A stretch of DNA of 64,000 nt from Vampirovibrio chlorellavorus (GTDB taxonomy: Bacteria; Cyanobacteriota; Vampirovibrionia; Vampirovibrionales; Vampirovibrionaceae): positions 434,001 through 498,000 of the forward strand of contig LAPX01000004.1 in assembly GCA_001858525.1 (NCBI GenBank), written 5' to 3'. The notes under the pieces are model-generated. The model had not been told where the DNA came from. It saw only the letters and a program-made list of their open reading frames with translations, and searched no databases. The position numbers were made by a program, and so were the translations under genes. Shown here piece after piece: positions 1 through 64,000 of the stretch (its first letter is position 1; each line of letters starts with the position of its first letter).

Positions 1-141
1 AAGACTGTGATTCGTAAACTGGAAACCGATATTAAGTACTATCAAGGTAAAGCAAACGAACTGTCTGAGATTATTGATCTGTTCATTCTTTCCAACACCT
101 CTGGTGGAAAAATGAGCAACCCAGAGGATATGTCTCATTAA
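1..141 (+). CDS. C-terminal end of an unrecognised protein (partial)
   Basis: An open frame enters from the left edge and closes at a TAA, giving the last 46 residues of a protein. The tail is charged and looks helical (it starts KTVIRKLETDIKYY), with a polar, Ser/Gly-rich end. No motif is recognisable. It lies 28 bases upstream of the S41 protease on the same strand, so the two could be co-transcribed. It was too short for the ORF track because its start is outside the window. Confidence 0.55.
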   Translation, partial: KTVIRKLETDIKYYQGKANELSEIIDLFILSNTSGGKMSNPEDMSH

Positions 142-169
142 TTCAGTCAGTTCTGCTTTCTAGAGACAA

Positions 170-1444
170 ATGAATATTTTCAGTTCTCTATCCTGTGCTT
201 TGAAGATCCCTGCCGTAATTTCTCGGCGAGGGATCTTCACCTTGTTGGGCCTGTTTTGGCTCAGCACGGTTTTGCTGAGCGGTTGTAACGTTCAGACTCC
301 CAATCCGGGCTCTGTGTTCGTTTCAACCTCTGAAAATGACCAATCTCAACTGGCCAATCAGCTGTATGAAGAGGCTTGGCGCACGGTGCAGGAAGAATAT
401 GTCGATGGCACCTTTAACGGTCAGGACTGGTCCAGTTGGCGATATCGCTACCGGGGTAAACTGAAGGACGTACAGGATGCTTATGTGGCCATTAGCACCA
501 TGGTGGCCAGCCTGAACGATGAATACACCCGCTTTCTGCAACCGCGGGACATGAGTGAGCAGAGCATGAGCATTGACTCTCGCTTGTATGGGGTGGGGAT
601 TCAAATTTCCAAACGGGACAATAAATTGCTGGTGTTAGCCACCATTGATGATACCCCTGCCCAACGGGCCGGATTGATGCCCAAGGATCAGATCACGCAC
701 ATTAACGGCAAAGAAACCGCTGGCATGAGTGTGGAAGATGCGGCGGATCAGATTCGTGGGGAAAAAGGCACCTATGTCACCCTGAACATCAAGCGGGGCA
801 AGGCCGAGTTGTCCAAGCGGATTCAGCGGGATGAGATCAAGATCAAATCGGTTTTTACCAAACCCCTGGACGATCAGCGGATTGGCTACTTGCGACTCAG
901 TTCTTTCATCAGCGAAACCATGCTGGATGAAATGAAAGAAGCCTTGCAGAAGCTATCCTCTAAGCAGGCAGTGGTTCTGGATTTGCGGGGCAATTACGGC
1001 GGCTTGTTTACCAATGCCGTTGAGGCAGCCGATATGCTCATGGAGCAGGGTGATATTGTCTTTATCGTGAATCGAGAGCATGACAGGCGGTCTTTTGAGG
1101 CGCACCCGGGAACCATTAACGCCAAACCGCTAGTGGTACTGATTGATGGTGGCAGTGCCAGTGCCAGCGAAATTTTGGCTGGGGCGCTTAAGGACAATCA
1201 TCGGGCCACCCTGATTGGTTCTCAATCTTTTGGCAAAGGGCTGGTGCAAAAGGTGAATCCGCTGATGAACAACAGCGGCATTAATATCACCATTTCCAAG
1301 TACCTCACCCCCAATGGCACCGATATCAATAAAAAAGGCATTGAGCCCAATATTAAGGTGCCATACACCGAGGCGGATTATTTGGCCCAGCGGGATCCGC
1401 AACTGGATCGGGCCGTTCAATATTTGCGCGGTCACTTGAAGTAG
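170..1444 (+). CDS. S41-family C-terminal processing protease, predicted lipoprotein
   Basis: A 424-residue serine protease of the CtpA/Prc class, expected to trim or degrade proteins in the cell envelope. A hydrophobic N-terminus ends in a lipobox (LLSGC, Cys39), so the mature protein is probably lipid-anchored. A PDZ domain (about residues 137-210, beginning near YGVGIQIS) is followed by the S41 catalytic core. The GSASASEILAGAL motif and FGKG 25 residues later give the expected Ser331/Lys356 dyad. Length is normal for the family. The ATG at 170 is used because it gives a complete lipoprotein signal; the ribosome site is weak. The next gene, cytidine deaminase, begins 3 bases after the stop. 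The family assignment is firm; the substrate is unknown. Confidence 0.92.
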   Translation: MNIFSSLSCALKIPAVISRRGIFTLLGLFWLSTVLLSGCNVQTPNPGSVFVSTSENDQSQLANQLYEEAWRTVQEEYVDGTFNGQDWSSWRYRYRGKLKDVQDAYVAISTMVASLNDEYTRFLQPRDMSEQSMSIDSRLYGVGIQISKRDNKLLVLATIDDTPAQRAGLMPKDQITHINGKETAGMSVEDAADQIRGEKGTYVTLNIKRGKAELSKRIQRDEIKIKSVFTKPLDDQRIGYLRLSSFISETMLDEMKEALQKLSSKQAVVLDLRGNYGGLFTNAVEAADMLMEQGDIVFIVNREHDRRSFEAHPGTINAKPLVVLIDGGSASASEILAGALKDNHRATLIGSQSFGKGLVQKVNPLMNNSGINITISKYLTPNGTDINKKGIEPNIKVPYTEADYLAQRDPQLDRAVQYLRGHLK

Positions 1445-1447
1445 ATC

Positions 1448-1885
1448 GTGGAAAGCAGGATAAAGGTGTCCATTTCCGCTGAGCAAGCCCAGGTTTTACT
1501 CAATGCCGCTCAGGCAGCCGCGGAAAATGCCTATGCGCCCTACAGCGATTTTCCGGTGGGGGCGGCTTTGCTGACTACCAACGGGGCAATCTTAACGGGT
1601 GTGAACGTGGAAAACGCCAGTTTTGGGCTGACCTTGTGCGCGGAGCGAACCGCTTTGGTCAAAGCAATCAGTGAAGGCCATCGGGACTTTCAGGCCATTG
1701 CCGTGTGGGCCAGTCGGCGTCCCCATGGTTCGGTGACCCCGTGTGGGGCTTGTCGGCAGGTCATGGTGGAATTTTTATTACCGCAGACGCCGGTGGTGCT
1801 GACGGATGAAAGCAACGGGCAAGTGCGTATTTTATCCATGACCGAATTGTTACCAGAGGCGTTTGGGCCTGCCATTCAGCGCTAG
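1448..1885 (+). CDS. cdd: cytidine deaminase
   Basis: A 145-residue homotetrameric-type cytidine deaminase that converts cytidine/deoxycytidine to uridine/deoxyuridine in pyrimidine salvage. The zinc site is complete: CAE at 64-66 (zinc Cys plus the catalytic proton-shuttle Glu) and PCGAC with Cys99 and Cys102. The substrate-pocket region NAYAPYSDFPVGAAL is also typical. The start is a GTG three bases after the protease stop, which suggests translational coupling. The 3' end overlaps the convergent ABC ATPase gene by 4 bases. Confidence 0.95.
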   Translation: MESRIKVSISAEQAQVLLNAAQAAAENAYAPYSDFPVGAALLTTNGAILTGVNVENASFGLTLCAERTALVKAISEGHRDFQAIAVWASRRPHGSVTPCGACRQVMVEFLLPQTPVVLTDESNGQVRILSMTELLPEAFGPAIQR

Positions 1886-2886
1886 AGGCTGGTTTGGCTG
1901 GTTAATTGTTCTGGGTAAAAACTCCCCGGATACAGATAGCAGCTCACTGAATGAGAGTCGCTCAGTTGGGCTTCTTTGGGAAAGCGAGAGGGGCACACCG
2001 GCAAGCGTTTCTGGCAACGGGGCTCAAAACTGCAACCCGGTGGCATTTCGGTAATGGATGGGGGCTGCCCTTCAATGGGTTCCAGTCGACTGCGGGTCAT
2101 GGTGGGCAGGGAGTTCAGTAAGCCAATGGTGTAGGGGTGTTTGGGGTCTTTAAACAAATCGTGGGCACTGGCTTTTTCCACCACCCGACCGGCGTACATT
2201 ACGGCCACTTCATCGCACATTTCGGCCACCACTCCCAGATCATGGGTAATCAGCAAAATGGCGGTCTGGTGCTCTTTCCGAATATCCCGAAGCAGTTCCA
2301 GAATTTGGGCTTGCACGGTCACATCCAGGGCCGTGGTGGGTTCATCGGCTATCAGCAAGGACGGGGTACAGCTAAGCGCCATGGCAATCATGACCCGCTG
2401 GCGCATACCGCCTGAAAACTGGTGGGGGTAGTCATTCAAACGCTCTTTGCTGTTTGGGATGCGAACCATATCCAGCAGCTCAATGGCTTTGCGTTGGGCG
2501 TCCTTCTGATGGAGGCCCTGATGCAGGGTCAGGATTTCGGTAATCTGTTCTCCAATGGTGTACACCGGGTTCAGAGAAGTTAGTGGATCCTGCGGGATGA
2601 GGGCGATTTGGGCGCCCCGAATTTTGCGCATTTGCTCGTTGTTCAGGCTCAGCAAATTTTGTCCGTTGAAGTGAATGCTGCCATCGGCAATCATGCCGGG
2701 CTGGGGAATCAGGCGTAAAATGGCCATGCTGGTCATGCTTTTGCCACAACCGGATTCGCCCACCACCCCAAGCACTTTTCCCGGCTCTAAGTCCAGCGAT
2801 AAATGATTGACGGCGTAAGCCGGACCGTCATCCGTGGGAAAGGTGACCGACAAATTCTGGATTGAAAGTAAGGGCGTTGAAACCAT
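1882..2886 (-). CDS. ABC transporter ATP-binding protein, oligopeptide/dipeptide type (OppD/DppD-like)
   Basis: A 334-residue ATPase subunit of a peptide-importer-class ABC system. Visible motifs are Walker A (GESGCGKS), the signature FSGGMRQR and Walker B ([13 protein letters not shown]). The C-terminal oligopeptide-type extension contains HPYTIGLL and a Cys-rich stretch ([14 protein letters not shown]) that in some relatives carries an Fe-S cluster. The ATG at 2886 is preferred over the upstream ATG at 2904, because the family normally starts just before the first beta strand. A TATAAT hexamer (2893-2898 on this strand) lies right before it. No permease or binding-protein gene is adjacent, so the partners must be elsewhere and the substrate is undetermined. 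Confidence 0.88.
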
Positions 2887-3202
2887 AGGGCCATTATAGC
2901 CCATTTATTGGCCGGAAGGTTTGAGTAGGCGTTCTTGGGTTCGGACTTGTCCGGTCATGAAGGCAGGAATCTTTGGATTTTTCTGGGTCCAGATTCGGCT
3001 GAATCCCCTTGAATCGATCTGATCCAAGTTTCCTTTTGATTTTTTTGGTATGTTGTTTGAGTTGAGCAATGGGTCTAGAGTCGATCGGCGTATGTGTTTC
3101 CGCATATACCACTTGATTTCCCCGTGTTTATATTATTGATGGAATATTAAAGGTATCAATTTGATCCCCTCGTAAGCCTTATCCTGGAGAAGAACCAAGT
3201 TT
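2887..3202. other. intergenic region between divergent genes
   Basis: About 316 bases separate the ABC ATPase (minus) from the respiratory cluster (plus), so both promoters should lie here. A TATAAT is seen on the minus strand at 2893-2898. On the plus side the region becomes AT-rich near 3110-3160 and contains a small inverted repeat ATCAA-T-TTGAT at 3155-3165, about 40 bases before ccoN. It is a candidate operator, but its half-sites are in the opposite order to an FNR site. No convincing -35/-10 pair was found for ccoN. A GGAG lies upstream of the ccoN ATG. No coding signal is seen. Confidence 0.5.
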
Positions 3203-4609
3203 ATGCAAGCCCTTACCAACCTATGGCGCGCCGTATTTAGTGACGAGCCCTTTAGTGCCAGCCGAAACTTTCTGATTTGTGCCATATTCTACCTGGTGTT
3301 TGGCATGTTGTTCGGTCTGATCGCATCGTTATTGATGTATAGTCCAGACCTGATTCATGGGATTCCGCAGTTGGCTTTTGGCCGGTTACGTCCAGCGCAC
3401 ATTAATACCGTGTTGATTGGCTGGCTTTCCATGGGTTATGTGTCTTGTATGTATTACATCGTGCCGGTTTTGTCGGGGCGTAAGAGTCTTTGGTCTGAGC
3501 GCTTGGGGAATATCACGCTCTTTCTCTGGAATTTAACTGTCTTTGTGGGTGTTTACAGTATTTTGAACGGTTACACCGAAGGCAGAGAGTACGCTGAACT
3601 GAACGGGCCGTTCGACTGGTTGGTGTTGGGCGCCCTGTTGCTGGTCGGCTTGAACGTTTACATGACCATCTTCACTGGTACCGAGAAGAAATGGTACGTG
3701 AGCCTGTGGTACTTCATGGGTGCATTGTTCTGGTTCCCCATTGTGTACGTGATTGGTAACCGGGCTTTTGTTCAGTTTACCGGCTTGAACGACGCCATAG
3801 CCGGTTGGTTTTATGGACACAACATTCTGGGGATGTGGTTTACCGTCGGCGGTGTGGGTATTCTCTACTACCTGTTGCCCCGTTTTTCCGGCAATCCGCT
3901 GTACAGTCACACATTGTCCATGATTGGCTTCTGGACCATCGGGATGTTCTACGCCCCCACCGGGACGCACCACATTCTGCAATCTCCCGTTCCGGAATGG
4001 TTGAAGGCTATCGCCGTTATCTCCAGCGTATTCTTGTTGATCCCGGTGTTAACCGTGCAGGTCAACTTCTTTATGACTTTGAAGGGTAAGTGGCATTTAA
4101 TGGCCGATCACATCCCCATGCGCTTTGCCATGGCTGCTGGTTTGGCTTATTTGCTGACTTGTATGCAGGGTCCATTCCAGGCCACCCGGTCTATCAACTG
4201 GTACCTGCACTTTTCTAACTGGGTGGTGGGTCACGCTCACTTGGCCCTGTTGGCTACCTTCTCCTTCATCGTGTTTGCGGCTTCCTACTTCATCATTCCT
4301 AAAATCACTGGCCGCAAAATATACAGCCGTTCATTGGCCATCTGGCACTTCTGGCTCAGCTTTATCGGGTGGATTGTCATGATGATCTCATTGACCATCG
4401 CGGGCCTGATTCAGGCCGCTGGCTGGCACTTTACCTTGCCTTACGATCAGTGGGTCATGGAAATGGTGCCTTACTTCATCGTTCGGACCTTCTCCGGCTT
4501 ACTGTTGATTGCCGGTCAGGTGCTGTACATGTTGAATATTTACAAAACGGTCTTCTCCAAATCGGCTGAGCCGCTGCCGGAGTCTCCGACCGGAATCGCT
4601 TACGTATAG
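3203..4609 (+). CDS. ccoN: cbb3-type cytochrome c oxidase subunit I
   Basis: A 468-residue, multi-helix heme-copper oxygen reductase catalytic subunit of the C family, which reduces O2 to water in the cytoplasmic membrane. All expected ligands are visible: His66 and His346 for low-spin heme b, His344 for heme b3, and His206, His256 and His257 for CuB. Tyr250 is at the position of the His-Tyr crosslink (six residues before the His-His pair, as in known cbb3 enzymes). Length is normal. It is the first gene of a same-strand cluster running to about 12.2 kb. C-family oxidases usually have high O2 affinity, suggesting microaerobic use; that is inferred from the family. Confidence 0.95.
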   Translation: MQALTNLWRAVFSDEPFSASRNFLICAIFYLVFGMLFGLIASLLMYSPDLIHGIPQLAFGRLRPAHINTVLIGWLSMGYVSCMYYIVPVLSGRKSLWSERLGNITLFLWNLTVFVGVYSILNGYTEGREYAELNGPFDWLVLGALLLVGLNVYMTIFTGTEKKWYVSLWYFMGALFWFPIVYVIGNRAFVQFTGLNDAIAGWFYGHNILGMWFTVGGVGILYYLLPRFSGNPLYSHTLSMIGFWTIGMFYAPTGTHHILQSPVPEWLKAIAVISSVFLLIPVLTVQVNFFMTLKGKWHLMADHIPMRFAMAAGLAYLLTCMQGPFQATRSINWYLHFSNWVVGHAHLALLATFSFIVFAASYFIIPKITGRKIYSRSLAIWHFWLSFIGWIVMMISLTIAGLIQAAGWHFTLPYDQWVMEMVPYFIVRTFSGLLLIAGQVLYMLNIYKTVFSKSAEPLPESPTGIAYV

Positions 4610-4644
4610 GGCGAACGCAAGGACTATTTAAGGAAAAGACGACT

Positions 4645-5688
4645 ATGCAACCTCGAATTCTTAACTACCTGATTGCCGCTGTCTTTGTGGCCCTAATCTT
4701 TCTAACCATCATTTTTGTAACCGCCATTTTGCCGGCGACTACCTTCCAACCGGAAGCGTCCAAGCAGGGTTCTTACATTTACACTGCCAGTGAATGGCGA
4801 GGTCGGGAAATCTACAAACGGGAAGGTTGTGTTTACTGCCATACCCAATTTGTTCGTTACCAGGATCGTGAAATGGGTGAGATGGTTCAGGCGGGCGATT
4901 ACTTGCACGAGACCCCTCACTTGCTGGGTACGGAACGGACTGGTCCCGATTTGTCCAACATTGGTGGTAAATACCCGGATGCCTGGCACTGGGCACACCA
5001 CGTTCAGCCCCGTTCTGTGAAGCCTGGTTCTTTAATGCCGTCTTTCAGTTACTTGAAAGACAGCGAAATGAAGGACTTGGTGGCCTATTTGCAAACCTTG
5101 GGCAGAGAGCGTGAATTAGAGGCTCGTCGTCGCAAAAAGCCTGATCATCTAGCTTCTGCCGCTGGCCATGGTGCGGCGCCCGCTCAGGACCCCCTGACCT
5201 GGTTGGAAGCGCCTCAGGAAATGCGCGATGAGTGGAAACGGATTTCCAAAAACGTGGATACGGATAACTCGGCCATTGCTAACTCGGGTCGCGGTATCTA
5301 TATGCAAAACTGCGCTCAGTGTCACGGTGTAACCGGTCGGGGCAATGGTCCGGTCAGTTCCTCCATGATTAAGAAGCCTGCCAACTTGACCCGTCCTTTC
5401 TACAAGAGCTACACCGATGCGTTGTACTACTGGCGTCTGAAGGAAGGCGTAACCGGTACCCGCATGCCTCGCTGGGGACGTAGTTTAAGTGAGCAGCAGC
5501 TGGCATATCTGGTCGCTTTTATTAAAACCTTGCCGGTCAATGCGGCTACCCCATCTTCTGAGGTAGAAGTTGTAAACTATTCTCAGTTGGATCAGCCGGA
5601 TGTCATGTCTAAAAACTACGAGCAGATTTCTCGGTTGACGGAAATCAAAGACGAGTATCCTGAGCAACTTGGAGGCGGAAGACATTAA
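4645..5688 (+). CDS. ccoO: cbb3 oxidase subunit II (CcoO) fused to a second cytochrome c domain
   Basis: A 347-residue protein with one N-terminal membrane helix (about residues 8-30) and two c-type heme domains. The first is a CcoO domain with CVYCH (Cys62, Cys65, His66), the following TQFVR and a likely axial Met131 in LMPSF. A linker (about 155-205, basic then acidic) leads to a second cytochrome c domain with CAQCH (Cys223, Cys226, His227) and probable axial Met274 in TRMPRWG. Ordinary CcoO carries one heme; the second domain resembles those of CcoP. The heme normally supplied by CcoP therefore seems to be appended here. It lies 35 bases after ccoN with an AAGGA-like ribosome site. Confidence 0.92.
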   Translation: MQPRILNYLIAAVFVALIFLTIIFVTAILPATTFQPEASKQGSYIYTASEWRGREIYKREGCVYCHTQFVRYQDREMGEMVQAGDYLHETPHLLGTERTGPDLSNIGGKYPDAWHWAHHVQPRSVKPGSLMPSFSYLKDSEMKDLVAYLQTLGRERELEARRRKKPDHLASAAGHGAAPAQDPLTWLEAPQEMRDEWKRISKNVDTDNSAIANSGRGIYMQNCAQCHGVTGRGNGPVSSSMIKKPANLTRPFYKSYTDALYYWRLKEGVTGTRMPRWGRSLSEQQLAYLVAFIKTLPVNAATPSSEVEVVNYSQLDQPDVMSKNYEQISRLTEIKDEYPEQLGGGRH

Positions 5689-5690
5689 AT

Positions 5691-5858
5691 ATGTGCCCAT
5701 CCTGTCTTTCTGGTGGTATCGGACCCGGCTATATTGCAGCCTTTGCTATTTGCGGCCTGTTTTTCCTGATTGCTTTTGCGGCCATGTTTTGGGCCTCCCG
5801 AAACGGCAAGCTGGATAATCTGGAAGATTCCAAGTTTCGCATGCTGCAAGATGATTAA
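5691..5858 (+). CDS. ccoS: CcoS-like small membrane protein (oxidase maturation)
   Basis: A 55-residue ORF missed by the ORF track. A single hydrophobic helix (about residues 14-34) is followed by FWASRNGKLDNLED and an acidic end (MLQDD). This matches the shape and conserved tail of CcoS, which normally reads W-x-x-R/K-x-G-Q-F-D-D-L-E and ends in acidic residues. CcoS is needed for heme b and copper insertion into cbb3 oxidase. An N-terminal MCPSC motif is unusual and could bind metal. It starts 2 bases after the ccoO stop, within the ccoO ribosome-site context (GGAGG at the ccoO 3' end). Confidence 0.75.
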   Translation: MCPSCLSGGIGPGYIAAFAICGLFFLIAFAAMFWASRNGKLDNLEDSKFRMLQDD

Positions 5859-5878
5859 TCGGAACGGAGTTTTTCCTT

Positions 5879-6055
5879 ATGTCTGAAGAGAACAATACAA
5901 GCGGACAATCGACCAACCTCAACGAAGCGGCTTTGCCCAAACCTTACGATGAGTTCGAGGTTGGTGAGCACAAGGTTCCCTGGTTTTTGTGGTTATTTTT
6001 CATTCTGATTGTAGGCTGGGCCTCCATTTCCTGGATTCAGTTTTTTGGATATTAA
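5879..6055 (+). CDS. small membrane protein resembling the CcoP N-terminal anchor
   Basis: A 58-residue ORF not in the ORF track. An acidic, polar N-terminus contains KPYDEFEVGEHKVPWF and runs into one hydrophobic helix, ending QFFGY. The pattern (acidic stretch, Tyr-Asp, then a Trp-rich start of a helix) resembles the CcoP segment just before its second membrane helix (YDNPLPxWW). It contains no heme motif. With an extra cytochrome c domain on CcoO and a diheme lipoprotein downstream, I infer that the CcoP function has been divided among separate polypeptides. The resemblance is short, so it could be another single-helix subunit. A GGAG lies upstream of the ATG. Confidence 0.6.
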   Translation: MSEENNTSGQSTNLNEAALPKPYDEFEVGEHKVPWFLWLFFILIVGWASISWIQFFGY

Positions 6056-6073
6056 GCAAAAAGGCTATATTAA

Positions 6074-7219
6074 ATGGACTTCTCGTTTAAAATGCAGACT
6101 TTCAAAAAGCGACCGCCGTTACTGGCATTGGCCTTGGTTGCAGCCACCGCGTCCACTATTTTATTGAGTGGATGTAGCAACGCCCCGGATAAGGCGAGTT
6201 TAGGCAATGCCAACATTGCGGCGCAGCCAGTGTTTAACCAACAGATGAGCGCTGAGGATTTTGCCTTTCCCTCCAAACGTCCTTCTTTAATGAAAGGTCG
6301 GGAGATTTTCCAGCAGCACTGCGTGAAATGTCACGCCGCTTCTTTCTGGCAAACCCAAAAGGTGAAAGTGGATTTGGCTTACACCACGCCCATCGACATG
6401 TATCGCTTCCTGACCCGTGGAGAAGTGAAGCAACTGGTGAATGAGCACGGTGAGCCCATTCCCGAATTGTTGACCGCTGAGCGTAAAAAGCTGCTACCCA
6501 AAGGGCACCCTGCTTTCAGAAATGTGCTGAATGCCGATGAGCGTTGGGCAGCCATTTTCTACGTTCGTTATCTGGCTGGCGCCGGTGATATGAAATCCCC
6601 GGATCCTAAGCAGGACATTGCCGGTATTTTTGGTGGTAACTGCGCGGTTTGTCATGGCTCCAAAGGCCAAGGCGATGGCTTTTTGCACACGGGTAAAACC
6701 GGTAACCATGAGCTGCATGACGCTTCACAGTTGAAGAACTTGCAGCCAGCCCCGGCGAACTTCCAGCAATACAGTCGTGTTTACAACCGGACAGACGCCC
6801 AATTGCTGAAGTATCTTTGTGAAGGCGTTTATCCTTCCGCCATGCCAGCCTGGTATGGGGATGTTAACCTGGATAAAGAAACCGGTAAGCCGACCTTTGT
6901 TTTCGATGAACCCTTGTTGACCAACCTGGTACGCTATGTGCGGGCTTGGGCTTACGATAACGATCTGAACCCGGATTTGCCAGAGGCTAAAAACCCCCCG
7001 CCGGGCTTGGGCATCATTCAATCTTGCAAGCCAATGCCCACCAACCGCCCCTGGACTGAAGCCATGCAGAACAATGGCCCCAACAAAGGGCACCACTATC
7101 GCATTATGCCTGCAGATCCCATTACCGGCGGTATGACCCACGTTGGCCCCGAGCCTGTGGGACCCGTGGTTCGGGAGGCATCTGCCTTGAAAAATGAGAA
7201 GCAAGGAGGGGCTATCTAA
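6074..7219 (+). CDS. diheme cytochrome c lipoprotein
   Basis: A 381-residue exported protein with lipobox LLSGC (Cys34) and two heme c sites: CVKCH (Cys83, Cys86, His87) and CAVCH (Cys190, Cys193, His194). The second is followed by GSKGQGDG, as in CcoP and class I cytochromes. The C-terminal 90 residues are Pro/Gly-rich with no further heme. Its position between oxidase genes and the Rieske gene suggests it carries electrons between the quinol-oxidising unit and the oxidase, replacing CcoP or a mobile cytochrome c. That role is inferred. The start at 6074 gives a compact signal peptide. Confidence 0.88.
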   Translation: MDFSFKMQTFKKRPPLLALALVAATASTILLSGCSNAPDKASLGNANIAAQPVFNQQMSAEDFAFPSKRPSLMKGREIFQQHCVKCHAASFWQTQKVKVDLAYTTPIDMYRFLTRGEVKQLVNEHGEPIPELLTAERKKLLPKGHPAFRNVLNADERWAAIFYVRYLAGAGDMKSPDPKQDIAGIFGGNCAVCHGSKGQGDGFLHTGKTGNHELHDASQLKNLQPAPANFQQYSRVYNRTDAQLLKYLCEGVYPSAMPAWYGDVNLDKETGKPTFVFDEPLLTNLVRYVRAWAYDNDLNPDLPEAKNPPPGLGIIQSCKPMPTNRPWTEAMQNNGPNKGHHYRIMPADPITGGMTHVGPEPVGPVVREASALKNEKQGGAI

Positions 7220-7220
7220 A

Positions 7221-7871
7221 ATGAACCGACGAGATTTCTTGAAAATTATTGTCAGTATTCCCGTTTTAGGTGCTTTGGCTCTGTTTGTCTCCCCCTTGTT
7301 TCGTTATCTACGCCCTTCTTCAGGTCCTTTAAAAACCACGTCCTGGGATTTAAAAGGGAAGCCGACTGATTGGCATGGGGTTTCCGGCTTGGTGAAACAA
7401 CCCGATATGCCCAAGGCCGACCGGAGTATCGAGTTTGATTTGTCCATGTTCCCGACGCCGTGGTCTTATCAGCCTTTTACCTTCAGTCAGCAGAGCAAGG
7501 AATACACTTTCAAGCACTTTCAGGCCAGCAAAATTCCCGGGTTCGTAGTGCGCTTGCCTGAGGACAAGAATGGTAAACCCGACTTTATTGTGGTCAGCCG
7601 TATTTGTCCTCACATGGGTTGCGTTTTCAACTTCTTGCCCGATCCGGCTGAGGCAGCTGCCTACAACTATCCATCGGCCAAAAACCCCTTGTTTGCTTGC
7701 CCTTGTCACTTGAGTGTTTATGATCCCCTGCAATCTCAGGAAGTGAGCGGTCAAATGCTGGCCGGGAAAGTGGTTAGTGGGCCAGCTCCCCGTCCGCCCC
7801 GTCATTTTCAGTATGACATGCAAGGCTCAAAGCTTGTTATTACCGCACTAGAAGCGGGAGGTATTGCGTAA
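7221..7871 (+). CDS. Rieske [2Fe-2S] protein
   Basis: A 216-residue Rieske protein that accepts the first electron from quinol in a bc-type complex. An N-terminal NRRDFLK twin-arginine-like motif precedes a membrane anchor (about residues 9-28). The cluster box is CPHMGC (Cys129, His131, Cys134) and CPCH (Cys160, Cys162, His163), giving two Cys and two His ligands plus the conserved disulfide pair. The ATG at 7221 is chosen over the ORF-track start because an AAGGAGG ribosome site sits at the right distance and the Tat-like motif begins there. It ends immediately before the cytochrome b start. Confidence 0.93.
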   Translation: MNRRDFLKIIVSIPVLGALALFVSPLFRYLRPSSGPLKTTSWDLKGKPTDWHGVSGLVKQPDMPKADRSIEFDLSMFPTPWSYQPFTFSQQSKEYTFKHFQASKIPGFVVRLPEDKNGKPDFIVVSRICPHMGCVFNFLPDPAEAAAYNYPSAKNPLFACPCHLSVYDPLQSQEVSGQMLAGKVVSGPAPRPPRHFQYDMQGSKLVITALEAGGIA

Positions 7872-9374
7872 ATGGTAGCCACAAATACGTTTGATCCCAA
7901 GCAACTTCCAGCCCAAGCTTTTAATTGGGTGATGGAGCGCGTTCAAAAGATTGACTTGTTTGACGAGACTAAGGTGGACTTGCAATCGGAGTCTCCCTGG
8001 TACCAGTTGGGTGGGCTTTACTACCTTTGCTGGGTCATGGTTCTTATGACTGGCGTTATCTTGGTGGCCATTTATTTGCCCACCACGGCGCAAGCCTACA
8101 ACTCTGTAGATTTGCTCTCTCACAACCCGCTCGGGTCTATTCTGCGTGGGCTTCATAAATATAGTGGTGATGCCATGATTATTGCCGCCACTTTGCGGGT
8201 GTACCGTATGTGGTTTACCGCTGAATATAAGAACAAGGGTGAATTGACTTTTGTTTTGGGTATTTTGTTGCTGGTAATCGCTATGTACTCCGGTTTGAGT
8301 GGCTATTTGCTAATCTGGAACCAGCGTGCCTTTTGGGCGACCAAGGTATTCGCCACCTTCCCCACCTACTTGGATATTACCCCCGCCAACTGGGCTTGGC
8401 CTTGGGATTTTGCCCATTACAAAAGTTCCTGGCTGATTCCCAACATGATTGGTGCGGTGACCCAATTGATTGGTAACATTACTCACCAAGGTTTTAGTAC
8501 TTCCCAGATTCTGATGGGGGGTAGTTCCATTGGTCAGGCGACCATGACCCGGTTCTACTCACTGCACTTTGCCTTGTCCCTGATTCTGTTGGTCACTTCC
8601 GAAATCTACTTCTACAAAAATCGTTTGAACCGCATCAATCTGAAGAAGCCCTTGGTGTTCCTGGTGATTGCCATGCTGGTGTTCACGGCCATCATCTTCC
8701 CTGCGGAATCCGGTACACGGGCTAACCCAGAGGTTACTCCCCTGCCCATTCTGTCTGATTGGTACTTCTTGGCCTTGTACCAGTTGCTGAAGTACATGGA
8801 TCCTTACTGGGCCACCATTTGGACACTGGGTATTCCCTTTGTGACCATTGGCTTGACCTTGCTGGATTTTGGTCCTGAAAGAAACTGGTTAAAGCGCCCC
8901 TTGTTCACAACCATTGGCATTATGGCGGCGATTGAGTTTGTGGTGTTCTCCATGCTGATTATCGCCAACATGGCCAATATCGAAACCGATCCGCCTTACT
9001 GGTTCGCTCACCTGATTGCTATGATTACCATTGGTCAGTTCTGGCATTGGGCTATGTACAAACAGCGCTTGCCCATGACGGTTTGGGTCTTGTTCAATTT
9101 GGCTACCAGTGCGTTCTATCTCATCTTCTGGCACCTTGTGGTGGAAAACACCAAATTGGCTGGCGCTTTTGGCGGTCACAGCATGGTTGCCTGGTTTGAG
9201 ATGATGTTCCACGGGGCATCCGTTTCCATCAACTTCACCAACTTGTATTGGAGCATGTTGTGGTTAGGCTATGCCGTGGTTCAAATGCTGGTCGCTGGCT
9301 TCTTGTTCTGGATTGACCGGGCCCAGCGGGACGCTCGTTTGGGAGCTTTACAACCTGAAGGAGCCCGCGCTTAA
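7872..9374 (+). CDS. cytochrome b/b6-like protein lacking heme bH ligands
   Basis: A 500-residue membrane protein combining the N-terminal heme-binding bundle and the C-terminal (subunit IV-like) helices of cytochrome b. In helix B, LHKYSGD supplies His95, but the residue 14 further on, normally the second ligand, is Arg109. In helix D, His232 is present, but the expected second His is Tyr246 (with Phe247). Thus the bL pair (95/232) is kept while both bH ligands are missing. The Qo PEWY motif reads SDWY (295-298). The C-terminus has additional helices beyond residue 380. It directly abuts the Rieske gene and is likely its partner. The loss of bH ligands is read directly from the translation. 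Confidence 0.9.
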   Translation: MVATNTFDPKQLPAQAFNWVMERVQKIDLFDETKVDLQSESPWYQLGGLYYLCWVMVLMTGVILVAIYLPTTAQAYNSVDLLSHNPLGSILRGLHKYSGDAMIIAATLRVYRMWFTAEYKNKGELTFVLGILLLVIAMYSGLSGYLLIWNQRAFWATKVFATFPTYLDITPANWAWPWDFAHYKSSWLIPNMIGAVTQLIGNITHQGFSTSQILMGGSSIGQATMTRFYSLHFALSLILLVTSEIYFYKNRLNRINLKKPLVFLVIAMLVFTAIIFPAESGTRANPEVTPLPILSDWYFLALYQLLKYMDPYWATIWTLGIPFVTIGLTLLDFGPERNWLKRPLFTTIGIMAAIEFVVFSMLIIANMANIETDPPYWFAHLIAMITIGQFWHWAMYKQRLPMTVWVLFNLATSAFYLIFWHLVVENTKLAGAFGGHSMVAWFEMMFHGASVSINFTNLYWSMLWLGYAVVQMLVAGFLFWIDRAQRDARLGALQPEGARA

Positions 9375-9375
9375 T

Positions 9376-9705
9376 ATGTCCCGGCTGTCGCAGGAGCATG
9401 ATTTTGGTCCCAAGCCTTTAAACAAGGTGACTTGGTGGTTTTTCTTTCTCCTGGCCACTTTTGTTGCTTCGCTAGGCTTTCAGACTTTCAAGGTCTTTAC
9501 TTTGAACCCCAACTGGTTGAACGCTGGCTTGTGGCTCTTGGTAATGGTGCTTCTGTTCCAGTCCATTGGCATTTTGGCTTATGACAGCTATGTTCAGGAA
9601 AAGCACAAAGGTAACGTGCAAAAACCGGTAAAGTTATTTGATTGGATGATTCGGAAAGGTTTCTTACTGAGAATCAGTTCTGAGAAAAAAGGAAATAATC
9701 AATGA
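9376..9705 (+). CDS. unrecognised two-helix membrane protein of the respiratory cluster
   Basis: A 109-residue protein starting at the ATG (MSRLSQEHDF) one base after the cytochrome b stop; the longer track ORF merely reads back into that gene. Two hydrophobic segments (about residues 19-38 and 47-67) are followed by a basic C-terminal tail. No heme, Fe-S or catalytic motif is visible. Its stop overlaps the next gene by four bases (ATGA), so the two are translationally coupled. Probably an accessory subunit of the cytochrome b complex; that is context only. Confidence 0.75.
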   Translation: MSRLSQEHDFGPKPLNKVTWWFFFLLATFVASLGFQTFKVFTLNPNWLNAGLWLLVMVLLFQSIGILAYDSYVQEKHKGNVQKPVKLFDWMIRKGFLLRISSEKKGNNQ

Positions 9706-10013
9706 ATTCATCAAAAAACAATTGGAGAGATGTGCTCGCTCTGCTGATTGCCGTTGCCTCTTTGTTTGGGTTATGGGTCATGTTTAACGCTGAAGGCAGT
9801 GTCTGGCTGGTCAACCTGGTCGGCGGACAGCCCCAGGAGATCCTGAATCCTCTGGACATTTTCAAGCAGTTTCAAAGCGTTATTTTGCCAGGCCTGCAAA
9901 AGTACAGTTTTGCCATCGGTCTGATTTTGTTTGCCGTTAGTATTTCATACATTTTATTGGGCGCGCAGGAAGAAATTTCCACTGCGTTAGATGACCCAAA
10001 AACCAAGCAATAG
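9702..10013 (+). CDS. unrecognised two-helix membrane protein of the respiratory cluster
   Basis: A 103-residue protein with hydrophobic helices at about residues 10-40 and 62-86, a short extracytoplasmic loop and an acidic tail (EEISTALDD). No cofactor motif is seen. It overlaps the preceding gene by ATGA and lies 24 bases before the cytochrome b-ferredoxin fusion. The paired arrangement of two similar-sized two-helix proteins between two cytochrome b genes suggests they bridge or stabilise the complex. Confidence 0.75.
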   Translation: MNSSKNNWRDVLALLIAVASLFGLWVMFNAEGSVWLVNLVGGQPQEILNPLDIFKQFQSVILPGLQKYSFAIGLILFAVSISYILLGAQEEISTALDDPKTKQ

Positions 10014-10037
10014 ACGTGCTAAAAAGGAGTTAAGCCC

Positions 10038-11186
10038 GTGTATACCGAACCATTACAGAACGCCACACTCTGGCTGGAGAAAGGTTTAAACAAACTTTTT
10101 TCCCAAAAATATAACCCCTTCTATTACCACGGGGCTTTACCGAACTTCTTCATTTGGGCCCTGTTTATTTCCGGGTTGCTGTTGTTTGCCTACTACCAGC
10201 CAACATTGGCTACTGCCTATGCCTCGGTTCGCTACATCACCTTTGAATTGCCGTTTGGTAACCTGTTTCGTTCCATTCACCGCTATGCCAGCGATGGGAT
10301 GATGATTTTCGTGATGTTGCACATGTTCCGGGTCTGGTTTACGGATCGCTACCGGGAATATCGCATCGTCCCCTGGGTTACCGGGGTGGTTTTGCTGGTG
10401 ATTACTTTTATTCTGGGCTTGACCGGATACTTGCTGATCTGGGATCAGGAAGCGGTGACGCTGGCCAACATGACCTTCAACCTGGTTGGCAAAACGCCTT
10501 TCATCGGTACGGCCTTGGCTGAAGCCCTAATGGCTGGCAAGATGATTACCGACTACACCCTGACCCGCATGATGTTCCTGCACTTGGGTATTCCCTTGTT
10601 TATGATGTTCATGCTGTGGTTGCACTACCTGCGCATTACCCGCCCGGTTTCCGAACCGCCTTTGGCCTTGGTGGTCATGTTGTCCGGCGTGTTGTTTCTG
10701 GTGTCTGCCGCGTTCCCGGTCGGCTTGGGAACCTTGCAGAATATGGCTGATCCGGCTGCGGCGCCCTTGCTGACCGCTGTAAGCCCCAATGTGTATTTTG
10801 ATTTGTTGTACGCCTGGCCTCAGTATCTGGCGGCTCATAACGTGGCTCCCCTGTTGGTGGTCTTGCTGGTGATTGCCGTGCCGGTGGGTCTGTTGATTCT
10901 GCCCTACCTGCAAAAGAAAGCGCTGCGTGATCAGTTTGCGGTGGTTACCCGTGAAAATTGCACAGGTTGCTCTCTCTGCTATAACGATTGCCCCTATGAA
11001 GCCATTGAGATGGTGGATCGTGGTAACGACGGCACACGCTTCAAGCGTTTGGCTGTGGTTGACCCGGGACGTTGCGCCAACTGCGGTTTGTGCGTAGGTG
11101 CTTGTGCCTTCAAGGCCATTGAAATTCCCCGCCGGGATACCAACAATGTACTGGCTGAGATTGAAGCCGCTCTGACAGTTTCTTAA
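10038..11186 (+). CDS. cytochrome b N-terminal domain fused to a two-[4Fe-4S] ferredoxin domain
   Basis: A 382-residue fusion. Residues about 30-290 form a cytochrome b bundle with all four heme ligands (His81, His95, His182, His196), so it should hold both bL and bH. Residues 305-365 hold two ferredoxin motifs, Cys308/311/314/318 and Cys346/349/352/356, predicting two [4Fe-4S] clusters on the side following the last helix. This would let electrons pass between the b hemes and a soluble Fe-S partner. The start is GTG at 10038 with AAGGAG upstream. An MvhD-like gene follows 14 bases later. The domain reading is firm; the electron path is inferred. Confidence 0.92.
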   Translation: MYTEPLQNATLWLEKGLNKLFSQKYNPFYYHGALPNFFIWALFISGLLLFAYYQPTLATAYASVRYITFELPFGNLFRSIHRYASDGMMIFVMLHMFRVWFTDRYREYRIVPWVTGVVLLVITFILGLTGYLLIWDQEAVTLANMTFNLVGKTPFIGTALAEALMAGKMITDYTLTRMMFLHLGIPLFMMFMLWLHYLRITRPVSEPPLALVVMLSGVLFLVSAAFPVGLGTLQNMADPAAAPLLTAVSPNVYFDLLYAWPQYLAAHNVAPLLVVLLVIAVPVGLLILPYLQKKALRDQFAVVTRENCTGCSLCYNDCPYEAIEMVDRGNDGTRFKRLAVVDPGRCANCGLCVGACAFKAIEIPRRDTNNVLAEIEAALTVS

Positions 11187-11200
11187 TAAGGAAAGCGCTG

Positions 11201-11629
11201 ATGACTACTGAAAATCCTAAATTGATTGGCCTGGTCTGCGAGCGGAGCGTGGACTTTGAAGGTCACCTGGATGAAGATGGCAATATGCTGGATCATCCTT
11301 CGGTTAAAATCATTCGCGTCCCTTGCAGTGGCCAAATTCAGCCCGTTATGCTGGAAACCGCTCTAAAGAACGGTGCCAGCGGCACATTTGCCTTGGGCTG
11401 CCGCATGGGCGACTGCCACTACCGTGAAGGTAACAAGTTCTGCCGGGATCGCCTGACTGGCAAACGTATGCCTAAGCTGAAGCCCAGCGTGGACAAGCGT
11501 CGCGTTCAGGGCTACTGGCTTTCAGCGGTTGAATACGACAAGCTGAATGAGCTGGTGGGGCAGTTTGTTGAGGATTGCAAGTCCTTACCCACCCCGGAAG
11601 TAAAGTCCACCGCCAAGGCCGCCAAGTAG
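11201..11629 (+). CDS. MvhD/FlpD-family [2Fe-2S] electron-transfer protein
   Basis: A 142-residue protein matching the delta subunit (MvhD/FlpD) that links hydrogenase or formate dehydrogenase to heterodisulfide reductase. The family signature is present: Cys13 near the N-terminus, PCSG (Cys42), then LGCRMGDCHYREGN (Cys67 and Cys72), giving four likely [2Fe-2S] ligands; Cys81 is extra. No hydrogenase or HdrA gene is in the window. Its neighbour is a cytochrome b-ferredoxin fusion in an aerobic oxidase cluster, an atypical place for the family. It probably docks on that ferredoxin domain. Confidence 0.9.
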   Translation: MTTENPKLIGLVCERSVDFEGHLDEDGNMLDHPSVKIIRVPCSGQIQPVMLETALKNGASGTFALGCRMGDCHYREGNKFCRDRLTGKRMPKLKPSVDKRRVQGYWLSAVEYDKLNELVGQFVEDCKSLPTPEVKSTAKAAK

Positions 11630-11647
11630 CCATAGGAAGAGATTGAA

Positions 11648-11758
11648 ATGGAAGATCGCAAAGATATTTCTTTATTTATCAAATACGTTTGGTTTTATCT
11701 CTTCTACTTTGCCTTGATACTATTGATCGCTAGCTTTGGTATCATTGCAGAGAGTTAG
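11648..11758 (+). CDS. 36-residue single-helix membrane peptide
   Basis: A short ORF missed by the track: a charged N-terminus (MEDRKDIS), then one hydrophobic, aromatic-rich helix ending in AES. It has a GGAAGAG ribosome site and sits between the MvhD-like gene and the four-helix protein with tight spacing on both sides. Its composition is like the tiny accessory subunits of respiratory complexes. Function unknown. Confidence 0.6.
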   Translation: MEDRKDISLFIKYVWFYLFYFALILLIASFGIIAES

Positions 11759-11773
11759 TAGGAGAGATTGATT

Positions 11774-12238
11774 ATGTCTAATCACCCAGAGCATCACGAA
11801 GACCATCATTTTGACGTTACCACCGCTGGTGGCCGCTTTTCGTGGTTTTTTAAGGAGTTTTGGCCGATCATTTTGCCTGCTTCTTGCTTTCTGTTAATGA
11901 ACGCCATTCCCCTCACATTGTCCGGGATGATGCACAACTACTTCAGTTCCGCTGATGTGGTTTGGGGCGGTTATGGCCTGCTGTTGATTGTTGAATTCCT
12001 GGTAGCAGTGGCCATTGTGTGCCTGGTGCCCCATTTGCTGGGCGCTTACTTGCTGCTGTTGGCTGTTTACGGTTTGGTGACCGCTGAAAATGGTCATGCC
12101 TGGACTGCTGGCTTTGTCAGCGACGGCCATAATACCTGGATGATCAACACCATTTCCATTCTGTTTTTGACCTATGTAGCCATTGGAAACCTGGTGTTTC
12201 TGAACGCCTTGCGGAACCAAAGAAAAAGTCGCTTGTAA
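11774..12238 (+). CDS. unrecognised four-helix membrane protein, last gene of the respiratory cluster
   Basis: A 154-residue protein starting at the ATG after a GGAGAG ribosome site. The N-terminus is His/Glu-rich (NHPEHHEDHHF), which could bind metal. Four hydrophobic helices follow (about residues 25-50, 60-85, 88-105, 120-145). There is no conserved cofactor motif that I recognise. The size and helix count are compatible with a quinone-site or oxidase subunit III/IV-like accessory, but this is not established. Confidence 0.75.
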   Translation: MSNHPEHHEDHHFDVTTAGGRFSWFFKEFWPIILPASCFLLMNAIPLTLSGMMHNYFSSADVVWGGYGLLLIVEFLVAVAIVCLVPHLLGAYLLLLAVYGLVTAENGHAWTAGFVSDGHNTWMINTISILFLTYVAIGNLVFLNALRNQRKSRL

Positions 12239-12312
12239 GGCAAATCATCTTTGTGCTACAAATGTACCCTAAATAGTGTGTCCACGTGTATAACTAGGAG
12301 ATTCCCCTTTTT

Positions 12313-12630
12313 ATGGTTAAGATTCGTTTGAAGCGCCAGGGTCGCAAACATCGCCCCTTTTACCGGATTGTGGTTACCGATATTCGTAATCGCCGGGATG
12401 GCGCACCTTTGTCCGAGTTGGGGTATTACAATCCAATCTCCAAGGAGTTGAAACTGGACAAGCAAGCTGCTATGGACTGGATTCGTAAAGGCGCCCAACC
12501 CAGCGATACCGCTAAAAAGTTGATCGATAAAGCTGATGAAAACGGCAACTTGATTAAATTGGAAGTGGTCAAGCGTGACAAGCTTTCCAAAAAAGCTGCT
12601 GAAAAAGCCAAAGCGGTCGCTGCTGAATAA
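12313..12630 (+). CDS. rpsP: 30S ribosomal protein S16
   Basis: A 105-residue S16 with the characteristic N-terminus [20 protein letters not shown] and the [19 protein letters not shown] block. The lysine-rich tail is slightly longer than in short homologues. It assembles into the small ribosomal subunit. A TAGGAGA ribosome site precedes the ATG. A strong terminator follows, so the gene appears to end its transcription unit; none of its frequent partners (ffh, rimM, trmD) is adjacent. Confidence 0.97.
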
Positions 12631-12660
12631 GTAGTCGCTTATCCCATCTACAAAGATTTA

Positions 12661-12688
12661 AAAAGAGGTCATTATTGGCCTCTTTTTT
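12661..12688 (+). terminator. rho-independent terminator after rpsP
   Basis: The stem AAAAGAGGTC pairs with GGCCTCTTTT around the loop ATTATT, with one G-T wobble, and is followed by a run of T. It begins 30 bases after the rpsP stop and separates rpsP from the convergent secreted-protein genes. Confidence 0.9.
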
Positions 12689-12744
12689 GCATGGATATTC
12701 TGATGTTACGCCTGTTGCACCAGCGGAAGACGCGTTAGTCTTGC

Positions 12745-13713
12745 TTAAGGGTTGGCGGCGGCGCTTTTTTGGGTTGCCTGTTCCAGGGCCGTAATGGCGG
12801 CAGGGCCAACCAAACCACTGAGCGCTACACGGCTGCTGTGAAAGCTTTGTTCGGCGCTTTGAACATCTTGCTTGGCGGATTCAACCAGCGATTGCATAAG
12901 TGGCTTTAACGCTTCGGAGGTGCTGCCACTGGCTTCGGCCTGATCGCCATATTTTTCAATCACACGCTCAGCTTCTTTGGCGATGGTTAAGCGTTCTTTG
13001 GCGTGTTTATAGTCGTAATACAGGGTGATGAGCTGGCTTTGTAGTTCTTCGACTTCCTTGGCCAAAATGACCATATCTGCGTCCGTGACCCTGGCTAAGG
13101 CGGGGTCGGTTGGGCTACCGGCCATCATATCCTGAATCATGCCAGAGCCAATCAGTCCGGCGGGTGTGCCGGTCCACATGCTGCCCGCCACACCACCCAG
13201 GTGCACCAGGCTTCCAATCATGCGTTTGGAAAAATTGTCGGCCTCAACCGGTTTACCCGTGGCATCCCGGCGAGACAGCTTTTCAATGGCGTAACGAATG
13301 GTTCCGCTGCGCTCAACGGCTGCTTCCCACAGCATGCCGATATCAGTCAGGGCCAGTTCTTCATCGTCTCGCACTTCGTTGTAGATGCCCTGATCTTCGC
13401 GTTGGATGGTGTCTGCCGCTTGGTTTAGTTGTTTGCGGGTTTCCACGTCCAGCCTCAGTGCGGTATCCGTAATGCTTTTGCGGGTGGCTTCATCGATGAC
13501 CGGTTTGGGTTCCTTCCGGTGTGAGGCCGTCTTGGGTTTGGTGGCGCTGTCATTGGCGGAGGCAGAAGTGGCGCTTTTTTTGGTGTCTGTTTTTGCGGGT
13601 TTAGCGGCCTGACTGACGGCACCATTGGCCAGCAATACCAGAATGAACCCCTGGATCAGCAAATATTTTGGGATCAGCAAATAGTTAGACCGGGTCTTGC
13701 GTTGGGTGCTCAT
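12745..13713 (-). CDS. exported protein of unknown function, paralogue of the upstream gene
   Basis: A 322-residue protein with a basic N-terminus and hydrophobic signal segment (about residues 12-35, ending SQAAKPA). A low-complexity Lys/Ser/Ala-rich linker (to about 70) is followed by a long, mostly helical region. It shares with the neighbour (13710-15002) the block LWEAAVERSGTIRYAIEKL, a glycine-rich segment and a long helix with Y-x-DYK, ending near LSGLVGPAAI. The spaced helices and LVGP ending recall TolC-type hairpins, but no barrel signature is visible. The start overlaps the neighbour stop by 4 bases. Function unknown. Confidence 0.75.
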   Translation of the reverse strand: MSTQRKTRSNYLLIPKYLLIQGFILVLLANGAVSQAAKPAKTDTKKSATSASANDSATKPKTASHRKEPKPVIDEATRKSITDTALRLDVETRKQLNQAADTIQREDQGIYNEVRDDEELALTDIGMLWEAAVERSGTIRYAIEKLSRRDATGKPVEADNFSKRMIGSLVHLGGVAGSMWTGTPAGLIGSGMIQDMMAGSPTDPALARVTDADMVILAKEVEELQSQLITLYYDYKHAKERLTIAKEAERVIEKYGDQAEASGSTSEALKPLMQSLVESAKQDVQSAEQSFHSSRVALSGLVGPAAITALEQATQKSAAANP

Positions 13714-15002
13714 TGCAGTACAAACTCTCCCGCTTCGGAGGGATCTTCAAGCTGCGAAATGGCCTGCGGCAGTTGCAGAGAATGATGTACATCACTCTCA
13801 TTCAACTGAGGCCCAATTTCCATGGGTTGCAAGGGGTCGTTGCTTTTCTGATTGTTCCGTGAATTTTGCTTGGGGGCACGGGTTTTAGCCGGCGGAAGTT
13901 CGGGGCCAATCATCTCGCTGGTTTTGGTCGTGTTGCTTTGCAGCATACTTTCCATGGGCGATGGGCCGATTAACTCCTGATTTTGCGGAGTATTCTCATT
14001 CAGCTTATTGGGCAGATTACTCGGCTCAATGCTCGGGGTGGTCATGGCTGTGGTGGCGTTTTCTGGCACGTGTACAGCCAGTTCTAAGCGCTGAACGGCT
14101 TCTGGGCCAGCCAGTCGCTCCAGTTGCAGACGGTTCAGCTTGGCTTTTTGTCGCAAGTCGGTTTCGCTCAGTAACGCCTGGTAATAGGCAGATCCTGCGG
14201 CCATAATGGCCAAATCATTCTTGGAGGTTAGTGCCTTTGAGTATAAAAGGTTGTTCTTGGCGGTAATGGCATGACTTTGTGCCAGAATTTGCAGGGTATT
14301 TTTGTAATCCTGATAGCTGTGGATGAGCCGGAGCTTGAGTTGATCGATTAGCCCGGCCAACTGAATTTGTTCGGTGGCGGATAAGCTGTTCGGATTGACC
14401 TGGGTTTTGCCGTTCACCATGTTCTGTAAGGCATTGCCCACGGCCATACTGCCCATGTTCTGGTACATGCCGCTACCCGGAAGCATGGCAGGCACCATGG
14501 TGGCCCCGGAAATCAGCATGTTCAGGGTCTTGGTCATAAATCGGCTGGACTGTTTGGTTTGTAAATCAGTCGGCGTGGCCAGCTTTTCCAGGGAGAACCG
14601 GATGACCGGGTTCTTTTCCACGGTGGCTTCCCACAGCGATTCTAAATCCGCTTCATCGATTTTTCGCTGGATTTCCAGCAGATTCTCTAACTGGGTGGTT
14701 TTAATTTGGGCGCTGATGTCGGTATCCAGCTTTTCCACTTTGGGAGTAGCATGCAGGATGGGCGTTTGCACTGCGGATAAAGCCACCGGCTCCATGGGGT
14801 CCTCGGTGGCGGTTTGGGCTTGCTCGACCAAACGGGCGTTAATGGTGGCTACCGGGGGTAAAAAATCTCGCTGAATGGCAGGCGTTGAACCCCCTGCCAG
14901 TGCCTGACCTGCGGTGAGCGCTCCCAAGGCAATGCTAGCAGCCAATCCAATGGTCAGGTGTTGCGTAAAAAGCCAAGCTGTCGACGGCTTACGATACTTC
15001 AT
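13710..15002 (-). CDS. exported protein of unknown function, tandem paralogue
   Basis: A 430-residue protein. The ATG at 15002 is preferred to the TTG used by the ORF track because it begins a clean signal peptide (MKYRKPSTAWLF, cleavage near GQALAGG) with AAGG upstream. The core (about 105-290) carries LWEATVEKNPVIRFSLEKL, a Gly/Met-rich segment and helices with YQDYK, parallel to its neighbour. The C-terminal 100 residues are low-complexity, rich in Pro, Asn and Ser, and repeat the element IGP three times (LIGPSP, MIGPEL, EIGPQL). A structural envelope role is possible but not shown. Confidence 0.75.
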   Translation of the reverse strand: MKYRKPSTAWLFTQHLTIGLAASIALGALTAGQALAGGSTPAIQRDFLPPVATINARLVEQAQTATEDPMEPVALSAVQTPILHATPKVEKLDTDISAQIKTTQLENLLEIQRKIDEADLESLWEATVEKNPVIRFSLEKLATPTDLQTKQSSRFMTKTLNMLISGATMVPAMLPGSGMYQNMGSMAVGNALQNMVNGKTQVNPNSLSATEQIQLAGLIDQLKLRLIHSYQDYKNTLQILAQSHAITAKNNLLYSKALTSKNDLAIMAAGSAYYQALLSETDLRQKAKLNRLQLERLAGPEAVQRLELAVHVPENATTAMTTPSIEPSNLPNKLNENTPQNQELIGPSPMESMLQSNTTKTSEMIGPELPPAKTRAPKQNSRNNQKSNDPLQPMEIGPQLNESDVHHSLQLPQAISQLEDPSEAGEFVLQ

Positions 15003-15204
15003 GGTGTGATTCGCCTTGTTGTTACTGGCTGGCGCCAAAGAGAACCCTATAAGACATTATCCCAATAAAACCAAGGTATGGCGACCAATTTCTGAAGGGC
15101 CGTTGAAACTTTGTAAAAGTTAACACGCCTCAGTCGTTCATCGTCAATTTTGCAGAGTGATAACCTTGAGCAATGACGCTCTGAGGACCAGACGGTTCCC
15201 TACG

Positions 15205-15894
15205 CTACCATTGCAATACTTCACCCGGTGTGTGGATGGTTTCCATCCGTTGCAGGTCACAGGCGTAGTAATTTCCCGGCTGGATCAGGGCATCGGGTTC
15301 ATAGCCTTTGGTGGCAAAGTAACCTTTGCTGTTTTCAGCGCTGGTTTCGTCACTGCTTTCAGCGACCAGTTCCAGTTTGGTGAGTTGTCCCAGGCCTTTG
15401 TGGGCATAACGGTCAAACACCATCAGGCGCAAGGGGCCACCATGAATGGCGGGCAGTCCTTTTCCCCGAGCCCGCAGGCAGAATAAAGCCCGTTGGGTGT
15501 ATAAATCTTTCAGAGAAATGTATTCTACCTGACCGGACAGGTTGGTTTGCTTCAGATATTGCGCTTCTGGCAGTGGGGAAAGCCGGTGTAGCAGCTCCTG
15601 AACCACGAAGCCTTCCCAAGTATCCCGGTAGCTGTAACCATCGGAAAATACCAGCCGTCGGTTTTGCTGGATGCGGGTAAACTGGGCGAAATCTTTCAGT
15701 GAAAACTGCTGAGGCTTTTCAACCAGACCGCCCACTTCCAGTTCCCATTGATTGCTGTGGACTGCCTGAAACCCATCCAGACAAGTGGCGGGCCACTTGT
15801 CCAGGTTCCCTTCCGAGGGTTGACCTTGCGCGTTCGCTGTAGGGAGTAAGGCGGTGGTATTTTGCTTGTGAAGACTGTAGAACATGATTTTCAT
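15205..15894 (-). CDS. molybdopterin-binding-fold oxidoreductase (SuoX/YedY-like), Mo-ligand Cys missing
   Basis: About 229 residues with the oxidoreductase molybdopterin-binding fold: WELEVGGLVEKP, then WEGFVVQELL, and HGGPLRLMVFDRYAHKGLGQLTKLELV near residue 170. In catalytic members a Cys in the segment before W-x-G binds molybdenum. Here that segment reads RRLVFSDGYSYRDTWEG and has no Cys. It may therefore bind cofactor differently or be non-catalytic. No Tat or Sec signal is evident from this start. The start is uncertain: upstream in-frame options reach 16011, but that extension is low-complexity Gln/Ser/Gly. It is divergent from the lpt genes. Confidence 0.72.
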   Translation of the reverse strand: MKIMFYSLHKQNTTALLPTANAQGQPSEGNLDKWPATCLDGFQAVHSNQWELEVGGLVEKPQQFSLKDFAQFTRIQQNRRLVFSDGYSYRDTWEGFVVQELLHRLSPLPEAQYLKQTNLSGQVEYISLKDLYTQRALFCLRARGKGLPAIHGGPLRLMVFDRYAHKGLGQLTKLELVAESSDETSAENSKGYFATKGYEPDALIQPGNYYACDLQRMETIHTPGEVLQW

Positions 15895-16096
15895 TCTAGC
15901 ATAAGGGTTTCTGCAAAGGCTTGCACTTTGTGCTTGCGGCCCTGCCTGAGACCGTTGTGGCTGTCCTTGCCGGTTCTCCATCCCCGAGGATGCTTGGCCC
16001 GTTTTTTTCAAATTGAGTGGTTTGTTCTATCATAGTAGAGAAGAAAGTCGTACCATAGTAATGCCCCATCCTTTGGTTAATCCCCTGCAGGTGTTT

Positions 16097-17221
16097 ATGA
16101 ACTATTCTGTATATAAAAGAGCTGCCATTGTGGCCTTTGCGGTCATGTTATCCCCCTGGATTCTGGCCTCTTCTGCTACTTCCGCCATTACCCCGGATAC
16201 CAGCAGCATCCGTATGACGGCCGATAAGCAGTCTTACAACCTTGAAAAGAAAAAATACATTTTAAGCGGACGGGTCACCGTTGCGTTTCAGGATATGAAA
16301 ATTACCGGCAACCGGGCCGAAGTGGATATGGATGAGGCGGGTAAGCCGCAGGTGGCCAACTTCTTCAATCGGCCAGCCTTTAAGCGCATCAAGCCCAACG
16401 TGGGCGAAGACAGCGTGGTGGGCGATATCATCAAGGTGTATCTCTCCGAGGACCGGTATGGGGCCTTGGGTAACGTGGTCTCTCATATCGCCACCGTGGC
16501 TGCCGATCCGTTCCTGATTCGTTCGGATGTGCAGGAGTTTGACAACAAAAACAAGGTGGTTTCCGCCAGTGGCAACGTGAAGGTAGACTACAAAGGCTCT
16601 CAGGCCTTTAGCTCTCTGGCCAACGTGCGCATGAAGCCGGATGGCAAGGCCGATCGAGTTATTTTTTCCGGCGGGGCCAAAATCAAGCAGGAAAACAGCA
16701 TCATTAACGGCGATCGCATCACGGTCATGGTGGATTCCGGGAACCTGATTGCCGAGCACAATGTGACCACCAACGTGGATCTCAAAGAGGAGGCTGCCAG
16801 CCCCAAGCCTACCACCCCAGTGGCAGTGGCCAAGCCCCGCAAAGTCATTATCACTTCCGACTATCAGCAGTACGACAAGTCCTCCGATATTATGATTGCC
16901 AGCGGGCATGTCAGAATTATTTACGATGACTATGTTGCCGTAGGCCCCAAGGCCACTTTCAAGCTCAAGGGCAATGATTTGGACCGTATTTTCCTGACCG
17001 GGCGACCTACCATCACGGAACCCGGCCGGGTGATTACCGCCGATAAAATTACCATTACCACCAATCCCAAAAACTTTGACGCTGTGGGCAACGTCAAAGT
17101 GAACTTCAAATCCGCCAAGCCAGCCCAATCGGCTGCTGCCGCGCCTGCAGTCAAAGGGTCGGGCACTGCCAGTGGTGGTGGTGGCAAATCTTTACCCTCG
17201 GATGATTCATCGGACTACTAA
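16097..17221 (+). CDS. LptA/OstA-like periplasmic LPS-transport protein with two OstA-type regions
   Basis: A 374-residue exported protein. The ATG at 16097 starts a good signal peptide (MNYSVYKRAAIVAF, cleavage near SATSA); earlier starts at 16061 and 16013 would only add residues before it. Two OstA-type beta-jellyroll regions are visible, about 45-230 (KQSYNLEKKKYILSG, RSDVQEF) and 255-345 (SDYQQYDKSSDIMIASG), with repeated S/V-G-x-V-x-V strands. LptA proteins form the periplasmic bridge for lipopolysaccharide. The protein is longer than E. coli LptA and may combine LptC and LptA roles. lptB and an lptF/G gene follow on the same strand. Confidence 0.88.
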   Translation: MNYSVYKRAAIVAFAVMLSPWILASSATSAITPDTSSIRMTADKQSYNLEKKKYILSGRVTVAFQDMKITGNRAEVDMDEAGKPQVANFFNRPAFKRIKPNVGEDSVVGDIIKVYLSEDRYGALGNVVSHIATVAADPFLIRSDVQEFDNKNKVVSASGNVKVDYKGSQAFSSLANVRMKPDGKADRVIFSGGAKIKQENSIINGDRITVMVDSGNLIAEHNVTTNVDLKEEAASPKPTTPVAVAKPRKVIITSDYQQYDKSSDIMIASGHVRIIYDDYVAVGPKATFKLKGNDLDRIFLTGRPTITEPGRVITADKITITTNPKNFDAVGNVKVNFKSAKPAQSAAAAPAVKGSGTASGGGGKSLPSDDSSDY

Positions 17222-17290
17222 GCACGTCCGGTGATGGTTTCGCTTCCCGGTTCTCCGTTTTATCTGGTTTAGTTTGGAATTCCACACACC

Positions 17291-18010
17291 ATGCCTCTCA
17301 TCGTCGAACACCTCCGTAAAAGCTATGCGGGCCGCCCCGTGGTGAATGATATCTCTTTTGATATCAATCCGGGAGAGATTGTGGGCTTGCTGGGACCCAA
17401 CGGAGCCGGTAAAACCACCACGTTCTATTCGGTGGTAGGTATCGTCAAGCCGGATGCAGGCTCAGTGTCTCTGGACGGTCATATCATGTCCGGTTTGCCT
17501 ATTCATGAGCGGGCTCGGGCCGGGATTGGTTACTTACCGCAGGAAACCTCCGTGTTTCGCAGCTTGACCGTTGAAGAAAACCTGGCTCTGGTGCTGGAGT
17601 TCCAGCCCTTAACTGCCAAACAGCGTCAGCAACGCATTGACACCCTGTTGGAGGAGTTCAGCATCAGCAAACTGAGAACCGCCTCAGTCATCAGCCTGTC
17701 AGGTGGGGAGCGCCGTCGGGTGGAGATCGCCCGGGCTATTGCCACCAATCCCAAGTATCTGTTGCTGGATGAACCCTTTACCGGGATTGATCCCATTGCC
17801 ATTCAGGACATTCAAAAATTGATTGTGCTGTTGAAAGAGCGCGGTCTGGGCATTTTGCTGACCGACCACAATCCACGCGCCACCTTGTCCGTGGTGGATC
17901 GGGCCAATATTATTCACGATGGTCAGTTGATCTTCTCCGGTACCAACGTAGAAGTGGCTCAAAACGACATGGTTCGCCGTACTTATCTGGGCGAAGATTT
18001 CAGCTTGTAG
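17291..18010 (+). CDS. lptB: LPS-export ABC ATPase LptB
   Basis: A 239-residue ATPase with Walker A GPNGAGKTTTFY, Q-loop LPQETSVFRSLTVEEN, signature LSGGERRRVEIARA and Walker B LLLDEPFTGIDPIA; these sequences are diagnostic for LptB within ABC proteins. It powers extraction of lipopolysaccharide from the inner membrane together with LptF/G. The permease gene begins 10 bases after its stop. The start follows a weak ribosome site. Confidence 0.96.
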   Translation: MPLIVEHLRKSYAGRPVVNDISFDINPGEIVGLLGPNGAGKTTTFYSVVGIVKPDAGSVSLDGHIMSGLPIHERARAGIGYLPQETSVFRSLTVEENLALVLEFQPLTAKQRQQRIDTLLEEFSISKLRTASVISLSGGERRRVEIARAIATNPKYLLLDEPFTGIDPIAIQDIQKLIVLLKERGLGILLTDHNPRATLSVVDRANIIHDGQLIFSGTNVEVAQNDMVRRTYLGEDFSL

Positions 18011-18019
18011 GAGACTCCC

Positions 18020-19153
18020 GTGTTCAAAGTGTTCAAGCGTTTCTCCTTACTGGACTGGTATCTGTGCAGCCAATTGATCCTGATTATTCTCTTTGCGGTG
18101 GTCTTGTTCAGCATTATCTGGCTGGCCCCGGAAACCCTGTTTAAGCTCACTCAGTACGTGTTTGGCGGCGATATTAACCCCGTTCAGGGCGTTTTGATGT
18201 TCCTGTTGCACGTGCCTCAGGTGTTGCCCCAAACCATCCCCGTGGCGGTGTTGTTGGGCACCATTATTTTGTTTCAGCGGCTGAGCCAGAACTATGAGCT
18301 GGTGGCCTTGTTGGCCAGTGGAATCAGCCCGGCCCGAATTTTGCGGGCGGTGCTGTGGGTGGGATTGCTATTTGGGGGGCTTCAGGCGGTGGTCAGCGAG
18401 TGGGTCATTCCTCAAACTGCCCCGATGCTTGAAAAGTACTACACCGATGCCAATTTGAAAGATATTCCGGATCGCAACTTTTTGTTTGTGGAAAAGAACC
18501 ACGATAAAAAACTCAGCAAGTTTTTCCTGATTGGCCAGATTCAAAAAGCGGCGCTTTCCGATTTCATCATTCTTTATTACGACGAAACCCCACAGGCGGG
18601 CGTTCAGATCTCTCGCATTATCCGGGCCAGTAGCGGTCGTTGGGTGCCGGATCGTCACCAGTGGGAACTGAATAACGGCATTGAGTATGTGCTGGACAGC
18701 GAAGGGGTTTATCAGGACATTCGTCCTTTTGCCCAGCAGCAGGTGCGCACCAATAAGTATGCCTCCATCTTGCTGGATTACACCCGGCAAAACCCCATGA
18801 TCATGCCTTGGGGACAGCTTCGTCAGTACATCAAACTGATGAAAGAAGGCGGCCAGCTTCAGGAAATTCCTTTCTTTGAAGTGCGATCCTGGCAGAAGTG
18901 GTCGGCCCCGGTGGCCACCATTATATTTGCCTTGCTGGGTGCCTTGCTTGGTATGGAGCGGGTGCGGGCCAGCCGCGTTTACGGTTTGCTGTTTGGGGTC
19001 GTGGTGGTCTTTTTCTACAGCATTTTGGTGCCGTTTTCCGGCAGTTTTGGATCTTTGGATATTGTGGCCCCCTGGCTGGTGGCCTGGATTCCCTTGTTGG
19101 TGGCCGTGGCCATTACCTTTGTCTTGCGAAGCCTGCGACCACAGCAAGGCTGA
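18020..19153 (+). CDS. LptF/LptG-family LPS-export permease
   Basis: A 377-residue membrane protein of the YjgP/YjgQ family. N-terminal helices contain LLDWYL and the VPQVLPQTIPVAVLLGT region. A periplasmic beta-rich domain (about 140-265) is followed by three C-terminal helices with RVRASRVYGLLFGVVVVFFY. The start is GTG after GGAGA. Only one permease is present here; proteobacteria have the LptF/LptG pair, while a single gene would imply a homodimer or a second copy elsewhere. The function follows from its lptB neighbour. Confidence 0.92.
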   Translation: MFKVFKRFSLLDWYLCSQLILIILFAVVLFSIIWLAPETLFKLTQYVFGGDINPVQGVLMFLLHVPQVLPQTIPVAVLLGTIILFQRLSQNYELVALLASGISPARILRAVLWVGLLFGGLQAVVSEWVIPQTAPMLEKYYTDANLKDIPDRNFLFVEKNHDKKLSKFFLIGQIQKAALSDFIILYYDETPQAGVQISRIIRASSGRWVPDRHQWELNNGIEYVLDSEGVYQDIRPFAQQQVRTNKYASILLDYTRQNPMIMPWGQLRQYIKLMKEGGQLQEIPFFEVRSWQKWSAPVATIIFALLGALLGMERVRASRVYGLLFGVVVVFFYSILVPFSGSFGSLDIVAPWLVAWIPLLVAVAITFVLRSLRPQQG

Positions 19154-19280
19154 GTCACCCCATCTTTCACCGGCAGTTTGTTAGCGCAAGTTTGCGTTAA
19201 TCTCGTCCGGGTGGATATGGTGAGCGGGCGCGCACTTGCTCTAAAATAAGAAGAGCCGAGGGAAAGTGTGAAGTGTTTGC

Positions 19281-20456
19281 ATGGCCAGTTTTAAAAACTA
19301 CTATCTGATTTTGGGCGTGGAGGCCTTTGCCGACGCTGATGCCGTGCGCACTGCTTTTCGAAAGCTGGCCCGCCAGCATCATCCGGATCTGAACGCGGGC
19401 AACGCCCAGGCCGAGGAGCGTTTTAAGGAAATTAACGAGGCTTATGAAATTTTAAGCAACCCGGATAAACGGGCCATGCACGATGCCAGTTTGCGGGCGA
19501 TGAAAGGCAATCCGGGGGGCAACCCGGCGGAGGGAAAAGCGGCTTACAGCAAACAGGGCGATCAGACACCCAGGGGAAAAGCCAGTCCACCACCTGCCGC
19601 TGAGAAAAAGGCCAAAGCGGAGTCAGGGCCTGCAGCTTCTCCCAAAGCGGCTTCCTCATCATCGTCTTCGGAAAAGCCGGAGCTGAACAAGGATAAGGGC
19701 AGTAACACTTCCATTAATGACCTGTTTGAGTCCTTTTTGAAGAAGGGCTTTCAGGAAAAATCGCCCAAGGGTGCCCCTGATCGGGAGGAGGGGTTATTTA
19801 ATCCCAAGAAAGACCCCGGTAAAAAATCTGAAAAACCTCAACGGGGCGAGGACGTGCAGGTGAAGGCCGCGATTACCCCACAGGAAGCCATGGATGGGGT
19901 GGTGAAGACGGTCAATGTTCAGCACAATGAAATCTGCCGCCGTTGCTCCGGGACGGGCAAGGTGAATGGCCTGGTTTGTACTGCCTGTAGCGGAGAGAAA
20001 ATTCTGGTGCGCCTTAAAAAAATTGATGTGCGCATTCCTGCCGGGGTGAAAAATGGTTCCAAGGTGCGGGTGGCTAAAGAAGGCGGGCGTGGCTACGGCG
20101 GATCAGAAAACGGGGATTTGTTCCTGCAGATTGAAATTAGTGTGGATGCGGGCTTGCGCATTGAAGGGCTGGATGTTTACGGGGATGCCGTTATTGCGCT
20201 TACCGATGCTGTGCTGGGATGTGAGATTGAGGTTTCTACCTTGCATGGGGCCATGAAGATGACCGTGCCGCCGGGAACCCAGCCGGGCAAGGTCTTTCGG
20301 CTGAAGGAGCGTGGGGTGCAAAGCGGCCTGACTCAGGGCGATCACTATGTCACCGTCTCTGTGGTGGTGCCGGATGCCTTATCCGCTCGGGAACAGGAGC
20401 TCTATCAGGAGTTGGCACGTCTGCGTCCTGAGAAATCCAATGCCAAAAAACCTTGA
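19281..20456 (+). CDS. DnaJ-family co-chaperone with a long linker and a single zinc-finger pair
   Basis: A 391-residue protein with an N-terminal J domain (HPD at 34-36) that stimulates DnaK ATP hydrolysis. A low-complexity Lys/Ser/Pro/Ala linker (about 70-190) replaces the Gly/Phe region. A reduced zinc site, CRRCSGTGKVNGLVCTACSGE, has two CxxC motifs rather than the four of canonical DnaJ. The C-terminal substrate-binding beta domains (about 245-375) include VTVPPGTQPGKVFRLKERG. It is therefore between DnaJ and CbpA in build. No dnaK or grpE is adjacent. A 9-bp inverted repeat (19181-19200) lies about 80 bases upstream. Confidence 0.9.
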   Translation: MASFKNYYLILGVEAFADADAVRTAFRKLARQHHPDLNAGNAQAEERFKEINEAYEILSNPDKRAMHDASLRAMKGNPGGNPAEGKAAYSKQGDQTPRGKASPPPAAEKKAKAESGPAASPKAASSSSSSEKPELNKDKGSNTSINDLFESFLKKGFQEKSPKGAPDREEGLFNPKKDPGKKSEKPQRGEDVQVKAAITPQEAMDGVVKTVNVQHNEICRRCSGTGKVNGLVCTACSGEKILVRLKKIDVRIPAGVKNGSKVRVAKEGGRGYGGSENGDLFLQIEISVDAGLRIEGLDVYGDAVIALTDAVLGCEIEVSTLHGAMKMTVPPGTQPGKVFRLKERGVQSGLTQGDHYVTVSVVVPDALSAREQELYQELARLRPEKSNAKKP

Positions 20457-20599
20457 GACCTTTTTGGGGTTTCTTGACCCTGAAATCGGGAAGGATCCGG
20501 AATAGAGTCATACACAGCCTCCATCGTTTGGATGATGTTCACCATCTCAAAAACCTCCATACTGTGTAGGAACGTGGTGAAAGTGTGGAGTTAGACCGG

Positions 20600-21382
20600 A
20601 TGACCGGCTTAGGCATCAGGGCATTTCGTGGATGGAAAACGTTGGTGCTGTTATTGGCAGGGCTGGCACTCATTGGGCTGCTGGCATCTCCAGCCATGGC
20701 CCAGGTGGGAATCCCTACCGTGGATATTAAAGTGGGCTCGGCCACCAACCCGCAGGAGGTCAGCAAGGGCCTGCAAATATTGGTGCTGCTAACAGTCCTG
20801 ACCTTGGCTCCCGCCATTTTGGTTATGGGCACGGCCTTTACCAGAATCGTGATTGTTCTGTCACTGGTTCGGCAAGCCATTGGCACCCCCCAGTTACCAC
20901 CCAGTCAGGTGATTATCGGTCTGTCTCTCATTCTGACCTTTTTTGTGATGTCACCCACCATTGATCAGATCAACACTCAAGCCTTTCAACCATATCTCAA
21001 AGGGCAAATGCCGCAGGATGAGGCCTTGACCAAGGCCATGGTGCCGGTCAGAACTTTTATGTTCAAGCAAACCGCCCCCAAGGATCTGGAATTATTTATG
21101 GGGCTGGCCAAACTGAAAAAGCCCAAAAATCGGGGGGACGTGCCCACCTATGTATTGCTGCCCGCTTTTACCATCAGTGAGCTGAAAACGGCCTTCCAGT
21201 TGGGTTTTATCATCTTTCTGCCCTTCCTGATCATTGATATGGTGGTGTCCAGCGTGTTGGTGTCCATGGGGATGATGTTCTTGCCCCCGGCCACCATTGC
21301 CCTGCCCTTCAAACTGGTGTTGTTCGTGCTGGTAGACGGCTGGCACCTGATCTCTCAATCCCTGGTGACCGGATTTGGATAG
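20600..21382 (+). CDS. fliP: flagellar export-gate protein FliP
   Basis: About 260 residues. The ATG at 20600 (MTGLGIRAFRGWK), with GGAG upstream, is favoured over the GTG at 20585. A signal-like segment (cleavage near SPAMAQ) is typical of FliP. Signature stretches are MGTAFTRIVIVLSLVRQAIGTPQLPPSQVI and, near the C-terminus, LGFIIFLPFLIIDMVVSSVLVSMGMMFLPP. FliP forms the core of the type III flagellar export gate. It is the first gene of fliP-fliQ-fliR-flhB-flhA. Confidence 0.96.
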   Translation: MTGLGIRAFRGWKTLVLLLAGLALIGLLASPAMAQVGIPTVDIKVGSATNPQEVSKGLQILVLLTVLTLAPAILVMGTAFTRIVIVLSLVRQAIGTPQLPPSQVIIGLSLILTFFVMSPTIDQINTQAFQPYLKGQMPQDEALTKAMVPVRTFMFKQTAPKDLELFMGLAKLKKPKNRGDVPTYVLLPAFTISELKTAFQLGFIIFLPFLIIDMVVSSVLVSMGMMFLPPATIALPFKLVLFVLVDGWHLISQSLVTGFG

Positions 21383-21394
21383 GAGAGATTGCCG

Positions 21395-21676
21395 ATGACC
21401 GAAGCCGCTTTTATCGATCTCCTTCAGAATGCCTTGTGGCTGATTATTTTGCTATCCGCGCCCATGTTGCTGGTGAATCTGGTGGTGGGGGTGGCTATTT
21501 CCATTTTTCAGGCGGTCACCCAAATTCAGGAAGCCTCGTTGTCGTTTGTGCCCAAATTGCTGGCCTCATTTCTCATTCTGATTTTGGCCGGGCCGTGGAT
21601 GACCCAAATGGTGCTGGATTACTCGGATCGGATTTTTGACACGCTGGTGGAAGTGGCCAAAGCCCCCAAACAGTAA
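21395..21676 (+). CDS. fliQ: flagellar export-gate protein FliQ
   Basis: A 93-residue protein with two membrane helices and the family stretch VGVAISIFQAVTQIQEASLSFVPK. The ATG at 21395 follows GGAGAGATTGCC and is preferred to the TTG six bases earlier. It assembles with FliP and FliR in the export gate. It starts 12 bases after fliP. Confidence 0.95.
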   Translation: MTEAAFIDLLQNALWLIILLSAPMLLVNLVVGVAISIFQAVTQIQEASLSFVPKLLASFLILILAGPWMTQMVLDYSDRIFDTLVEVAKAPKQ

Positions 21677-21693
21677 TAAGGAGATGAATCGGT

Positions 21694-22479
21694 TTGGATT
21701 TGAGCCTGCTAACCTTAAATACCGTCATCGCCTTTTTGCTGGTGCTGTTTCGCATTGCCGGGATGCTGGTTAGCGCGCCCCTGTTCAACATGCGCAATAT
21801 TCCGGCTCAGGTCAAAGTGGGCTTTGCCGTGGCCATTGCCCTCATTCTGTTTCCCCTGCATTCGGCCCATTTGGTCATTCCCAAGGATCTCATCCAGTTT
21901 TCCCTGTTGGTGATTCAGGAAAGCATTCTGGGCATTTTAATCGGCTTTACGGCCAATCTGGTGTTTATTGCCCTGCAAGTGGCCGGGGAGTTTTTCAGTA
22001 TGCAGATGGGCTTATCCATTGCCAATTTGCTGGATCCGGTCACTAATACCCAGTCGGCGGTGGTGGGACAGTTCTTTTTCTACTTTGCGGCCCTTCTGTT
22101 TTTAAACCTCAATATCCATCACGCCCTAATTGCCGGGGTGGATCGCAGTTTTAACGCCATCCCTTTGGGGCATTTTATTGGAGAAGGGAATTTAACCGGA
22201 GGGTTGATGGCGGAGCGTTTTATCCGACTCAGTAGCGATATGTTCATTATGGCCATGATGATTAGCGTGCCCCTCATGTCCATCCTCATTTTGCTAGAAA
22301 TTGCCCTGAGCTTTGTGGCCAAGGTCATGCCGCAAATGAATATTTTTATCGTAGGTTTGCCGGTAAAAGTAGGCGGCGGCTTGTTTGCCATGATGGTCAG
22401 CCTGCCCTATCTCAGCACTTTACTGGGCGATCAGTACGCCACTCTAGTCAAGGTCCTGTTGGGCCTGTACAAGACTTGA
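21694..22479 (+). CDS. fliR: flagellar export-gate protein FliR
   Basis: A 261-residue protein with six predicted helices; RIAGMLVSAPLFNMRNIPAQVKVG and the conserved GEFFSMQMGLSIANLLDP region identify FliR. The apparent start is TTG, ten bases after AAGGAG. An ATG inside that spacer is out of frame, so the TTG is needed. Its C-terminus reaches VGGGLFAMMVSLPYL, as in the family. It sits in order between fliQ and flhB. Confidence 0.95.
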   Translation: MDLSLLTLNTVIAFLLVLFRIAGMLVSAPLFNMRNIPAQVKVGFAVAIALILFPLHSAHLVIPKDLIQFSLLVIQESILGILIGFTANLVFIALQVAGEFFSMQMGLSIANLLDPVTNTQSAVVGQFFFYFAALLFLNLNIHHALIAGVDRSFNAIPLGHFIGEGNLTGGLMAERFIRLSSDMFIMAMMISVPLMSILILLEIALSFVAKVMPQMNIFIVGLPVKVGGGLFAMMVSLPYLSTLLGDQYATLVKVLLGLYKT

Positions 22480-22490
22480 GGGGGTAGCTT

Positions 22491-23651
22491 ATGTCCGGAG
22501 AAAAGACAGAAAAGCCAACAGGTAAGCGCATCTCGGATGCGCGAGCCAAGGGACAGGTGGCCAAAAGCCAGGACTTCAACGCCGCACTGGTTATGATTGC
22601 GGTGACCTGGATTATGGGCTCGATGGGACCTTACACGGTTAATACCGTGTACGCCCAAATGCAGTACACCTTTGGCAAGCTGCTGACCAGCCCTGCGGTG
22701 TTGCAGCCCATGACCAAAAGTAGTTTTGACGCCATTTTTTCCGGCACCTTGCAGTCCATGATCTGGCTGATGCTGCCCTTTTTACTGTCCGTGTGCGTAA
22801 TGGCCGCCTTGTCCAATCTGGTGCAGGTGCGTCCCCTGTTTAGCATGCAGGCCATTGCCCCCAAGCTGGATAAACTCAACCCGCTGAATGGGTTTAAGCG
22901 CCTGTTTTCTATGCGCTCGGTCATTGAAGTGGTCAAGGCCATCATCAAAATGACCATCATCGGAACCTGCGGCTATTCGGTCATCTCTGGGCATTTGCAG
23001 GAACTGATGGGCTTGGGCGCTGTGGATGTACCCACCGCCTGGGGCGTAATCGTGGGCGTGGCCGGGGAAATTGCCAAGCAAGGCTGCATTGCCTTTTTGA
23101 TCATCGGGATGGCTGACTGGCGTTATCAGGCCTGGGAGCTGGAAAAGCAATTGCGCATGTCCAAGCAGGACATTAAGGACGAGCGCAAAAATTCCGATGG
23201 CGATCCCATGATGAAAAGCCGCATGCGCCAGATGGGTATGAAGATGATGCGCACCCGTCAGTTGGCCGCCGTACCCACCGCGGATGTGGTCATTACCAAC
23301 CCCACGCACTACGCCATCGCCCTGAAGTACGACCCGGACATTGCCCCGGCCCCGGTTGTGGTGGCCATGGGGAAGGATCTCTTCGCCCAGAAAATTAAGG
23401 AAGTGGCCAAAGAGGCCGGCGTGCCCATGGTGGAAAACAAGCCGCTGGCAAGAGCTTTGTACCCGGTGATTGAAGTGGAAGCCATGATTCCGCCGGATTT
23501 GTTTGTGGCCGTGGCCGAAGTACTGGCCTTTGTCTTTGCCAAACACAAGGGACGTCGTCTGGCGGCCCAAAAGCGCTCCAAAGAGGCCGCCGAAAAGGAA
23601 GCTGCTAAGCAGGAAGCCAAACGCAAGTTGCGGGAGGAGGCTGAAGAATGA
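22491..23651 (+). CDS. flhB: flagellar export switch protein FlhB
   Basis: A 386-residue protein opening with the family N-terminus SGEKTEKPTGKRISDARAKGQV. Four membrane helices (about 30-210) are followed by a cytoplasmic domain with the NPTH autocleavage site near residue 270. A long Lys/Glu/Ala-rich tail ends the protein. FlhB switches export specificity from rod/hook to filament proteins. Its stop overlaps the flhA start by 4 bases (ATGA). Confidence 0.96.
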   Translation: MSGEKTEKPTGKRISDARAKGQVAKSQDFNAALVMIAVTWIMGSMGPYTVNTVYAQMQYTFGKLLTSPAVLQPMTKSSFDAIFSGTLQSMIWLMLPFLLSVCVMAALSNLVQVRPLFSMQAIAPKLDKLNPLNGFKRLFSMRSVIEVVKAIIKMTIIGTCGYSVISGHLQELMGLGAVDVPTAWGVIVGVAGEIAKQGCIAFLIIGMADWRYQAWELEKQLRMSKQDIKDERKNSDGDPMMKSRMRQMGMKMMRTRQLAAVPTADVVITNPTHYAIALKYDPDIAPAPVVVAMGKDLFAQKIKEVAKEAGVPMVENKPLARALYPVIEVEAMIPPDLFVAVAEVLAFVFAKHKGRRLAAQKRSKEAAEKEAAKQEAKRKLREEAEE

Positions 23652-25759
23652 GCGCTCCCAAAAATAAAATGCCCAAACTGACCTGGAAAGATTTGCTAAA
23701 GCATAACGATGTGCTGTTGGCGGTGGGCATTGTGTTTGTGGTCACCATGATGGTGATTCCCCTGTCGCCGTTGATCCTGGATGTGTTTCTGACCCTGAAC
23801 ATCGCCCTGTCAGTGACGATTTTGCTGGTCACGCTGTACACCCAAGAGCCGCTTCAGTACTCCACCTTTCCCACCATTTTGCTGTTTGCCACTTTATTCC
23901 GGCTGGGTCTTAACGTCAGCACCACCCGGTTGATTCTGCTCAACGGGGAAGCCGGACAAGTGGTTCACGCCTTCGGGAACTTCGTTATCGGCGGGAATTA
24001 CGTGGTGGGTATGCTGATCTTCATCATCCTCATCATCATCAACTTTATCGTTATCACCAACGGTGCGGGCCGAGTCTCGGAAGTGGCCGCCCGATTTACT
24101 TTGGACGCCATGCCCGGTAAGCAGTTGAGCATTGATGCCGATTTAAACGCCGGTATGATCGATGAGAAAGAGGCCAAGCGCCGTCGGCAAAACATTCAGA
24201 GAGAGGCCGATTTTTACGGGACCATGGACGGTGCCAGCAAGTTTGTAAAAGGCGATGCCATTGCCGCCATTATTATTACGGTCATCAACATTGTAGGCGG
24301 CTTGATTATCGGGGTCATGCAGATGGGCATGCCCTTAGAGCAGGCTGCCGCCACCTTCACCACCCTATCGGTAGGGGATGGTTTGGTTTCCCAGTTGCCC
24401 GCCCTGATTATTTCAGCGGCCACCGGTATTTTGGTCACCCGGGTCAATGATTCCGAGATGTCTCTGGGGGATGAAATTGGCGGACAAATGTTTCAAAACC
24501 CCAAGGTCATGGCCATTATGGGCAGCCTGATGCTGTTGATGGGCATGATCCCCGGCTTGCCCAACCTGCCTTTCCTGACCGTTGGCGCTTTGGCTGTGGG
24601 TGGTAGCTTTCTACTGGTGAAAAACACCCGGGAAAAGGCTGAACTGAAAATACTGGAAGATAACAAGGCCAAAACCGTTCAAAAGAAGAAAACCACCACC
24701 GAAAACGTGCTGGATTTGCTGCAAGTGGAAACCATGGAGCTGGAAATCGGCTATCGGCTGGTGCCGCTGATTGAAGCGGAAGCGGGAGGCGACCTGCTGG
24801 AGCGGATTGCCCAAATTCGCAAGCAGGTGGCTTTGGAATTTGGCTTTGTACTGCCGTCCATTCGGGTGCGAGACAATTTGCAATTGCCGCCCAACCAGTA
24901 CAACATCAAGTTGCGGGGCGTGACCATTGATCAGGGGGAGGTGATGGCCGATTTATGGCTGGCCATGAGTACCGATCCCGATATCATTGAGCCCATTCAA
25001 GGTATTGAGACCAAGGAGCCCGCCTTTGGCTTACCCGCTTTGTGGATTGAGGCCGATGAAAAAGAGCAGGCCGAGCTGAACGGATACACCGTGGTCAGTG
25101 CCTCAGCGGTGGTGTCTACTCATTTGACGGAATTTATCAAGAAAAACTCGGCGGACATTCTGGGCCGGGCCGATGTCCAGAACCTGTTGACCAATGCCAA
25201 AAAATCCAACGAAAGCCTGGTCACGGATTTGGTTCCCGACACACTGACCGAAGCCGAAATCCAGATTATTTTGCAGAACCTGCTGCGAGAAAAAGTCAGT
25301 ATTCGGGACATGGTGACCATTCTGGAGTCATTGGGTTACCACTGCCGAGTCAACAAAGACCCGGATTACCTCACCGAGCAGGTGCGCATGGCCTTGTCCC
25401 GCAGTATTTGCAAGCAACACCAAAACCCGGACACCGGAGAATTGCCCGTGTTAACCCTGGATCCTACTGTGGAAGAGCAAATGGCCCAAGGCTTAACCCA
25501 GGATGGGCAGACTTTGGCCCTGGGACCCGTGTTTACCCAAAAACTATTTGCCGCCCTCAATCAGGAAATAGAGCGGGTGATTGGTGCCCATGGGGTACAG
25601 CCGGTCTTGCTGTGCAATGCCCGCTTGCGTTTGCCTTTCAGGCGTATGATTGAACGCATGCTGCCCCAAATTGCCGTGCTGTCCTACAACGAGATTGGCC
25701 CCAGCATCAAGGCCACCGCCGTGGGCTCGGTGCGGGTGGATTTGGCCCAATTGGCTTAA
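23648..25759 (+). CDS. flhA: flagellar export-gate protein FlhA
   Basis: A 703-residue protein with eight N-terminal helices (about 20-325). The diagnostic loop is FVITNGAGRVSEVAARFTLDAMPGKQLSIDADLNAG (seen in parts), with the conserved MDGASKFVKGDAIA stretch. The large cytoplasmic domain (about 360-703) binds export chaperones. Length matches the family. It is translationally coupled to flhB. An flhF/fleN gene, often next, is not present here. Confidence 0.97.
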   Translation: MSAPKNKMPKLTWKDLLKHNDVLLAVGIVFVVTMMVIPLSPLILDVFLTLNIALSVTILLVTLYTQEPLQYSTFPTILLFATLFRLGLNVSTTRLILLNGEAGQVVHAFGNFVIGGNYVVGMLIFIILIIINFIVITNGAGRVSEVAARFTLDAMPGKQLSIDADLNAGMIDEKEAKRRRQNIQREADFYGTMDGASKFVKGDAIAAIIITVINIVGGLIIGVMQMGMPLEQAAATFTTLSVGDGLVSQLPALIISAATGILVTRVNDSEMSLGDEIGGQMFQNPKVMAIMGSLMLLMGMIPGLPNLPFLTVGALAVGGSFLLVKNTREKAELKILEDNKAKTVQKKKTTTENVLDLLQVETMELEIGYRLVPLIEAEAGGDLLERIAQIRKQVALEFGFVLPSIRVRDNLQLPPNQYNIKLRGVTIDQGEVMADLWLAMSTDPDIIEPIQGIETKEPAFGLPALWIEADEKEQAELNGYTVVSASAVVSTHLTEFIKKNSADILGRADVQNLLTNAKKSNESLVTDLVPDTLTEAEIQIILQNLLREKVSIRDMVTILESLGYHCRVNKDPDYLTEQVRMALSRSICKQHQNPDTGELPVLTLDPTVEEQMAQGLTQDGQTLALGPVFTQKLFAALNQEIERVIGAHGVQPVLLCNARLRLPFRRMIERMLPQIAVLSYNEIGPSIKATAVGSVRVDLAQLA

Positions 25760-25790
25760 ATGGAGTCGCTGACGTGGAGTGTGATTGGTC

Positions 25791-26189
25791 ATGAAACTGA
25801 ATACCAAAGTAGGCGGAATCTGTGCCAGCTTGACCTTTCTGATTACGGCACTCCCTGGCTTTTACCAGCAGGCCCGGCCCACGGACTTTAATTTTATCTC
25901 TTCAGACTCTTTTTCGGGCATGGCCGTGGTGGAAACACTGGCCATCAGTCTGCTAGGGGCTCTGGCCGCTGGTATGATCGGCTACATCATTGGCGATATC
26001 CTTTCTAATCCGCAAAAGGCTGCCAAACCATCGGCTTCCCCTCTCCCGTCTCCCGCCGCCCCGGTGGTCACACAGCCGGATTCATCCGATCTAACTGAGA
26101 ATGGCCCTGAGATTGACGAAGAAAGTGACCTGACAGAATCACCAGATCCTGGCACAGCACCAGCGGCTGAAACGGCCGATTTGGAATAA
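25791..26189 (+). CDS. unrecognised small membrane protein downstream of flhA
   Basis: A 132-residue protein starting at the ATG (MKLNTKVGGI). It has a hydrophobic N-terminal segment (about 8-24), a second helix (about 48-70, LAISLLGALAAGMIGYIIGDIL) and an acidic Pro/Ser/Glu-rich tail. No motif is recognised. Position suggests it is part of the flagellar transcription unit; a CGCT/AGCG stem with T runs just after its stop may end that unit. Confidence 0.65.
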   Translation: MKLNTKVGGICASLTFLITALPGFYQQARPTDFNFISSDSFSGMAVVETLAISLLGALAAGMIGYIIGDILSNPQKAAKPSASPLPSPAAPVVTQPDSSDLTENGPEIDEESDLTESPDPGTAPAAETADLE

Positions 26190-26221
26190 ACGCTGCTTTT
26201 TAGCGGTTTTGGGGAAGTGTT

Positions 26222-26230
26222 TGCTATAAT
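26222..26230 (+). promoter_or_regulatory. extended -10 promoter upstream of the CDF-CBS-CorC gene
   Basis: TGC immediately before a perfect TATAAT gives an extended -10 element. No good -35 is visible at 16-18 bases, which extended -10 promoters tolerate. Transcription would start near 26237, leaving a leader of about 85 bases before the GTG start at 26322. Confidence 0.5.
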
Positions 26231-26321
26231 AAAGTATTAAATTAGCTTGGTTGCGCTGAAATTAAAGTTTTTGGCAACAATGCCGATTTAATAATTACCG
26301 TTTTCCCTAAAGGAAAAAGGT

Positions 26322-28259
26322 GTGTTGGAAGTAAACCCTCAAGGTTACATGGGTACAGTCGAACCTCCAGGCAGTACAAGGCCAGCCGATTATTCAGGCA
26401 CTCCCACCTATATCGGCCCTCGTGATAACGCATTTCAGCATGCGGAATCATCGCTTTGGGTTGCTTTTTTGGTCAATATTGCAGTGGGGGCCATTAAGTT
26501 CGTGGCTTGGCTATTTTCTCAAAGCCCCTCCATGTTCAGTGAGAGTTTGCACTCCTTTGGCGATGCGGTGAACAGCATTGCCCTGATTCTGGGGAACAAA
26601 TTCAGTCAACGCCCCCCGGATCGTAGTCACCCCTTTGGGTATGGACTGGAAGCCAATGTTTGGGCCTTGGCCGCTTGCGTTTTCCTCATTGGTACTTCCA
26701 TCTGGGCTGTTTCCGAAGGCTTTCAGCATTTTACCGCCCGAAACCAGGAAGTGATGACCCTGCATGGGTTCCTGACTTCTGTGATCATCCTGATCATCAG
26801 CATCATGCTGGAGATTGTGGCCGTTCGGCGTGCTTCTCAGGCTGTGCTGGAGGAAATGCAGATTACGCCGCGCAATGAGCTGCAAATTTTCACCCTGGCC
26901 TATGCCAATATTAAAAACGTACTCAGTCCCACCACCCGCTTTGTGTTCTACGAAGATAATATCGCGCTGTTGGGTGCTTTTTTGGCGTTAAGCGCCATTT
27001 CGGTTTCTTATTTTGTGGTGCACTCTGGTCTGGTGGTTCCGGGCACTTTGGCCTTGCCGGAGTTTCTCTCCTGGACACTGGTTCGCTTTGACGCCATGGT
27101 CTCCATGTTGATTGGTGGCTTGTTGGCCGGTATGGCCATTTACCTGTTTCGTCATAACCGGGGTATTCTGACCCAAAGTTCGGCCTCTCCCCGGGTGGAG
27201 AAAAAGATTACCGATTTGGTCACCAGTATGCACGGCGTTTCGGAAATTCTGGATTTAAAAACCCTGGATCACGGTATGGCGGGCCTGACCGTTCATCTCA
27301 AGGTGCAAGTGGATCCCTATATTCAGGTTAAGGACGTGGATGATCTGACCGAGCGCATCAAACACAAGATTCAACGCCGGGTGGTGCAGGCCTCTCAGGT
27401 CTTTGTGGAAGTGCTGGCCGATGAATCCGAGATTGAATGGGGCGAAAAGTTCAATGCACTGGTGGAGCAAGGCCGTAAGGAAGGGGTTTTGGATGCCCGG
27501 TCCGAAATCCTGCTGAAAAATGTCTATGACTTCAGTGAGGCCACGGTGAAAGACATCATGATTCCCCGCATTGACGTGGAATACGTGGATGTAGAGACCC
27601 CCTTGTCTGAAGTGGCTGATTTGATGATTGAAACCGGCCACTCTCGCCTGCCCGTGTTCAAGGAGAACGTGGATGATTTGGTCGGACTGGTGCATTCCCG
27701 CGATGTGTTTGAGCTTATTCGCAAAGACCAGATGGAAACATCGCTGGCCAGCATTGTGCGGGAGATTGATATTTTTCCGGAAAACAAGGGCATTAGCGAT
27801 TTATTGGAAGATTTCAAGCGCAATAAAATCCGGATTGCGGCGGTGGCCGATGAACATGGCGGTTTTGCCGGACTGGTAACTGTTGAGGACGTGATTGAGG
27901 AAATCATTGGCGAGATTTGGGATGAGCATGAGCCGGAAGACCCCATGATGATCATTCTTAGCCCCAATCGGGTTCAGGTCAACGGAAAATGCGAGATTGA
28001 AGATCTCAACGAGCAACTGGATTTGAACATTCCCTTTGATGATTTTAAGACGGTGGGTGGTTATGTTTTCGGTGAATTGGGCAGAGAGCCAGAAGAAGGT
28101 GATGAAGTCACCTTTGAGGACTTGAAATTCACCGTAAAAGAAGCCGATGGCCCTCGCATTGTCAGCGTGATGATTGAATCCCCTGTTCCGTTTCAGTTGA
28201 AGCGGGAAGTGTCCTCGGAGTCCAGCAAAGGCAACGGCACAGTGAACGTGGCCGATTAG
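26322..28259 (+). CDS. fusion of a cation diffusion facilitator with CBS pair and CorC_HlyC domain
   Basis: A 645-residue protein. The N-terminal half (about 40-345) is a CDF-family cation transporter resembling the SLC30A9-like branch: SESLHSFGDAVNSIALILG, then HPFGYGLEANVWAL and VFYEDNIALLGAF, with a cytoplasmic domain including GLTVHLKVQVDPYIQVKD. It continues into a CBS-domain pair (about 400-530; VKDIMIPRIDVEYVD, HSRLPVF, VGLVHSRDVF) and a C-terminal CorC_HlyC domain (about 545-635). CorC modules normally follow a CNNM/DUF21 membrane domain, so this is a swap of membrane module. A role in divalent-metal efflux under nucleotide control is inferred. GTG start with AAAGG upstream. Confidence 0.9.
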   Translation: MLEVNPQGYMGTVEPPGSTRPADYSGTPTYIGPRDNAFQHAESSLWVAFLVNIAVGAIKFVAWLFSQSPSMFSESLHSFGDAVNSIALILGNKFSQRPPDRSHPFGYGLEANVWALAACVFLIGTSIWAVSEGFQHFTARNQEVMTLHGFLTSVIILIISIMLEIVAVRRASQAVLEEMQITPRNELQIFTLAYANIKNVLSPTTRFVFYEDNIALLGAFLALSAISVSYFVVHSGLVVPGTLALPEFLSWTLVRFDAMVSMLIGGLLAGMAIYLFRHNRGILTQSSASPRVEKKITDLVTSMHGVSEILDLKTLDHGMAGLTVHLKVQVDPYIQVKDVDDLTERIKHKIQRRVVQASQVFVEVLADESEIEWGEKFNALVEQGRKEGVLDARSEILLKNVYDFSEATVKDIMIPRIDVEYVDVETPLSEVADLMIETGHSRLPVFKENVDDLVGLVHSRDVFELIRKDQMETSLASIVREIDIFPENKGISDLLEDFKRNKIRIAAVADEHGGFAGLVTVEDVIEEIIGEIWDEHEPEDPMMIILSPNRVQVNGKCEIEDLNEQLDLNIPFDDFKTVGGYVFGELGREPEEGDEVTFEDLKFTVKEADGPRIVSVMIESPVPFQLKREVSSESSKGNGTVNVAD

Positions 28260-28281
28260 CGGAACCCAGTGATTCTGTGCT

Positions 28282-29202
28282 TTAAGATTCCGCCGTGCCC
28301 ACCAGCGCCGCAGCGGCTTTCAGACTTTGCCAATCCTCAGGACTCATAATTGGCTGAGGCTCCCACAACGGTGGCTGCTGACTAACCGCTTGGTTGACGG
28401 CATGCAGTCGTTTGGGTAAGCTCGGGTGGTTTTCTCCGTAGACCTTCCACTCCAGTTGCCGCCACCATTTTGCCTTGCTTTTGTTCCGGGTCATATTTTC
28501 AAAGGCTGTTAAATAGCCGTCGGTGCCAAAGCCCGCTTTGGAAAGCAGTCGAATGGCATTAATGTCCGCTCTGGCCTCGTCTTTGCGTTCCATAAAAGCG
28601 GCCCATTGAAAGCTGCCAATCGGGACCACTAGAGAAACTCCCAAGCTTTTCACCAGACTGCGCACCCGGAAGACCCAAAAGGCCAGTTCATCCGCCAAGA
28701 CGATAGCGCCTGAGGCAATGCCCTGACGTACTCTTTTGGCTTTGACATCTTCAAACTGCACATGGCTCAACTCATGAGCCATCACAAACGCCAATTCCTC
28801 CGGGGATTTAGCTTGTTTCAGAGTATCCAGATGAAAGACCACGGTGCCATTGCCATAGGCGGCGGCATTATAAAACGGCTTATTCACCACCATGACTTTA
28901 TTGGGCTTGGGAATGCCATTCCGGCTGGCGATTTGTTGGGCCAATCGGGTGAGCGGTACGGTGGCTTCCGGCATATACAATGGTTTGGAGCGACTCAGTA
29001 TCCACTCATCAATTTTGGATGTGGCTTTGCGATCCGGCTTGGGTACAGCGGGTGCCTGGGGGGAGATGAACTCATCCAGCGTGTTAAGTGGATCGGTGAC
29101 CGGCGGGAGTTTGCGCGTGGCAGGAGAGACAAACTGCGGGTCTATGACGACTGGGATGACTGGTAGGACAGGCAGGTAGGCTCCCATCGAATCCACTGAC
29201 AT
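28282..29202 (-). CDS. M48-family zinc metalloprotease
   Basis: A 306-residue protein with the zinc-protease motif HELSH inside VMAHELSHVQFEDVKAKR, preceded by the M48 block VVFHLDTLKQAKSPEELAF and followed by a third-ligand Glu candidate in RKDEARADINAIRLLSKAGF. A single hydrophobic stretch after HELSH (about 160-205) could anchor it; no classical signal peptide is seen and the N-terminus is Pro-rich. A GGGAG ribosome site precedes the ATG. It is convergent with the CDF fusion gene. Quality-control proteolysis is likely for this class. Confidence 0.88.
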   Translation of the reverse strand: MSVDSMGAYLPVLPVIPVVIDPQFVSPATRKLPPVTDPLNTLDEFISPQAPAVPKPDRKATSKIDEWILSRSKPLYMPEATVPLTRLAQQIASRNGIPKPNKVMVVNKPFYNAAAYGNGTVVFHLDTLKQAKSPEELAFVMAHELSHVQFEDVKAKRVRQGIASGAIVLADELAFWVFRVRSLVKSLGVSLVVPIGSFQWAAFMERKDEARADINAIRLLSKAGFGTDGYLTAFENMTRNKSKAKWWRQLEWKVYGENHPSLPKRLHAVNQAVSQQPPLWEPQPIMSPEDWQSLKAAAALVGTAES

Positions 29203-29316
29203 GCAGAACTCCCCGTAACTTTTTTAACCCATATCTTTCTTTAAAGACTCGCTCCACTATACGGCACAGGCATTTGAAAATCCAGCGGATCGAATGGACT
29301 ATTTTTAGAAGGCTTT

Positions 29317-29718
29317 TTAGTGATCCACCGTGCTTAAAAAGTTGGCATCCCGAATCAGTACCCACTGCCCGGCCGCTGTTTTCCTGAAAACGGATAAAAC
29401 CGGCCCTTTGCGCTCTATGGCTTGTGCGCTGCCCTTGGGCGTAATGGCCAGATGCAGATAGCTTTGGCAGTAAAGCAGATTGCCCGATTCCTCCAATGCG
29501 TTAATGTGCCAATCGACGATGCTCAATTGGACACTTTGACGGATGGCACTGAAACTTTGGAGAAAATCGTCCCGGGTGATGGGTGGATGGTCGGCCACCA
29601 GAAAGATGGCATCTTCGGCCATCAGCGATTGAATGATGTCTAAATCCCCTTGGCCAGAGGCGTGATGCCAGGTTTGCATCAGGGAGTAAATGGGGTGATT
29701 TTCAAACGGCTTGGCCAC
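29317..29718 (-). CDS. NTF2/SnoaL-like small protein
   Basis: A 133-residue protein with the cone-fold pattern of nuclear-transport-factor-2-like proteins: an opening helix (IYSLMQTWHHASGQGDLDIIQSLMAEDAIFL), then alternating strands ending in GQWVLIRDANFL. Catalytic identity cannot be assigned from the fold. The GTG start lies inside the 3' end of tmk (17-base overlap) with AGGAAA upstream, so it is translated from the tmk message. Confidence 0.75.
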   Translation of the reverse strand: MAKPFENHPIYSLMQTWHHASGQGDLDIIQSLMAEDAIFLVADHPPITRDDFLQSFSAIRQSVQLSIVDWHINALEESGNLLYCQSYLHLAITPKGSAQAIERKGPVLSVFRKTAAGQWVLIRDANFLSTVDH

Positions 29719-30382
29719 GGCTGTTTTCCTGATTGGGTAGACTGGCTAAGGGTTTAAGGAGGGCTTCCAGTGCTTGCCTGACTTTGGGGTGCAAGGCCTC
29801 AGGGCTTTCCAGGGCATTAAACACCCGAATGCGCTGGGGCTCTTGTTCGGCCAGGTCTAAAAAGCCCGCCCGCACCTTGTTATGAAACTCTGCCTTTTCC
29901 CCTTCCATGCGATCCGCCTGCCCCCGATGGTTTACCCGCTGGGCCAATACCGCTGGTTCAGCGTCGAACAGAAAGGTTAAATCCGGCTGTTTGCCCTGAA
30001 TGGCAATGTGGTTGAGGTCCCGAATGGTGTCAATGGATAAGCCGCGTCCGTACCCCTGATAGGCCAGCGTGGAGTCCATATGCCGATCGCAGAGGACAAT
30101 GGTGCCTTGGGCCAGCGCCGGAAAGACCACTTCATCCATGTGCTGGGCCCGGTCAGCGATAAATAGCAACAGCTCGCTCAGCGGAAACACTGGGCCTTTG
30201 GAGTGTAGCAGAATCTGGCGCAGTTCCTGCCCGAAGGCGGTTCCTCCCGGATTTCGGGTGGTCAGCACTTTGTAGCCTTGGGCACTTAGGGCCTCAGCGC
30301 ATAACGCCAGCTGGGTGGATTTCCCGGAGCCATCCAGCCCTTCAAAGGTAATGAATAGACCCTGCTTTAATAGTGTGCCCAT
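29702..30382 (-). CDS. tmk: thymidylate kinase
   Basis: A 226-residue dTMP kinase with P-loop FEGLDGSGKST, the TRNPGGT element (commonly TREPGGT in relatives, so Glu is replaced by Asn), and DRHMDSTLAYQGYGRGL as the DR-x-x-x-S-x-x-AYQ motif. The lid region contains RVNHRGQADRME. It makes dTDP for DNA synthesis. The ribosome site is TGGAG. A frequent neighbour, holB, is absent here. Confidence 0.95.
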   Translation of the reverse strand: MGTLLKQGLFITFEGLDGSGKSTQLALCAEALSAQGYKVLTTRNPGGTAFGQELRQILLHSKGPVFPLSELLLFIADRAQHMDEVVFPALAQGTIVLCDRHMDSTLAYQGYGRGLSIDTIRDLNHIAIQGKQPDLTFLFDAEPAVLAQRVNHRGQADRMEGEKAEFHNKVRAGFLDLAEQEPQRIRVFNALESPEALHPKVRQALEALLKPLASLPNQENSRGQAV

Positions 30383-30456
30383 GTGTGCTCCATTCGCCCG
30401 ACTGTATCACTCGCTTAGCCTTCCATTATAAACAAATGGCTCATCAGCGACGGTGA

Positions 30457-32169
30457 TTAATCCCGGCTTTTGGGTGGTAGCACTTTTAAGCGGCGGTTGG
30501 GTTCATCGCCAATACTGACGCTGGTGAGATGGTGTTTTTCCACCAGTTCGTGCTGCATGCGGCGAATGTAAGAACGACGGGGAGCCAGTTCCACGGCCAA
30601 TTTTTCCGATAAAGCAGTATCAATGGCTTCCTGGGCTTCCCGCAAGGCCATTTCCACCTCATCTTCAAAAGGCGTTTGCGCAATTTGCCCAGCGAATGCA
30701 CCCGCTTCGGCGTCCAAGGCTTCCCGTAAGGCCCGCTGAATTTGGGGCATGGTGTTGGTTTTGGCGTAGAACACCGGGACTTCATAATCCTGGGCCAGTT
30801 TCAGAATTTTAGATCCGGGCCGGGCATTGGCCTTGATGGCAATCACGGCGTTGGCATCGTACACATTTTTGGTAATGCGCACGTGGTGCAGATTCAGCCG
30901 CTCTAAAATACGATCCAGATAAGACTTACTGATGCCATACACAAACACCCGATACTCTTCCTGGCCCACGGGTAAGGCGGCTAAGTCACGGGGGTGTTCG
31001 TTGAACTCGCCCGGATTAAAGGTGCCGGGTTCGGGTTCCATGATATGGCCGGGCATCACTTCAAAGTTGGTTTTAAGCACTTTGGTGGCCCCGGTTTCAC
31101 TATCAATTTTGCGAATTTCCGGAAACAGGGTCCAGCCTCGCAACAGGTGATCCACGGCTTCGGCCACATCCGGGTAAACGGCCAGGGTGTAGCGATCCCG
31201 GATTTCGATGCAGATATCGAAGGTGGGTTTTTTGGCCCGTTCCTGAATGGTTTTCTGAGATGCCCGACGTTTGGCCTCTTCATCGCCCAGAGTCACAGTT
31301 TGGATGCCCCCGGCCAAGTCGGACAGCATGGGGTTTTTGACCAGATTTTCCAGGGTATGTCCGTGGGCGGTGGCCACCAGAATGACGCCTCGTTCGGCGA
31401 TGGTGCGGGCGGCCATGGCCTCATCCTCGGTGCCGATTTCATCCACGATGATCACTTCCGGGGTGTGGTTTTGCACCGCCTCGATCATGGTTTCTTTCTG
31501 GCGATCCCGATCTGGCACTTGCATGCGGCGGGCCCGACCTACGGCAGGGTGCGGAATGTCGCCATCCCCCGCGATCTCGTTGGAAGTATCAACAATGACC
31601 ACGCGTTTTTGGCCTTCTCCGGCCAGCAACATGGCGATTTCCCGGAGGCGAGAGGTTTTACCCACGCCGGGGCGACCCAGCAGCAAGACACTTTTGCCGC
31701 TTTGGATAATGTCTTTAATGGGGTCCACAGTACCCGTGACCAGTTTGCCCACCCGGCAGGTCAGGCCCACAATATCCCCTTGCCGGTTGCGCATGGCGCT
31801 AATGCGGTGCAGGGTGCGGGGGATGCCAGCCCGGTTATCGCTGGTAAAGTAACCCATGTGCTTGACCACGTGATGAATTTCATCCAGGGTCACTTGCTGC
31901 TCGCCCAATTCCAGCAGTTTTCCTTCGGAAAAGCGGGCTTCCGGCAGGCGGCCTAAATCCATGACGATTTCAATTAAATCTTCGATATCGACCACTTGAA
32001 GCGCGTGTCTGATGCGCTCTGGGAGAATCTCAATAAGCAGTTGCAGATCAGTAGCGATGGCGTTTCCCTCAAAAATCACAGGATGAGATGGCGATACCAC
32101 ACAATGTTGAGGCTGATTCAAAGGCTGCAGAAAATTTCTGCTCGCTTGGGCAGGCTTTTTCAGTGTCAC
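30457..32169 (-). CDS. AAA ATPase with C-terminal R3H domain (Ycf45/SpoIIIAA-like)
   Basis: A 570-residue protein. Residues about 30-350 form a SpoIIIAA-like AAA ATPase: Walker A LLGRPGVGKTSRL, Walker B EVIIVDEIGTEDEA, sensor region VATAHGHTLENL. Middle and C-terminal regions lead to a terminal R3H module (RRMQHELVEKHHL, then GDEPNRRLKV) likely to bind single-stranded nucleic acid. This architecture is conserved across Cyanobacteria and algal plastids (Ycf45), supporting the lineage assignment. The start codon is unclear: GTG at 32169 has GAGG only a few bases upstream. The biological role is not established. Confidence 0.9.
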   Translation of the reverse strand: MTLKKPAQASRNFLQPLNQPQHCVVSPSHPVIFEGNAIATDLQLLIEILPERIRHALQVVDIEDLIEIVMDLGRLPEARFSEGKLLELGEQQVTLDEIHHVVKHMGYFTSDNRAGIPRTLHRISAMRNRQGDIVGLTCRVGKLVTGTVDPIKDIIQSGKSVLLLGRPGVGKTSRLREIAMLLAGEGQKRVVIVDTSNEIAGDGDIPHPAVGRARRMQVPDRDRQKETMIEAVQNHTPEVIIVDEIGTEDEAMAARTIAERGVILVATAHGHTLENLVKNPMLSDLAGGIQTVTLGDEEAKRRASQKTIQERAKKPTFDICIEIRDRYTLAVYPDVAEAVDHLLRGWTLFPEIRKIDSETGATKVLKTNFEVMPGHIMEPEPGTFNPGEFNEHPRDLAALPVGQEEYRVFVYGISKSYLDRILERLNLHHVRITKNVYDANAVIAIKANARPGSKILKLAQDYEVPVFYAKTNTMPQIQRALREALDAEAGAFAGQIAQTPFEDEVEMALREAQEAIDTALSEKLAVELAPRRSYIRRMQHELVEKHHLTSVSIGDEPNRRLKVLPPKSRD

Positions 32170-32259
32170 TTTCCTCTTGGATTTTTCCCTCTTGCCCTCA
32201 TTATATATTAGGTTGGGCAGACTGTCCTGAAAATTTGACGCTGATGCCTATTTCTTATT

Positions 32260-33360
32260 TTACCCGGTTGTGCAGTTGGTGGCTATGCACGCTTCCAACG
32301 CGTGCCATCGACCGTGTTGAAAGGCCTGTGTAATGCTGTGGGCTTTGAGTGCCGCTTGCTCTGGTGAAAGGTTCCACACCGCTTGTCGAGCCATCGTGCC
32401 CATGCCCACCCCGGCGATGAATTGAGCCTCGGGCGCTTGCAACAGGGTGGCGGTATGCTGATTAATACCGCCGGAAATGGTAATGATGGGCGGGGTGAGT
32501 CCGGCTTGCTCAAAGGCGAGGCGGGTTTGCAGGGCGGATTGTAAGGCGGGCCGTGAGGCCTCCGGGTGATCGTTGCCCGACATGGGGGCGCCATCAATTT
32601 GCAGGAAGATGGGCAATGGGTGGGTTTGCTGGGCGGTTTGCACAAAGCGAATCATCTGCTCAGCGGGGACCGTTTCCGGCCGAAAGCACAGGGCGATAAG
32701 CTTGTTTTTCAGCAGAGGCTGCCAGCGAATAAGGAAGGCTTCCAGCATATAGGGATCCACATAATGGCTGTGAATCTCTACCGCCTCGGTGGCCGGATGA
32801 CTGAGGGCCGCTTCAATCTGGCTTTCCACCTGAAATGGTAGCAAGTGAAGGGCATCGGTGGGGCAGGTGGGTACACAGCGCCCGCAGCCGTAGCAAAGGT
32901 CTTGGGAGATATCCAACGCATCCGGCAGGGTGATGGCTTGGGTGGGGCAGGCGGGCAAGCACAGCCCGCACTGAATGCAATCGGGTTTGCTCAGTTCAAT
33001 CTTTCGGAAATGCGGGTCTGGATCGAGAGGCACGCTGACCATGAGCACGGCTGATCTGGACTGGCTGTTTTCAATTTCCTGTTGCACCAGGCCAATCAGG
33101 GTTGCATCAGGGGCGATATCAATACAATCCGCGCTGGCTGATAAATAAGCCCGGCTGACGGCAGCGGTTTTATCGGCCTGAGTGAAGCTGCCCCCGCCAA
33201 TGAGCTTGAAAAAGCGCCGTTGCAAAAGGGCCTCCCACATGCGGGCCTGTGCGGCGCTGAAGGGGAAGGGTGGGGCGGGTTTGGGCAGTGGGGTGAGGGG
33301 AAGGCTCATAGCCCTTACACCATAGCCAAAGGATGGGCGGGGTTCAACATGCTGCCCCAT
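32260..33360 (-). CDS. ldpA: LdpA-like iron-sulfur protein (light-dependent period family)
   Basis: A 366-residue protein. The N-terminal part (FFKLIGGGSF, SADCIDIAPDATLI, LMVSVPLDPDPHFRKIEL) follows the cyanobacterial LdpA pattern. Two ferredoxin motifs follow: Cys128/131/134/138 and Cys156/159/162/166, predicting two [4Fe-4S] clusters. The C-terminal half (about 180-350) is an LdpA-type alpha/beta domain. In Synechococcus LdpA senses redox state and adjusts the circadian period. No clock gene is seen in this window, so its role here is open. Start uncertain: ATG 33360 or ATG 33309 (MSLPLTPL). Confidence 0.85.
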   Translation of the reverse strand: MGQHVEPRPSFGYGVRAMSLPLTPLPKPAPPFPFSAAQARMWEALLQRRFFKLIGGGSFTQADKTAAVSRAYLSASADCIDIAPDATLIGLVQQEIENSQSRSAVLMVSVPLDPDPHFRKIELSKPDCIQCGLCLPACPTQAITLPDALDISQDLCYGCGRCVPTCPTDALHLLPFQVESQIEAALSHPATEAVEIHSHYVDPYMLEAFLIRWQPLLKNKLIALCFRPETVPAEQMIRFVQTAQQTHPLPIFLQIDGAPMSGNDHPEASRPALQSALQTRLAFEQAGLTPPIITISGGINQHTATLLQAPEAQFIAGVGMGTMARQAVWNLSPEQAALKAHSITQAFQHGRWHALEACIATNCTTG

Positions 33361-33400
33361 TGCTTTTGCGGATTGCTTGTTTGCTGAGTTGGGTTTGGGG

Positions 33401-33406
33401 TATAAA
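33401..33406 (+). promoter_or_regulatory. -10 element of the tRNA-Thr promoter
   Basis: TATAAA sits 16 bases before the tRNA 5' end, with a weak TTGTTT 18 bases upstream as possible -35. The spacing to the mature tRNA fits a short precursor leader. Confidence 0.45.
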
Positions 33407-33421
33407 ATAGTTTCATTCCAT

Positions 33422-33497
<76 letters not shown>

Positions 33498-33611
33498 GAT
33501 TTTACATAGGTTTCGGCTGTTATGCCGGAACCTCGTTTTTTATCTGGTGCAAAATGTTGCGTTGTAGGCCGTATTAATCCAAAGAAGAGTAAGCTAAAAA
33601 GCGGGGAACAG

Positions 33612-34622
33612 ATGACAGAAAGCCCAACATACTGCCCAATATCCGGTGATCAAACGCAGAAAGAACTTACAAATGGGGATTATAGGGATATAGACTGCCC
33701 TACGTGCGGAAGCTATAGGATTTCCAGGACTCTGGCTTCCACAATGTTCAGCGATCCAAAAGTCAATACAAAAGAAAAGAAGGCCGTGCTTAGCCATTAC
33801 ATTAGGCAGAAGAATGAGGCGGGTGAACAACCCTTTTTTCATGGAAACTTAATTGATCGGCTATTAAAAGAATTATCTCTTCCGGGACCGGCAGAACAAG
33901 CAGATAATTTAATTTTTTATTTAGGCCGAAAAACAGCTGTTGGGAATATTTCATCGTTTTCTCTTTCTAACTTAACAGCTGTAATAGGGGCATTGGATGG
34001 TTCAAATACTGCTTTCATATGCCAATATGCATTTAACCAAGAATATATAATGCATGACAAAAAAGAATTACTAATTGTAGAAAATAGCAATGTCTCACTT
34101 GGATTAACAATGAAAGGGTGGGAGCGCTTCTATGAGCTTGAAAAGGGTGTGATTGACCGACGCTTGGCTTTCATGGCTATGCCCTTTGGGGACGCTCGCC
34201 TGGATGAAATCTACTTAAATTGGTTTAAACCTGCTTGTCAGGCGGTTGGCTTTGAACTGCGGAGAGTGGATGAAAGACCAGAAGCGGGTATCATTAATAA
34301 CAAAATGATGGTTGATATTCGCAAGTCTCGCTTTGTTATTGCGGAACTGACTAAGGAAAACAGAGGCGTTTACTGGGAGGCAGGCTTTGCGGAAGGTTTG
34401 AACAGACCCGTTATCTATACTTGTGATGAGCAATATAAAGACAAGAACCCTCTTCATTTCGATATCCGACAACACCATACTGTTTTTTGGACAGATCACA
34501 ATCTAAAAGATGCTGCAAAAAATCTGGTTATTACCATACAGGCAACAGTTCCCGAAGCTAAATTGATAGATGTGGAAGAAATCCAATGGCCATCAGAAAT
34601 AAACGCTACACAGGCAACCTAA
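33612..34622 (+). CDS. AT-rich protein with a C-terminal TIR/nucleoside-deoxyribosyltransferase-like domain
   Basis: A 336-residue protein starting at the ATG after GCGGGGAA. The N-terminal part has a small Cys-rich site (Cys8 and CPTC at 29-32) that may bind zinc; the middle (60-190) is unrecognised. The C-terminal domain (about 190-300) shows RRLAFMAMPFGD, DIRKSRFVIAELTKENRGVYWEAGFAEGLNRPVIY, the pattern of the TIR-like/2-deoxyribosyltransferase fold with Glu in WEAGFA at the catalytic position. Such domains often cleave NAD or nucleosides in antiphage defence. Codon use is more AT-rich than neighbours, and it lies beside tRNA-Thr, both signs of transfer. Defence function is inferred. Confidence 0.75.
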   Translation: MTESPTYCPISGDQTQKELTNGDYRDIDCPTCGSYRISRTLASTMFSDPKVNTKEKKAVLSHYIRQKNEAGEQPFFHGNLIDRLLKELSLPGPAEQADNLIFYLGRKTAVGNISSFSLSNLTAVIGALDGSNTAFICQYAFNQEYIMHDKKELLIVENSNVSLGLTMKGWERFYELEKGVIDRRLAFMAMPFGDARLDEIYLNWFKPACQAVGFELRRVDERPEAGIINNKMMVDIRKSRFVIAELTKENRGVYWEAGFAEGLNRPVIYTCDEQYKDKNPLHFDIRQHHTVFWTDHNLKDAAKNLVITIQATVPEAKLIDVEEIQWPSEINATQAT

Positions 34623-34629
34623 CAGAATA

Positions 34630-34653
34630 GCTCTCCCCGTTATTGGGGAGAGC
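34630..34653. terminator. inverted repeat between convergent genes
   Basis: A perfect 9-bp stem GCTCTCCCC/GGGGAGAGC with a 6-base loop lies between the defence-like gene and the globin gene. A run of seven A follows on the plus strand, so neither strand has the usual U-tract after the hairpin. It probably still insulates the two convergent transcripts. Confidence 0.45.
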
Positions 34654-34682
34654 AAAAAAACTGTGTTATATGAAAAACTGAT

Positions 34683-35192
34683 TTAAACCGCCAATAGCCA
34701 GGGTTGAGGATCGGCGGGTTTAAAGCCATCGGCCTCATAACCAGCGGCGGTCAGCTCGCCCTTGAATTGCTCCGGCTGGTTGGCGGCGTCAATCATAATG
34801 CTTGCAATCAAATTCACCGCCTCCGTCCAGCTGGTTTCCATCTCGTCCGTCCAGCTGCCCTCTGTGGATAAATGCTCCTTCAGCACGGCAATCAGATTTT
34901 CTCCCACTGCCGGATAATGGGCCGCTTCGGTGCCATATTTCAAGTGACGAATGCCCATGGCATGCAGATAAGGCACTAATTTTTCGGTATTGCTCACTCC
35001 GGCCACAATCGCCCCCAAAGAGGCCATTAGCTTTTTGTGCTGCGCCTCTGGTGGGGTGTTGAACAAAGGGCGTACGGCCGGGTATTTTTCAAACAAGCGC
35101 TGGTAAAACCGCATGCCCAGCGCCTGTGCGCCGCCATTTTCCTGTTGGGCACGTTGAAAGGTTTCAGCAAGAAGGGCCGTGTTTAAGCTCAT
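34683..35192 (-). CDS. single-domain globin (flavohemoglobin-type heme domain)
   Basis: A 169-residue globin. The ATG at 35192 has a good AAAGGAG site; the track start 96 bases upstream is not needed. The globin fold is visible in FYQRLFEKYPAVRPLFN and the proximal His lies in IRHLKYG, followed by the HYPAVGENL helix, as in flavohemoglobin heme domains, but there is no reductase domain. Such proteins usually bind O2 or NO. The divergent Crp/Fnr gene and the palindrome between them suggest control by an oxygen or NO signal. Confidence 0.88.
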   Translation of the reverse strand: MSLNTALLAETFQRAQQENGGAQALGMRFYQRLFEKYPAVRPLFNTPPEAQHKKLMASLGAIVAGVSNTEKLVPYLHAMGIRHLKYGTEAAHYPAVGENLIAVLKEHLSTEGSWTDEMETSWTEAVNLIASIMIDAANQPEQFKGELTAAGYEADGFKPADPQPWLLAV

Positions 35193-35351
35193 GGGATTAT
35201 CTCCTTTAAAATACGACGATCGAGGGAGTTTCACGCTTTGAGAGGGGAAATTGGTAGGACACGCTTTCTTTATCCATCTTTTTAGCATACCTTTTTTAGA
35301 CCGTGAGGGAATCGTGTATTTTCAGCATAAATGGCGCAGCTCTGCCGCGCC

Positions 35352-35365
35352 TTGACTCAGGTCAA
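35352..35365. promoter_or_regulatory. FNR/Dnr-like palindromic operator
   Basis: TTGAC-TCAG-GTCAA is a perfect 5-4-5 inverted repeat, one base per half-site from the FNR/Dnr consensus TTGAT-N4-ATCAA. It lies in the divergent interval, 160 bases before the globin start and 54 bases before the Crp/Fnr-family gene. It is probably the binding site of that regulator or a relative. Confidence 0.6.
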
Positions 35366-35418
35366 TTCTCCTCAAATCCCTGTGTTAGCATACAAAGGTC
35401 AACCTGGGAAAATCATCC

Positions 35419-36099
35419 ATGTCCGCTACCCTACTTCTGGAAAACTTGCAGCAGTGCTTTTTCTTTGATGCGCTGGATGTAGAAGATCTTCAGGCCGTGA
35501 CGGCCATGGCCGGACTGCGGCAGTATTCGGCGGGGCAATGGGTATTTTCGGAAGGGGAGCCGGTGGAGGCTTTCTTTCTATTGGTTTCCGGGTTGGTGCA
35601 GGCTTATAAAATGGGTCCGGATGGCAAGGAGGTGGTCCTGCATCTGGTTCAGCCCGGAGAGGTCTTTGCCGAATATCCGGTCTTTGGCCGGCTGGCCCAC
35701 TATCCGGCCTCGGCCTTGTGTCTGGAGCCGGTTACGATCATTGCCATTCCGGCCGCCTCGTTTAAAGCCCTGGTTGCGGATAAACCAGAAATTTTACTGG
35801 CCATGCTGGCTCGCTTTTCCAAGCGCATTCAGGAATTTGGCGCCATGATTGAAGATTTGTCCCTGCGCAGCGTGGATGCCCGCTTGGCCAAGTATCTGTT
35901 GGCCACCAGTGAGCATGCTCAGACCCAATCCATCGTTCTCATTCAAAAAAAGACGCTGGCCGCTATTTTGGGCACCGTGCCTGAAACCCTGTCCAGGGCC
36001 TTTAAGCGACTTAAACAGCAAGGTCTCATTCGCATGGAAGGGACAAGCTTGCATATTCAGGACAGGGCTCTTCTTCAGCATTTGGCGAATCAGGACTGA
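35419..36099 (+). CDS. Crp/Fnr-family transcriptional regulator
   Basis: A 226-residue regulator: a cyclic-nucleotide-binding-type beta barrel (about 15-115, with GQWVFSEGEPVEAFFLLVSGLVQ and EVFAEYPVFG), a dimerisation helix (about 120-150) and a Crp-type helix-turn-helix (KKTLAAILGTVPETLSRAFKRL, then GLIRMEG). There is no N-terminal Cys cluster, so it is not an Fe-S FNR; a Dnr-like heme/NO sensor or an effector-binding member is more likely. It is divergent from the globin gene, which is a probable target. Confidence 0.9.
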   Translation: MSATLLLENLQQCFFFDALDVEDLQAVTAMAGLRQYSAGQWVFSEGEPVEAFFLLVSGLVQAYKMGPDGKEVVLHLVQPGEVFAEYPVFGRLAHYPASALCLEPVTIIAIPAASFKALVADKPEILLAMLARFSKRIQEFGAMIEDLSLRSVDARLAKYLLATSEHAQTQSIVLIQKKTLAAILGTVPETLSRAFKRLKQQGLIRMEGTSLHIQDRALLQHLANQD

Positions 36100-36243
36100 G
36101 GCGTTTTCTCAAGGGTTCTGCAGGGGAGATGCAGCGGGTGGGGAGATTTTTCGGTCTTTCGTAAAATCGAGAAGCAAGCCGGGTTGGTTTAACTCTGGTG
36201 GTTTGGGGGTATTACCTGGGTATCAGCCTAAGAAGTGCCCACA

Positions 36244-36834
36244 ATGAGCCAAGTTGAACAGCCATCGGATAAAAAGCCGTTCCCCCTGAATGTGATTCAC
36301 AGTGGGGAAGGATGGAGCATTGCCATCTTGTCGGAGAATGGGGAGAACCGACAACTACTGAAACCGGGCTGGAAAGGGGAGAAAACGGCATCCTATCAGT
36401 TCCCAACCGAACAGGCCGCCTGGAATTTTCTGAAGCAAATGTTTAATTTCTGCCTGCAACAGTCTCGCATGCAGCATACCGCCTCAGAAAAAATTAAGAA
36501 CTGCAGCCAGTGTGGGGCTGTGTTTAAAGCCACCGTGTTTGATCATTGTCATCACTGCTTGCAGGAAAATGAATTTGTCTTGCAACAGATTTGGCAAGGC
36601 TTTTACTATCTGGCGGGCTCTGAAAAAGGGGCCCTGCAGAAAGCGGCCTTCCTGCTCAAAATTCCCTATGAAGAGTTTGCCCATGTGCCGGATGCCTTTC
36701 AGGCCATGGTGCAACGACATCTGGAATTGAACCTGGCTCTGGAAAAAGCCCGTGAAGAACGGCTTCAGCAGCAAAAAGTGGAGATTCCTGGCAGCGAACA
36801 GGCCAGAGGGTTGCGAAGCCAAACGTTTCGATAA
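36244..36834 (+). CDS. unrecognised protein with a zinc ribbon
   Basis: A 196-residue protein from the ATG at 36244. The first 80 residues hold a GWSIAIL...W-x-F pattern of unknown type. A central zinc ribbon has CSQC and CHHC separated by 13 residues. A helical C-terminus has a charged coiled-coil-like stretch (LELNLALEKAREERLQQQK). It is neither an enzyme nor a family I recognise. A single-gene unit after the Crp/Fnr gene. Confidence 0.7.
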   Translation: MSQVEQPSDKKPFPLNVIHSGEGWSIAILSENGENRQLLKPGWKGEKTASYQFPTEQAAWNFLKQMFNFCLQQSRMQHTASEKIKNCSQCGAVFKATVFDHCHHCLQENEFVLQQIWQGFYYLAGSEKGALQKAAFLLKIPYEEFAHVPDAFQAMVQRHLELNLALEKAREERLQQQKVEIPGSEQARGLRSQTFR

Positions 36835-36928
36835 GCCGGTAAGCTTGCCTCCATCATTTATGGGTTACGGTCAGGCTCGCCAGGCGCTAGGATGAACCTA
36901 GCAGCATCATTGATGGAAGGATGGTTCC

Positions 36929-38017
36929 GTGCCGGTTTCTCTGTCTCTGGCCATGATTGTTAAAAACGAGGAGCGGGTCTTGGGGCGTATTCTGTCTCAA
37001 GTAGCTGGCCTATGCGATGAACTGGTGGTGGTGGACACCGGATCCACCGATGGCACAGTAGCCTTGGCCGAATCGTTGGGGGCCAAAGTATTTCATTTTG
37101 AGTGGATTGATGACTTTGCGGCGGCTCGCAACGAAGCCTTTTCCCACTGCACAGGCGATTGGATACTCTGGCTGGATGCCGATGACCTGATTACAGAGGC
37201 CCATTGTCAGCAATTGCTGGCTTTGAAGCAATCTGGCTTGAACGATCAGCTGGATGCGGTGGTGTGCAGTTATCAGATTGCCTTTGATGCCAATGGCCAA
37301 TGCCTGATATCTATGGCCCGAGAGCGATTGCTGCGACGAGCCGCTGGCGGCTCTTGGCAGTTTCCCATTCACGAGGCGTTTGTACTGCCAGAGAACACCG
37401 TCATTCTGGAGCGCCTGGATATTGCCATCGAGCACCACAAGCCGCCAGCGTATATAGAACGCTCCGTGGATCGCAATCTGAACCTGTTGGAGGCCCTGAT
37501 TGAACGGGGCGATCAATCCCCGCGCACCTGGTATTACTATGGAAAAGAATTGCGGCATCACGGGCGTCTGGCTGAAGCCATCGCGGCCTTTACCCGACAT
37601 CTGGAACTCAATGCCAATGAGCGAATCAGCGGCTATCAGGCCATGCATCTCTCCATGCTCTGTTGTATGGAGCTAGAGCGATACGAGGAGGCCTTGAGCT
37701 GGGGGCATCGGGCCTTGGCTTCCGATGGTCGCCGAGCGGAGGCCTTAGTAAGTCTGGGTGTGGTGTATTATCGTCTGGGTGCTTATGCGGAGGCTGTTCC
37801 GGTGTTGACGGCTGCGACGGCTTGCCACAAGCCCAATGCCGGACTCATAGTGGAAGAGGATTACAGCTGGAAGCCCTACCATTACCTAAGTCTTTGTTAT
37901 GAGGGGCTGGGGGATTACGCAAAAGCCATTGAAGCGGCTCTGAAAGCCTATACAGGAATTCCGGACAAAGGGGTCATTCGGGACAATATCATTTGCTTTG
38001 CCCGCAAATTGGGATAA
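36929..38017 (+). CDS. family 2 glycosyltransferase with TPR repeats
   Basis: A 362-residue protein. The GT2 domain (about 5-200) shows MIVKNEERVLGRIL, DELVVVDTGSTDGT and the DxD metal site in WLDADD. The C-terminal half contains TPR-like helix pairs (TWYYYGKELRHHGRLAEAIAAF, ALVSLGVVYYRLGAYAEAV). This SunS-like arrangement is often used to glycosylate proteins or peptides; here the acceptor is unknown. GTG start after GGAAGG. Confidence 0.88.
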   Translation: MPVSLSLAMIVKNEERVLGRILSQVAGLCDELVVVDTGSTDGTVALAESLGAKVFHFEWIDDFAAARNEAFSHCTGDWILWLDADDLITEAHCQQLLALKQSGLNDQLDAVVCSYQIAFDANGQCLISMARERLLRRAAGGSWQFPIHEAFVLPENTVILERLDIAIEHHKPPAYIERSVDRNLNLLEALIERGDQSPRTWYYYGKELRHHGRLAEAIAAFTRHLELNANERISGYQAMHLSMLCCMELERYEEALSWGHRALASDGRRAEALVSLGVVYYRLGAYAEAVPVLTAATACHKPNAGLIVEEDYSWKPYHYLSLCYEGLGDYAKAIEAALKAYTGIPDKGVIRDNIICFARKLG

Positions 38018-38080
38018 ACCGGCTCAAACAAAATTTTTAAACATAACTTGGAGGGGCTTGTCATTTTGCTTGAAATAAAG

Positions 38081-38098
38081 TATCTTGATATCAAGATA
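38081..38098. promoter_or_regulatory. MarR-family operator palindrome
   Basis: TATCTTGATATCAAGATA is a perfect 18-bp palindrome 20 bases before the marR start. Its layout and half-site (ATCTTGA) are like operators of MhqR-type MarR repressors (for example TATCTCGAATTCGAGATA), so autorepression of the marR-doxX-pirin cluster is likely. Confidence 0.75.
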
Positions 38099-38118
38099 TA
38101 AAAATTAGAGTTTAAGCA

Positions 38119-38568
38119 ATGTACAACCCCACCCAAGAACCTTATCAGAGCGCTCACCTGTGGCTGGTCCTGATGAAAGCGACCCAAGCCATTCGAGAGC
38201 ATGACTTGAGAAGTATTGAATCCTCTGGCCTGTGTTTTTCCGATTTCGCCATTCTGGAACTCTTACTGCACAAAGGCCCGCTGCCTGTGAACTTAATTGG
38301 CGAAAAGGTTCAGCTCACCAGCGGTTCCATTACCACCGCCATTGATCGCCTGGAAAAACGGGACTTGGTGCAACGCCAGTCATCACCCACCGATCGCCGG
38401 GTCCGGCTGGTTCAATTAACCGAAACTGGCCGGGCGCTCATTGAACGTTTTTTTGAGCAGCATGTGCAAGCCCTGCATGTGGCCACCTCCGGCTTAAGCG
38501 GTGAAGAGAAAACACAGTTGATCGACCTGCTTAAAAAGCTGGGAAAGCAGGCCAAAGCATTGTTTTAA
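38119..38568 (+). CDS. MarR-family repressor (MhqR-like)
   Basis: A 149-residue winged-helix regulator: DFAILELLLHKGPLPVNLIGEKV leads into the recognition helix (LTSGSITTAIDRLEKRDLVQR) and the wing SPTDRRVRLVQLTETG, all standard MarR features. It is next to doxX and pirin genes, a set seen in quinone/electrophile stress regulons. The operator directly upstream supports self-control. A Cys (Cys39) lies in the SSGLCFSDF segment near the N-terminus. Confidence 0.93.
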   Translation: MYNPTQEPYQSAHLWLVLMKATQAIREHDLRSIESSGLCFSDFAILELLLHKGPLPVNLIGEKVQLTSGSITTAIDRLEKRDLVQRQSSPTDRRVRLVQLTETGRALIERFFEQHVQALHVATSGLSGEEKTQLIDLLKKLGKQAKALF

Positions 38569-38618
38569 AGTTTTCCGAAACAAATTTAAAAATTACAAAA
38601 AATAAGGAGATTAGATCG

Positions 38619-39062
38619 ATGAATTGGAACACCTATTTTCAGTCCAAGACCTGGCCTTCGTTGGGCTTATTGGCCTTCCGGGTCGTAATGGGCAGCGCCT
38701 TTGTATTCCATGGCTTGCCCAAAGCCCAAAATGCCTTTACCTGGATGGGTGAAGGAACCATTCCCGGCATCCTTCAGGCCTTTGCCGCCTATTCGGAAGT
38801 GCTGGGCGGTGCGGCTCTGGCCCTGGGCTTTTTAACCCCGTTGGCCAGCCTGGTGTTAATCGGCACCATGATTGGCGCCTTGAGCCTGGTTCACTGGCCC
38901 AGTGGACATCCTTTCGTCAGCGCCACGGGCGATGGTTCCTGTGAATTGGCATTGGTCTATCTCACCGGCGCCTTGCTATTCCTGCTGAATAGCCCCGGCA
39001 AATTTTCCGTGGATTACTGGTTGCTGAAAGCCAAATTCAACCCGGCTCAAACGGCTGCCTAG
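38619..39062 (+). CDS. DoxX-family membrane protein
   Basis: A 147-residue protein with four helices and the DoxX N-terminal pattern LLAFRVVMGSAFVFHGLPKAQNAF, then EVLGGAALALGFLTPLASL. Members near MhqR-type regulators (MhqP-like) take part in resistance to quinones or thiol-reactive compounds. A AAGGAGATT ribosome site is present. It is 50 bases downstream of marR and likely in its operon. Confidence 0.9.
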   Translation: MNWNTYFQSKTWPSLGLLAFRVVMGSAFVFHGLPKAQNAFTWMGEGTIPGILQAFAAYSEVLGGAALALGFLTPLASLVLIGTMIGALSLVHWPSGHPFVSATGDGSCELALVYLTGALLFLLNSPGKFSVDYWLLKAKFNPAQTAA

Positions 39063-39097
39063 TTGAAGCCTCACGTCACCACCTATTAGAAAGGATC

Positions 39098-39856
39098 ATG
39101 GTTATGAACACGCTCAGCAAACTTACAGTTAGAAGCAGTCAGGAACGGGGACGCACCCACATTGACTGGCTGGACAGTTACCACACCTTTTCCTTTGGCG
39201 ATTACTTCGAACCGCGCTTTCATCATTTCAGCGATCTGCGGGTGATTAATGATGATCTCATCCAGCCGGGCGGTGGCTTTCCCTCTCACGGGCACCGGGA
39301 TATGGAAATTCTCACGGTGGTGCTGAAAGGCGAATTGAGTCATCAGGACAGTTTGGGCAACGGCTCCACCATTCGTCCCGGTGAAATTCAGCGTATGACC
39401 GCAGGTACCGGTGTGATGCACAGCGAGTTCAATGCCTCAAGCACAGACGCCTTGCATCTGCTGCAAATCTGGATTCATCCTCAAGAAAAAGGGTTGGCGC
39501 CCGGTTATGAGCAAAAATCGTTTATAGCCTTGCAGCCTTCACAAGTTACTTTGGAAGATTCGAGCAGCACGGCGTTTCAGTGCATTGCCTCTCCCTCCGG
39601 AGAAGGCTCTGCGGTGCGCATTCATCAGGATGCCTTTCTCTATCGGGCGGCCCTGGATGCGGGTCAGCATAGCACCTTCGCTCTTTCCTCGAATCGTCAT
39701 TACTGGCTGCATGTGGCCACTGGTCAGGTAGAAGTTGATGGGCGTGTCTTGCAGGCAGGGGATGCCCTGGGCCTGACCGATTCCGATGCTCTTCTGGACC
39801 TGACGGCTCAAGCATCAGAAACGCAAATATTGCTCTTTGATCTGAGAAGTGTTTGA
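39098..39856 (+). CDS. pirin-family bicupin protein
   Basis: A 252-residue pirin. The N-terminal cupin has the metal site HGHRDMEILT (His-x-His) and later GTGVMHSEFN with His, matching the iron-binding set of pirins. The second cupin spans about 150-250. Some pirins act as quercetinases or redox-sensing regulators. The cluster with MarR and DoxX points to electrophile or quinone stress. Start at 39098 after AAAGGA; ATG 39104 is equally possible. Confidence 0.92.
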   Translation: MVMNTLSKLTVRSSQERGRTHIDWLDSYHTFSFGDYFEPRFHHFSDLRVINDDLIQPGGGFPSHGHRDMEILTVVLKGELSHQDSLGNGSTIRPGEIQRMTAGTGVMHSEFNASSTDALHLLQIWIHPQEKGLAPGYEQKSFIALQPSQVTLEDSSSTAFQCIASPSGEGSAVRIHQDAFLYRAALDAGQHSTFALSSNRHYWLHVATGQVEVDGRVLQAGDALGLTDSDALLDLTAQASETQILLFDLRSV

Positions 39857-40048
39857 GAAACTTTCTGAGATTTTTAGAGCACTTTTTTAACAGGTCTCAT
39901 TGAATTTGCTCAGCTTCATGGTCCTGTGTGTGATTTTAGTCATTTAAAAGCATGCACAGGGCTTTTTGAGGTTGAGCTTTCTTGTTTTGAAGCTCTGCTA
40001 CAGTGTTGTTGGGGTTCCTGCCGGTGTTGGATATTTTCACGCTTGAGT
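39857..40048. other. non-coding interval before the beta-helix gene
   Basis: Part of a 387-base gap between the pirin and beta-helix genes. I see no convincing gene in it: the track ORF 39926-40117 has no ribosome site or family pattern. The rest of the gap holds the promoter and leader hairpin listed separately. Confidence 0.5.
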
Positions 40049-40078
40049 TTGACACCATCCTACAAAAAAGTTTATAAA
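40049..40078 (+). promoter_or_regulatory. sigma70-type promoter of the beta-helix gene
   Basis: A perfect TTGACA (40049-40054) and TATAAA (40073-40078) with an 18-base spacer; the -10 matches five of six bases. Transcription would begin about 40085, giving an unusually long leader of about 160 bases before the ATG at 40244. Confidence 0.65.
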
Positions 40079-40196
40079 AACAATATAAACCGTAGAACTT
40101 TCGCTTTGAGTGAGTAAGCCCCCTTGGGTAGAGGTGAATGACAGGCGTGGCTGAGGTTTGATCTGCCTAGGGTAAATGATGTGTCGTACGAATAGA

Positions 40197-40222
40197 CGCT
40201 GTTTTTAGAGAACAGCGTTTTA
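40197..40222 (+). promoter_or_regulatory. hairpin with U-tract in the beta-helix gene leader
   Basis: CGCTGTT pairs with AACAGCG around a 7-base loop and is followed by TTTTATAG. It lies between the promoter and the start codon, ending 22 bases before the ATG. It has the form of a rho-independent terminator, so it may act as an attenuator or translational control element. Confidence 0.55.
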
Positions 40223-40243
40223 TAGAAAAGTGGAGTTGGATCA

Positions 40244-41479
40244 ATGAAAAAGTCCTTTGGATTCTCTTTGGCTACTTTAACCGCAGTGGTATTGCTGCAA
40301 AACAGCAATGCTTTTGCCTATCAATTAAACGCGGCGGATAGAACGCTATCCGTGACCCCCGGTCAAACCGCTCAAGCCACTACGTCTGACTTGAAAAGCG
40401 TACTGAGCTATTTGTCCAGCTTGAAAGACAAAAGCAAGCCATGGCGGGTACTAATGGCCCCTGGTAAATACCTGGTTACCAATCAGCTCACCGTTCGCAA
40501 TTTGCAGAACGTAGAATTTGTCTCGGATATGAATAAGCCTGCCCAGCTGATCAAGGACGCCGCATGGAACGCCACCACCGGTGGAGAGTACTTGTTGAAT
40601 GTGACTTACAGTAAAAATGTGTCCATGAGTGGCATGCAGTTTTATGGCCAAACCGACTATAAAAATAATGCAGATCCGGTGTGGCCAGATCAGGGCATTT
40701 ACTTTGGCTCTTGCGATACCATTCGGATTCAGAATAATGGCTTTTTTAACTTCGGAAACAGCGCTTTGCGGGTTGCCACCCACGAGCGGGATCCCATTCC
40801 AGGGGTGAATAGCCGCAACACCCAGGTGCTGAATAATCTGTTCAATAACGTGTATCAAATTTCCACGACCACCAACGATACCGTTCATGGTGGCACCCAG
40901 AACTACTTGCTGCAAGGCAACGTATTCTACAACCTGCGGGGGTCCATCAAATTCGCTACCCGTACGGCAGGGGCTGAGAACATCAAAATTTTGAACAACC
41001 GGGTCAATGGTGGCAGTCACTATGGTATTGAAATTAATAATTACAATAACGTGGAAATTCGTGGCAATCAGTTACAAAATATCAAGGAATTCGCCATGAA
41101 TATCTACACCAATACGCGGGCAACGGGCTCCTTTAACTGGGGTGAAAACTACACTATTGCCGATAACGTCATGACCACCGTGGGCAAAGGCTTGCGTTTC
41201 AGTACCGAGCCTTATGCTGATGGCACCAAGGTGTTTGGCAAGAACGTGCAAATCACCAATAATATTTTTAATGGGGTTACCGATGCCAGTTTTGGTGGCG
41301 CCGCCATTTCTCAAATCAACGGGAATATTAATGGGCTGACCATTACTCAGAATCAATTGAATAACATTGCTAACAAAAGGTACATCAGCTACAGTTCCGG
41401 TAGCACGATTACCAGTTATTTGAATAACCTGGTGAATGGTGTCGCCTATGGTCCACAACAAACCACGGCGACCAAATAA
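40244..41479 (+). CDS. secreted right-handed parallel beta-helix protein
   Basis: A 411-residue protein with a Sec signal peptide (cleavage near SNAFA-YQLN). The mature part is rich in short Asn-containing repeats (IRIQNNGFFNFGNSAL, IKILNNRVNGGSHYGIEINN, VEIRGNQLQNI), typical of the pectate-lyase-like beta helix. Members are polysaccharide lyases/hydrolases, adhesins or epimerases; the catalytic residues are not clear, so the substrate is unknown. RBS GTGGAG. It has its own promoter, structured leader and strong terminator, i.e. a monocistronic unit. Confidence 0.85.
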   Translation: MKKSFGFSLATLTAVVLLQNSNAFAYQLNAADRTLSVTPGQTAQATTSDLKSVLSYLSSLKDKSKPWRVLMAPGKYLVTNQLTVRNLQNVEFVSDMNKPAQLIKDAAWNATTGGEYLLNVTYSKNVSMSGMQFYGQTDYKNNADPVWPDQGIYFGSCDTIRIQNNGFFNFGNSALRVATHERDPIPGVNSRNTQVLNNLFNNVYQISTTTNDTVHGGTQNYLLQGNVFYNLRGSIKFATRTAGAENIKILNNRVNGGSHYGIEINNYNNVEIRGNQLQNIKEFAMNIYTNTRATGSFNWGENYTIADNVMTTVGKGLRFSTEPYADGTKVFGKNVQITNNIFNGVTDASFGGAAISQINGNINGLTITQNQLNNIANKRYISYSSGSTITSYLNNLVNGVAYGPQQTTATK

Positions 41480-41490
41480 CGCTGAAACAG

Positions 41491-41532
41491 AAAGCAGGCC
41501 AGTGACAAAGCTGGCCTGCTTTTCCGTTTTTT
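41491..41532. terminator. bidirectional terminator between the beta-helix gene and trpA
   Basis: AAAGCAGGCCAG pairs perfectly with CTGGCCTGCTTT (12 bp) around TGACAAAG, followed by TCCGTTTTTT on the plus strand and TTTCTGTTTC on the minus strand. It serves the beta-helix gene and can also end the convergent trp operon. Confidence 0.93.
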
Positions 41533-41552
41533 AGTTTTCGAAATTTAAGCCA

Positions 41553-42377
41553 TTAGATGATGGGTGCAGCCAGCTCGGCAATATAGTCTCGTATACTATC
41601 CACGGAGTCGTTTGGATCCAGTTTCTGAATTTTAGCCATCACCGCAGAACCGACAATGACTCCATCGGCACCCAGGGCAATCATGCTTTTCACATGCTCC
41701 CGCTTGGAAATGCCAAAGCCCACGCAGACGGGCAAGTCAGAACACTGGCGCGCTTGAGTCAATAAATTGCCCAGCGCTTGATCGTAGCGTTCTTCCACGC
41801 CGGTAATGCCAAGACGCGAGACCGCGTATAAAAATCCACCGGATTGGGCCGCAATTTTCGGCAGACGCTCCGCAGTGGTGCGGGTGGAAATAATGGACGT
41901 GAGTTGCAAGCCGTAATTCTCTAGAGCCGGTTTGATTTCGGCGATACCTTCCACCGGTAAGTCGGCAATCAGTAGACCGTCGGCTCCGGCTTGGGCAATA
42001 TCCTGACAAAAGCGATCAATGCCCCGAACCAGCACCAGGTTGTAATACACCAATAAACTAATCGGAATATGCGGATATTTTTGCCGAATTTGTTTCAGCA
42101 AATCCAACGCCTGATCCACATCAAAGCCCGCTTCTAAGACCTCTCGACCCGCCTGCTGAATCAGCGGACCATCGGCCACCGGATCACTGAACGCCAGACC
42201 CAGTTCCAGGGCACTGGCCCCACCAGCCACAAAGGCATCAATGGTCTCCATGCATCTTTGGGGGGTCGGCCATCCCAGCAGGGTAAAGGGGATCAGGGCA
42301 TGGCGTTTTTCCTGTTTCAAACGGGCGAACAAGCCATCATAGCGAGACTGGGTTTGCGGTTGTCTAAGCGTGGACAT
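41553..42377 (-). CDS. trpA: tryptophan synthase alpha chain
   Basis: A 274-residue TIM-barrel subunit that cleaves indole-3-glycerol phosphate to indole and glyceraldehyde phosphate. [20 protein letters not shown] contains the catalytic Glu and Asp region; [10 protein letters not shown] and [26 protein letters not shown] mark the substrate loop and phosphate site. It is the last gene of the trp operon; its start overlaps the trpB stop by 14 bases. Confidence 0.97.
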
Positions 42378-43551
42378 GATGGGCTCCTTCCTGTTGGGCC
42401 ATGACTTGGTGTAAATCCTTGTCTCCCCGACCGGAGAGATTGATCAAAATAATCTGCTCCGGCGATCCCTGAGCGGCCAGCGTTTGGGCATAGGCCAGCG
42501 CGTGACAGGATTCCAGGGCGGGTAAAATGCCTTCGGTTTCAGCCAGTGTATGGAAAGCGGCCAGCGACTCAGCGTCCGTGGCAGAGGCATAAGTGGCCTC
42601 CCCAGTGCTTTGCATGTAGGCGTGTTCTGGGCCCACCAAGGGGTAGTCCAGTCCGGCGGAAATGCTGTAAGTTTCTCGGACCTGACCATCTCTGTCTTGC
42701 AAGGCCAAACTCTTCATGCCGTGCAAACAGCCGGGGGTTCCCTTGGCCAATACCGCCCCGTGATGCTCTGTCTCTAAGCCCAGTCCAGCGGGTTCCACCC
42801 CGATCAGTTGGGCGCTGGTATTGCGGAAGCCCTGAAAAATACCGATGGCATTGGACCCCCCGCCCACACAGGCCACTACTTTATCGGGCAACCGGCCAGC
42901 TTGTTCTAAAATTTGTTGATGCGCTTCTTCCCCAATAATCTGTTGAAAAAAGCGAACCAGCGTGGGGTAAGGATGAGGCCCAGCGGCGGTGCCCAGCAGG
43001 TAATAAGTATCCTGCAAGTTGCTGACCCAATCCCGCATGGCTTCATTAATGGCGTCTTTCAGGGTTTTGGAACCCACTTCCACCGCATGCACGGTAGCTC
43101 CCAATAATTTCATGCGAAATACGTTGGGCTGCTGACGCTCCATATCCACGGCGCCCATGTATACTTCGGTCTTGATTCCGAGCAGGGCCCCAGCCATGGC
43201 GGTGGCCACACCGTGTTGGCCCGCACCGGTTTCGGCGATAATCCGGGTTTTGCCCATGCGCTTTGCCAACAAGGCTTGCCCAATGGCATTGTTGGTTTTG
43301 TGAGCACCACCGTGCAGCAGGTCTTCCCGCTTTAAAAAAACGCGGGCGCCATAGAGTTTAGAGAGATTTTTTGCTTCATAGAGGGGTGTGGGGCGCCCGG
43401 CGTAGTGTTTCAGTAAATGATGATATTCCTTTAAAAAGTCAGCGTCCTGGCTGGCCTCTAAAAAGGCGCTTTCCACTTCTTCCAGCGCAGGCACTAAAAG
43501 TTCCGGAACATAAACGCCCCCGAAGGAGCCAAAAAAGCCTAGGGATTGCAT
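42364..43551 (-). CDS. trpB: tryptophan synthase beta chain
   Basis: A 395-residue PLP enzyme joining indole and serine to tryptophan. The PLP lysine is in [17 protein letters not shown], followed by [12 protein letters not shown] and the phosphate-binding [13 protein letters not shown]. Length and sequence match TrpB1. It overlaps both trpF (13 bases) and trpA (14 bases), so the subunits are translationally coupled. Confidence 0.98.
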
Positions 43552-44249
43552 GATGCGTTCTCTCCATGATTGGGTTGGGGTTTAAAATTTTTTACGATGT
43601 GACAAAAGCGTTTCATTTTATCGACGTCTTTTTTTCCGGGCCCTTGCTCCACCCCAGAGGCCACATCGACCCCAGCGGGCTGGAAGGTTTGCAAGGCTTG
43701 TTGAATGTTCTCTGGGGTTAAGCCACCGGCCAACAGGCATGGAAAGTCGGATAAAAAGGATTCCAATATTTCTGAATAAGCGACATCCAAAACGCTTGGA
43801 ATGGCGCTGCCTTTGGGCAGATCCAGCAGTAGGGTTTGCACTTGAGGAACTTCCAAATAAGCTGCCGCTTGGCGGCGGAGCGCAGAGAAATCCAGTTCGG
43901 GTCGTTCTGGCAGTTCTGAATTGAGTAGCAGTGTTTTAATCACAGGTACCGAAATTTGAGCACAGAATGCGGGGCTTTCATTACCATGAAGCTGCACCCG
44001 ATTGATGTTCAGGACTTGAATGTGATGCTCAATTTCAGAGAGCGATTGATTCTGAAAAACGCCCACCACCGTCGTTTCAGGATGAATGACCCGAAGCTGC
44101 CTCATAATCTCTTTGGCCGATTCCACTGATACAAAGCGAGGGGTCTGGGGCACGAAAATCAGGCCCAACCAATTCACGCCTGCCTCAACGGCGGCCATGG
44201 CATCAGCCGGGTTGGTAATCCCGCAAATTTTGATCCGAGGAGAGATCAT
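43539..44249 (-). CDS. trpF: phosphoribosylanthranilate isomerase
   Basis: A 236-residue TIM barrel beginning [20 protein letters not shown], with the catalytic Cys in KICG, and [19 protein letters not shown] and [10 protein letters not shown]. It converts phosphoribosylanthranilate to CdRP. The C-terminal tail after [16 protein letters not shown] is slightly long. A separate trpF and trpC is the arrangement here, not the enterobacterial fusion. Confidence 0.96.
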
Positions 44250-45055
44250 GCCAATAATTCCTGAAGCTTTTTAGCCAGTGCCTCTGGGGTCGGTTCCCTC
44301 ATTAGGGTAGAACCGATTAAAAAACCATCACAGTGGGGTTGCAATCTCAAAATATCCGCCCTGTCTTGAATGCCGCTGGCTGAAATTTTGAGAATGCCCT
44401 CAGGGATCAGTGGGGATAAGCGCTCCGTGGTGGACAGATCCATTTTTAAAGTTTGTAGATTGCGGTTGTTGATAAGCAGAACAGAAGGATTGATTTTCAG
44501 CGCTCGACGCACTTCTTCGGCATCCTGCACTTCAATCAGTGGGGTCATGCCCAGTGTTAAAACCAGTTGATTGAGTTCAGCGAGTTGTACATCGCTCAAT
44601 GCTTTCACGATCAGTAAAACCGCCTGAGCTCCTGCTTGTCGTGCTTCATAGACTTGATAGGGATCGACAATAAAATCTTTGCAAAGGGTGGGGATGGTGA
44701 CTTGATTGCTAACTGATTGCAGCAATTCTAAACTGCCCCCAAAATAGTGGGCATCGGTTAAAACGGAGATGGCCACGCCGTATTGCGCATAAATTGGCAA
44801 TATGGATTCTAAATCCAGCGTTTTTTTAAGAACACCGGCGGATGGCGAAGCCGGTTTGATTTCCAAAATGCAGGCCGGTTTTTGGGTGGCGTTGTGAATG
44901 GGTTGAATAGACCGCTCCAGGGCGTGCGGCTGGGGAAAGGCCTGTACTTGGTTCACCCATTGGTTAAGTGGCCGGTGTTTTTTTCGATCCGCCACTTCTT
45001 CAAGCGTGTGGGCCACGATGGTGCCTAGGACGTTATCAGCAGGCAAACTGTTCAT
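44246..45055 (-). CDS. trpC: indole-3-glycerol phosphate synthase
   Basis: A 269-residue TIM barrel with the family sites CILEIKPASPSAG, ISVLTDAHYFGGSLE, LCKDFIVDPYQVYEAR and INNRNLQTLKMDL. It closes the indole ring in tryptophan synthesis. It overlaps trpF by four bases and trpD by 20 bases. Confidence 0.97.
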   Translation of the reverse strand: MNSLPADNVLGTIVAHTLEEVADRKKHRPLNQWVNQVQAFPQPHALERSIQPIHNATQKPACILEIKPASPSAGVLKKTLDLESILPIYAQYGVAISVLTDAHYFGGSLELLQSVSNQVTIPTLCKDFIVDPYQVYEARQAGAQAVLLIVKALSDVQLAELNQLVLTLGMTPLIEVQDAEEVRRALKINPSVLLINNRNLQTLKMDLSTTERLSPLIPEGILKISASGIQDRADILRLQPHCDGFLIGSTLMREPTPEALAKKLQELLA

Positions 45056-46016
45056 TGACCCTCCGGCATTGTTCCAGCGTGTGTAATGCGTTTCCGCTTT
45101 TTAAAATCTGTTTGGCTTCCTGAATGGCTTCCTCCAGCGTGCCGACTTTTTGGGCAATCAACAGGCCTGCACCAGCGTTGAGACAAACCATGTCATAATA
45201 CGGCGATTGATCATCGTCCCCTTGAAGCAGCCGCATGAAAATTTTTAAATTCTCAGCAGGACTATGCCCGTTTTGTGGCAGTTCACGGTGTCCATTTTTA
45301 GACAGGAAATCAGACGGAGAAATGGTTATTTCCGCACAGCGGTTGTTTTCCAGTTGTAACACCTGAGTGTTGCCGTGGATATCAATTTCATCCAAACCCG
45401 ATTCCGCATGCACGATCCAGCCGCGTTCGCAGGTGCCAGTGTTAATCAAATGGTCGGCCATCCGTTGTTGCATGACGGGGTGAGAAACACCCAGCAGTCG
45501 GTATGCGGGTTTCACTGGATTGAGCAAGGGGCCCAAAAAATTAAACAGGGTGCGTATTTTCAAGGTGCGACGCAACTGGTTAAACCCTGCCAGTTGTGGA
45601 TAACATTGCGGGGCGAATAGAAAAATCAGACCGCATTGTGCCAGCGCTTCCGGGATGCGATGCAAGTCCATCCGTTCGGAAAAACCGAGCTGAGCCAATA
45701 GATCAAAACTGCCACTGGCACTGCTAAAGCCCCGATTTCCAAATTTAACCACGGGAATCCCGGCTGCTGCTAAAATAAAGGCTACCGTGGTGGAGGTATT
45801 AAAATGGGGCAAGCCACTGCCACCGGTGCCGCAGCAATCCATGACCGGCATTGGGGGTAAAGCCAACGGTTCGGCGGTTTCCTGCAGGCAGGCCAAGGCA
45901 TCCGAAAACAGGGCTGGGGTAATGCGTTCCGGGGTCAGTTGGCCCAGTAACGCAAGCGTTTCCGCTTCGTTGTATTCCAGATGAATGAGCTGGCGCAGTT
46001 GATCACGGCTTAGCAT
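45036..46016 (-). CDS. trpD: anthranilate phosphoribosyltransferase
   Basis: A 326-residue enzyme transferring phosphoribose to anthranilate. CCGTGGSGLPHFNTSTTVAFILAAAG is the PRPP-binding region; KFGNRGFSSASGSFDLLAQLG and FLFAPQCYPQLAGFNQLRRTLKIRTLFNFLGPLLNP (read in parts) are diagnostic. Slightly shorter than many homologues. Overlaps trpG by 7 bases. Confidence 0.97.
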   Translation of the reverse strand: MLSRDQLRQLIHLEYNEAETLALLGQLTPERITPALFSDALACLQETAEPLALPPMPVMDCCGTGGSGLPHFNTSTTVAFILAAAGIPVVKFGNRGFSSASGSFDLLAQLGFSERMDLHRIPEALAQCGLIFLFAPQCYPQLAGFNQLRRTLKIRTLFNFLGPLLNPVKPAYRLLGVSHPVMQQRMADHLINTGTCERGWIVHAESGLDEIDIHGNTQVLQLENNRCAEITISPSDFLSKNGHRELPQNGHSPAENLKIFMRLLQGDDDQSPYYDMVCLNAGAGLLIAQKVGTLEEAIQEAKQILKSGNALHTLEQCRRVNEQFAC

Positions 46017-46612
46017 TGGACTAGAAAATTCCTTAAAATCTGTTTTCCCTGCGGGGTACCAATGGATTCCGGGTGAAACTGGATGCCATACAAGGGCTGT
46101 GTGCGGTGCTGCATGGCCATGGGAATGTTACTTTCCGCATCGCGGACGGTAATTTCCAAATCCGAAGGCAAGGTCTTTTCATCCACCAGTAGGGAGTGAT
46201 AGCGCATGGCCTCAAACGTGGGGGGTAGACCCCCAAACAAAGGACTGGCAACCACTTGGCGCATGGGGCGGCTTTCCCCGTGTACGATTTCAGGTGCGGC
46301 TATGACGCCACCCCCCAAATAATGGGCCATGCCCTGATGCCCCAGACAGACACCCAGAACCGGGCAATTCAGTTCCGCTTGTTTTTGGATAATCTCGGCA
46401 CAAATGCCAAAATCCGAGGGCTCTGCGGGGTGGCCGGGGCCGGGGGACAGGATGATTCGCTGTGGTTTTTTAGCCAGCAAGGTTTGGAAATCAACGCCAT
46501 CATTTCGGTAGACTTCCACCGGGGCTTCCGTTTCCGCTTGCAGCATCTGGTATAAATTGAAGGTGAAGGAATCGTAATTATCAATAATCACGACGGGTTG
46601 TGCTGCGGGCAT
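46010..46612 (-). CDS. trpG: anthranilate synthase glutamine amidotransferase component
   Basis: A 200-residue class I glutaminase with the catalytic triad: Cys in VLGVCLGHQGMAHYLGG, and His/Glu in YGIQFHPESIGTPQG near the C-terminus. IDNYDSFTFNLYQ and LSPGPGHP are standard. It supplies ammonia to TrpE. The ATG lies inside trpE (32-base overlap). Homologues sometimes serve folate synthesis too (PabA); the operon position favours tryptophan. Confidence 0.97.
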   Translation of the reverse strand: MPAAQPVVIIDNYDSFTFNLYQMLQAETEAPVEVYRNDGVDFQTLLAKKPQRIILSPGPGHPAEPSDFGICAEIIQKQAELNCPVLGVCLGHQGMAHYLGGGVIAAPEIVHGESRPMRQVVASPLFGGLPPTFEAMRYHSLLVDEKTLPSDLEITVRDAESNIPMAMQHRTQPLYGIQFHPESIGTPQGKQILRNFLVQC

Positions 46613-48047
46613 CGGCGTCCATCCTTTCCGCCATCAGAATGGCTTTAATCATACTTTTGGCCTTGTTGCGGGTTTCTTCGTATTCGGCTTCAGGCACTGA
46701 GTGATGCACAATGCCAGCCCCCGCCTGAATATGGGCGGTATTATCCTGAATGAGGGCGGAACGAATGGCGATGGCGCCATCGGCGTTACCACTGGCATCA
46801 ATGTAGCCCACCATACCCGAGTACACGCCCCGTTGCTCGGGTTCCAGTTTGGCCAGCAGTTGCATGGCCCGAATTTTGGGAGCGCCGCTCACGGTGCCTC
46901 GGGGGAAGCAGCTTCTTAAAGCGTCATACCCGCTCAGGCCTTCCCGGAGTTTACCGTTAATTTCCGTGGCCAGGTGCATGACATGGGTGTATCGGAGGAT
47001 TTTGGCGATTTCTCCCACTTCAATGCTGCCTGGCTGGCAAATACGACCTAAATCGTTACGACCCAGATCCACCAGCATGCGATGCTCGGCCATTTCCTTG
47101 CGGCAGGCCCGAAGCTCTTCAGCCAAACTGATGTCATCCGCTTCCGACTTGCCCCGGGGGCGGGTACCCGCCAAGGCCTTTAAAGTCACCTGTCCGTTGC
47201 GACAGCGCACAAAGGTTTCCGGGGAGGAGCCCAGATAGACGAACTCTGGAAATTTGAGGTAATACGCGTAGGGGGAGGGATTGATGGCGGTCACCGTGCG
47301 GTAAATATCCAGCGTGCGGCACTGTACCGGTAACGAGAAGCGCTGGGCCAGTACGATCTGGAAAATTTGACCTTCCACAATCCACTGCTTGGCCTGATGG
47401 ATGGCGCTCATAAAATCCGCTTTGGGGGTAGCGTAATGGACCGTGTCAAAAACCTGTTCATCGGAAATTTGGGGTAGGGTGAGCAAGTGGAGTTCCTGTG
47501 TCTGTTGATTCAGGGCCTGCTGCACGGTTTGGAACAGCCGATGGGCTTCTGCGGCTTCCCGGTGAGAGACCAGATGAATACGGCGATATAGGTGATCAAA
47601 AATAATCACTGAATCGTAAAGCCCCATGTACACATCGGGCACCTTCAATACGTCTTCGGCGGCCTGAGGAATCCGTTCAAAATACTGGGTGGTGCCATAG
47701 CCCAAATAACCCACCCACCCGGCGGTCAAGGGCAAATCAGTGTATTCGGGGGGCAGGGCATCCAGCGGCGGCAAGGTTTCCTGTTGCAGGGATCGTAAAC
47801 GGCCCATGGGGTCGGTGCAGGTTTCCAGCCTTTCGGTGCCTTCCCGATGGTTTTGAATAATGGCCGCTCCGTTTTTCAAGCGAAAACTGAGCACGGCATC
47901 CAGCCCGATGATGGAGAAGCGGCCCACCTGCCGGTCCCCGTCGGTACTTTCCAGCAGAAACATCAGGGGAAAGGAGGATTGCAGGCGGTGAAACAGGGAC
48001 ACGGGTGTCTCTGTGTCCGAGAGGTAACTTTGGATGGTCAGGGGCAT
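46581..48047 (-). CDS. trpE: anthranilate synthase component I
   Basis: A 488-residue chorismate-utilising enzyme: first structural gene of the operon. The C-terminal chorismate-binding region carries QIVLAQRFSLPV, SPETFVRCRNGQVTLKALAGTRPRG, HRMLVDLGRNDLGRIC and RGTVSGAPKIRAMQLL. An N-terminal Ser-containing stretch (LLESTDGDRQVGRFSIIG) resembles the tryptophan feedback site. The ATG at 48047 has GGAG upstream. Expression is likely governed by the leader attenuator at 48090-48241. Confidence 0.97.
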   Translation of the reverse strand: MPLTIQSYLSDTETPVSLFHRLQSSFPLMFLLESTDGDRQVGRFSIIGLDAVLSFRLKNGAAIIQNHREGTERLETCTDPMGRLRSLQQETLPPLDALPPEYTDLPLTAGWVGYLGYGTTQYFERIPQAAEDVLKVPDVYMGLYDSVIIFDHLYRRIHLVSHREAAEAHRLFQTVQQALNQQTQELHLLTLPQISDEQVFDTVHYATPKADFMSAIHQAKQWIVEGQIFQIVLAQRFSLPVQCRTLDIYRTVTAINPSPYAYYLKFPEFVYLGSSPETFVRCRNGQVTLKALAGTRPRGKSEADDISLAEELRACRKEMAEHRMLVDLGRNDLGRICQPGSIEVGEIAKILRYTHVMHLATEINGKLREGLSGYDALRSCFPRGTVSGAPKIRAMQLLAKLEPEQRGVYSGMVGYIDASGNADGAIAIRSALIQDNTAHIQAGAGIVHHSVPEAEYEETRNKAKSMIKAILMAERMDADARSTTRRDY

Positions 48048-48089
48048 AATGGCAGCGGCTCCAATGCGTTTAATTTAAGGCTAAAAACG

Positions 48090-48111
48090 AAAAAACAGAC
48101 CCGTGGGCCTG
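48090..48111 (-). terminator. trp operon attenuator (leader terminator)
   Basis: Read on the minus strand, CAGGCC and GGTCTG form a stem around CACG, with one G-T pair, followed by six T, 40 bases before trpE. Its 5' arm CAGGCC is also perfectly complementary to GGCCTG inside the leader-peptide gene, and a neighbouring CCAG can pair with CTGG there, so an alternative antiterminator can form. Confidence 0.85.
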
Positions 48112-48148
48112 CTTTCTGGAAATCTGGAGTCAATTACGAGCAATGCTT

Positions 48149-48241
48149 TCAAGGGTAATCAATCCAGCCCGACAGGCCAGTAAGCGGTTGGTTCCACCAC
48201 CACTGCTGCAATTGGGTTGGCTGTGTTGTGATTGAAAGCAT
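48149..48241 (-). CDS. trpL: trp leader peptide with three consecutive Trp codons
   Basis: A 30-residue ORF not in the track: MLSITTQPTQLQQWWWNQPL, continuing to a second Trp site (GWIDYP) and TGA. The TGG-TGG-TGG run lies immediately before the antiterminator arm GGCCTG. Stalling of a ribosome at these codons when charged tRNA-Trp is scarce would favour the antiterminator over the terminator at 48090-48111. No strong ribosome site is visible, which is a weak point. Four Trp codons in 30 are strong evidence of a leader. Confidence 0.88.
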   Translation of the reverse strand: MLSITTQPTQLQQWWWNQPLTGLSGWIDYP

Positions 48242-48276
48242 GAAAATAGCATATTCATCATTGACGTTGAGATATT

Positions 48277-48307
48277 ATCATAGCCGCTCGTGGGGCTGCT
48301 TTGTCAA
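48277..48307 (-). promoter_or_regulatory. putative trp operon promoter
   Basis: On the minus strand a perfect TTGACA (48302-48307) precedes TATGAT (48277-48282) with a 19-base spacer, longer than the usual 17. A GATAAT shifted by three bases is an alternative -10. Transcription would start near 48268, about 27 bases before the leader peptide. Confidence 0.55.
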
Positions 48308-48339
48308 GCAATTATTTGTAATGCCCGGCAGTCCCTATC

Positions 48340-48367
48340 AAAAACGTCCACCCATAGTGGGCAGACG
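48340..48367 (-). terminator. terminator after the bacterioferritin-like gene
   Basis: On the minus strand CGTCTGCCCA pairs with TGGGTGGACG (two wobble pairs) around CTA and is followed by TTTTTG. It lies 35 bases beyond the ferritin-like gene stop and just upstream of the trp promoter, keeping the two units separate. Confidence 0.85.
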
Positions 48368-48401
48368 CTTTGAGAATGGGTGTTGTAAAGGGAGGCGCTG
48401 G

Positions 48402-48836
48402 TTACTTGCGCATCATTTTACGCACTTCTCCAATATGACTTTCCTCTTCGGCCACCATACGGCGGGCGAACTCTTCAAACATCACGGATTTGTCCTTCAC
48501 CAAATCCAGAAGCTCTTGGTAAAGCTGCATTTGTCTGGATTCATGGGTCAGGGATTCTTCCAGAATGCTGAAGATATCGTGCTTGTGGGTTTCCAGCAGT
48601 TGGCCAATGCCCAGGGACGGGTGTTCTCCCAAATGGGTGATCAGCTCGCCGCTTTCCTGGGCGTGCAATAAGGATTCGCTGGCCTGACTTTTAAGCCAGG
48701 AGGTAATGGGAATACGGTTGGGGCCAAAGACCATAAACGAGTAGTGGGTATAACGCACCACACCGGCCAATTCCATTTCCACAATGCGGTTTAGGGTATC
48801 CACGACCTTGGGAATATCGAATGTATAGTCCGCCAT
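48402..48836 (-). CDS. bacterioferritin-like ferritin-superfamily protein
   Basis: A 144-residue four-helix protein. Ferritin-type iron residues are recognisable: Glu in VEMELAGVVRYTHYS, E-S-x-x-H in ASESLLHAQE, then a second helix pair with THESRQM and EEESHIGEV. This gives the carboxylate-bridged di-iron set (ExxH twice). It lacks a clear heme Met. It stores or oxidises iron or detoxifies peroxide; the exact subfamily is uncertain. AAGGAGAGA ribosome site. Confidence 0.85.
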   Translation of the reverse strand: MADYTFDIPKVVDTLNRIVEMELAGVVRYTHYSFMVFGPNRIPITSWLKSQASESLLHAQESGELITHLGEHPSLGIGQLLETHKHDIFSILEESLTHESRQMQLYQELLDLVKDKSVMFEEFARRMVAEEESHIGEVRKMMRK

Positions 48837-48866
48837 TGGCTCTCTCCTTGTTGTTGACTGATTGGT

Positions 48867-48881
48867 TGAGAATCATAACCC
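48867..48881. promoter_or_regulatory. weak Fur-box-like sequence upstream of the ferritin-like gene
   Basis: TGAGAATCATAACCC matches six of seven bases of the first Fur half-site (TGATAAT) but the second half poorly. It sits 31 bases before the ferritin-like start. A partial match only; offered as a candidate because iron control would fit the gene. Confidence 0.25.
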
Positions 48882-49022
48882 GATTCGATGGACCTTGATC
48901 TTACCGAAGAGTGATTACATCTCCAAATTAATTTGCGCAAGCCGTCAGGCAATCCGGAATTTTTCAGGGTGTTATTCATTTATGTGCTTGAAAGTAGTGA
49001 ATTCGCCGATGACACTTCACTT

Positions 49023-49790
49023 ATGAAAATGACGCCTTGTTCATCTCCTGTTTCTGCTGGCCTTGGCAAGCCGAGCCAAGCGGCACCTATCGGGCATGGC
49101 CTGAAGGCGCCACTGTTTGGCACCACACCCGACCGGATGAACAGCGCAGATTCTTTTCTGAGCAGTCAGCCGGATATGCCGCCAATCCTGCAGGCGATTC
49201 AGGAGGGCGATTTCGATCGGTTGAAAACGCTAGTGGCGCAAGGGGCCGATGTAGATGAGGAATGGGACGTCGATGGTACCACGCCTTTACTGGCTGCCGC
49301 CGAACAAAACAAGCTGAAGGCTGCCGCCTTCCTCATTCAATCAGGCGCTTCGGTCAACCAAGGGGACAGTTACAACCGAACCCCATTAATGGTGGCCGCG
49401 TTGGAAGGGCACTACCACATGGCCCAATTGTTATTATCGGCTGGTGCATTGGCCCATTTCAAAGATGAATATGGCGAAACAGCGCTGACCTATGCGACAT
49501 CTCAAGGGTATAGTAAGTTGGCGCAATTGCTGCTGACCGTGGATGATTCCGTGAGCGGACTGGGGCCATTGGAGCTCTTGGCATTCGCAACGGAAGCAGC
49601 GCGTCAAGATCAGTATGGCTTATTGAAACAGTTATTGAGCTTGCCAGCCCTGTATTCCCTCTTTAGGCTATTGAGTGCGCATGAACGGGCCAGCACGCTC
49701 CCCACTCTGCACCAGGAGCCTAATCATCCTATTTGCCAGTGCCTAAGAAAAAATGGCTTCAAAGCGTTTTTGAACAAGCACTTGGGCTAA
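49023..49790 (+). CDS. ankyrin-repeat protein
   Basis: A 255-residue protein (ATG at 49023; the longer ORF has no better start). A Ser/Pro/Gly-rich N-terminus (about 1-55, including APLFGTTPD) is followed by three or four ankyrin repeats (about 60-190): DGTTPLLAAAEQNKLKAAAFLI, NRTPLMVAALEGHYHMAQLLL, GETALTYATSQGYSKLAQLLL. A helical C-terminus follows with no recognised domain. No signal peptide. Such proteins bind other proteins; in predatory or host-associated bacteria they may be effectors, but nothing here shows secretion. Confidence 0.85.
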   Translation: MKMTPCSSPVSAGLGKPSQAAPIGHGLKAPLFGTTPDRMNSADSFLSSQPDMPPILQAIQEGDFDRLKTLVAQGADVDEEWDVDGTTPLLAAAEQNKLKAAAFLIQSGASVNQGDSYNRTPLMVAALEGHYHMAQLLLSAGALAHFKDEYGETALTYATSQGYSKLAQLLLTVDDSVSGLGPLELLAFATEAARQDQYGLLKQLLSLPALYSLFRLLSAHERASTLPTLHQEPNHPICQCLRKNGFKAFLNKHLG

Positions 49791-49796
49791 GTCACC

Positions 49797-49838
49797 AAAA
49801 AGCCCGAGTGACTCGTTTGGAGCGACTCGGGCTTTGAT
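49797..49838. terminator. terminator between convergent genes
   Basis: AAAGCCCGAGT pairs with ACTCGGGCTTT (11 bp) around a 15-base loop; flanking A and T runs make it usable in both directions. It separates the ankyrin gene from the unknown gene on the minus strand. Confidence 0.85.
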
Positions 49839-49853
49839 GATGCGGAGCAGGGC

Positions 49854-50294
49854 TTATTTCAGCGGATTTAACGCTTCTGGCGTCAATTTCAGTTTGCCTT
49901 CGTTGAGCAGCAGGCCCAACTGTACCAAAGAGGTCAACTTGGGATTGGTCAAAATACCCGCCGTCTCCAGCAGGTTGACGCCGCTACCACTTTCCTTGGA
50001 CATCCGGTAGGCCAGGTAATGATCCTTGAATACCAGTGCCAGCGGCACATGCAAGAGATTCCCCTTGGCAAGGCGAATGGCATTGTAAACATTGGGGGCC
50101 ACCGCCTGAATGCCATTCATGACGAAGCCATCTTTTTTTCCGCTCAGCTGCTGGGCGGCAATGGTGGTGGCATAGGCCAGCGATTTTTTACCAATTTCCG
50201 TGTTAGTAACGCTTTTTGCTTGTCCGATACCGTTTCGGATGGGAGCGGGCAGTTTGGGGTAAACATAGGATTCAAGCGGGTTAATGCCAAGCAT
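49854..50294 (-). CDS. unrecognised 146-residue protein
   Basis: A soluble-looking protein with several amphipathic helices (IGQAKSVTNTEIGKKSLAYA, NVYNAIRLAKGNLLHVPLALVF) and a basic Leu-rich end. No motif, signal or membrane segment is convincing. Ribosome site GGGAG is at the right distance from the ATG, supporting that it is a real gene. It lies between an ankyrin protein and a kinase-like protein, both also unusual. Confidence 0.65.
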   Translation of the reverse strand: MLGINPLESYVYPKLPAPIRNGIGQAKSVTNTEIGKKSLAYATTIAAQQLSGKKDGFVMNGIQAVAPNVYNAIRLAKGNLLHVPLALVFKDHYLAYRMSKESGSGVNLLETAGILTNPKLTSLVQLGLLLNEGKLKLTPEALNPLK

Positions 50295-50593
50295 GGTTTA
50301 AATCTCCCAGAGTTGTGATTGGTTGAGCGTGAATTTTGAATACTGATATAACTATCTGCACTAATAAAACATCTCAACTTCCGTTTGGAACAGGACAAAT
50401 GTCCTATCTTACATTTTTCTGGCTTGGGAAACCCTTGGAAGGGTCATAAGGGCCTGTCTATCGGTTTTTTTTACTCTATATCGCCATCAATATTGTTAAA
50501 AAATGTAAACCCCGCAACTTCTGAACCGCACCTTTCCGTATTGAGTCACCTTTATCTTTCACACCCAACCCCATTGCCTTGCGGAGAAAAGCC
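50295..50593. other. AT-rich intergenic region between divergent genes
   Basis: About 300 bases with many A/T runs and no coding signal of note. It must hold the promoters of the 146-residue gene (minus) and of the ABC1-like gene (plus). I see no clear -35/-10 pair, operator or hairpin; there is a T-run near 50465-50472. Confidence 0.4.
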
Positions 50594-52996
50594 TTGCCAA
50601 ATACAATTCAGCGCAATCCCTACTCAATTATTCCTCTAAATTTATCCACCATCGCCCGGAAAAGCCTGCCAGTTCTTAATCAATCTAACAGATCTCCCGA
50701 GGTGCGATTTGGGCAAACCGCCGCCGATAGCCTCACCTACAGTTTGCCTGAGTGGGCAAAATCGGTTGAAAAACCCGCTGTAACCTTGGCCGATTTGAAA
50801 GAAACGTTTAACACGGCCGATAACAAGCCGTCCAAAAATGGCTCCAAACCCAGTCTGGCTGATTCCTTCAAAATGCTGAAGGAGGGGATAGGCAAGCTCC
50901 GCAGGCTGAATAAGTGGAATCAGGCCATTCGGCATACGTCTCGCAAGTATTTACCCGCACAGGCCAAAAAGGATCTCAGAAACTACTTATGGACAGTGGG
51001 CCTGTTTGATCGCCTTTTCCGCAGAAACCGCTTTGAAATTATGTCTATTGTGCATCAGGGGCCTGAAGCCATCAAGAAAAGACAAACTATCGCTCAACGC
51101 AAAGCATCAACTCTGCTTCCTTATCTTCAGGAGTTTGTTGATATTTTGAGTAATCCTCAAAAAAGAAAAGAGTTTACAGCCAGTCTTCCTGCATCCGCAA
51201 AATTGGTTCTGGGAGTTTTAAGCCCATTCATCAAATATGGTCTAAACAAACAAATAAAGTCCATCAAAAATGAAATGTCTTTATTAAACAATGTTCCCCC
51301 GGTGCCTCAAAAAGAATTTGAGAAAGAACTGAACACCCTAAAAAGCCAGTTTAACAGCACAAATCCAAACGATCCGATTCAAGAGATTGGCAAAGTGCTG
51401 AACGCAGGCTCTATTGGCCAAGTTTTTGAGGCCAAAACCAAAAGCGGTAAAACACTGGTTTTAAAAATGGCCAAGCCCAAAATCACCAAAGAGTACCTGG
51501 AAGGCTATAAGCCCTACTTATACTTTATGGAACAATTGCTGACCAGCGCTGAGCCCAGTCAACAAAAGAAAGCCGCCGTGGCCGCGGAACAGTCGGTAAC
51601 CTTGCTTAAAGGGGAAATTGATTTTAAGCAAGAAGCCGCCAACACTCAAAAAATTCGGGAAACCGTGTCTAAATTGGGGCTTACCGGCTTTCAAGTGCCC
51701 GACGTCTTGGCCGCCACGGAACGGGGCATGGTCTTGCCCTATGTGGGTCAAAAAGACTTTGCCGACATGTGCCAGCCAGAAAAAGATGAAGTGCTTCTGA
51801 AAATGGTGCCGGATCTGGCCAAGTTGATGCTTTTATCCCCCTATAAACCTTTGGACATTCACGCTGGGAATATTCGCTCCAAGGATGGACAGTCCAATGG
51901 CGTCCCTTTTCTTATCGATCACGGGCGTCAGGCCAATTTAAACCCAGAAGCCCATCAGAAATTATTACGACTACTGGTTTTGTCAGAAGCCAAGGGCCTT
52001 TATAGCATGTTTCAAACGCCTGAGGGCATACAAGCAGCTGAAGACGCTTTAAAGCTCGATGAACGTCGTCATCAAAAAGCCCTTTCCATTTTGGCCCAAT
52101 TGAAAGAATTACACTTAATTCATGGGTTTGAGGATGAACTCCGTAAATATGAGACGTCAGACAAACCGACACCAAAAGAGCTCATTGAAAAATTACAGAA
52201 AAAACAAGCTTTAATTTACCAAAAGGCTACCCAAATAGAGCAGCACGCAAAGCTCGTTCTGGAGTTACAACCTTCAATATCCGAACTGTTTGGACTGCCA
52301 CCAGTTCGAACTAAAAACGCCGTTGGCAATGGCTACGATGAACAATCCAAGTACAAACTGCCGACCCTGCTAAATGCCTGGGGCAACGCCTTGCCTGAGA
52401 CAAACAGCCAGAATGGGCAAGGCTTATCCACCCAGACCATCCCCCGATCTGATCTCTATAACTATCACATGAAAATGGCAGCCATTATGCGACCGTACTT
52501 CTGGACCGAAACCAATGCCGAAGAAAACAAAACCCTGCGAGAGAAACTCAGCACCCTGACCCGTCAGGACTTTCAGGCTGCCTTCAGAGACCCCTTATTT
52601 ACAACATCAAGCTATGCGCTTTTTGATCTGGAAGACCGTATTGATAAACACCTATTTACCTCCGCATTTAAAACACACTCTGATCACTCAGCAGAAACAA
52701 CCGAAAAACTGGAAACCGAGTTTAAGCAAGCCCTGCAAACGCTCTTGCAACCCGGCAACAAAAAAGGCGATTTGCTGGTTCGAGCGTATCGGGTGAATAC
52801 CCGGGTTCAGGACATGGCTAAATCACTGACGGATGGCCTGTGCCAGACAGAGCCTACTATCGCTGCCGATCCAGAATCCTATGATCAATTATTGCGATCG
52901 GTAGAAAACCGTCTGCGCAACGATCTTCATTTAACTGCTGACGCATTCTATAAGGATAACTATTTGGGGCAGGAGAAAAGAGGCCTTTTACGCTAG
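50594..52996 (+). CDS. long ABC1/UbiB-family kinase-like protein
   Basis: About 800 residues. The TTG at 50594, with GGAG seven bases upstream, is preferred to the TTG at 50579. The kinase-like core (about 260-470) has NAGSIGQVFEAKTKSGKTLVLKM (the A-x-S-x-x-Q-V element, ATP Lys), EIDFKQEAANTQKI, and PLDIHAGNIRSKDG...FLIDHGR, which corresponds to the D-x-H-x-G-N catalytic and D-F-G metal motifs (here DHG). N-terminal 250 and C-terminal 300 residues are unrecognised and mainly helical. Normal UbiB-type proteins are about 550 residues with C-terminal membrane helices; those are absent. More AT-rich than flanking operons. Its substrate is unknown. Confidence 0.78.
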   Translation: MPNTIQRNPYSIIPLNLSTIARKSLPVLNQSNRSPEVRFGQTAADSLTYSLPEWAKSVEKPAVTLADLKETFNTADNKPSKNGSKPSLADSFKMLKEGIGKLRRLNKWNQAIRHTSRKYLPAQAKKDLRNYLWTVGLFDRLFRRNRFEIMSIVHQGPEAIKKRQTIAQRKASTLLPYLQEFVDILSNPQKRKEFTASLPASAKLVLGVLSPFIKYGLNKQIKSIKNEMSLLNNVPPVPQKEFEKELNTLKSQFNSTNPNDPIQEIGKVLNAGSIGQVFEAKTKSGKTLVLKMAKPKITKEYLEGYKPYLYFMEQLLTSAEPSQQKKAAVAAEQSVTLLKGEIDFKQEAANTQKIRETVSKLGLTGFQVPDVLAATERGMVLPYVGQKDFADMCQPEKDEVLLKMVPDLAKLMLLSPYKPLDIHAGNIRSKDGQSNGVPFLIDHGRQANLNPEAHQKLLRLLVLSEAKGLYSMFQTPEGIQAAEDALKLDERRHQKALSILAQLKELHLIHGFEDELRKYETSDKPTPKELIEKLQKKQALIYQKATQIEQHAKLVLELQPSISELFGLPPVRTKNAVGNGYDEQSKYKLPTLLNAWGNALPETNSQNGQGLSTQTIPRSDLYNYHMKMAAIMRPYFWTETNAEENKTLREKLSTLTRQDFQAAFRDPLFTTSSYALFDLEDRIDKHLFTSAFKTHSDHSAETTEKLETEFKQALQTLLQPGNKKGDLLVRAYRVNTRVQDMAKSLTDGLCQTEPTIAADPESYDQLLRSVENRLRNDLHLTADAFYKDNYLGQEKRGLLR

Positions 52997-53110
52997 GGTG
53001 CTGGCATAAAATAATTAGCCTTGAATTGAGCCGGTAGCAGGATGCAAATCGTCTTTGATTCCGAGTATTTTAGAGAGCAGGCAGGAAGGTGAATAAGGCA
53101 TGCTTTCACG

Positions 53111-55741
53111 ATGACGGGCACTCAATCTCAACAACCGGTTGGATCAAAACAACCCGCTGGTCATCCGGAAGATTTACGGGGCTACGCGCAAACCTCTGTG
53201 GAAGCGGTCTTGCAAATGCACCGAACCAGCCTGGAAGGCTTGACTGAAGCCGAGGCGGGAGTCCGACTGGCTCAATTTGGGCTGAATGAGGTGGCCAAAA
53301 GCAAGCATCATTCCTGGTGGCTTCGGTTATTAAAAACATTTAACAGCCCCTTTAATTACCTGCTCATGGGGTTGGGGATCATTTCATATTTCAGCGGGAA
53401 TCACCCCTCGGCCCTCATGATTGGGGTGATGGTGCTGTTAAGCGCACTGCTTCGCTTCATTCAGGAGACACGCTCCAGCCGGGCGGCTGAAAAGCTTCAG
53501 GAGTTGGTCACCAATCGGGTCAGTGTGCGCCGACGCCCCAGCGAGACTGTACCCGGACAACGGCAAGAGATTTCATTAAAAAATCTGGTGCCGGGAGATA
53601 TCATCACGTTGGCCTCGGGTGACCTCATTCCGGCGGATGTACGGGTGATCGAGGCTAGGGATCTGCACATTAACCAGTCCGCTTTGAGTGGGGAATCGTT
53701 TCCGGTTGAAAAAAATGCGGCACCGGATATGGATAACCAAAAAAACCTGATTGAACTCACTAATCTGTGTTTTATGGGCAACAGTGTGGTTAGTGGTATG
53801 GGGACGGCGGTGGTTCTACACACTGGAAATCAAACTTATTTTGGCAATTTGGCCACCAGAATTGTGGATGAGGAGCCACCCAGTAGCTTTGATCAGGGCA
53901 TTAACAACCTGAGCTGGCTGCTGATTCGTTTTATCACGGCGATGGTGCTGATCATTCTGCTGGTCAACGGACTGACAAAAGGAGACTGGTTAACGGCCTT
54001 GCTGTTTGCCTTGGCCGTGGGCGTGGGTCTAACCCCGGAAATGCTGCCCATGATCATCACCACCAACCTGTCGCGGGGCGCCTTGGCCATGTCTGGCAAA
54101 AAGGTGATTGTGAAACGGTTGTCTTCCATCCAGAATTTAGGGGCCATTGATGTATTGTGCACAGACAAGACCGGCACCCTCACCCAGAACAAAGTGATTT
54201 TGTATCGACACCTCAACCTCCATGGCGAGGAAAGCCTGGAGGTGCTCAAGTACGCTTACCTCAACAGCTATTTTCAATCGGGATTAAAAAATTTATTGGA
54301 TGAGGCCATTTTGGCCCATGCCAAAGAAGATGACGGTCTAAAGATCGAGAAAGACTTTAGCAAAGTCGATGAAATTCCTTTTGATTTTGAGCGCCGTCGC
54401 CTTTCAGTGGTGCTTACAAAGGAGGGTCAGCATACTTTGATTTGCAAGGGAGCCATTGAGGAGACCCTGAGCGTTTGTACCCATATTCACGATAAGGGCC
54501 GGGAGTATGCCATGACCCCTGCCCTTCGGGAGCAATTGAAAAAAGACACTCAAAAGCTGAGCCAAGAAGGGTTTCGAATCATTGTGGTGGCTTATAAAAA
54601 TGTGGAGGCCAGCCAAACAACCTACACCGTTCAGGATGAGCGAGACATGACCTTGCTGGGATATATTGCGTTTCTGGACCCGCCCAAGGAGACCACCGCC
54701 CAAGCCATTCGGGACTTGAGTCAATTGGGCATTGAACTCAAAATCCTGACCGGGGATAACGAGTTGATCACGCAAAAAATTTGCACGGTCGTGCAACTAC
54801 CGGTCAAAGGCATTTTACTGGGACCCGAGATTGCCTTGCTGAGCGATGAAGCACTGGCGGAACAGGTAGAGAACACCACGATATTTGCCAAGCTGACCCC
54901 GGAGCATAAGGAGCGGGTGATTCAGGCCCTTCAGAAAATGAATCATGTGGTGGGTTTTTTGGGAGATGGCATTAACGATTCTCCGGCGTTGCGGGCGGCC
55001 GATGTGGGCTTATCCGTGGAGAACGCCGTGGATATCGCCAAGGAGTCGGCGGATATGATTTTGCTGGAACAAAGTTTGCTGGTGTTAAAGGACGGGGTGG
55101 TGGAGGGCCGGAAAGTCTTTGGCAATATTATCAAGTACATTCGCATGACCACCAGTTCCAATTTTGGCAATGTGTTTAGTATGTTGGGGGCCAGTTTTCT
55201 GTTGCCGTTTTTGCCCATGAGCCCGGTGCAAATTTTGGCCCAGAATTTGTTATACGATTTTTCCCAGACGGCCATTCCTTTTGACAAAGTGGATGAAGAA
55301 TTTCTGGTTGCGCCGCACCGTTGGGAAATCCCCAATATTGAGCGTTTTATGCTAACCTTTGGCCCGGTGAGTTCGTTATTTGACTACTGCCTGTTTGGGG
55401 TGATGTGGTTTGTTTTCAAGGCCAACACGGTGGAGCAGGCGGCTTTGTTTCATACGGGCTGGTTTATTGAGGGCTTACTGTCACAGCTTTTGATTGTGCA
55501 TTTCATTAGAACGGCCAAAATTCCCTTTGTGCAAAGTTGGGCGGCTCCTCAGCTTTTGGTGCTGACGGCCACCATGATTGGCATTGGCATTTATCTCCCC
55601 CATTCTCCACTGGCCCCGTTTTTTGGCTTTGTGAACTTACCCGGCGCCTATTTTGTATGGTTGTTGGCCATTCTGGTCAGTTATTTTATTCTCACCCAAT
55701 TGGTCAAGCGCTGGTTCATCCGAAAATTCGGCTATGGGTAA
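53111..55741 (+). CDS. mgtA: P-type Mg2+ ATPase (MgtA-type)
   Basis: An 876-residue P3B-type ATPase importing Mg2+. The phosphorylation motif DKTGTLTQ, actuator GDLIPADVRVIEA...SALSGESFPVEK and hinge GDGINDSPALRAADVGLSVENAVDIAKESADMILLE (seen in parts) are complete, with ten helices. The helix region GLTPEMLPMIITTNLSRGALAMSGKKVIVKRL and the C-terminal NLLYDFSQTAIPFD are typical of MgtA/MgtB. No riboswitch is evident in the 110-base upstream gap. The ribosome site is poor. Confidence 0.95.
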   Translation: MTGTQSQQPVGSKQPAGHPEDLRGYAQTSVEAVLQMHRTSLEGLTEAEAGVRLAQFGLNEVAKSKHHSWWLRLLKTFNSPFNYLLMGLGIISYFSGNHPSALMIGVMVLLSALLRFIQETRSSRAAEKLQELVTNRVSVRRRPSETVPGQRQEISLKNLVPGDIITLASGDLIPADVRVIEARDLHINQSALSGESFPVEKNAAPDMDNQKNLIELTNLCFMGNSVVSGMGTAVVLHTGNQTYFGNLATRIVDEEPPSSFDQGINNLSWLLIRFITAMVLIILLVNGLTKGDWLTALLFALAVGVGLTPEMLPMIITTNLSRGALAMSGKKVIVKRLSSIQNLGAIDVLCTDKTGTLTQNKVILYRHLNLHGEESLEVLKYAYLNSYFQSGLKNLLDEAILAHAKEDDGLKIEKDFSKVDEIPFDFERRRLSVVLTKEGQHTLICKGAIEETLSVCTHIHDKGREYAMTPALREQLKKDTQKLSQEGFRIIVVAYKNVEASQTTYTVQDERDMTLLGYIAFLDPPKETTAQAIRDLSQLGIELKILTGDNELITQKICTVVQLPVKGILLGPEIALLSDEALAEQVENTTIFAKLTPEHKERVIQALQKMNHVVGFLGDGINDSPALRAADVGLSVENAVDIAKESADMILLEQSLLVLKDGVVEGRKVFGNIIKYIRMTTSSNFGNVFSMLGASFLLPFLPMSPVQILAQNLLYDFSQTAIPFDKVDEEFLVAPHRWEIPNIERFMLTFGPVSSLFDYCLFGVMWFVFKANTVEQAALFHTGWFIEGLLSQLLIVHFIRTAKIPFVQSWAAPQLLVLTATMIGIGIYLPHSPLAPFFGFVNLPGAYFVWLLAILVSYFILTQLVKRWFIRKFGYG

Positions 55742-55837
55742 ACTGTTAGTTAGTGGCTGATGGGGCATGAACATCCCAATTTTAAGCTTCAGTCAGTGTG
55801 TCGGCGTTCTTTTTAATGTCTCTCAATTTTTTAAAAT

Positions 55838-56821
55838 TTAATTATTGACTCCGTCTTGGGGATGGATTTTCCTTCTAGTGCCCTCAGATGCAGAGGTTTT
55901 TATTCCAAATTTTAAGTGCGGATCTAACATCGGCATTAACTCACGTAAAGCTCTATACATTCTTCTATCAAAGCCCATTTCTTCTAACATTGGGGTATGC
56001 ATTAGTATTTCCATAGATTTTGCAAACTTACTCTGAATTCTCAATGACTCTTCAGCATCTCCTAATTTAGCAGCCTTGTAAGCTTCTAAAGCCAATTCAT
56101 ATATCCACGGCAGGTCGTCTCGGAAAAGGCTTGCAGCAATAAGAAACTGTATTGGGTCACTTGGTCCATCACAAAACCGATGTGACAATTCAATCAATAA
56201 CATGGGATGAAATTTTGTTCTTTTGGGCTTTTTCAAAGAAGAGTCATCATCTATTACGTCTCTAAATCGCATTTCTAGTGAGCGTATACCTGATACAAGC
56301 TCCTCAAGAATTTCCCCTTGAGGTCTAGAATGCTTTGAAGATGAACTATTTGGAATTGTTTTAATCTGGTTCTCAAACTCATTCCAAGAGATAGAAAATA
56401 ACTTATCCAATCGTTCATCTGGAATTGGTGTAGCCGCAACTTTATTCAAGCTTAAAACAAGCTCTTTCATCCCAGCGCATTCTACTTTTTTAGCTTGAAA
56501 TTGCGCAAGAGGCCCCGAGATCTCTTTGAATTCTATATCTAATAAAAGTGGTATCACTCGACCATCTTGCATGGACTTTGCAAGAGCGCCAGCTTCAAAT
56601 AGTATCCAAGGAGCATTTAAATTCTCTTTTGTTATACAAATAATTCCAAAGTTACAATCTTCTAAATTCTTTGCTACTTCGATTCCCCACCTTTCACCTG
56701 CATGAATATCAGATTGTGATAGCCAAGGCTCAGTATAGTGTAGAACTAATGGGAACCAATTGTGTAATGCCTTTGCCAAAGCTTCACTTCGTTCACCACT
56801 CCAACTAATAAAAACCTTCAT
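55838..56821 (-). CDS. AT-rich TIR-domain protein, probable defence gene
   Basis: A 327-residue protein. The N-terminal 150 residues are a prokaryotic TIR domain: KVFISWSGERSEALAKAL, WLSQSDIHAGERW, GIICITKENLNAPWILFEAGAL. Glu76 in FEAGAL is in the position of the NADase catalytic Glu. The C-terminal half (about 165-327) is helical and unrecognised. Base composition is clearly more AT-rich than its neighbours and it lies just 3' of tRNA-Pro, both signs of acquisition. NAD depletion upon phage infection is a likely role; no ThsA, Sir2 or other partner is adjacent. Confidence 0.85.
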   Translation of the reverse strand: MKVFISWSGERSEALAKALHNWFPLVLHYTEPWLSQSDIHAGERWGIEVAKNLEDCNFGIICITKENLNAPWILFEAGALAKSMQDGRVIPLLLDIEFKEISGPLAQFQAKKVECAGMKELVLSLNKVAATPIPDERLDKLFSISWNEFENQIKTIPNSSSSKHSRPQGEILEELVSGIRSLEMRFRDVIDDDSSLKKPKRTKFHPMLLIELSHRFCDGPSDPIQFLIAASLFRDDLPWIYELALEAYKAAKLGDAEESLRIQSKFAKSMEILMHTPMLEEMGFDRRMYRALRELMPMLDPHLKFGIKTSASEGTRRKIHPQDGVNN

Positions 56822-56948
56822 TTACAGTCTCTCCCTATAAAAGATTTTCTGGATTCAACAGAGTTCAAGTCTTAAACGGTGGTGAGGTAACATTAATAAG
56901 TCATTTGTCTATATCCTATCAACCTTTACTCAGCCCCTCAACAAACAC

Positions 56949-56970
56949 AGCCCCCGACTTAGCGGAGGCT
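56949..56970 (-). terminator. terminator of tRNA-Pro
   Basis: On the minus strand, after the tRNA CCA end and a T-run, AGCCTCCG pairs with CGGGGGCT (one wobble) around CTAAGT, then GTGTTTGTTG. It lies between tRNA-Pro and the TIR gene. Confidence 0.6.
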
Positions 56971-56980
56971 TTATAAAAAA

Positions 56981-57057
<77 letters not shown>

Positions 57058-57331
57058 ATGTGTATTTGGTCACAGTGTATTATGGGGGAAAGGGGGGCGC
57101 ATGGCAACCCTGTCCCCCCGAGCGGCAAAATCACCGCACCCACGCCGAATAAAAGAGAGTAGATATCTGCAATCAATACTTCATCCCATAGCTGAATGGG
57201 GAATAGCCGCAAACTCATCCTTACTTTAAACTGGGTTTCAAGGAATATGGATGCTGGTAATTTGGCCAGCATTTTTCGCGCATAATACTTTCCGCTCTTG
57301 CAACCAACGATATATATAGAAGGAAGGCTGT

Positions 57332-57517
57332 ATGGTCGTTCATTACGACGATTGTCCCGACTGTGGATTCTGGGATCTGGCTCCCAGGCAAATTTTGGTA
57401 GGTTGTGTATCCCAAGGCACGTCCTCATCCCGAGAGTATCGGGAAATTCTGACCCTAAAATGCCAAAACTGCGGCTGGCTGGGGGAACAACCACTTAAGA
57501 AGCACTGTGCAGTTTAA
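57332..57517 (+). CDS. 61-residue zinc-ribbon protein
   Basis: A small ORF with a strong AAGGAAGG ribosome site. It has two CxxC motifs, CPDCGF (8-11) and CQNCGW (about 44-47), separated by a 30-residue stretch, the form of a rubredoxin-like or zinc-ribbon knuckle. It overlaps the convergent flavoprotein gene by four bases. An AT-rich stretch (ATATATATAG) precedes it as possible -10. Function unknown; could be a small regulator or metal-binding protein. Confidence 0.7.
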   Translation: MVVHYDDCPDCGFWDLAPRQILVGCVSQGTSSSREYREILTLKCQNCGWLGEQPLKKHCAV

Positions 57518-58800
57518 ATGTCTTTCAACGCTTCAGAAATGACCCAACCTGCGCTCCAGCAGGCTTGAAAGTTAAAGCCGCCAGTCAAACCGTCTATATC
57601 CAGAATCTCTCCGCCAAAGTACAAACCCGGCACTCGCTTGCTTTGCAGGGTTTTGAAATCGACTTCTTTGAGGGCCACCCCGCCGCAACTCACAAATTCT
57701 TCTTTGGAAGGGCTTTTGCCCGTGACCTGCAAGGGCAGTCGCTTCACGTTTTCCACCAGCCGATTCAGCGTTTTTTTGCCAATCAGTTCCGCTTTTTCTT
57801 CCAGATGGGCCCCGCTTTCTAGCAGCAAGGCTTGCCACAGCCGGTTGGGCAGCGCCGGGAATGAGATGTTTCCCAGTTTTTTCTTGCCGTCCGTGTGCAT
57901 GAACCGCGCCTGAAGCGTATCCCGCAAAGCGTCTTCTGACTGGGTGGGCAGGCAATCCAGAGTGAGGGTTGCCTGATACCGGCTCTCAGCCAAGGCACGG
58001 GCCCCCCAGGCCGATAAGCGATAAATCAGCGGGCCGGATAAACCGGTGTGGGTAATCAGTACCGGGCCTTCCGCAGTAAAGGTTTCTGTTTTATGGGTGC
58101 CTTTAACCACCAGCTTGCCCTTGGCCTGAGTCAGGGCAATGCCTTGCAGATCGGTCAGTACCGCATTATGAATCGTGAATGGAAACAGGGATGGCACCGG
58201 GGGCAGAATGGTATGGCCCAAGCCCTTCGCCAACTCCCACCCAATCGGGCTGTAGCCAGTGGCCAGCACGCACAAGTCAAACTGATCGACGGCCTGGGCG
58301 GTGCTGATTTCAAAGCCCGTATCAGTTTTCTGGATTCCTTCCACCCGGCTTTGGTTGTGAATACGAATGCCATGCCGTTTGGCCAAGGCATGAAACAACT
58401 CCAGCACTTCCCCAGAGCTATCCGATCGGGGGAACATGCGTCCGTCCGGCTCGGTTTTCATCTTTAAACCCCGTTGTTCAAACCACTTGACGGTGTCTTT
58501 GGGCTGAAAGCGTGCAAACAGGGATTTTAGCTCTCGTTGCCCACGGGGATAGAATTCCACCAGCCGGGTGGGGTCAAAACAGTGATGGGTCAGGTTGCAA
58601 CGTCCTCCGCCCGAAATGCGCACCTTTTGCAGGGGCTTGTGTCCGGCTTCAAAAATGGTGATCTCCACCGCGGGATTCTTTTCGGCGGTATTAATAGCCG
58701 CAAAAAAGCCAGCGGCCCCGCCACCGATGATGGCGATTCGTGGCCGGGATTCCCCGGTAGGGCTGGGCTTGGCATGGGCTGGATCTGGTGTTGCAGGCAT
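57514..58800 (-). CDS. HI0933/BaiN-family flavoprotein
   Basis: A 428-residue FAD/NAD(P)-dependent protein starting at ATG 58800. The Rossmann motif [15 protein letters not shown] begins near residue 22 (after a Pro-rich start), followed by GRCNLTHH and the C-terminal [30 protein letters not shown], which are hallmarks of the HI0933 family. Members reduce or dehydrogenate various substrates (BaiN in bile acids); the reaction here is not known. It is divergent from lpxD. Confidence 0.92.
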
Positions 58801-58874
58801 GCACCCAGTATAATCAAAAAGCCCAATTTTTGCTGTCTGGTTTGCCTTGTTCACAGGGTTTAAAGGAGTCTCTC

Positions 58875-60041
58875 ATGTCGGAAACCACTCGTCCAAGCCA
58901 TTTACCGGTGCCGCCCGTCACCCTGGAAACTTTGGCTTCTGTCACTCCTGGGGCCAGCTTAAAAGGTAACGGGGCCATTGCCATCACCAGTTTGGCCCAT
59001 CCTAAAATGATGACGTCTCCAGATGAAGCGGTCCTGATTCTGGACGCCGGGGCTTTAAAATTATTGCCCCATAGTCCCATCCCCGTCAAAACCGCCGTGG
59101 TGGCCGCCGATATTGAAGTGCCTGACGGTCTGTTTGATGGTTATATTACGGTTAAGCGCCCTCGCTTTGCCCTGGCCACTCTGTTGACTGTTTTTGAAAA
59201 GCCTTTGCATGCCCATTCAGGCATTCATCCCACGGCGGTTATTGAAGCGTCGGCTCAGGTGCATCCGTCCGCTTCTGTGGGCGCTTTTGCTTATGTGGGC
59301 GAAAAAGCCCAAGTGGGTGCGGGTTGCGTGTTGATGCCCCATGTCACCATTGGCGCTGAAGCGCGGCTGGGTGCGGGATGTGTTTTGCATTCCGGGGCTC
59401 GGGTGGGTGAGCGGGTGATGATGGGCCAGCGGGTGATTTTACAGCACAACGCCAGCATTGGGGCCGATGGCTTCAGTTATGTCACGCCGGAACCGGGCAG
59501 CGTGGAAGCGGCCAAGTCCGGTGGTAAAGTGTCTGGGCAAAACACCGATGTCCTTCGTATCAACTCCATTGGCACCGTCATTCTGGAGGACGATGTCGAA
59601 GTGGGGGCTTGTGCCACCATCGATCGCTCTAATCTGGGTGCTACTGTCATTAAGAAGGGTACCAAAATCGATAACCTGGTGATGATTGGCCACAACAACG
59701 TGGTTGGTGAGAACTGCCTCATTGTTTCTCAGGTGGGTATTTCCGGCAGTTGCGAAATTGGCAACCGGGTGGTTATTGCCGGTCAGGCGGGTTTGGCCGA
59801 TCACTTAAAAGTCGGCGATGACGCCATTATTATGGCCAAGTCCGGTGTGATGCGTGATATTGAACCCAAGGAAGTGGTGGTGGGTATTCCTGCGATGCCC
59901 CGTCGGGAAACCTTTCAGACCCTCATGTACATGGGCAAGCTGCGGGAATTGTTTCAGGAGGTTAAAAGCCTCAAGAAGCGCTTGAATGAGCTGGAAAGTC
60001 AGCAGCCGGAGTCCACTCAGCCTGCCAAGGTCGAGGTCTAG
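58875..60041 (+). CDS. lpxD: UDP-3-O-acylglucosamine N-acyltransferase
   Basis: A 388-residue acyltransferase of lipid A synthesis. The ATG at 58875 has a perfect AAAGGAG site; the track start is upstream of it and unsupported. The N-terminal domain (to about 120) is uridine-binding; then many hexapeptide repeats form the left-handed beta helix. The catalytic His is probably in [16 protein letters not shown]-terminal coiled coil ([20 protein letters not shown]) fits LpxD. It is followed 2 bases later by lpxC. Confidence 0.95.
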
Positions 60042-60043
60042 CG

Positions 60044-60901
60044 ATGTCCTCGGCCATCACTGCCCCCATTCACGTTTCTGGCATTGGGGTTATTACCGGC
60101 AAGTCCGTGGATGTCAAAATTGAACCGGCCGATCCGGGCCATGGCATTGTGTTTTACCTCGATGGGGATGCTGCGGTTCCCGCGCTTCTGGAATCGGTGG
60201 TGCAAACCGATCGGGGAGTTACGCTGGCCAGCCGGTACGGACAAGCGTTATCGTCAGTTTTGTCGCCTGTTCTATCAATAGTTGAACATTTTCTCTGTGC
60301 TGCCGCTTTGGCGGGATTGTCTGATTTGAAAGTGTCGGTCTCCGGTGCCCCGGAAATGCCCATTCTGGATGGCAGCGCCCAGGATTGGCTGAAGGTTTTT
60401 GCCGCTCATTTTGACTTGCGGCCTCCCGAACCCGCCATTGCCCTGAATCAGGCGGTTTTTTACCGCCATAACGACGAGATTGCCATTTATGCCGTGCCAG
60501 ACACCCACTTTAAAATTAGCTACAGTGTGGATTTTGATCATCCTGATTTGAAAAGCCGCTGGGTGCGCTGGGATAGCGGCACGGATAACCCGGCCCTGAT
60601 TGCCACCGCTTGCACGTTTGGCTATGTTAGTGAGCTACCCGCTTTGCAGTCAAGGGGCTTGGCCTTGGGGGCCAGTTTGGAAAACTCTCTGGGTCTGTTC
60701 GAGCAGGGTGGCTATAGCCGAACCCTTCGTCATGAAGACGAGCCCATTTATCACAAGGCTCTGGATCTCATTGGCGACCTCAGTCTGATGGGAATCAATC
60801 CGTTGGCCATCAAGGCTCACGTGTTTGCCCTGAATGCCGGACACAGCAGCCACGTCCCCTTTGCTCGCCAATTGCGAAAGGCCTTGCGTTTGGTAGAGTA
60901 A
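60044..60901 (+). CDS. lpxC: UDP-3-O-acyl-N-acetylglucosamine deacetylase
   Basis: A 285-residue zinc deacetylase, the committed step of lipid A synthesis. The zinc sites are visible: VEHFLCAAALAG (His near residue 82) and YHKALDLIGDLSLMG (His and Asp). The catalytic His is in NAGHSSHVPFA. EMPILDGSA is the conserved substrate loop. The N-terminus reads SGIGVITG instead of the common G-x-GLHSG, a variation. It is tightly spaced after lpxD. Confidence 0.94.
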   Translation: MSSAITAPIHVSGIGVITGKSVDVKIEPADPGHGIVFYLDGDAAVPALLESVVQTDRGVTLASRYGQALSSVLSPVLSIVEHFLCAAALAGLSDLKVSVSGAPEMPILDGSAQDWLKVFAAHFDLRPPEPAIALNQAVFYRHNDEIAIYAVPDTHFKISYSVDFDHPDLKSRWVRWDSGTDNPALIATACTFGYVSELPALQSRGLALGASLENSLGLFEQGGYSRTLRHEDEPIYHKALDLIGDLSLMGINPLAIKAHVFALNAGHSSHVPFARQLRKALRLVE

Positions 60902-60914
60902 TTGTACCGTTTCG

Positions 60915-60943
60915 TTTTCATTTGGGGGCGCTTTGGTTATAAT
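60915..60943 (+). promoter_or_regulatory. promoter within the lpx cluster, upstream of fabZ
   Basis: TTTTCA (60915-60920) and a perfect TATAAT (60938-60943) with a 17-base spacer. Transcription would begin near 60950, only about 10 bases before the fabZ ATG at 60961, so that start would have almost no leader. It suggests separate expression of fabZ-lpxA-glmU. Confidence 0.6.
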
Positions 60944-60960
60944 GCTCCCTAAGTGACGAT

Positions 60961-61524
60961 ATGGAGCCTGTTTTTGACGTGGGAACCCCGGTGATGATGG
61001 ACAAACCAAACAATACTCAACCAAGCACTGAAATGACCGAGCAAGCTAAGCCCGCCAGCGATGCTGTGTTGCTTTCCCCTCAACGCATTCGCGACATTAT
61101 GAGCGTCCTGCCCCACCGCTACCCTTTTATTCTGGTGGATCGGGTTACTGAAATCGAGCCGGGTAAGCGGATTAAGGGTTATAAAAACGTAACCATCAAC
61201 GAACCGTTTTTCCAGGGGCATTTCCCCGGCGACCCCATTATGCCCGGTGTTTTACAACTGGAAGCATTGGCCCAGTTGGGCGTGTTATTGCTGAATACCG
61301 TTCCCGGCGCCCAAGGCAAACTGGCTGTTTTTGCCGGTATGAACGATGTGCGCTTCCGCCGCATGGTCATTCCGGGTGATCGGTTTGACATGGAGTGCGA
61401 AATCCTGAAGTTGCGCTTGCCCATTGGCAAAATGTCCTGCAAGGCGTATGTAGATGGGGAATTGGCCGTAGAAGCTGAAATTATTTGCTCTCTGGTGGAT
61501 CGGGAGACCACGGCAACCGATTAA
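60961..61524 (+). CDS. fabZ: 3-hydroxyacyl-ACP dehydratase FabZ
   Basis: A 187-residue hotdog-fold dehydratase of fatty-acid synthesis. The catalytic His is in [13 protein letters not shown] and the Glu in [18 protein letters not shown]. It competes with LpxA for hydroxyacyl-ACP, hence the common genomic linkage. An N-terminal extension of about 45 residues, Thr/Ala/Glu-rich, is unusual; starts at 60994 or 60997 are alternatives. Confidence 0.95.
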
Positions 61525-61579
61525 CCGATTCCACGGACTGATTCAAAGATGACATTCGAAAAAGATCGAGGCTGACTGT

Positions 61580-62446
61580 ATGTTGATTCATCCTACCGCC
61601 ATTATTGATCCCACCGCGCAACTGGGGGATCAGGTTCAGGTTGGCCCGTATGCCATTGTGGGGCCGCATTGCGTGGTAGGTGATCGCACCCGATTGGATG
61701 CCCATGCTGTGTTGAAGAGCCACGTGAAGCTGGGAGAGGACTGTCAGGTCTCTTCTGGTGCCGTGTTGGGTGGCGATCCTCAGGACTTCAAGTTCAAAGG
61801 GGAGCCGACCTATGTGCGCATTGGCAATGGCAGTATCATTCGAGAATGTGTGACCGTGAACCGTTCCACCGGTGAAGGCAATGAAACGATTGTCGGGGAA
61901 AAAGCCCTGTTGATGGCTTATGCCCATGTGGCCCACAACTGTATTCTGGGTGATGAAGTGATTCTGGCCAACGCCGTGCAACTGGGCGGCCACGTGGAAG
62001 TGGGCGATTTTGCTTTTCTGGGCGGCAGTTGCGCCGTGCATCAGTTTGTGAAAATTGGCAAATTGTCCATCATGGGGGGCTTAAGTGCCGCCCGCCAAGA
62101 CTTGCCGCCGTTTGCCATGCTGGATGGACGCCCGGCCATGGTGGGGGGCTTGAATAAAATAGGCTTGAAGCGTCGGGGGTTTGATTTGGCTTCTCGTACT
62201 CGACTGAAACGGGCTTTCAAGATCATCTTTTTCTCACAGATGAATTACAAACAGGCCATTGAAGTCGTGCATGCCGAAATTGAAACCGATCCGCTCATTA
62301 CCGAGCTGGTCAACTTTATTCAAAACTCCACCAAGGGCATTTATCGACCCTCTCGGTTGAGAGGCAATCGAGCCACCGCGCCTGGGAACATCGGCAATCT
62401 GGAAGACGCGGATGAAGCGGAATTCTTATCCGATTCCATGCTTTAG
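61580..62446 (+). CDS. lpxA: acyl-ACP-UDP-N-acetylglucosamine O-acyltransferase
   Basis: A 288-residue left-handed beta-helix enzyme catalysing the first step of lipid A synthesis. Hexapeptide repeats start at IHPTAIIDPTAQLG; GDPQDFKFKGE and the catalytic His in YAHVAHNCILGD are diagnostic. The helical C-terminus (GLKRRGFDLASRTRLKRAF) is complete, with an acidic tail. It lies 55 bases after fabZ. Confidence 0.96.
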   Translation: MLIHPTAIIDPTAQLGDQVQVGPYAIVGPHCVVGDRTRLDAHAVLKSHVKLGEDCQVSSGAVLGGDPQDFKFKGEPTYVRIGNGSIIRECVTVNRSTGEGNETIVGEKALLMAYAHVAHNCILGDEVILANAVQLGGHVEVGDFAFLGGSCAVHQFVKIGKLSIMGGLSAARQDLPPFAMLDGRPAMVGGLNKIGLKRRGFDLASRTRLKRAFKIIFFSQMNYKQAIEVVHAEIETDPLITELVNFIQNSTKGIYRPSRLRGNRATAPGNIGNLEDADEAEFLSDSML

Positions 62447-62498
62447 ATGGCAGCCTCCCTTGAACAGCTTGCGTCATTGACTTCAGGAGAAACGGCTT

Positions 62499-63920
62499 AT
62501 GCCCCAGCGTGAATTTAAGGCGGTTATCTTGGCAGCAGGCAAAGGGACTCGCCTGAAGAGTGAGTTGCCCAAGGTCCTGCATCCCCTGTTTGGCAAGCCC
62601 TTGCTGATGCGGGTGCTGGATACGCTGGGCGGACTTCAGGCGGCGGAAGCCTGCGTGATCATCGGCCATGGCCGGGAGCAGGTGACTCAGGCTTTAGCAG
62701 CTTATGAGGCCGATTACACCATTCAAACCGTGGTGCAGGAGCCCCAATTGGGCACCGGGCATGCCTTGTTACAGGTGCGCCAAAAGTTAGCCGACTGGCA
62801 AAACTTTACGGGCGATGTGTTGATTCTCTCCGGGGATGTGCCTTTGCTGACCGTGGAGACCCTGGCCACACTGCTGGAAACCCATCAGGGCACCCAGAAT
62901 GACTTGACGGTGCTGGTGGCCACCATGGACAATCCCTTTGGCTACGGTCGAGTGATTACCGAGGGGCACACCGTGTTGCGGGTGGTGGAGCAAAAAGACG
63001 CCAGTGAGGCTGAAAAGCAGGTTCAAACCATTAACACCGGGGTTTATTGCCTGAATTGGGCCAAAATTTCCCCTCTATTGGAACAACTGTCCAGCGATAA
63101 CGCCCAGGGCGAGTTTTATCTGACCGATGTGATTGCCTTGGCCGTGCAGGCTGGCTACCGGGTGGGCTTGTCCCATCTGGATGATCCGGATGAAGTGCTG
63201 GGGGTGAACGCGCGAACGGATCTGGCCCAATGCCATGCGGTGCTGAATGAGCGCACCCTGAACCGTCTGATGGCAGAGGGGGTCACAGTTTTACATCCGG
63301 CTTCTACCTTTATTGCCCCGGAAGTGCGTATTGGGGCCGATTCCACGGTATTACCCGGCTGCTATTTGCAAGGGGATATTACTATTGGCAAACGCTGCAT
63401 GATTGGACCCCATACCACCATGAGCGGGGTGGTGGAGATTGCCGATGATGTCAAAATCCTGCAATCCGTGGTGCGGGACAGTCGTATTGGGGCCTTTACC
63501 AACGTAGGGCCCTTTGCCCAATTGCGGGATGGGGTGGAAATCAGTCACCACGTCAATATCGGCAACTTTGTGGAAGTGAAGAAAACCCGGATTGATCACC
63601 ATACCAACGCCGCCCATCTGGCGTATCTGGGCGATGCGGAGCTGGGAACCGACGTTAATATCGGGGCAGGCACCATTACGGCCAACTACGACCCGGTGCG
63701 GGACATTAAAGAGCGCACCATCATTGCCGATGGGGCCAAGGTGGGTAGTAATTCCGTGTTGGTGGCCCCGGTCAGCGTGGGAGAAAATGCCAGCGTGGCC
63801 GCCGGATCAGTGATTACCAAAGACGTGAAGCCCTGGAATCTGGCCATTGCCCGAGGCCGCCAAGTGGAAATCAATGGCTGGGTCAAACGAGCCAAAGGCA
63901 TTACCGAGGTCACTTCCTAG
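62499..63920 (+). CDS. glmU: bifunctional GlcNAc-1-phosphate acetyltransferase/uridylyltransferase
   Basis: A 473-residue enzyme making UDP-GlcNAc, the substrate of LpxA and of peptidoglycan synthesis. The uridylyltransferase N-terminal domain has LAAGKGTRLKSELPKVLHPL. The C-terminal beta helix carries FVEVKKTRIDHHTNAAHLAYLGDAELG and NIGAGTITANYD, the acetyltransferase site. Its position directly after lpxA, where cyanobacteria often have lpxB, links precursor supply with lipid A synthesis. GGAGAAA ribosome site. Confidence 0.97.
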   Translation: MPQREFKAVILAAGKGTRLKSELPKVLHPLFGKPLLMRVLDTLGGLQAAEACVIIGHGREQVTQALAAYEADYTIQTVVQEPQLGTGHALLQVRQKLADWQNFTGDVLILSGDVPLLTVETLATLLETHQGTQNDLTVLVATMDNPFGYGRVITEGHTVLRVVEQKDASEAEKQVQTINTGVYCLNWAKISPLLEQLSSDNAQGEFYLTDVIALAVQAGYRVGLSHLDDPDEVLGVNARTDLAQCHAVLNERTLNRLMAEGVTVLHPASTFIAPEVRIGADSTVLPGCYLQGDITIGKRCMIGPHTTMSGVVEIADDVKILQSVVRDSRIGAFTNVGPFAQLRDGVEISHHVNIGNFVEVKKTRIDHHTNAAHLAYLGDAELGTDVNIGAGTITANYDPVRDIKERTIIADGAKVGSNSVLVAPVSVGENASVAAGSVITKDVKPWNLAIARGRQVEINGWVKRAKGITEVTS

Positions 63921-63923
63921 CAT

Positions 63924-64000
63924 TTACCTGTCCAAATGAATGACGCCCGTAATGCTGGCGTCCATGAATTGCTGGTAAGTTGGCTGAAGATAACTTGTGA
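63924..64000 (-). CDS. C-terminal end of an unidentified gene (partial)
   Basis: On the minus strand an open frame enters from the right edge and ends at TAA three bases beyond the glmU stop, giving 24 residues ending ITGVIHLDR. The other two minus frames look less protein-like. Too short to identify; it would be convergent with glmU. Confidence 0.35.
   Translation of the reverse strand, partial: TSYLQPTYQQFMDASITGVIHLDR

Follow-up and report, generated by a model that had tools for sequence, protein, structure and literature searches.

Whether electrons actually cross from one half of complex III to the other in vivo has been disputed for decades, the evidence coming from engineered mutants. 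One such case is the cross-inactivated bc1 of Rhodobacter, in which one cytochrome b carries G158W and the other H212N, and which works through transfer between the two hemes bL (Swierczek 2010, as cited in PMC4330944). The known b6f and bc1 complexes and III-IV supercomplexes, including the Pseudomonas bc1-cbb3 assembly (8SMR), are built on identical cytochrome b halves with two hemes each, and contain neither a ferredoxin domain nor MvhD. A cytoplasmic iron-sulfur port, together with a multiheme cytochrome c side, occurs in the Rieske/cytochrome b complexes Kuste4569-4574 and Kustd1480-1485 of Kuenenia, for which quinone-based bifurcation to NAD(P) was proposed; these were modelled as homodimers and have heme c_n, a FAD/NAD(P) subunit and no cbb3 genes (PMC12954380). 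In Obscuribacter and other Melainabacteria, a combination of complexes III and IV has been reported with petB and petC beside a type C oxidase; the relevant passages name b6f-like subunits only, and MvhD, a ferredoxin fusion and missing heme ligands go unmentioned in them (PMC6349859).

The cluster analysed here is very probably the same one. It occupies positions 3203-12238 of a 64,000-nucleotide stretch of the Vampirovibrio chlorellavorus genome (the window) and comprises 13 genes, all on the + strand and separated by -4 to 35 nt, which agrees with the thirteen tightly spaced genes of the original prediction; rpsP follows after a gap of 74 nt. The count of thirteen includes two small genes, one encoding a 109-aa protein (9376..9705, ATG at 9376) and one of 36 aa (11648-11758) that falls under the ORF cut-off and was read from the sequence. 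A gene-neighbourhood comparison showed that the order is not unique to this genome: the cluster is colinear on one strand in all 49 loci, drawn from six families of the class, and thus is not a chance arrangement. Promoter and terminator scans of the cluster gave results near chance level. The flanks vary among families, and no conserved flavoprotein or dehydrogenase that could partner MvhD adjoins the cluster; nor is a FAD/NAD(P) oxidoreductase subunit of the anammox type present in it or conserved beside it.

Family matches bear out the domain content as first read, and with b6f, bc1 and the Pseudomonas supercomplex the locus shares a Rieske protein, cytochrome b, c-type cytochromes and a cbb3-type oxidase. 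The catalytic subunit CcoN (3203..4609; COX1, 2.7e-83) aligns with the PDB CcoN over residues 17-455 (1.5e-62), and the ligands of the low-spin heme, heme b3 and CuB as well as the helix-VII Tyr are all present (H66, H206, Y250, H256, H257, H344 and H346, invariant in 48/48). CcoO carries a second, fused cytochrome c domain (4645..5688; FixO, 2e-35; Cytochrom_C, 1.7e-20), its two CxxCH motifs (C62-H66, C223-H227) and M131 and M274 being likewise invariant (48/48). A ccoS-like gene (5691..5858; FixS, 3.3e-7) is followed at the CcoQ position by a gene for a 58-aa single-TM protein (5879..6055), without family match but found at the same position in 47 loci. Next is a diheme cytochrome c (6074..7219) with two CxxCH motifs, a conserved M257 and a lipobox-like Cys34 (41 of 48). 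No separate CcoP is encoded in the cluster; this lipoprotein-like cytochrome may stand in for it, as it probably does for cytochrome c1. The Rieske [2Fe-2S] protein (7221..7871; Pfam, 4.2e-4; NCBIfam, 3.2e-10) starts with a Tat-like signal, RRDFLK, and keeps both cluster-binding boxes, C130/H132/C135 and C161/C163/H164, in 49/49 sequences. Its loop has Ser at 166 throughout (49/49) and at 168 Tyr in 38 of 49, with Phe in the remainder; Ser and Tyr at these positions have been linked to a high potential (PMC12954380).

The two cytochromes b, here called b1 (7872..9374; Cytochrome_B, 1.7e-24; Cytochrom_B_C, 1.4e-6) and b2 (10038..11186; Cytochrome_B, 4.4e-32), are the only PF00033 proteins in this 99.6%-complete genome. 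Both match b6 best, and their heme-ligand positions were taken from an alignment with b6 of 2ZT9. They had been taken as like proteins, which does not hold. All 50 b1 sequences have the bL ligands H95 and H232 and the Qo motif LPILSDWYFL (SDWYF), and the cd1 helix WNQRAFWATK is invariant, yet the bH ligands are found in none (0/50), their positions being occupied by R/K109 and Y246. In b2, the four heme-ligand histidines are complete (H81/H95/H182/H196, 51/51). The possession of both bL and bH in each half, a trait of Rieske/cytochrome b complexes, is therefore seen in b2 (51/51) and not in b1 (50/50). At the position equivalent to R. capsulatus G158, where side-chain size is critical for the Qo site according to the title of Atta-Asafo-Adjei and Daldal (1991; listed in PMC4330944), b1 has Ala (50/50), as do six canonical cytochromes b of sister genomes, while in b2 this residue, 142, at W+7 of the cd1 helix, is Leu (36) or Ile (15) in all 51. 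A simple absence of the Qo motif from b2 was considered and rejected. In the window the ef-loop motif reads DL(L)Y; outside Vampirovibrionales DWF(F/Y)L persists, so that the Qo-like site is altered rather than erased, and strict loss of the PEWY region is limited to Vampirovibrionales, the constant trait being Leu/Ile at the G158-equivalent. The predicted structure of b2 is of moderate quality (pLDDT 73) with a cytochrome b fold; the AlphaFold prediction for b1 is poor (pLDDT 50) and not usable.

The two proteins are complementary: b1 has a Qo site and bL but no bH, and b2 has all four histidines but no normal Qo pocket. That b1 and b2 are a functional unit is well supported, since such complementary residue losses make sense only if the two work together, and they very probably form a physical unit as well. 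The arrangement resembles the cross-inactivated bc1 in that one b offers the usable Qo site and the other bH, which leaves bL-to-bL transfer as the sole path between the sites; unlike that enzyme (PMC4330944), where one gene was mutated and fused and electrons exit at Qi, here there are two genes and a port of two [4Fe-4S] clusters and MvhD at the bH side. In the literature searched, which leaves many subscription papers out of reach, no description of such an asymmetric pair was found.

Phylogenetic analysis placed b1 with canonical cytochromes b and b2 with ferredoxin-fused ones, in separate supported groups, although long branches make the deep joins doubtful. A recent duplication giving rise to b1 and b2 was rejected on this ground, with the same caution. 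In other phyla, b2-Fd and MvhD are joined in one polypeptide whose gene adjoins a heme-copper oxidase/NO-reductase-like subunit, cupredoxin and Sco, or a copper ATPase, with neither Rieske nor b1 adjacent; in nine of nine such genomes checked, no bH-less cytochrome b was found. This occurrence of b2-Fd-MvhD without b1, and the separate grouping of the two proteins, would fit a scenario in which b1/Rieske and b2-Fd/MvhD are two distinct complexes sharing only an operon. We consider it very unlikely. In a complex containing b1 only, the second electron would have no exit, bH being absent, and across the class the two are practically always found together: both are present in 77 of the 82 genomes having either, and the remaining ones are draft fragments.

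Between b1 and b2 are the 109-aa small membrane protein A (9376..9705) and the two-TM protein B (9702..10013); inspection by eye found, at the same places in loci of other families, a protein related to A and a two-TM protein. The C-terminal ferredoxin domain that follows the six-TM part of b2 (two [4Fe-4S]; Fer4_7, 4.6e-10) retains its eight Cys in 50-51 of 51 sequences and resembles the C-terminus of HdrA. The MvhD/FlpD-like, putatively [2Fe-2S]-binding protein (11201..11629), the sole PF02662 match in the genome, matches NCBIfam VhuD (2.7e-12), the HdrA2 C-terminus (4.2e-21) and the PDB MvhD (2e-19); C13/C42/C67/C72 are conserved in 51/51, but the CNWC motif lacks its second Cys. The ferredoxin domain and MvhD match adjacent stretches of HdrA2, 571-643 and 644-772, and in this the cluster recalls methanogen HdrABC-MvhD. 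It differs from that system in having no HdrA flavin core and a cytochrome b as partner. No HdrA was found in the genome, the HdrA2 model matching only these two stretches and one other ferredoxin protein, and MvhD thus lies outside its classical Hdr setting. The cluster ends with the 36-aa single-TM protein (11648..11758), homologues of which occupy the same position in 43 loci, and a 154-aa membrane protein (11774..12238) present only in some loci of the near family, f1.

In this context, we put forward, with slightly better than even confidence, that the cluster encodes a Rieske/cytochrome b complex that is an obligate b1:b2 heterodimer, joined to the cbb3 oxidase and exporting electrons through the ferredoxin domain and MvhD. 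Quinol would be oxidised at the Qo site of b1. The first electron would pass to the Rieske cluster, on to the diheme and CcoO-fused cytochromes c, and through cbb3 oxidase to O2. The second would enter bL of b1 and, because b1 lacks bH, would have to cross to bL of b2 and then move to the cytoplasmic-side bH of that protein; the fused pair of [4Fe-4S] clusters would take it next, then MvhD and finally a soluble low-potential carrier. The joining of b2-Fd and MvhD in one polypeptide elsewhere, and their match to neighbouring stretches of HdrA2, speak for this route. Such a soluble iron-sulfur port would take over from the Qi side of a classical Q cycle, or work in addition to it. From sequence we infer that the two proteins pair as a heterodimer, that electrons cross from bL to bL, that a supercomplex forms and that flow at the cytoplasmic end is outward. 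The proposal of one supercomplex is partly borne out: a gene order confined to this genome, which would have spoken against it, is not what was observed, and the complementary b1/b2 losses argue for a functional and very probably physical unit. The predicted route from quinol to O2 is supported by the intact Qo motif of b1 and the intact ligands of CcoN. Compared with the Kuenenia complexes, b1 has no bH, the c_n Cys is absent and MvhD takes the place of the NAD(P) reductase.

A b1:b2 heterodimer could also run an ordinary Q cycle, in which bH of b2 reduces quinone at Qi, with a structural or regulatory role left to the ferredoxin domain and MvhD. The full set of Q-cycle hemes does exist across b1 and b2, and the engineered cross-inactivated bc1 turns over in this way (PMC4330944). 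Nevertheless, retention of the eight ferredoxin and four MvhD cysteines in 50-51 of 51 sequences would be unexpected in a structural add-on, and the heme c_n Cys is missing, the position holding Y30 in b2 and Gln in b1; an ordinary Q cycle is therefore improbable.

The direction of flow at the cytoplasmic end needs separate consideration. A route from ferredoxin to b6f has been proposed for cyclic electron flow, and the same heterodimer working in reverse would be its hard-wired counterpart, with reduced ferredoxin or another soluble donor feeding MvhD, the ferredoxin domain and bH of b2, and hence quinone at a Qi-like site or the oxidase. The genome has two 2-oxoacid:ferredoxin oxidoreductase-type (POR_N-type) genes and a complex I core in which NuoF was not found. 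With two such oxidoreductases, reduced ferredoxin may be abundant, so that further production would hardly be needed; this, like the missing NuoF, argues for import. The fusion in other phyla, beside terminal-reductase genes without Rieske or b1, would most simply serve cytoplasmic feeding of a terminal reductase, and the conserved n-side residues N26, Y29-A33, R199 and R202 of b2 could line a quinone site. Export is also opposed by the membrane potential, against which electrons have to move on their way from bL to the n-side, and by the lack of a conserved MvhD partner next to the cluster. On the other hand, that Qi site is a candidate only, and a complex I that uses ferredoxin would oxidise it anyway and pump more protons in doing so. 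Furthermore, MqnA/MqnD-type matches suggest that the quinone is menaquinone, and next to it the Rieske Ser166 and usual Tyr168, linked to high potential, suit a low-potential output better and slightly favour export. Overall, export by quinone-based bifurcation is at least as likely as import, which is less likely than not; the originally predicted passage of electrons from a soluble ferredoxin- or NAD(P)H-linked donor to O2 is thus one of two possible directions.

With export as the slightly preferred direction, low-potential electrons might re-enter at the complex I core lacking NuoF. We tentatively suggest a natural heterodimeric complex III with obligatory bL-to-bL transfer between unlike halves, in which quinol bifurcation driven by O2 would deliver low-potential electrons to a soluble carrier, either ferredoxin or NAD(P), by way of the two fused [4Fe-4S] clusters and MvhD, the carrier returning its electrons through a complex I without NADH module. 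If true, a natural complex with bL-bL as its sole path would establish that transfer of this kind can occur as a physiological process, and would provide a system in which to measure it. It would also link respiration to ferredoxin chemistry in a new manner, in the nearest relatives of cyanobacteria that lack photosynthesis, and would bear on the origin of b6f and of the link between b6f and ferredoxin.

The cluster at 3203-12238 comprises thirteen genes, all on the plus strand and with intergenic gaps of -4 to 35 nt, confirming the tightly spaced, same-strand arrangement of the original prediction. The order is ccoN, a ccoO-cytochrome c fusion, a ccoS-like gene, and genes for a 58-aa transmembrane (TM) protein, a diheme cytochrome c, a Rieske protein, a cytochrome b (b1; 7872..9374, +), two small membrane proteins, a second cytochrome b (b2) with a C-terminal two-[4Fe-4S] ferredoxin (Fd) domain (b2-Fd; 10038..11186, +), an MvhD/FlpD-like [2Fe-2S] protein (mvhD; 11201..11629, +), a 36-aa TM protein and a 154-aa membrane protein. 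The next gene, after a further 74 nt, is rpsP. The host genome spans 3.03 Mb in 28 contigs, its nearest named relatives being Vampirovibrio. Elsewhere in the window, 32263-33360 (minus strand) encodes a protein with the Fe-S and C-terminal domains of LdpA, a clock-related protein of cyanobacteria, here in a non-photosynthetic relative.

Across 289 genomes of the class Vampirovibrionia, b2-Fd and b1 queries gave 83 and 79 matches, respectively, three of the former being canonical cytochromes b (E about 1e-31). Both genes are present in 77 of the 82 genomes having either; in four of the five exceptions the match lies close to a contig end, judging from match coordinates, and in the fifth, a genome 56% complete, it is a 99-residue fragment. 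Core genes are colinear on a single strand in all 49 b1-bearing loci (six families), and thus the gene order behind the predicted joint complex is not peculiar to V. chlorellavorus. The 36-aa protein and the small-protein pair between b1 and b2 also recur, the 154-aa gene is confined to the near family, and the flanking genes vary between families, so the conserved unit stops at the 36-aa gene. In one family (L080-L086), AprA- and AprB-like genes (adenylylsulfate reductase; recognized by eye) lie downstream of the cluster. Of 386 genomes sampled from the phylum, those with b2-Fd all belong to Vampirovibrionia. A contig of a 'Chloroflexi' MAG (L040) bears an Obscuribacterales-type cluster whose b1 and b2 group inside the class; it is probably mis-binned.

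Heme-ligand positions were set by alignment to cytochrome b6 (2ZT9), whose histidine ligands are H86/H187 for the p-side heme (bL) and H100/H202 for the n-side one (bH). The bL pair of b1 is H95 and H232 (50/50 sequences); at the bH positions, residue 109 is Arg (40) or Lys (10) and residue 246 invariably Tyr (50/50), so b1 is predicted to have room for bL and none for bH. Its Qo elements are intact, both WNQRAFWATK in the cd1 helix and LPILSDWYFL in the ef loop being invariant. The former bH site holds the invariant charged residues R/K109 and E244, which, with Y246, may form an intramembrane ion pair instead of binding heme.

In b2 all four heme-ligand His (51/51) and the eight ferredoxin Cys (50-51/51) are kept. 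The residue equivalent to R. capsulatus G158 (conserved Trp +7; our own reading of the W-x-Q motif) is Leu in 36 and Ile in 15 of 51 sequences; b1, b6 and six canonical cytochromes b from sister genomes have Ala there. Trp at G158 abolishes Qo function (PMC4330944), and the title of Atta-Asafo-Adjei and Daldal 1991, listed among the references of that paper, calls side-chain size there critical. The ef loop is degenerate in the window protein and its order; DWF(F/Y)L persists in most other families, and so we claim from these residues a b2 Qo site blocked or altered, not one vanished altogether.

The pair has exactly the pattern of the engineered bc1 that demonstrated bL-bL transfer, one b being Qo-blocked and the other bH-less (PMC4330944), which points to a probable b1:b2 heterodimer. 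A dimer of b1 alone would leave the second electron stuck on bL. A plain Q cycle, or b1 and b2 in separate complexes, we regard as improbable. Since b1 and b2 are the sole cytochromes b of the host, the cluster encodes its only candidate Rieske/b-type complex III. Some sister genomes (L118-L123) additionally encode, separately, a canonical Rieske/cytochrome b pair whose b has all four His and PEWY. Subject to long-branch caution, b1 groups with canonical b/b6 and b2 with a broader b2-Fd-MvhD family, which rules out recent duplication of one from the other.

On the oxidase side, the CcoN ligands are all intact and the cluster has no separate CcoP; the CcoO-fused cytochrome c domain and the diheme protein are the probable electron relay between Rieske and CcoN. 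Gene order and known relatives make a physical III-IV supercomplex plausible. A complex III/IV combination is already reported in this lineage (PMC6349859); in the literature covered, which excludes the Soo 2017 supplement, no paper was found to describe the ferredoxin fusion, MvhD or the complementary ligand losses. From its sequences we file the complex among Rieske/cytochrome b complexes, as a variant that would keep their Rieske and Qo chemistry and break their defining two-heme symmetry.

At the other end, HdrA2 has adjoining stretches (571-643 and 644-772) that correspond to the Fd domain and MvhD; mvhD is single-copy, and no HdrA core was found in the host genome. Six TM segments in b2, both from sequence and in a predicted model of moderate quality, would place the Fd domain on the cytoplasmic side, that of bH. 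In MAGs of Chloroflexota, Myxococcota, Gemmatimonadota and Pseudomonadota, b2, Fd and MvhD form one polypeptide (525-721 aa in loci L047-L055, from several phyla), and several fusion genes adjoin heme-copper subunit I, COX2 cupredoxin and Sco; no bH-less b was found in these fusion-bearing genomes. Subunit I of L049, read without alignment, has GHMSQQ where oxygen reductases carry Tyr, a type of replacement reported for eNOR (PMC8756737).

Rieske residue S166 is present in 49/49 sequences and residue 168 is Tyr in 38/49, otherwise Phe; Ser/Tyr at these positions are tied to high potential (PMC12954380). The host also has menaquinone-type biosynthesis genes (PF02621, two matches). For Kuenenia, a high-potential Rieske with menaquinone is argued to yield a very low bL potential, sufficient for NAD(P) (PMC12954380). 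Because high-potential-type Rieske residues and menaquinone-type genes stand together, we slightly favour export, from bH of b2 through the Fd domain and MvhD to a soluble low-potential carrier, at a little better than even chances. The reverse flow, import at the cytoplasmic end, is a less probable reading, to which the gene neighbourhoods of the fusions in other phyla and two host POR_N-type 2-oxoacid:ferredoxin oxidoreductase genes lend some weight. Under export, given that the host encodes the complex I core subunit NuoD and that NuoF was not found in its genome, electrons might return through complex I. With a NuoD-type complex I core but no NuoF, and with two POR_N genes, respiration in the host may run on ferredoxin.
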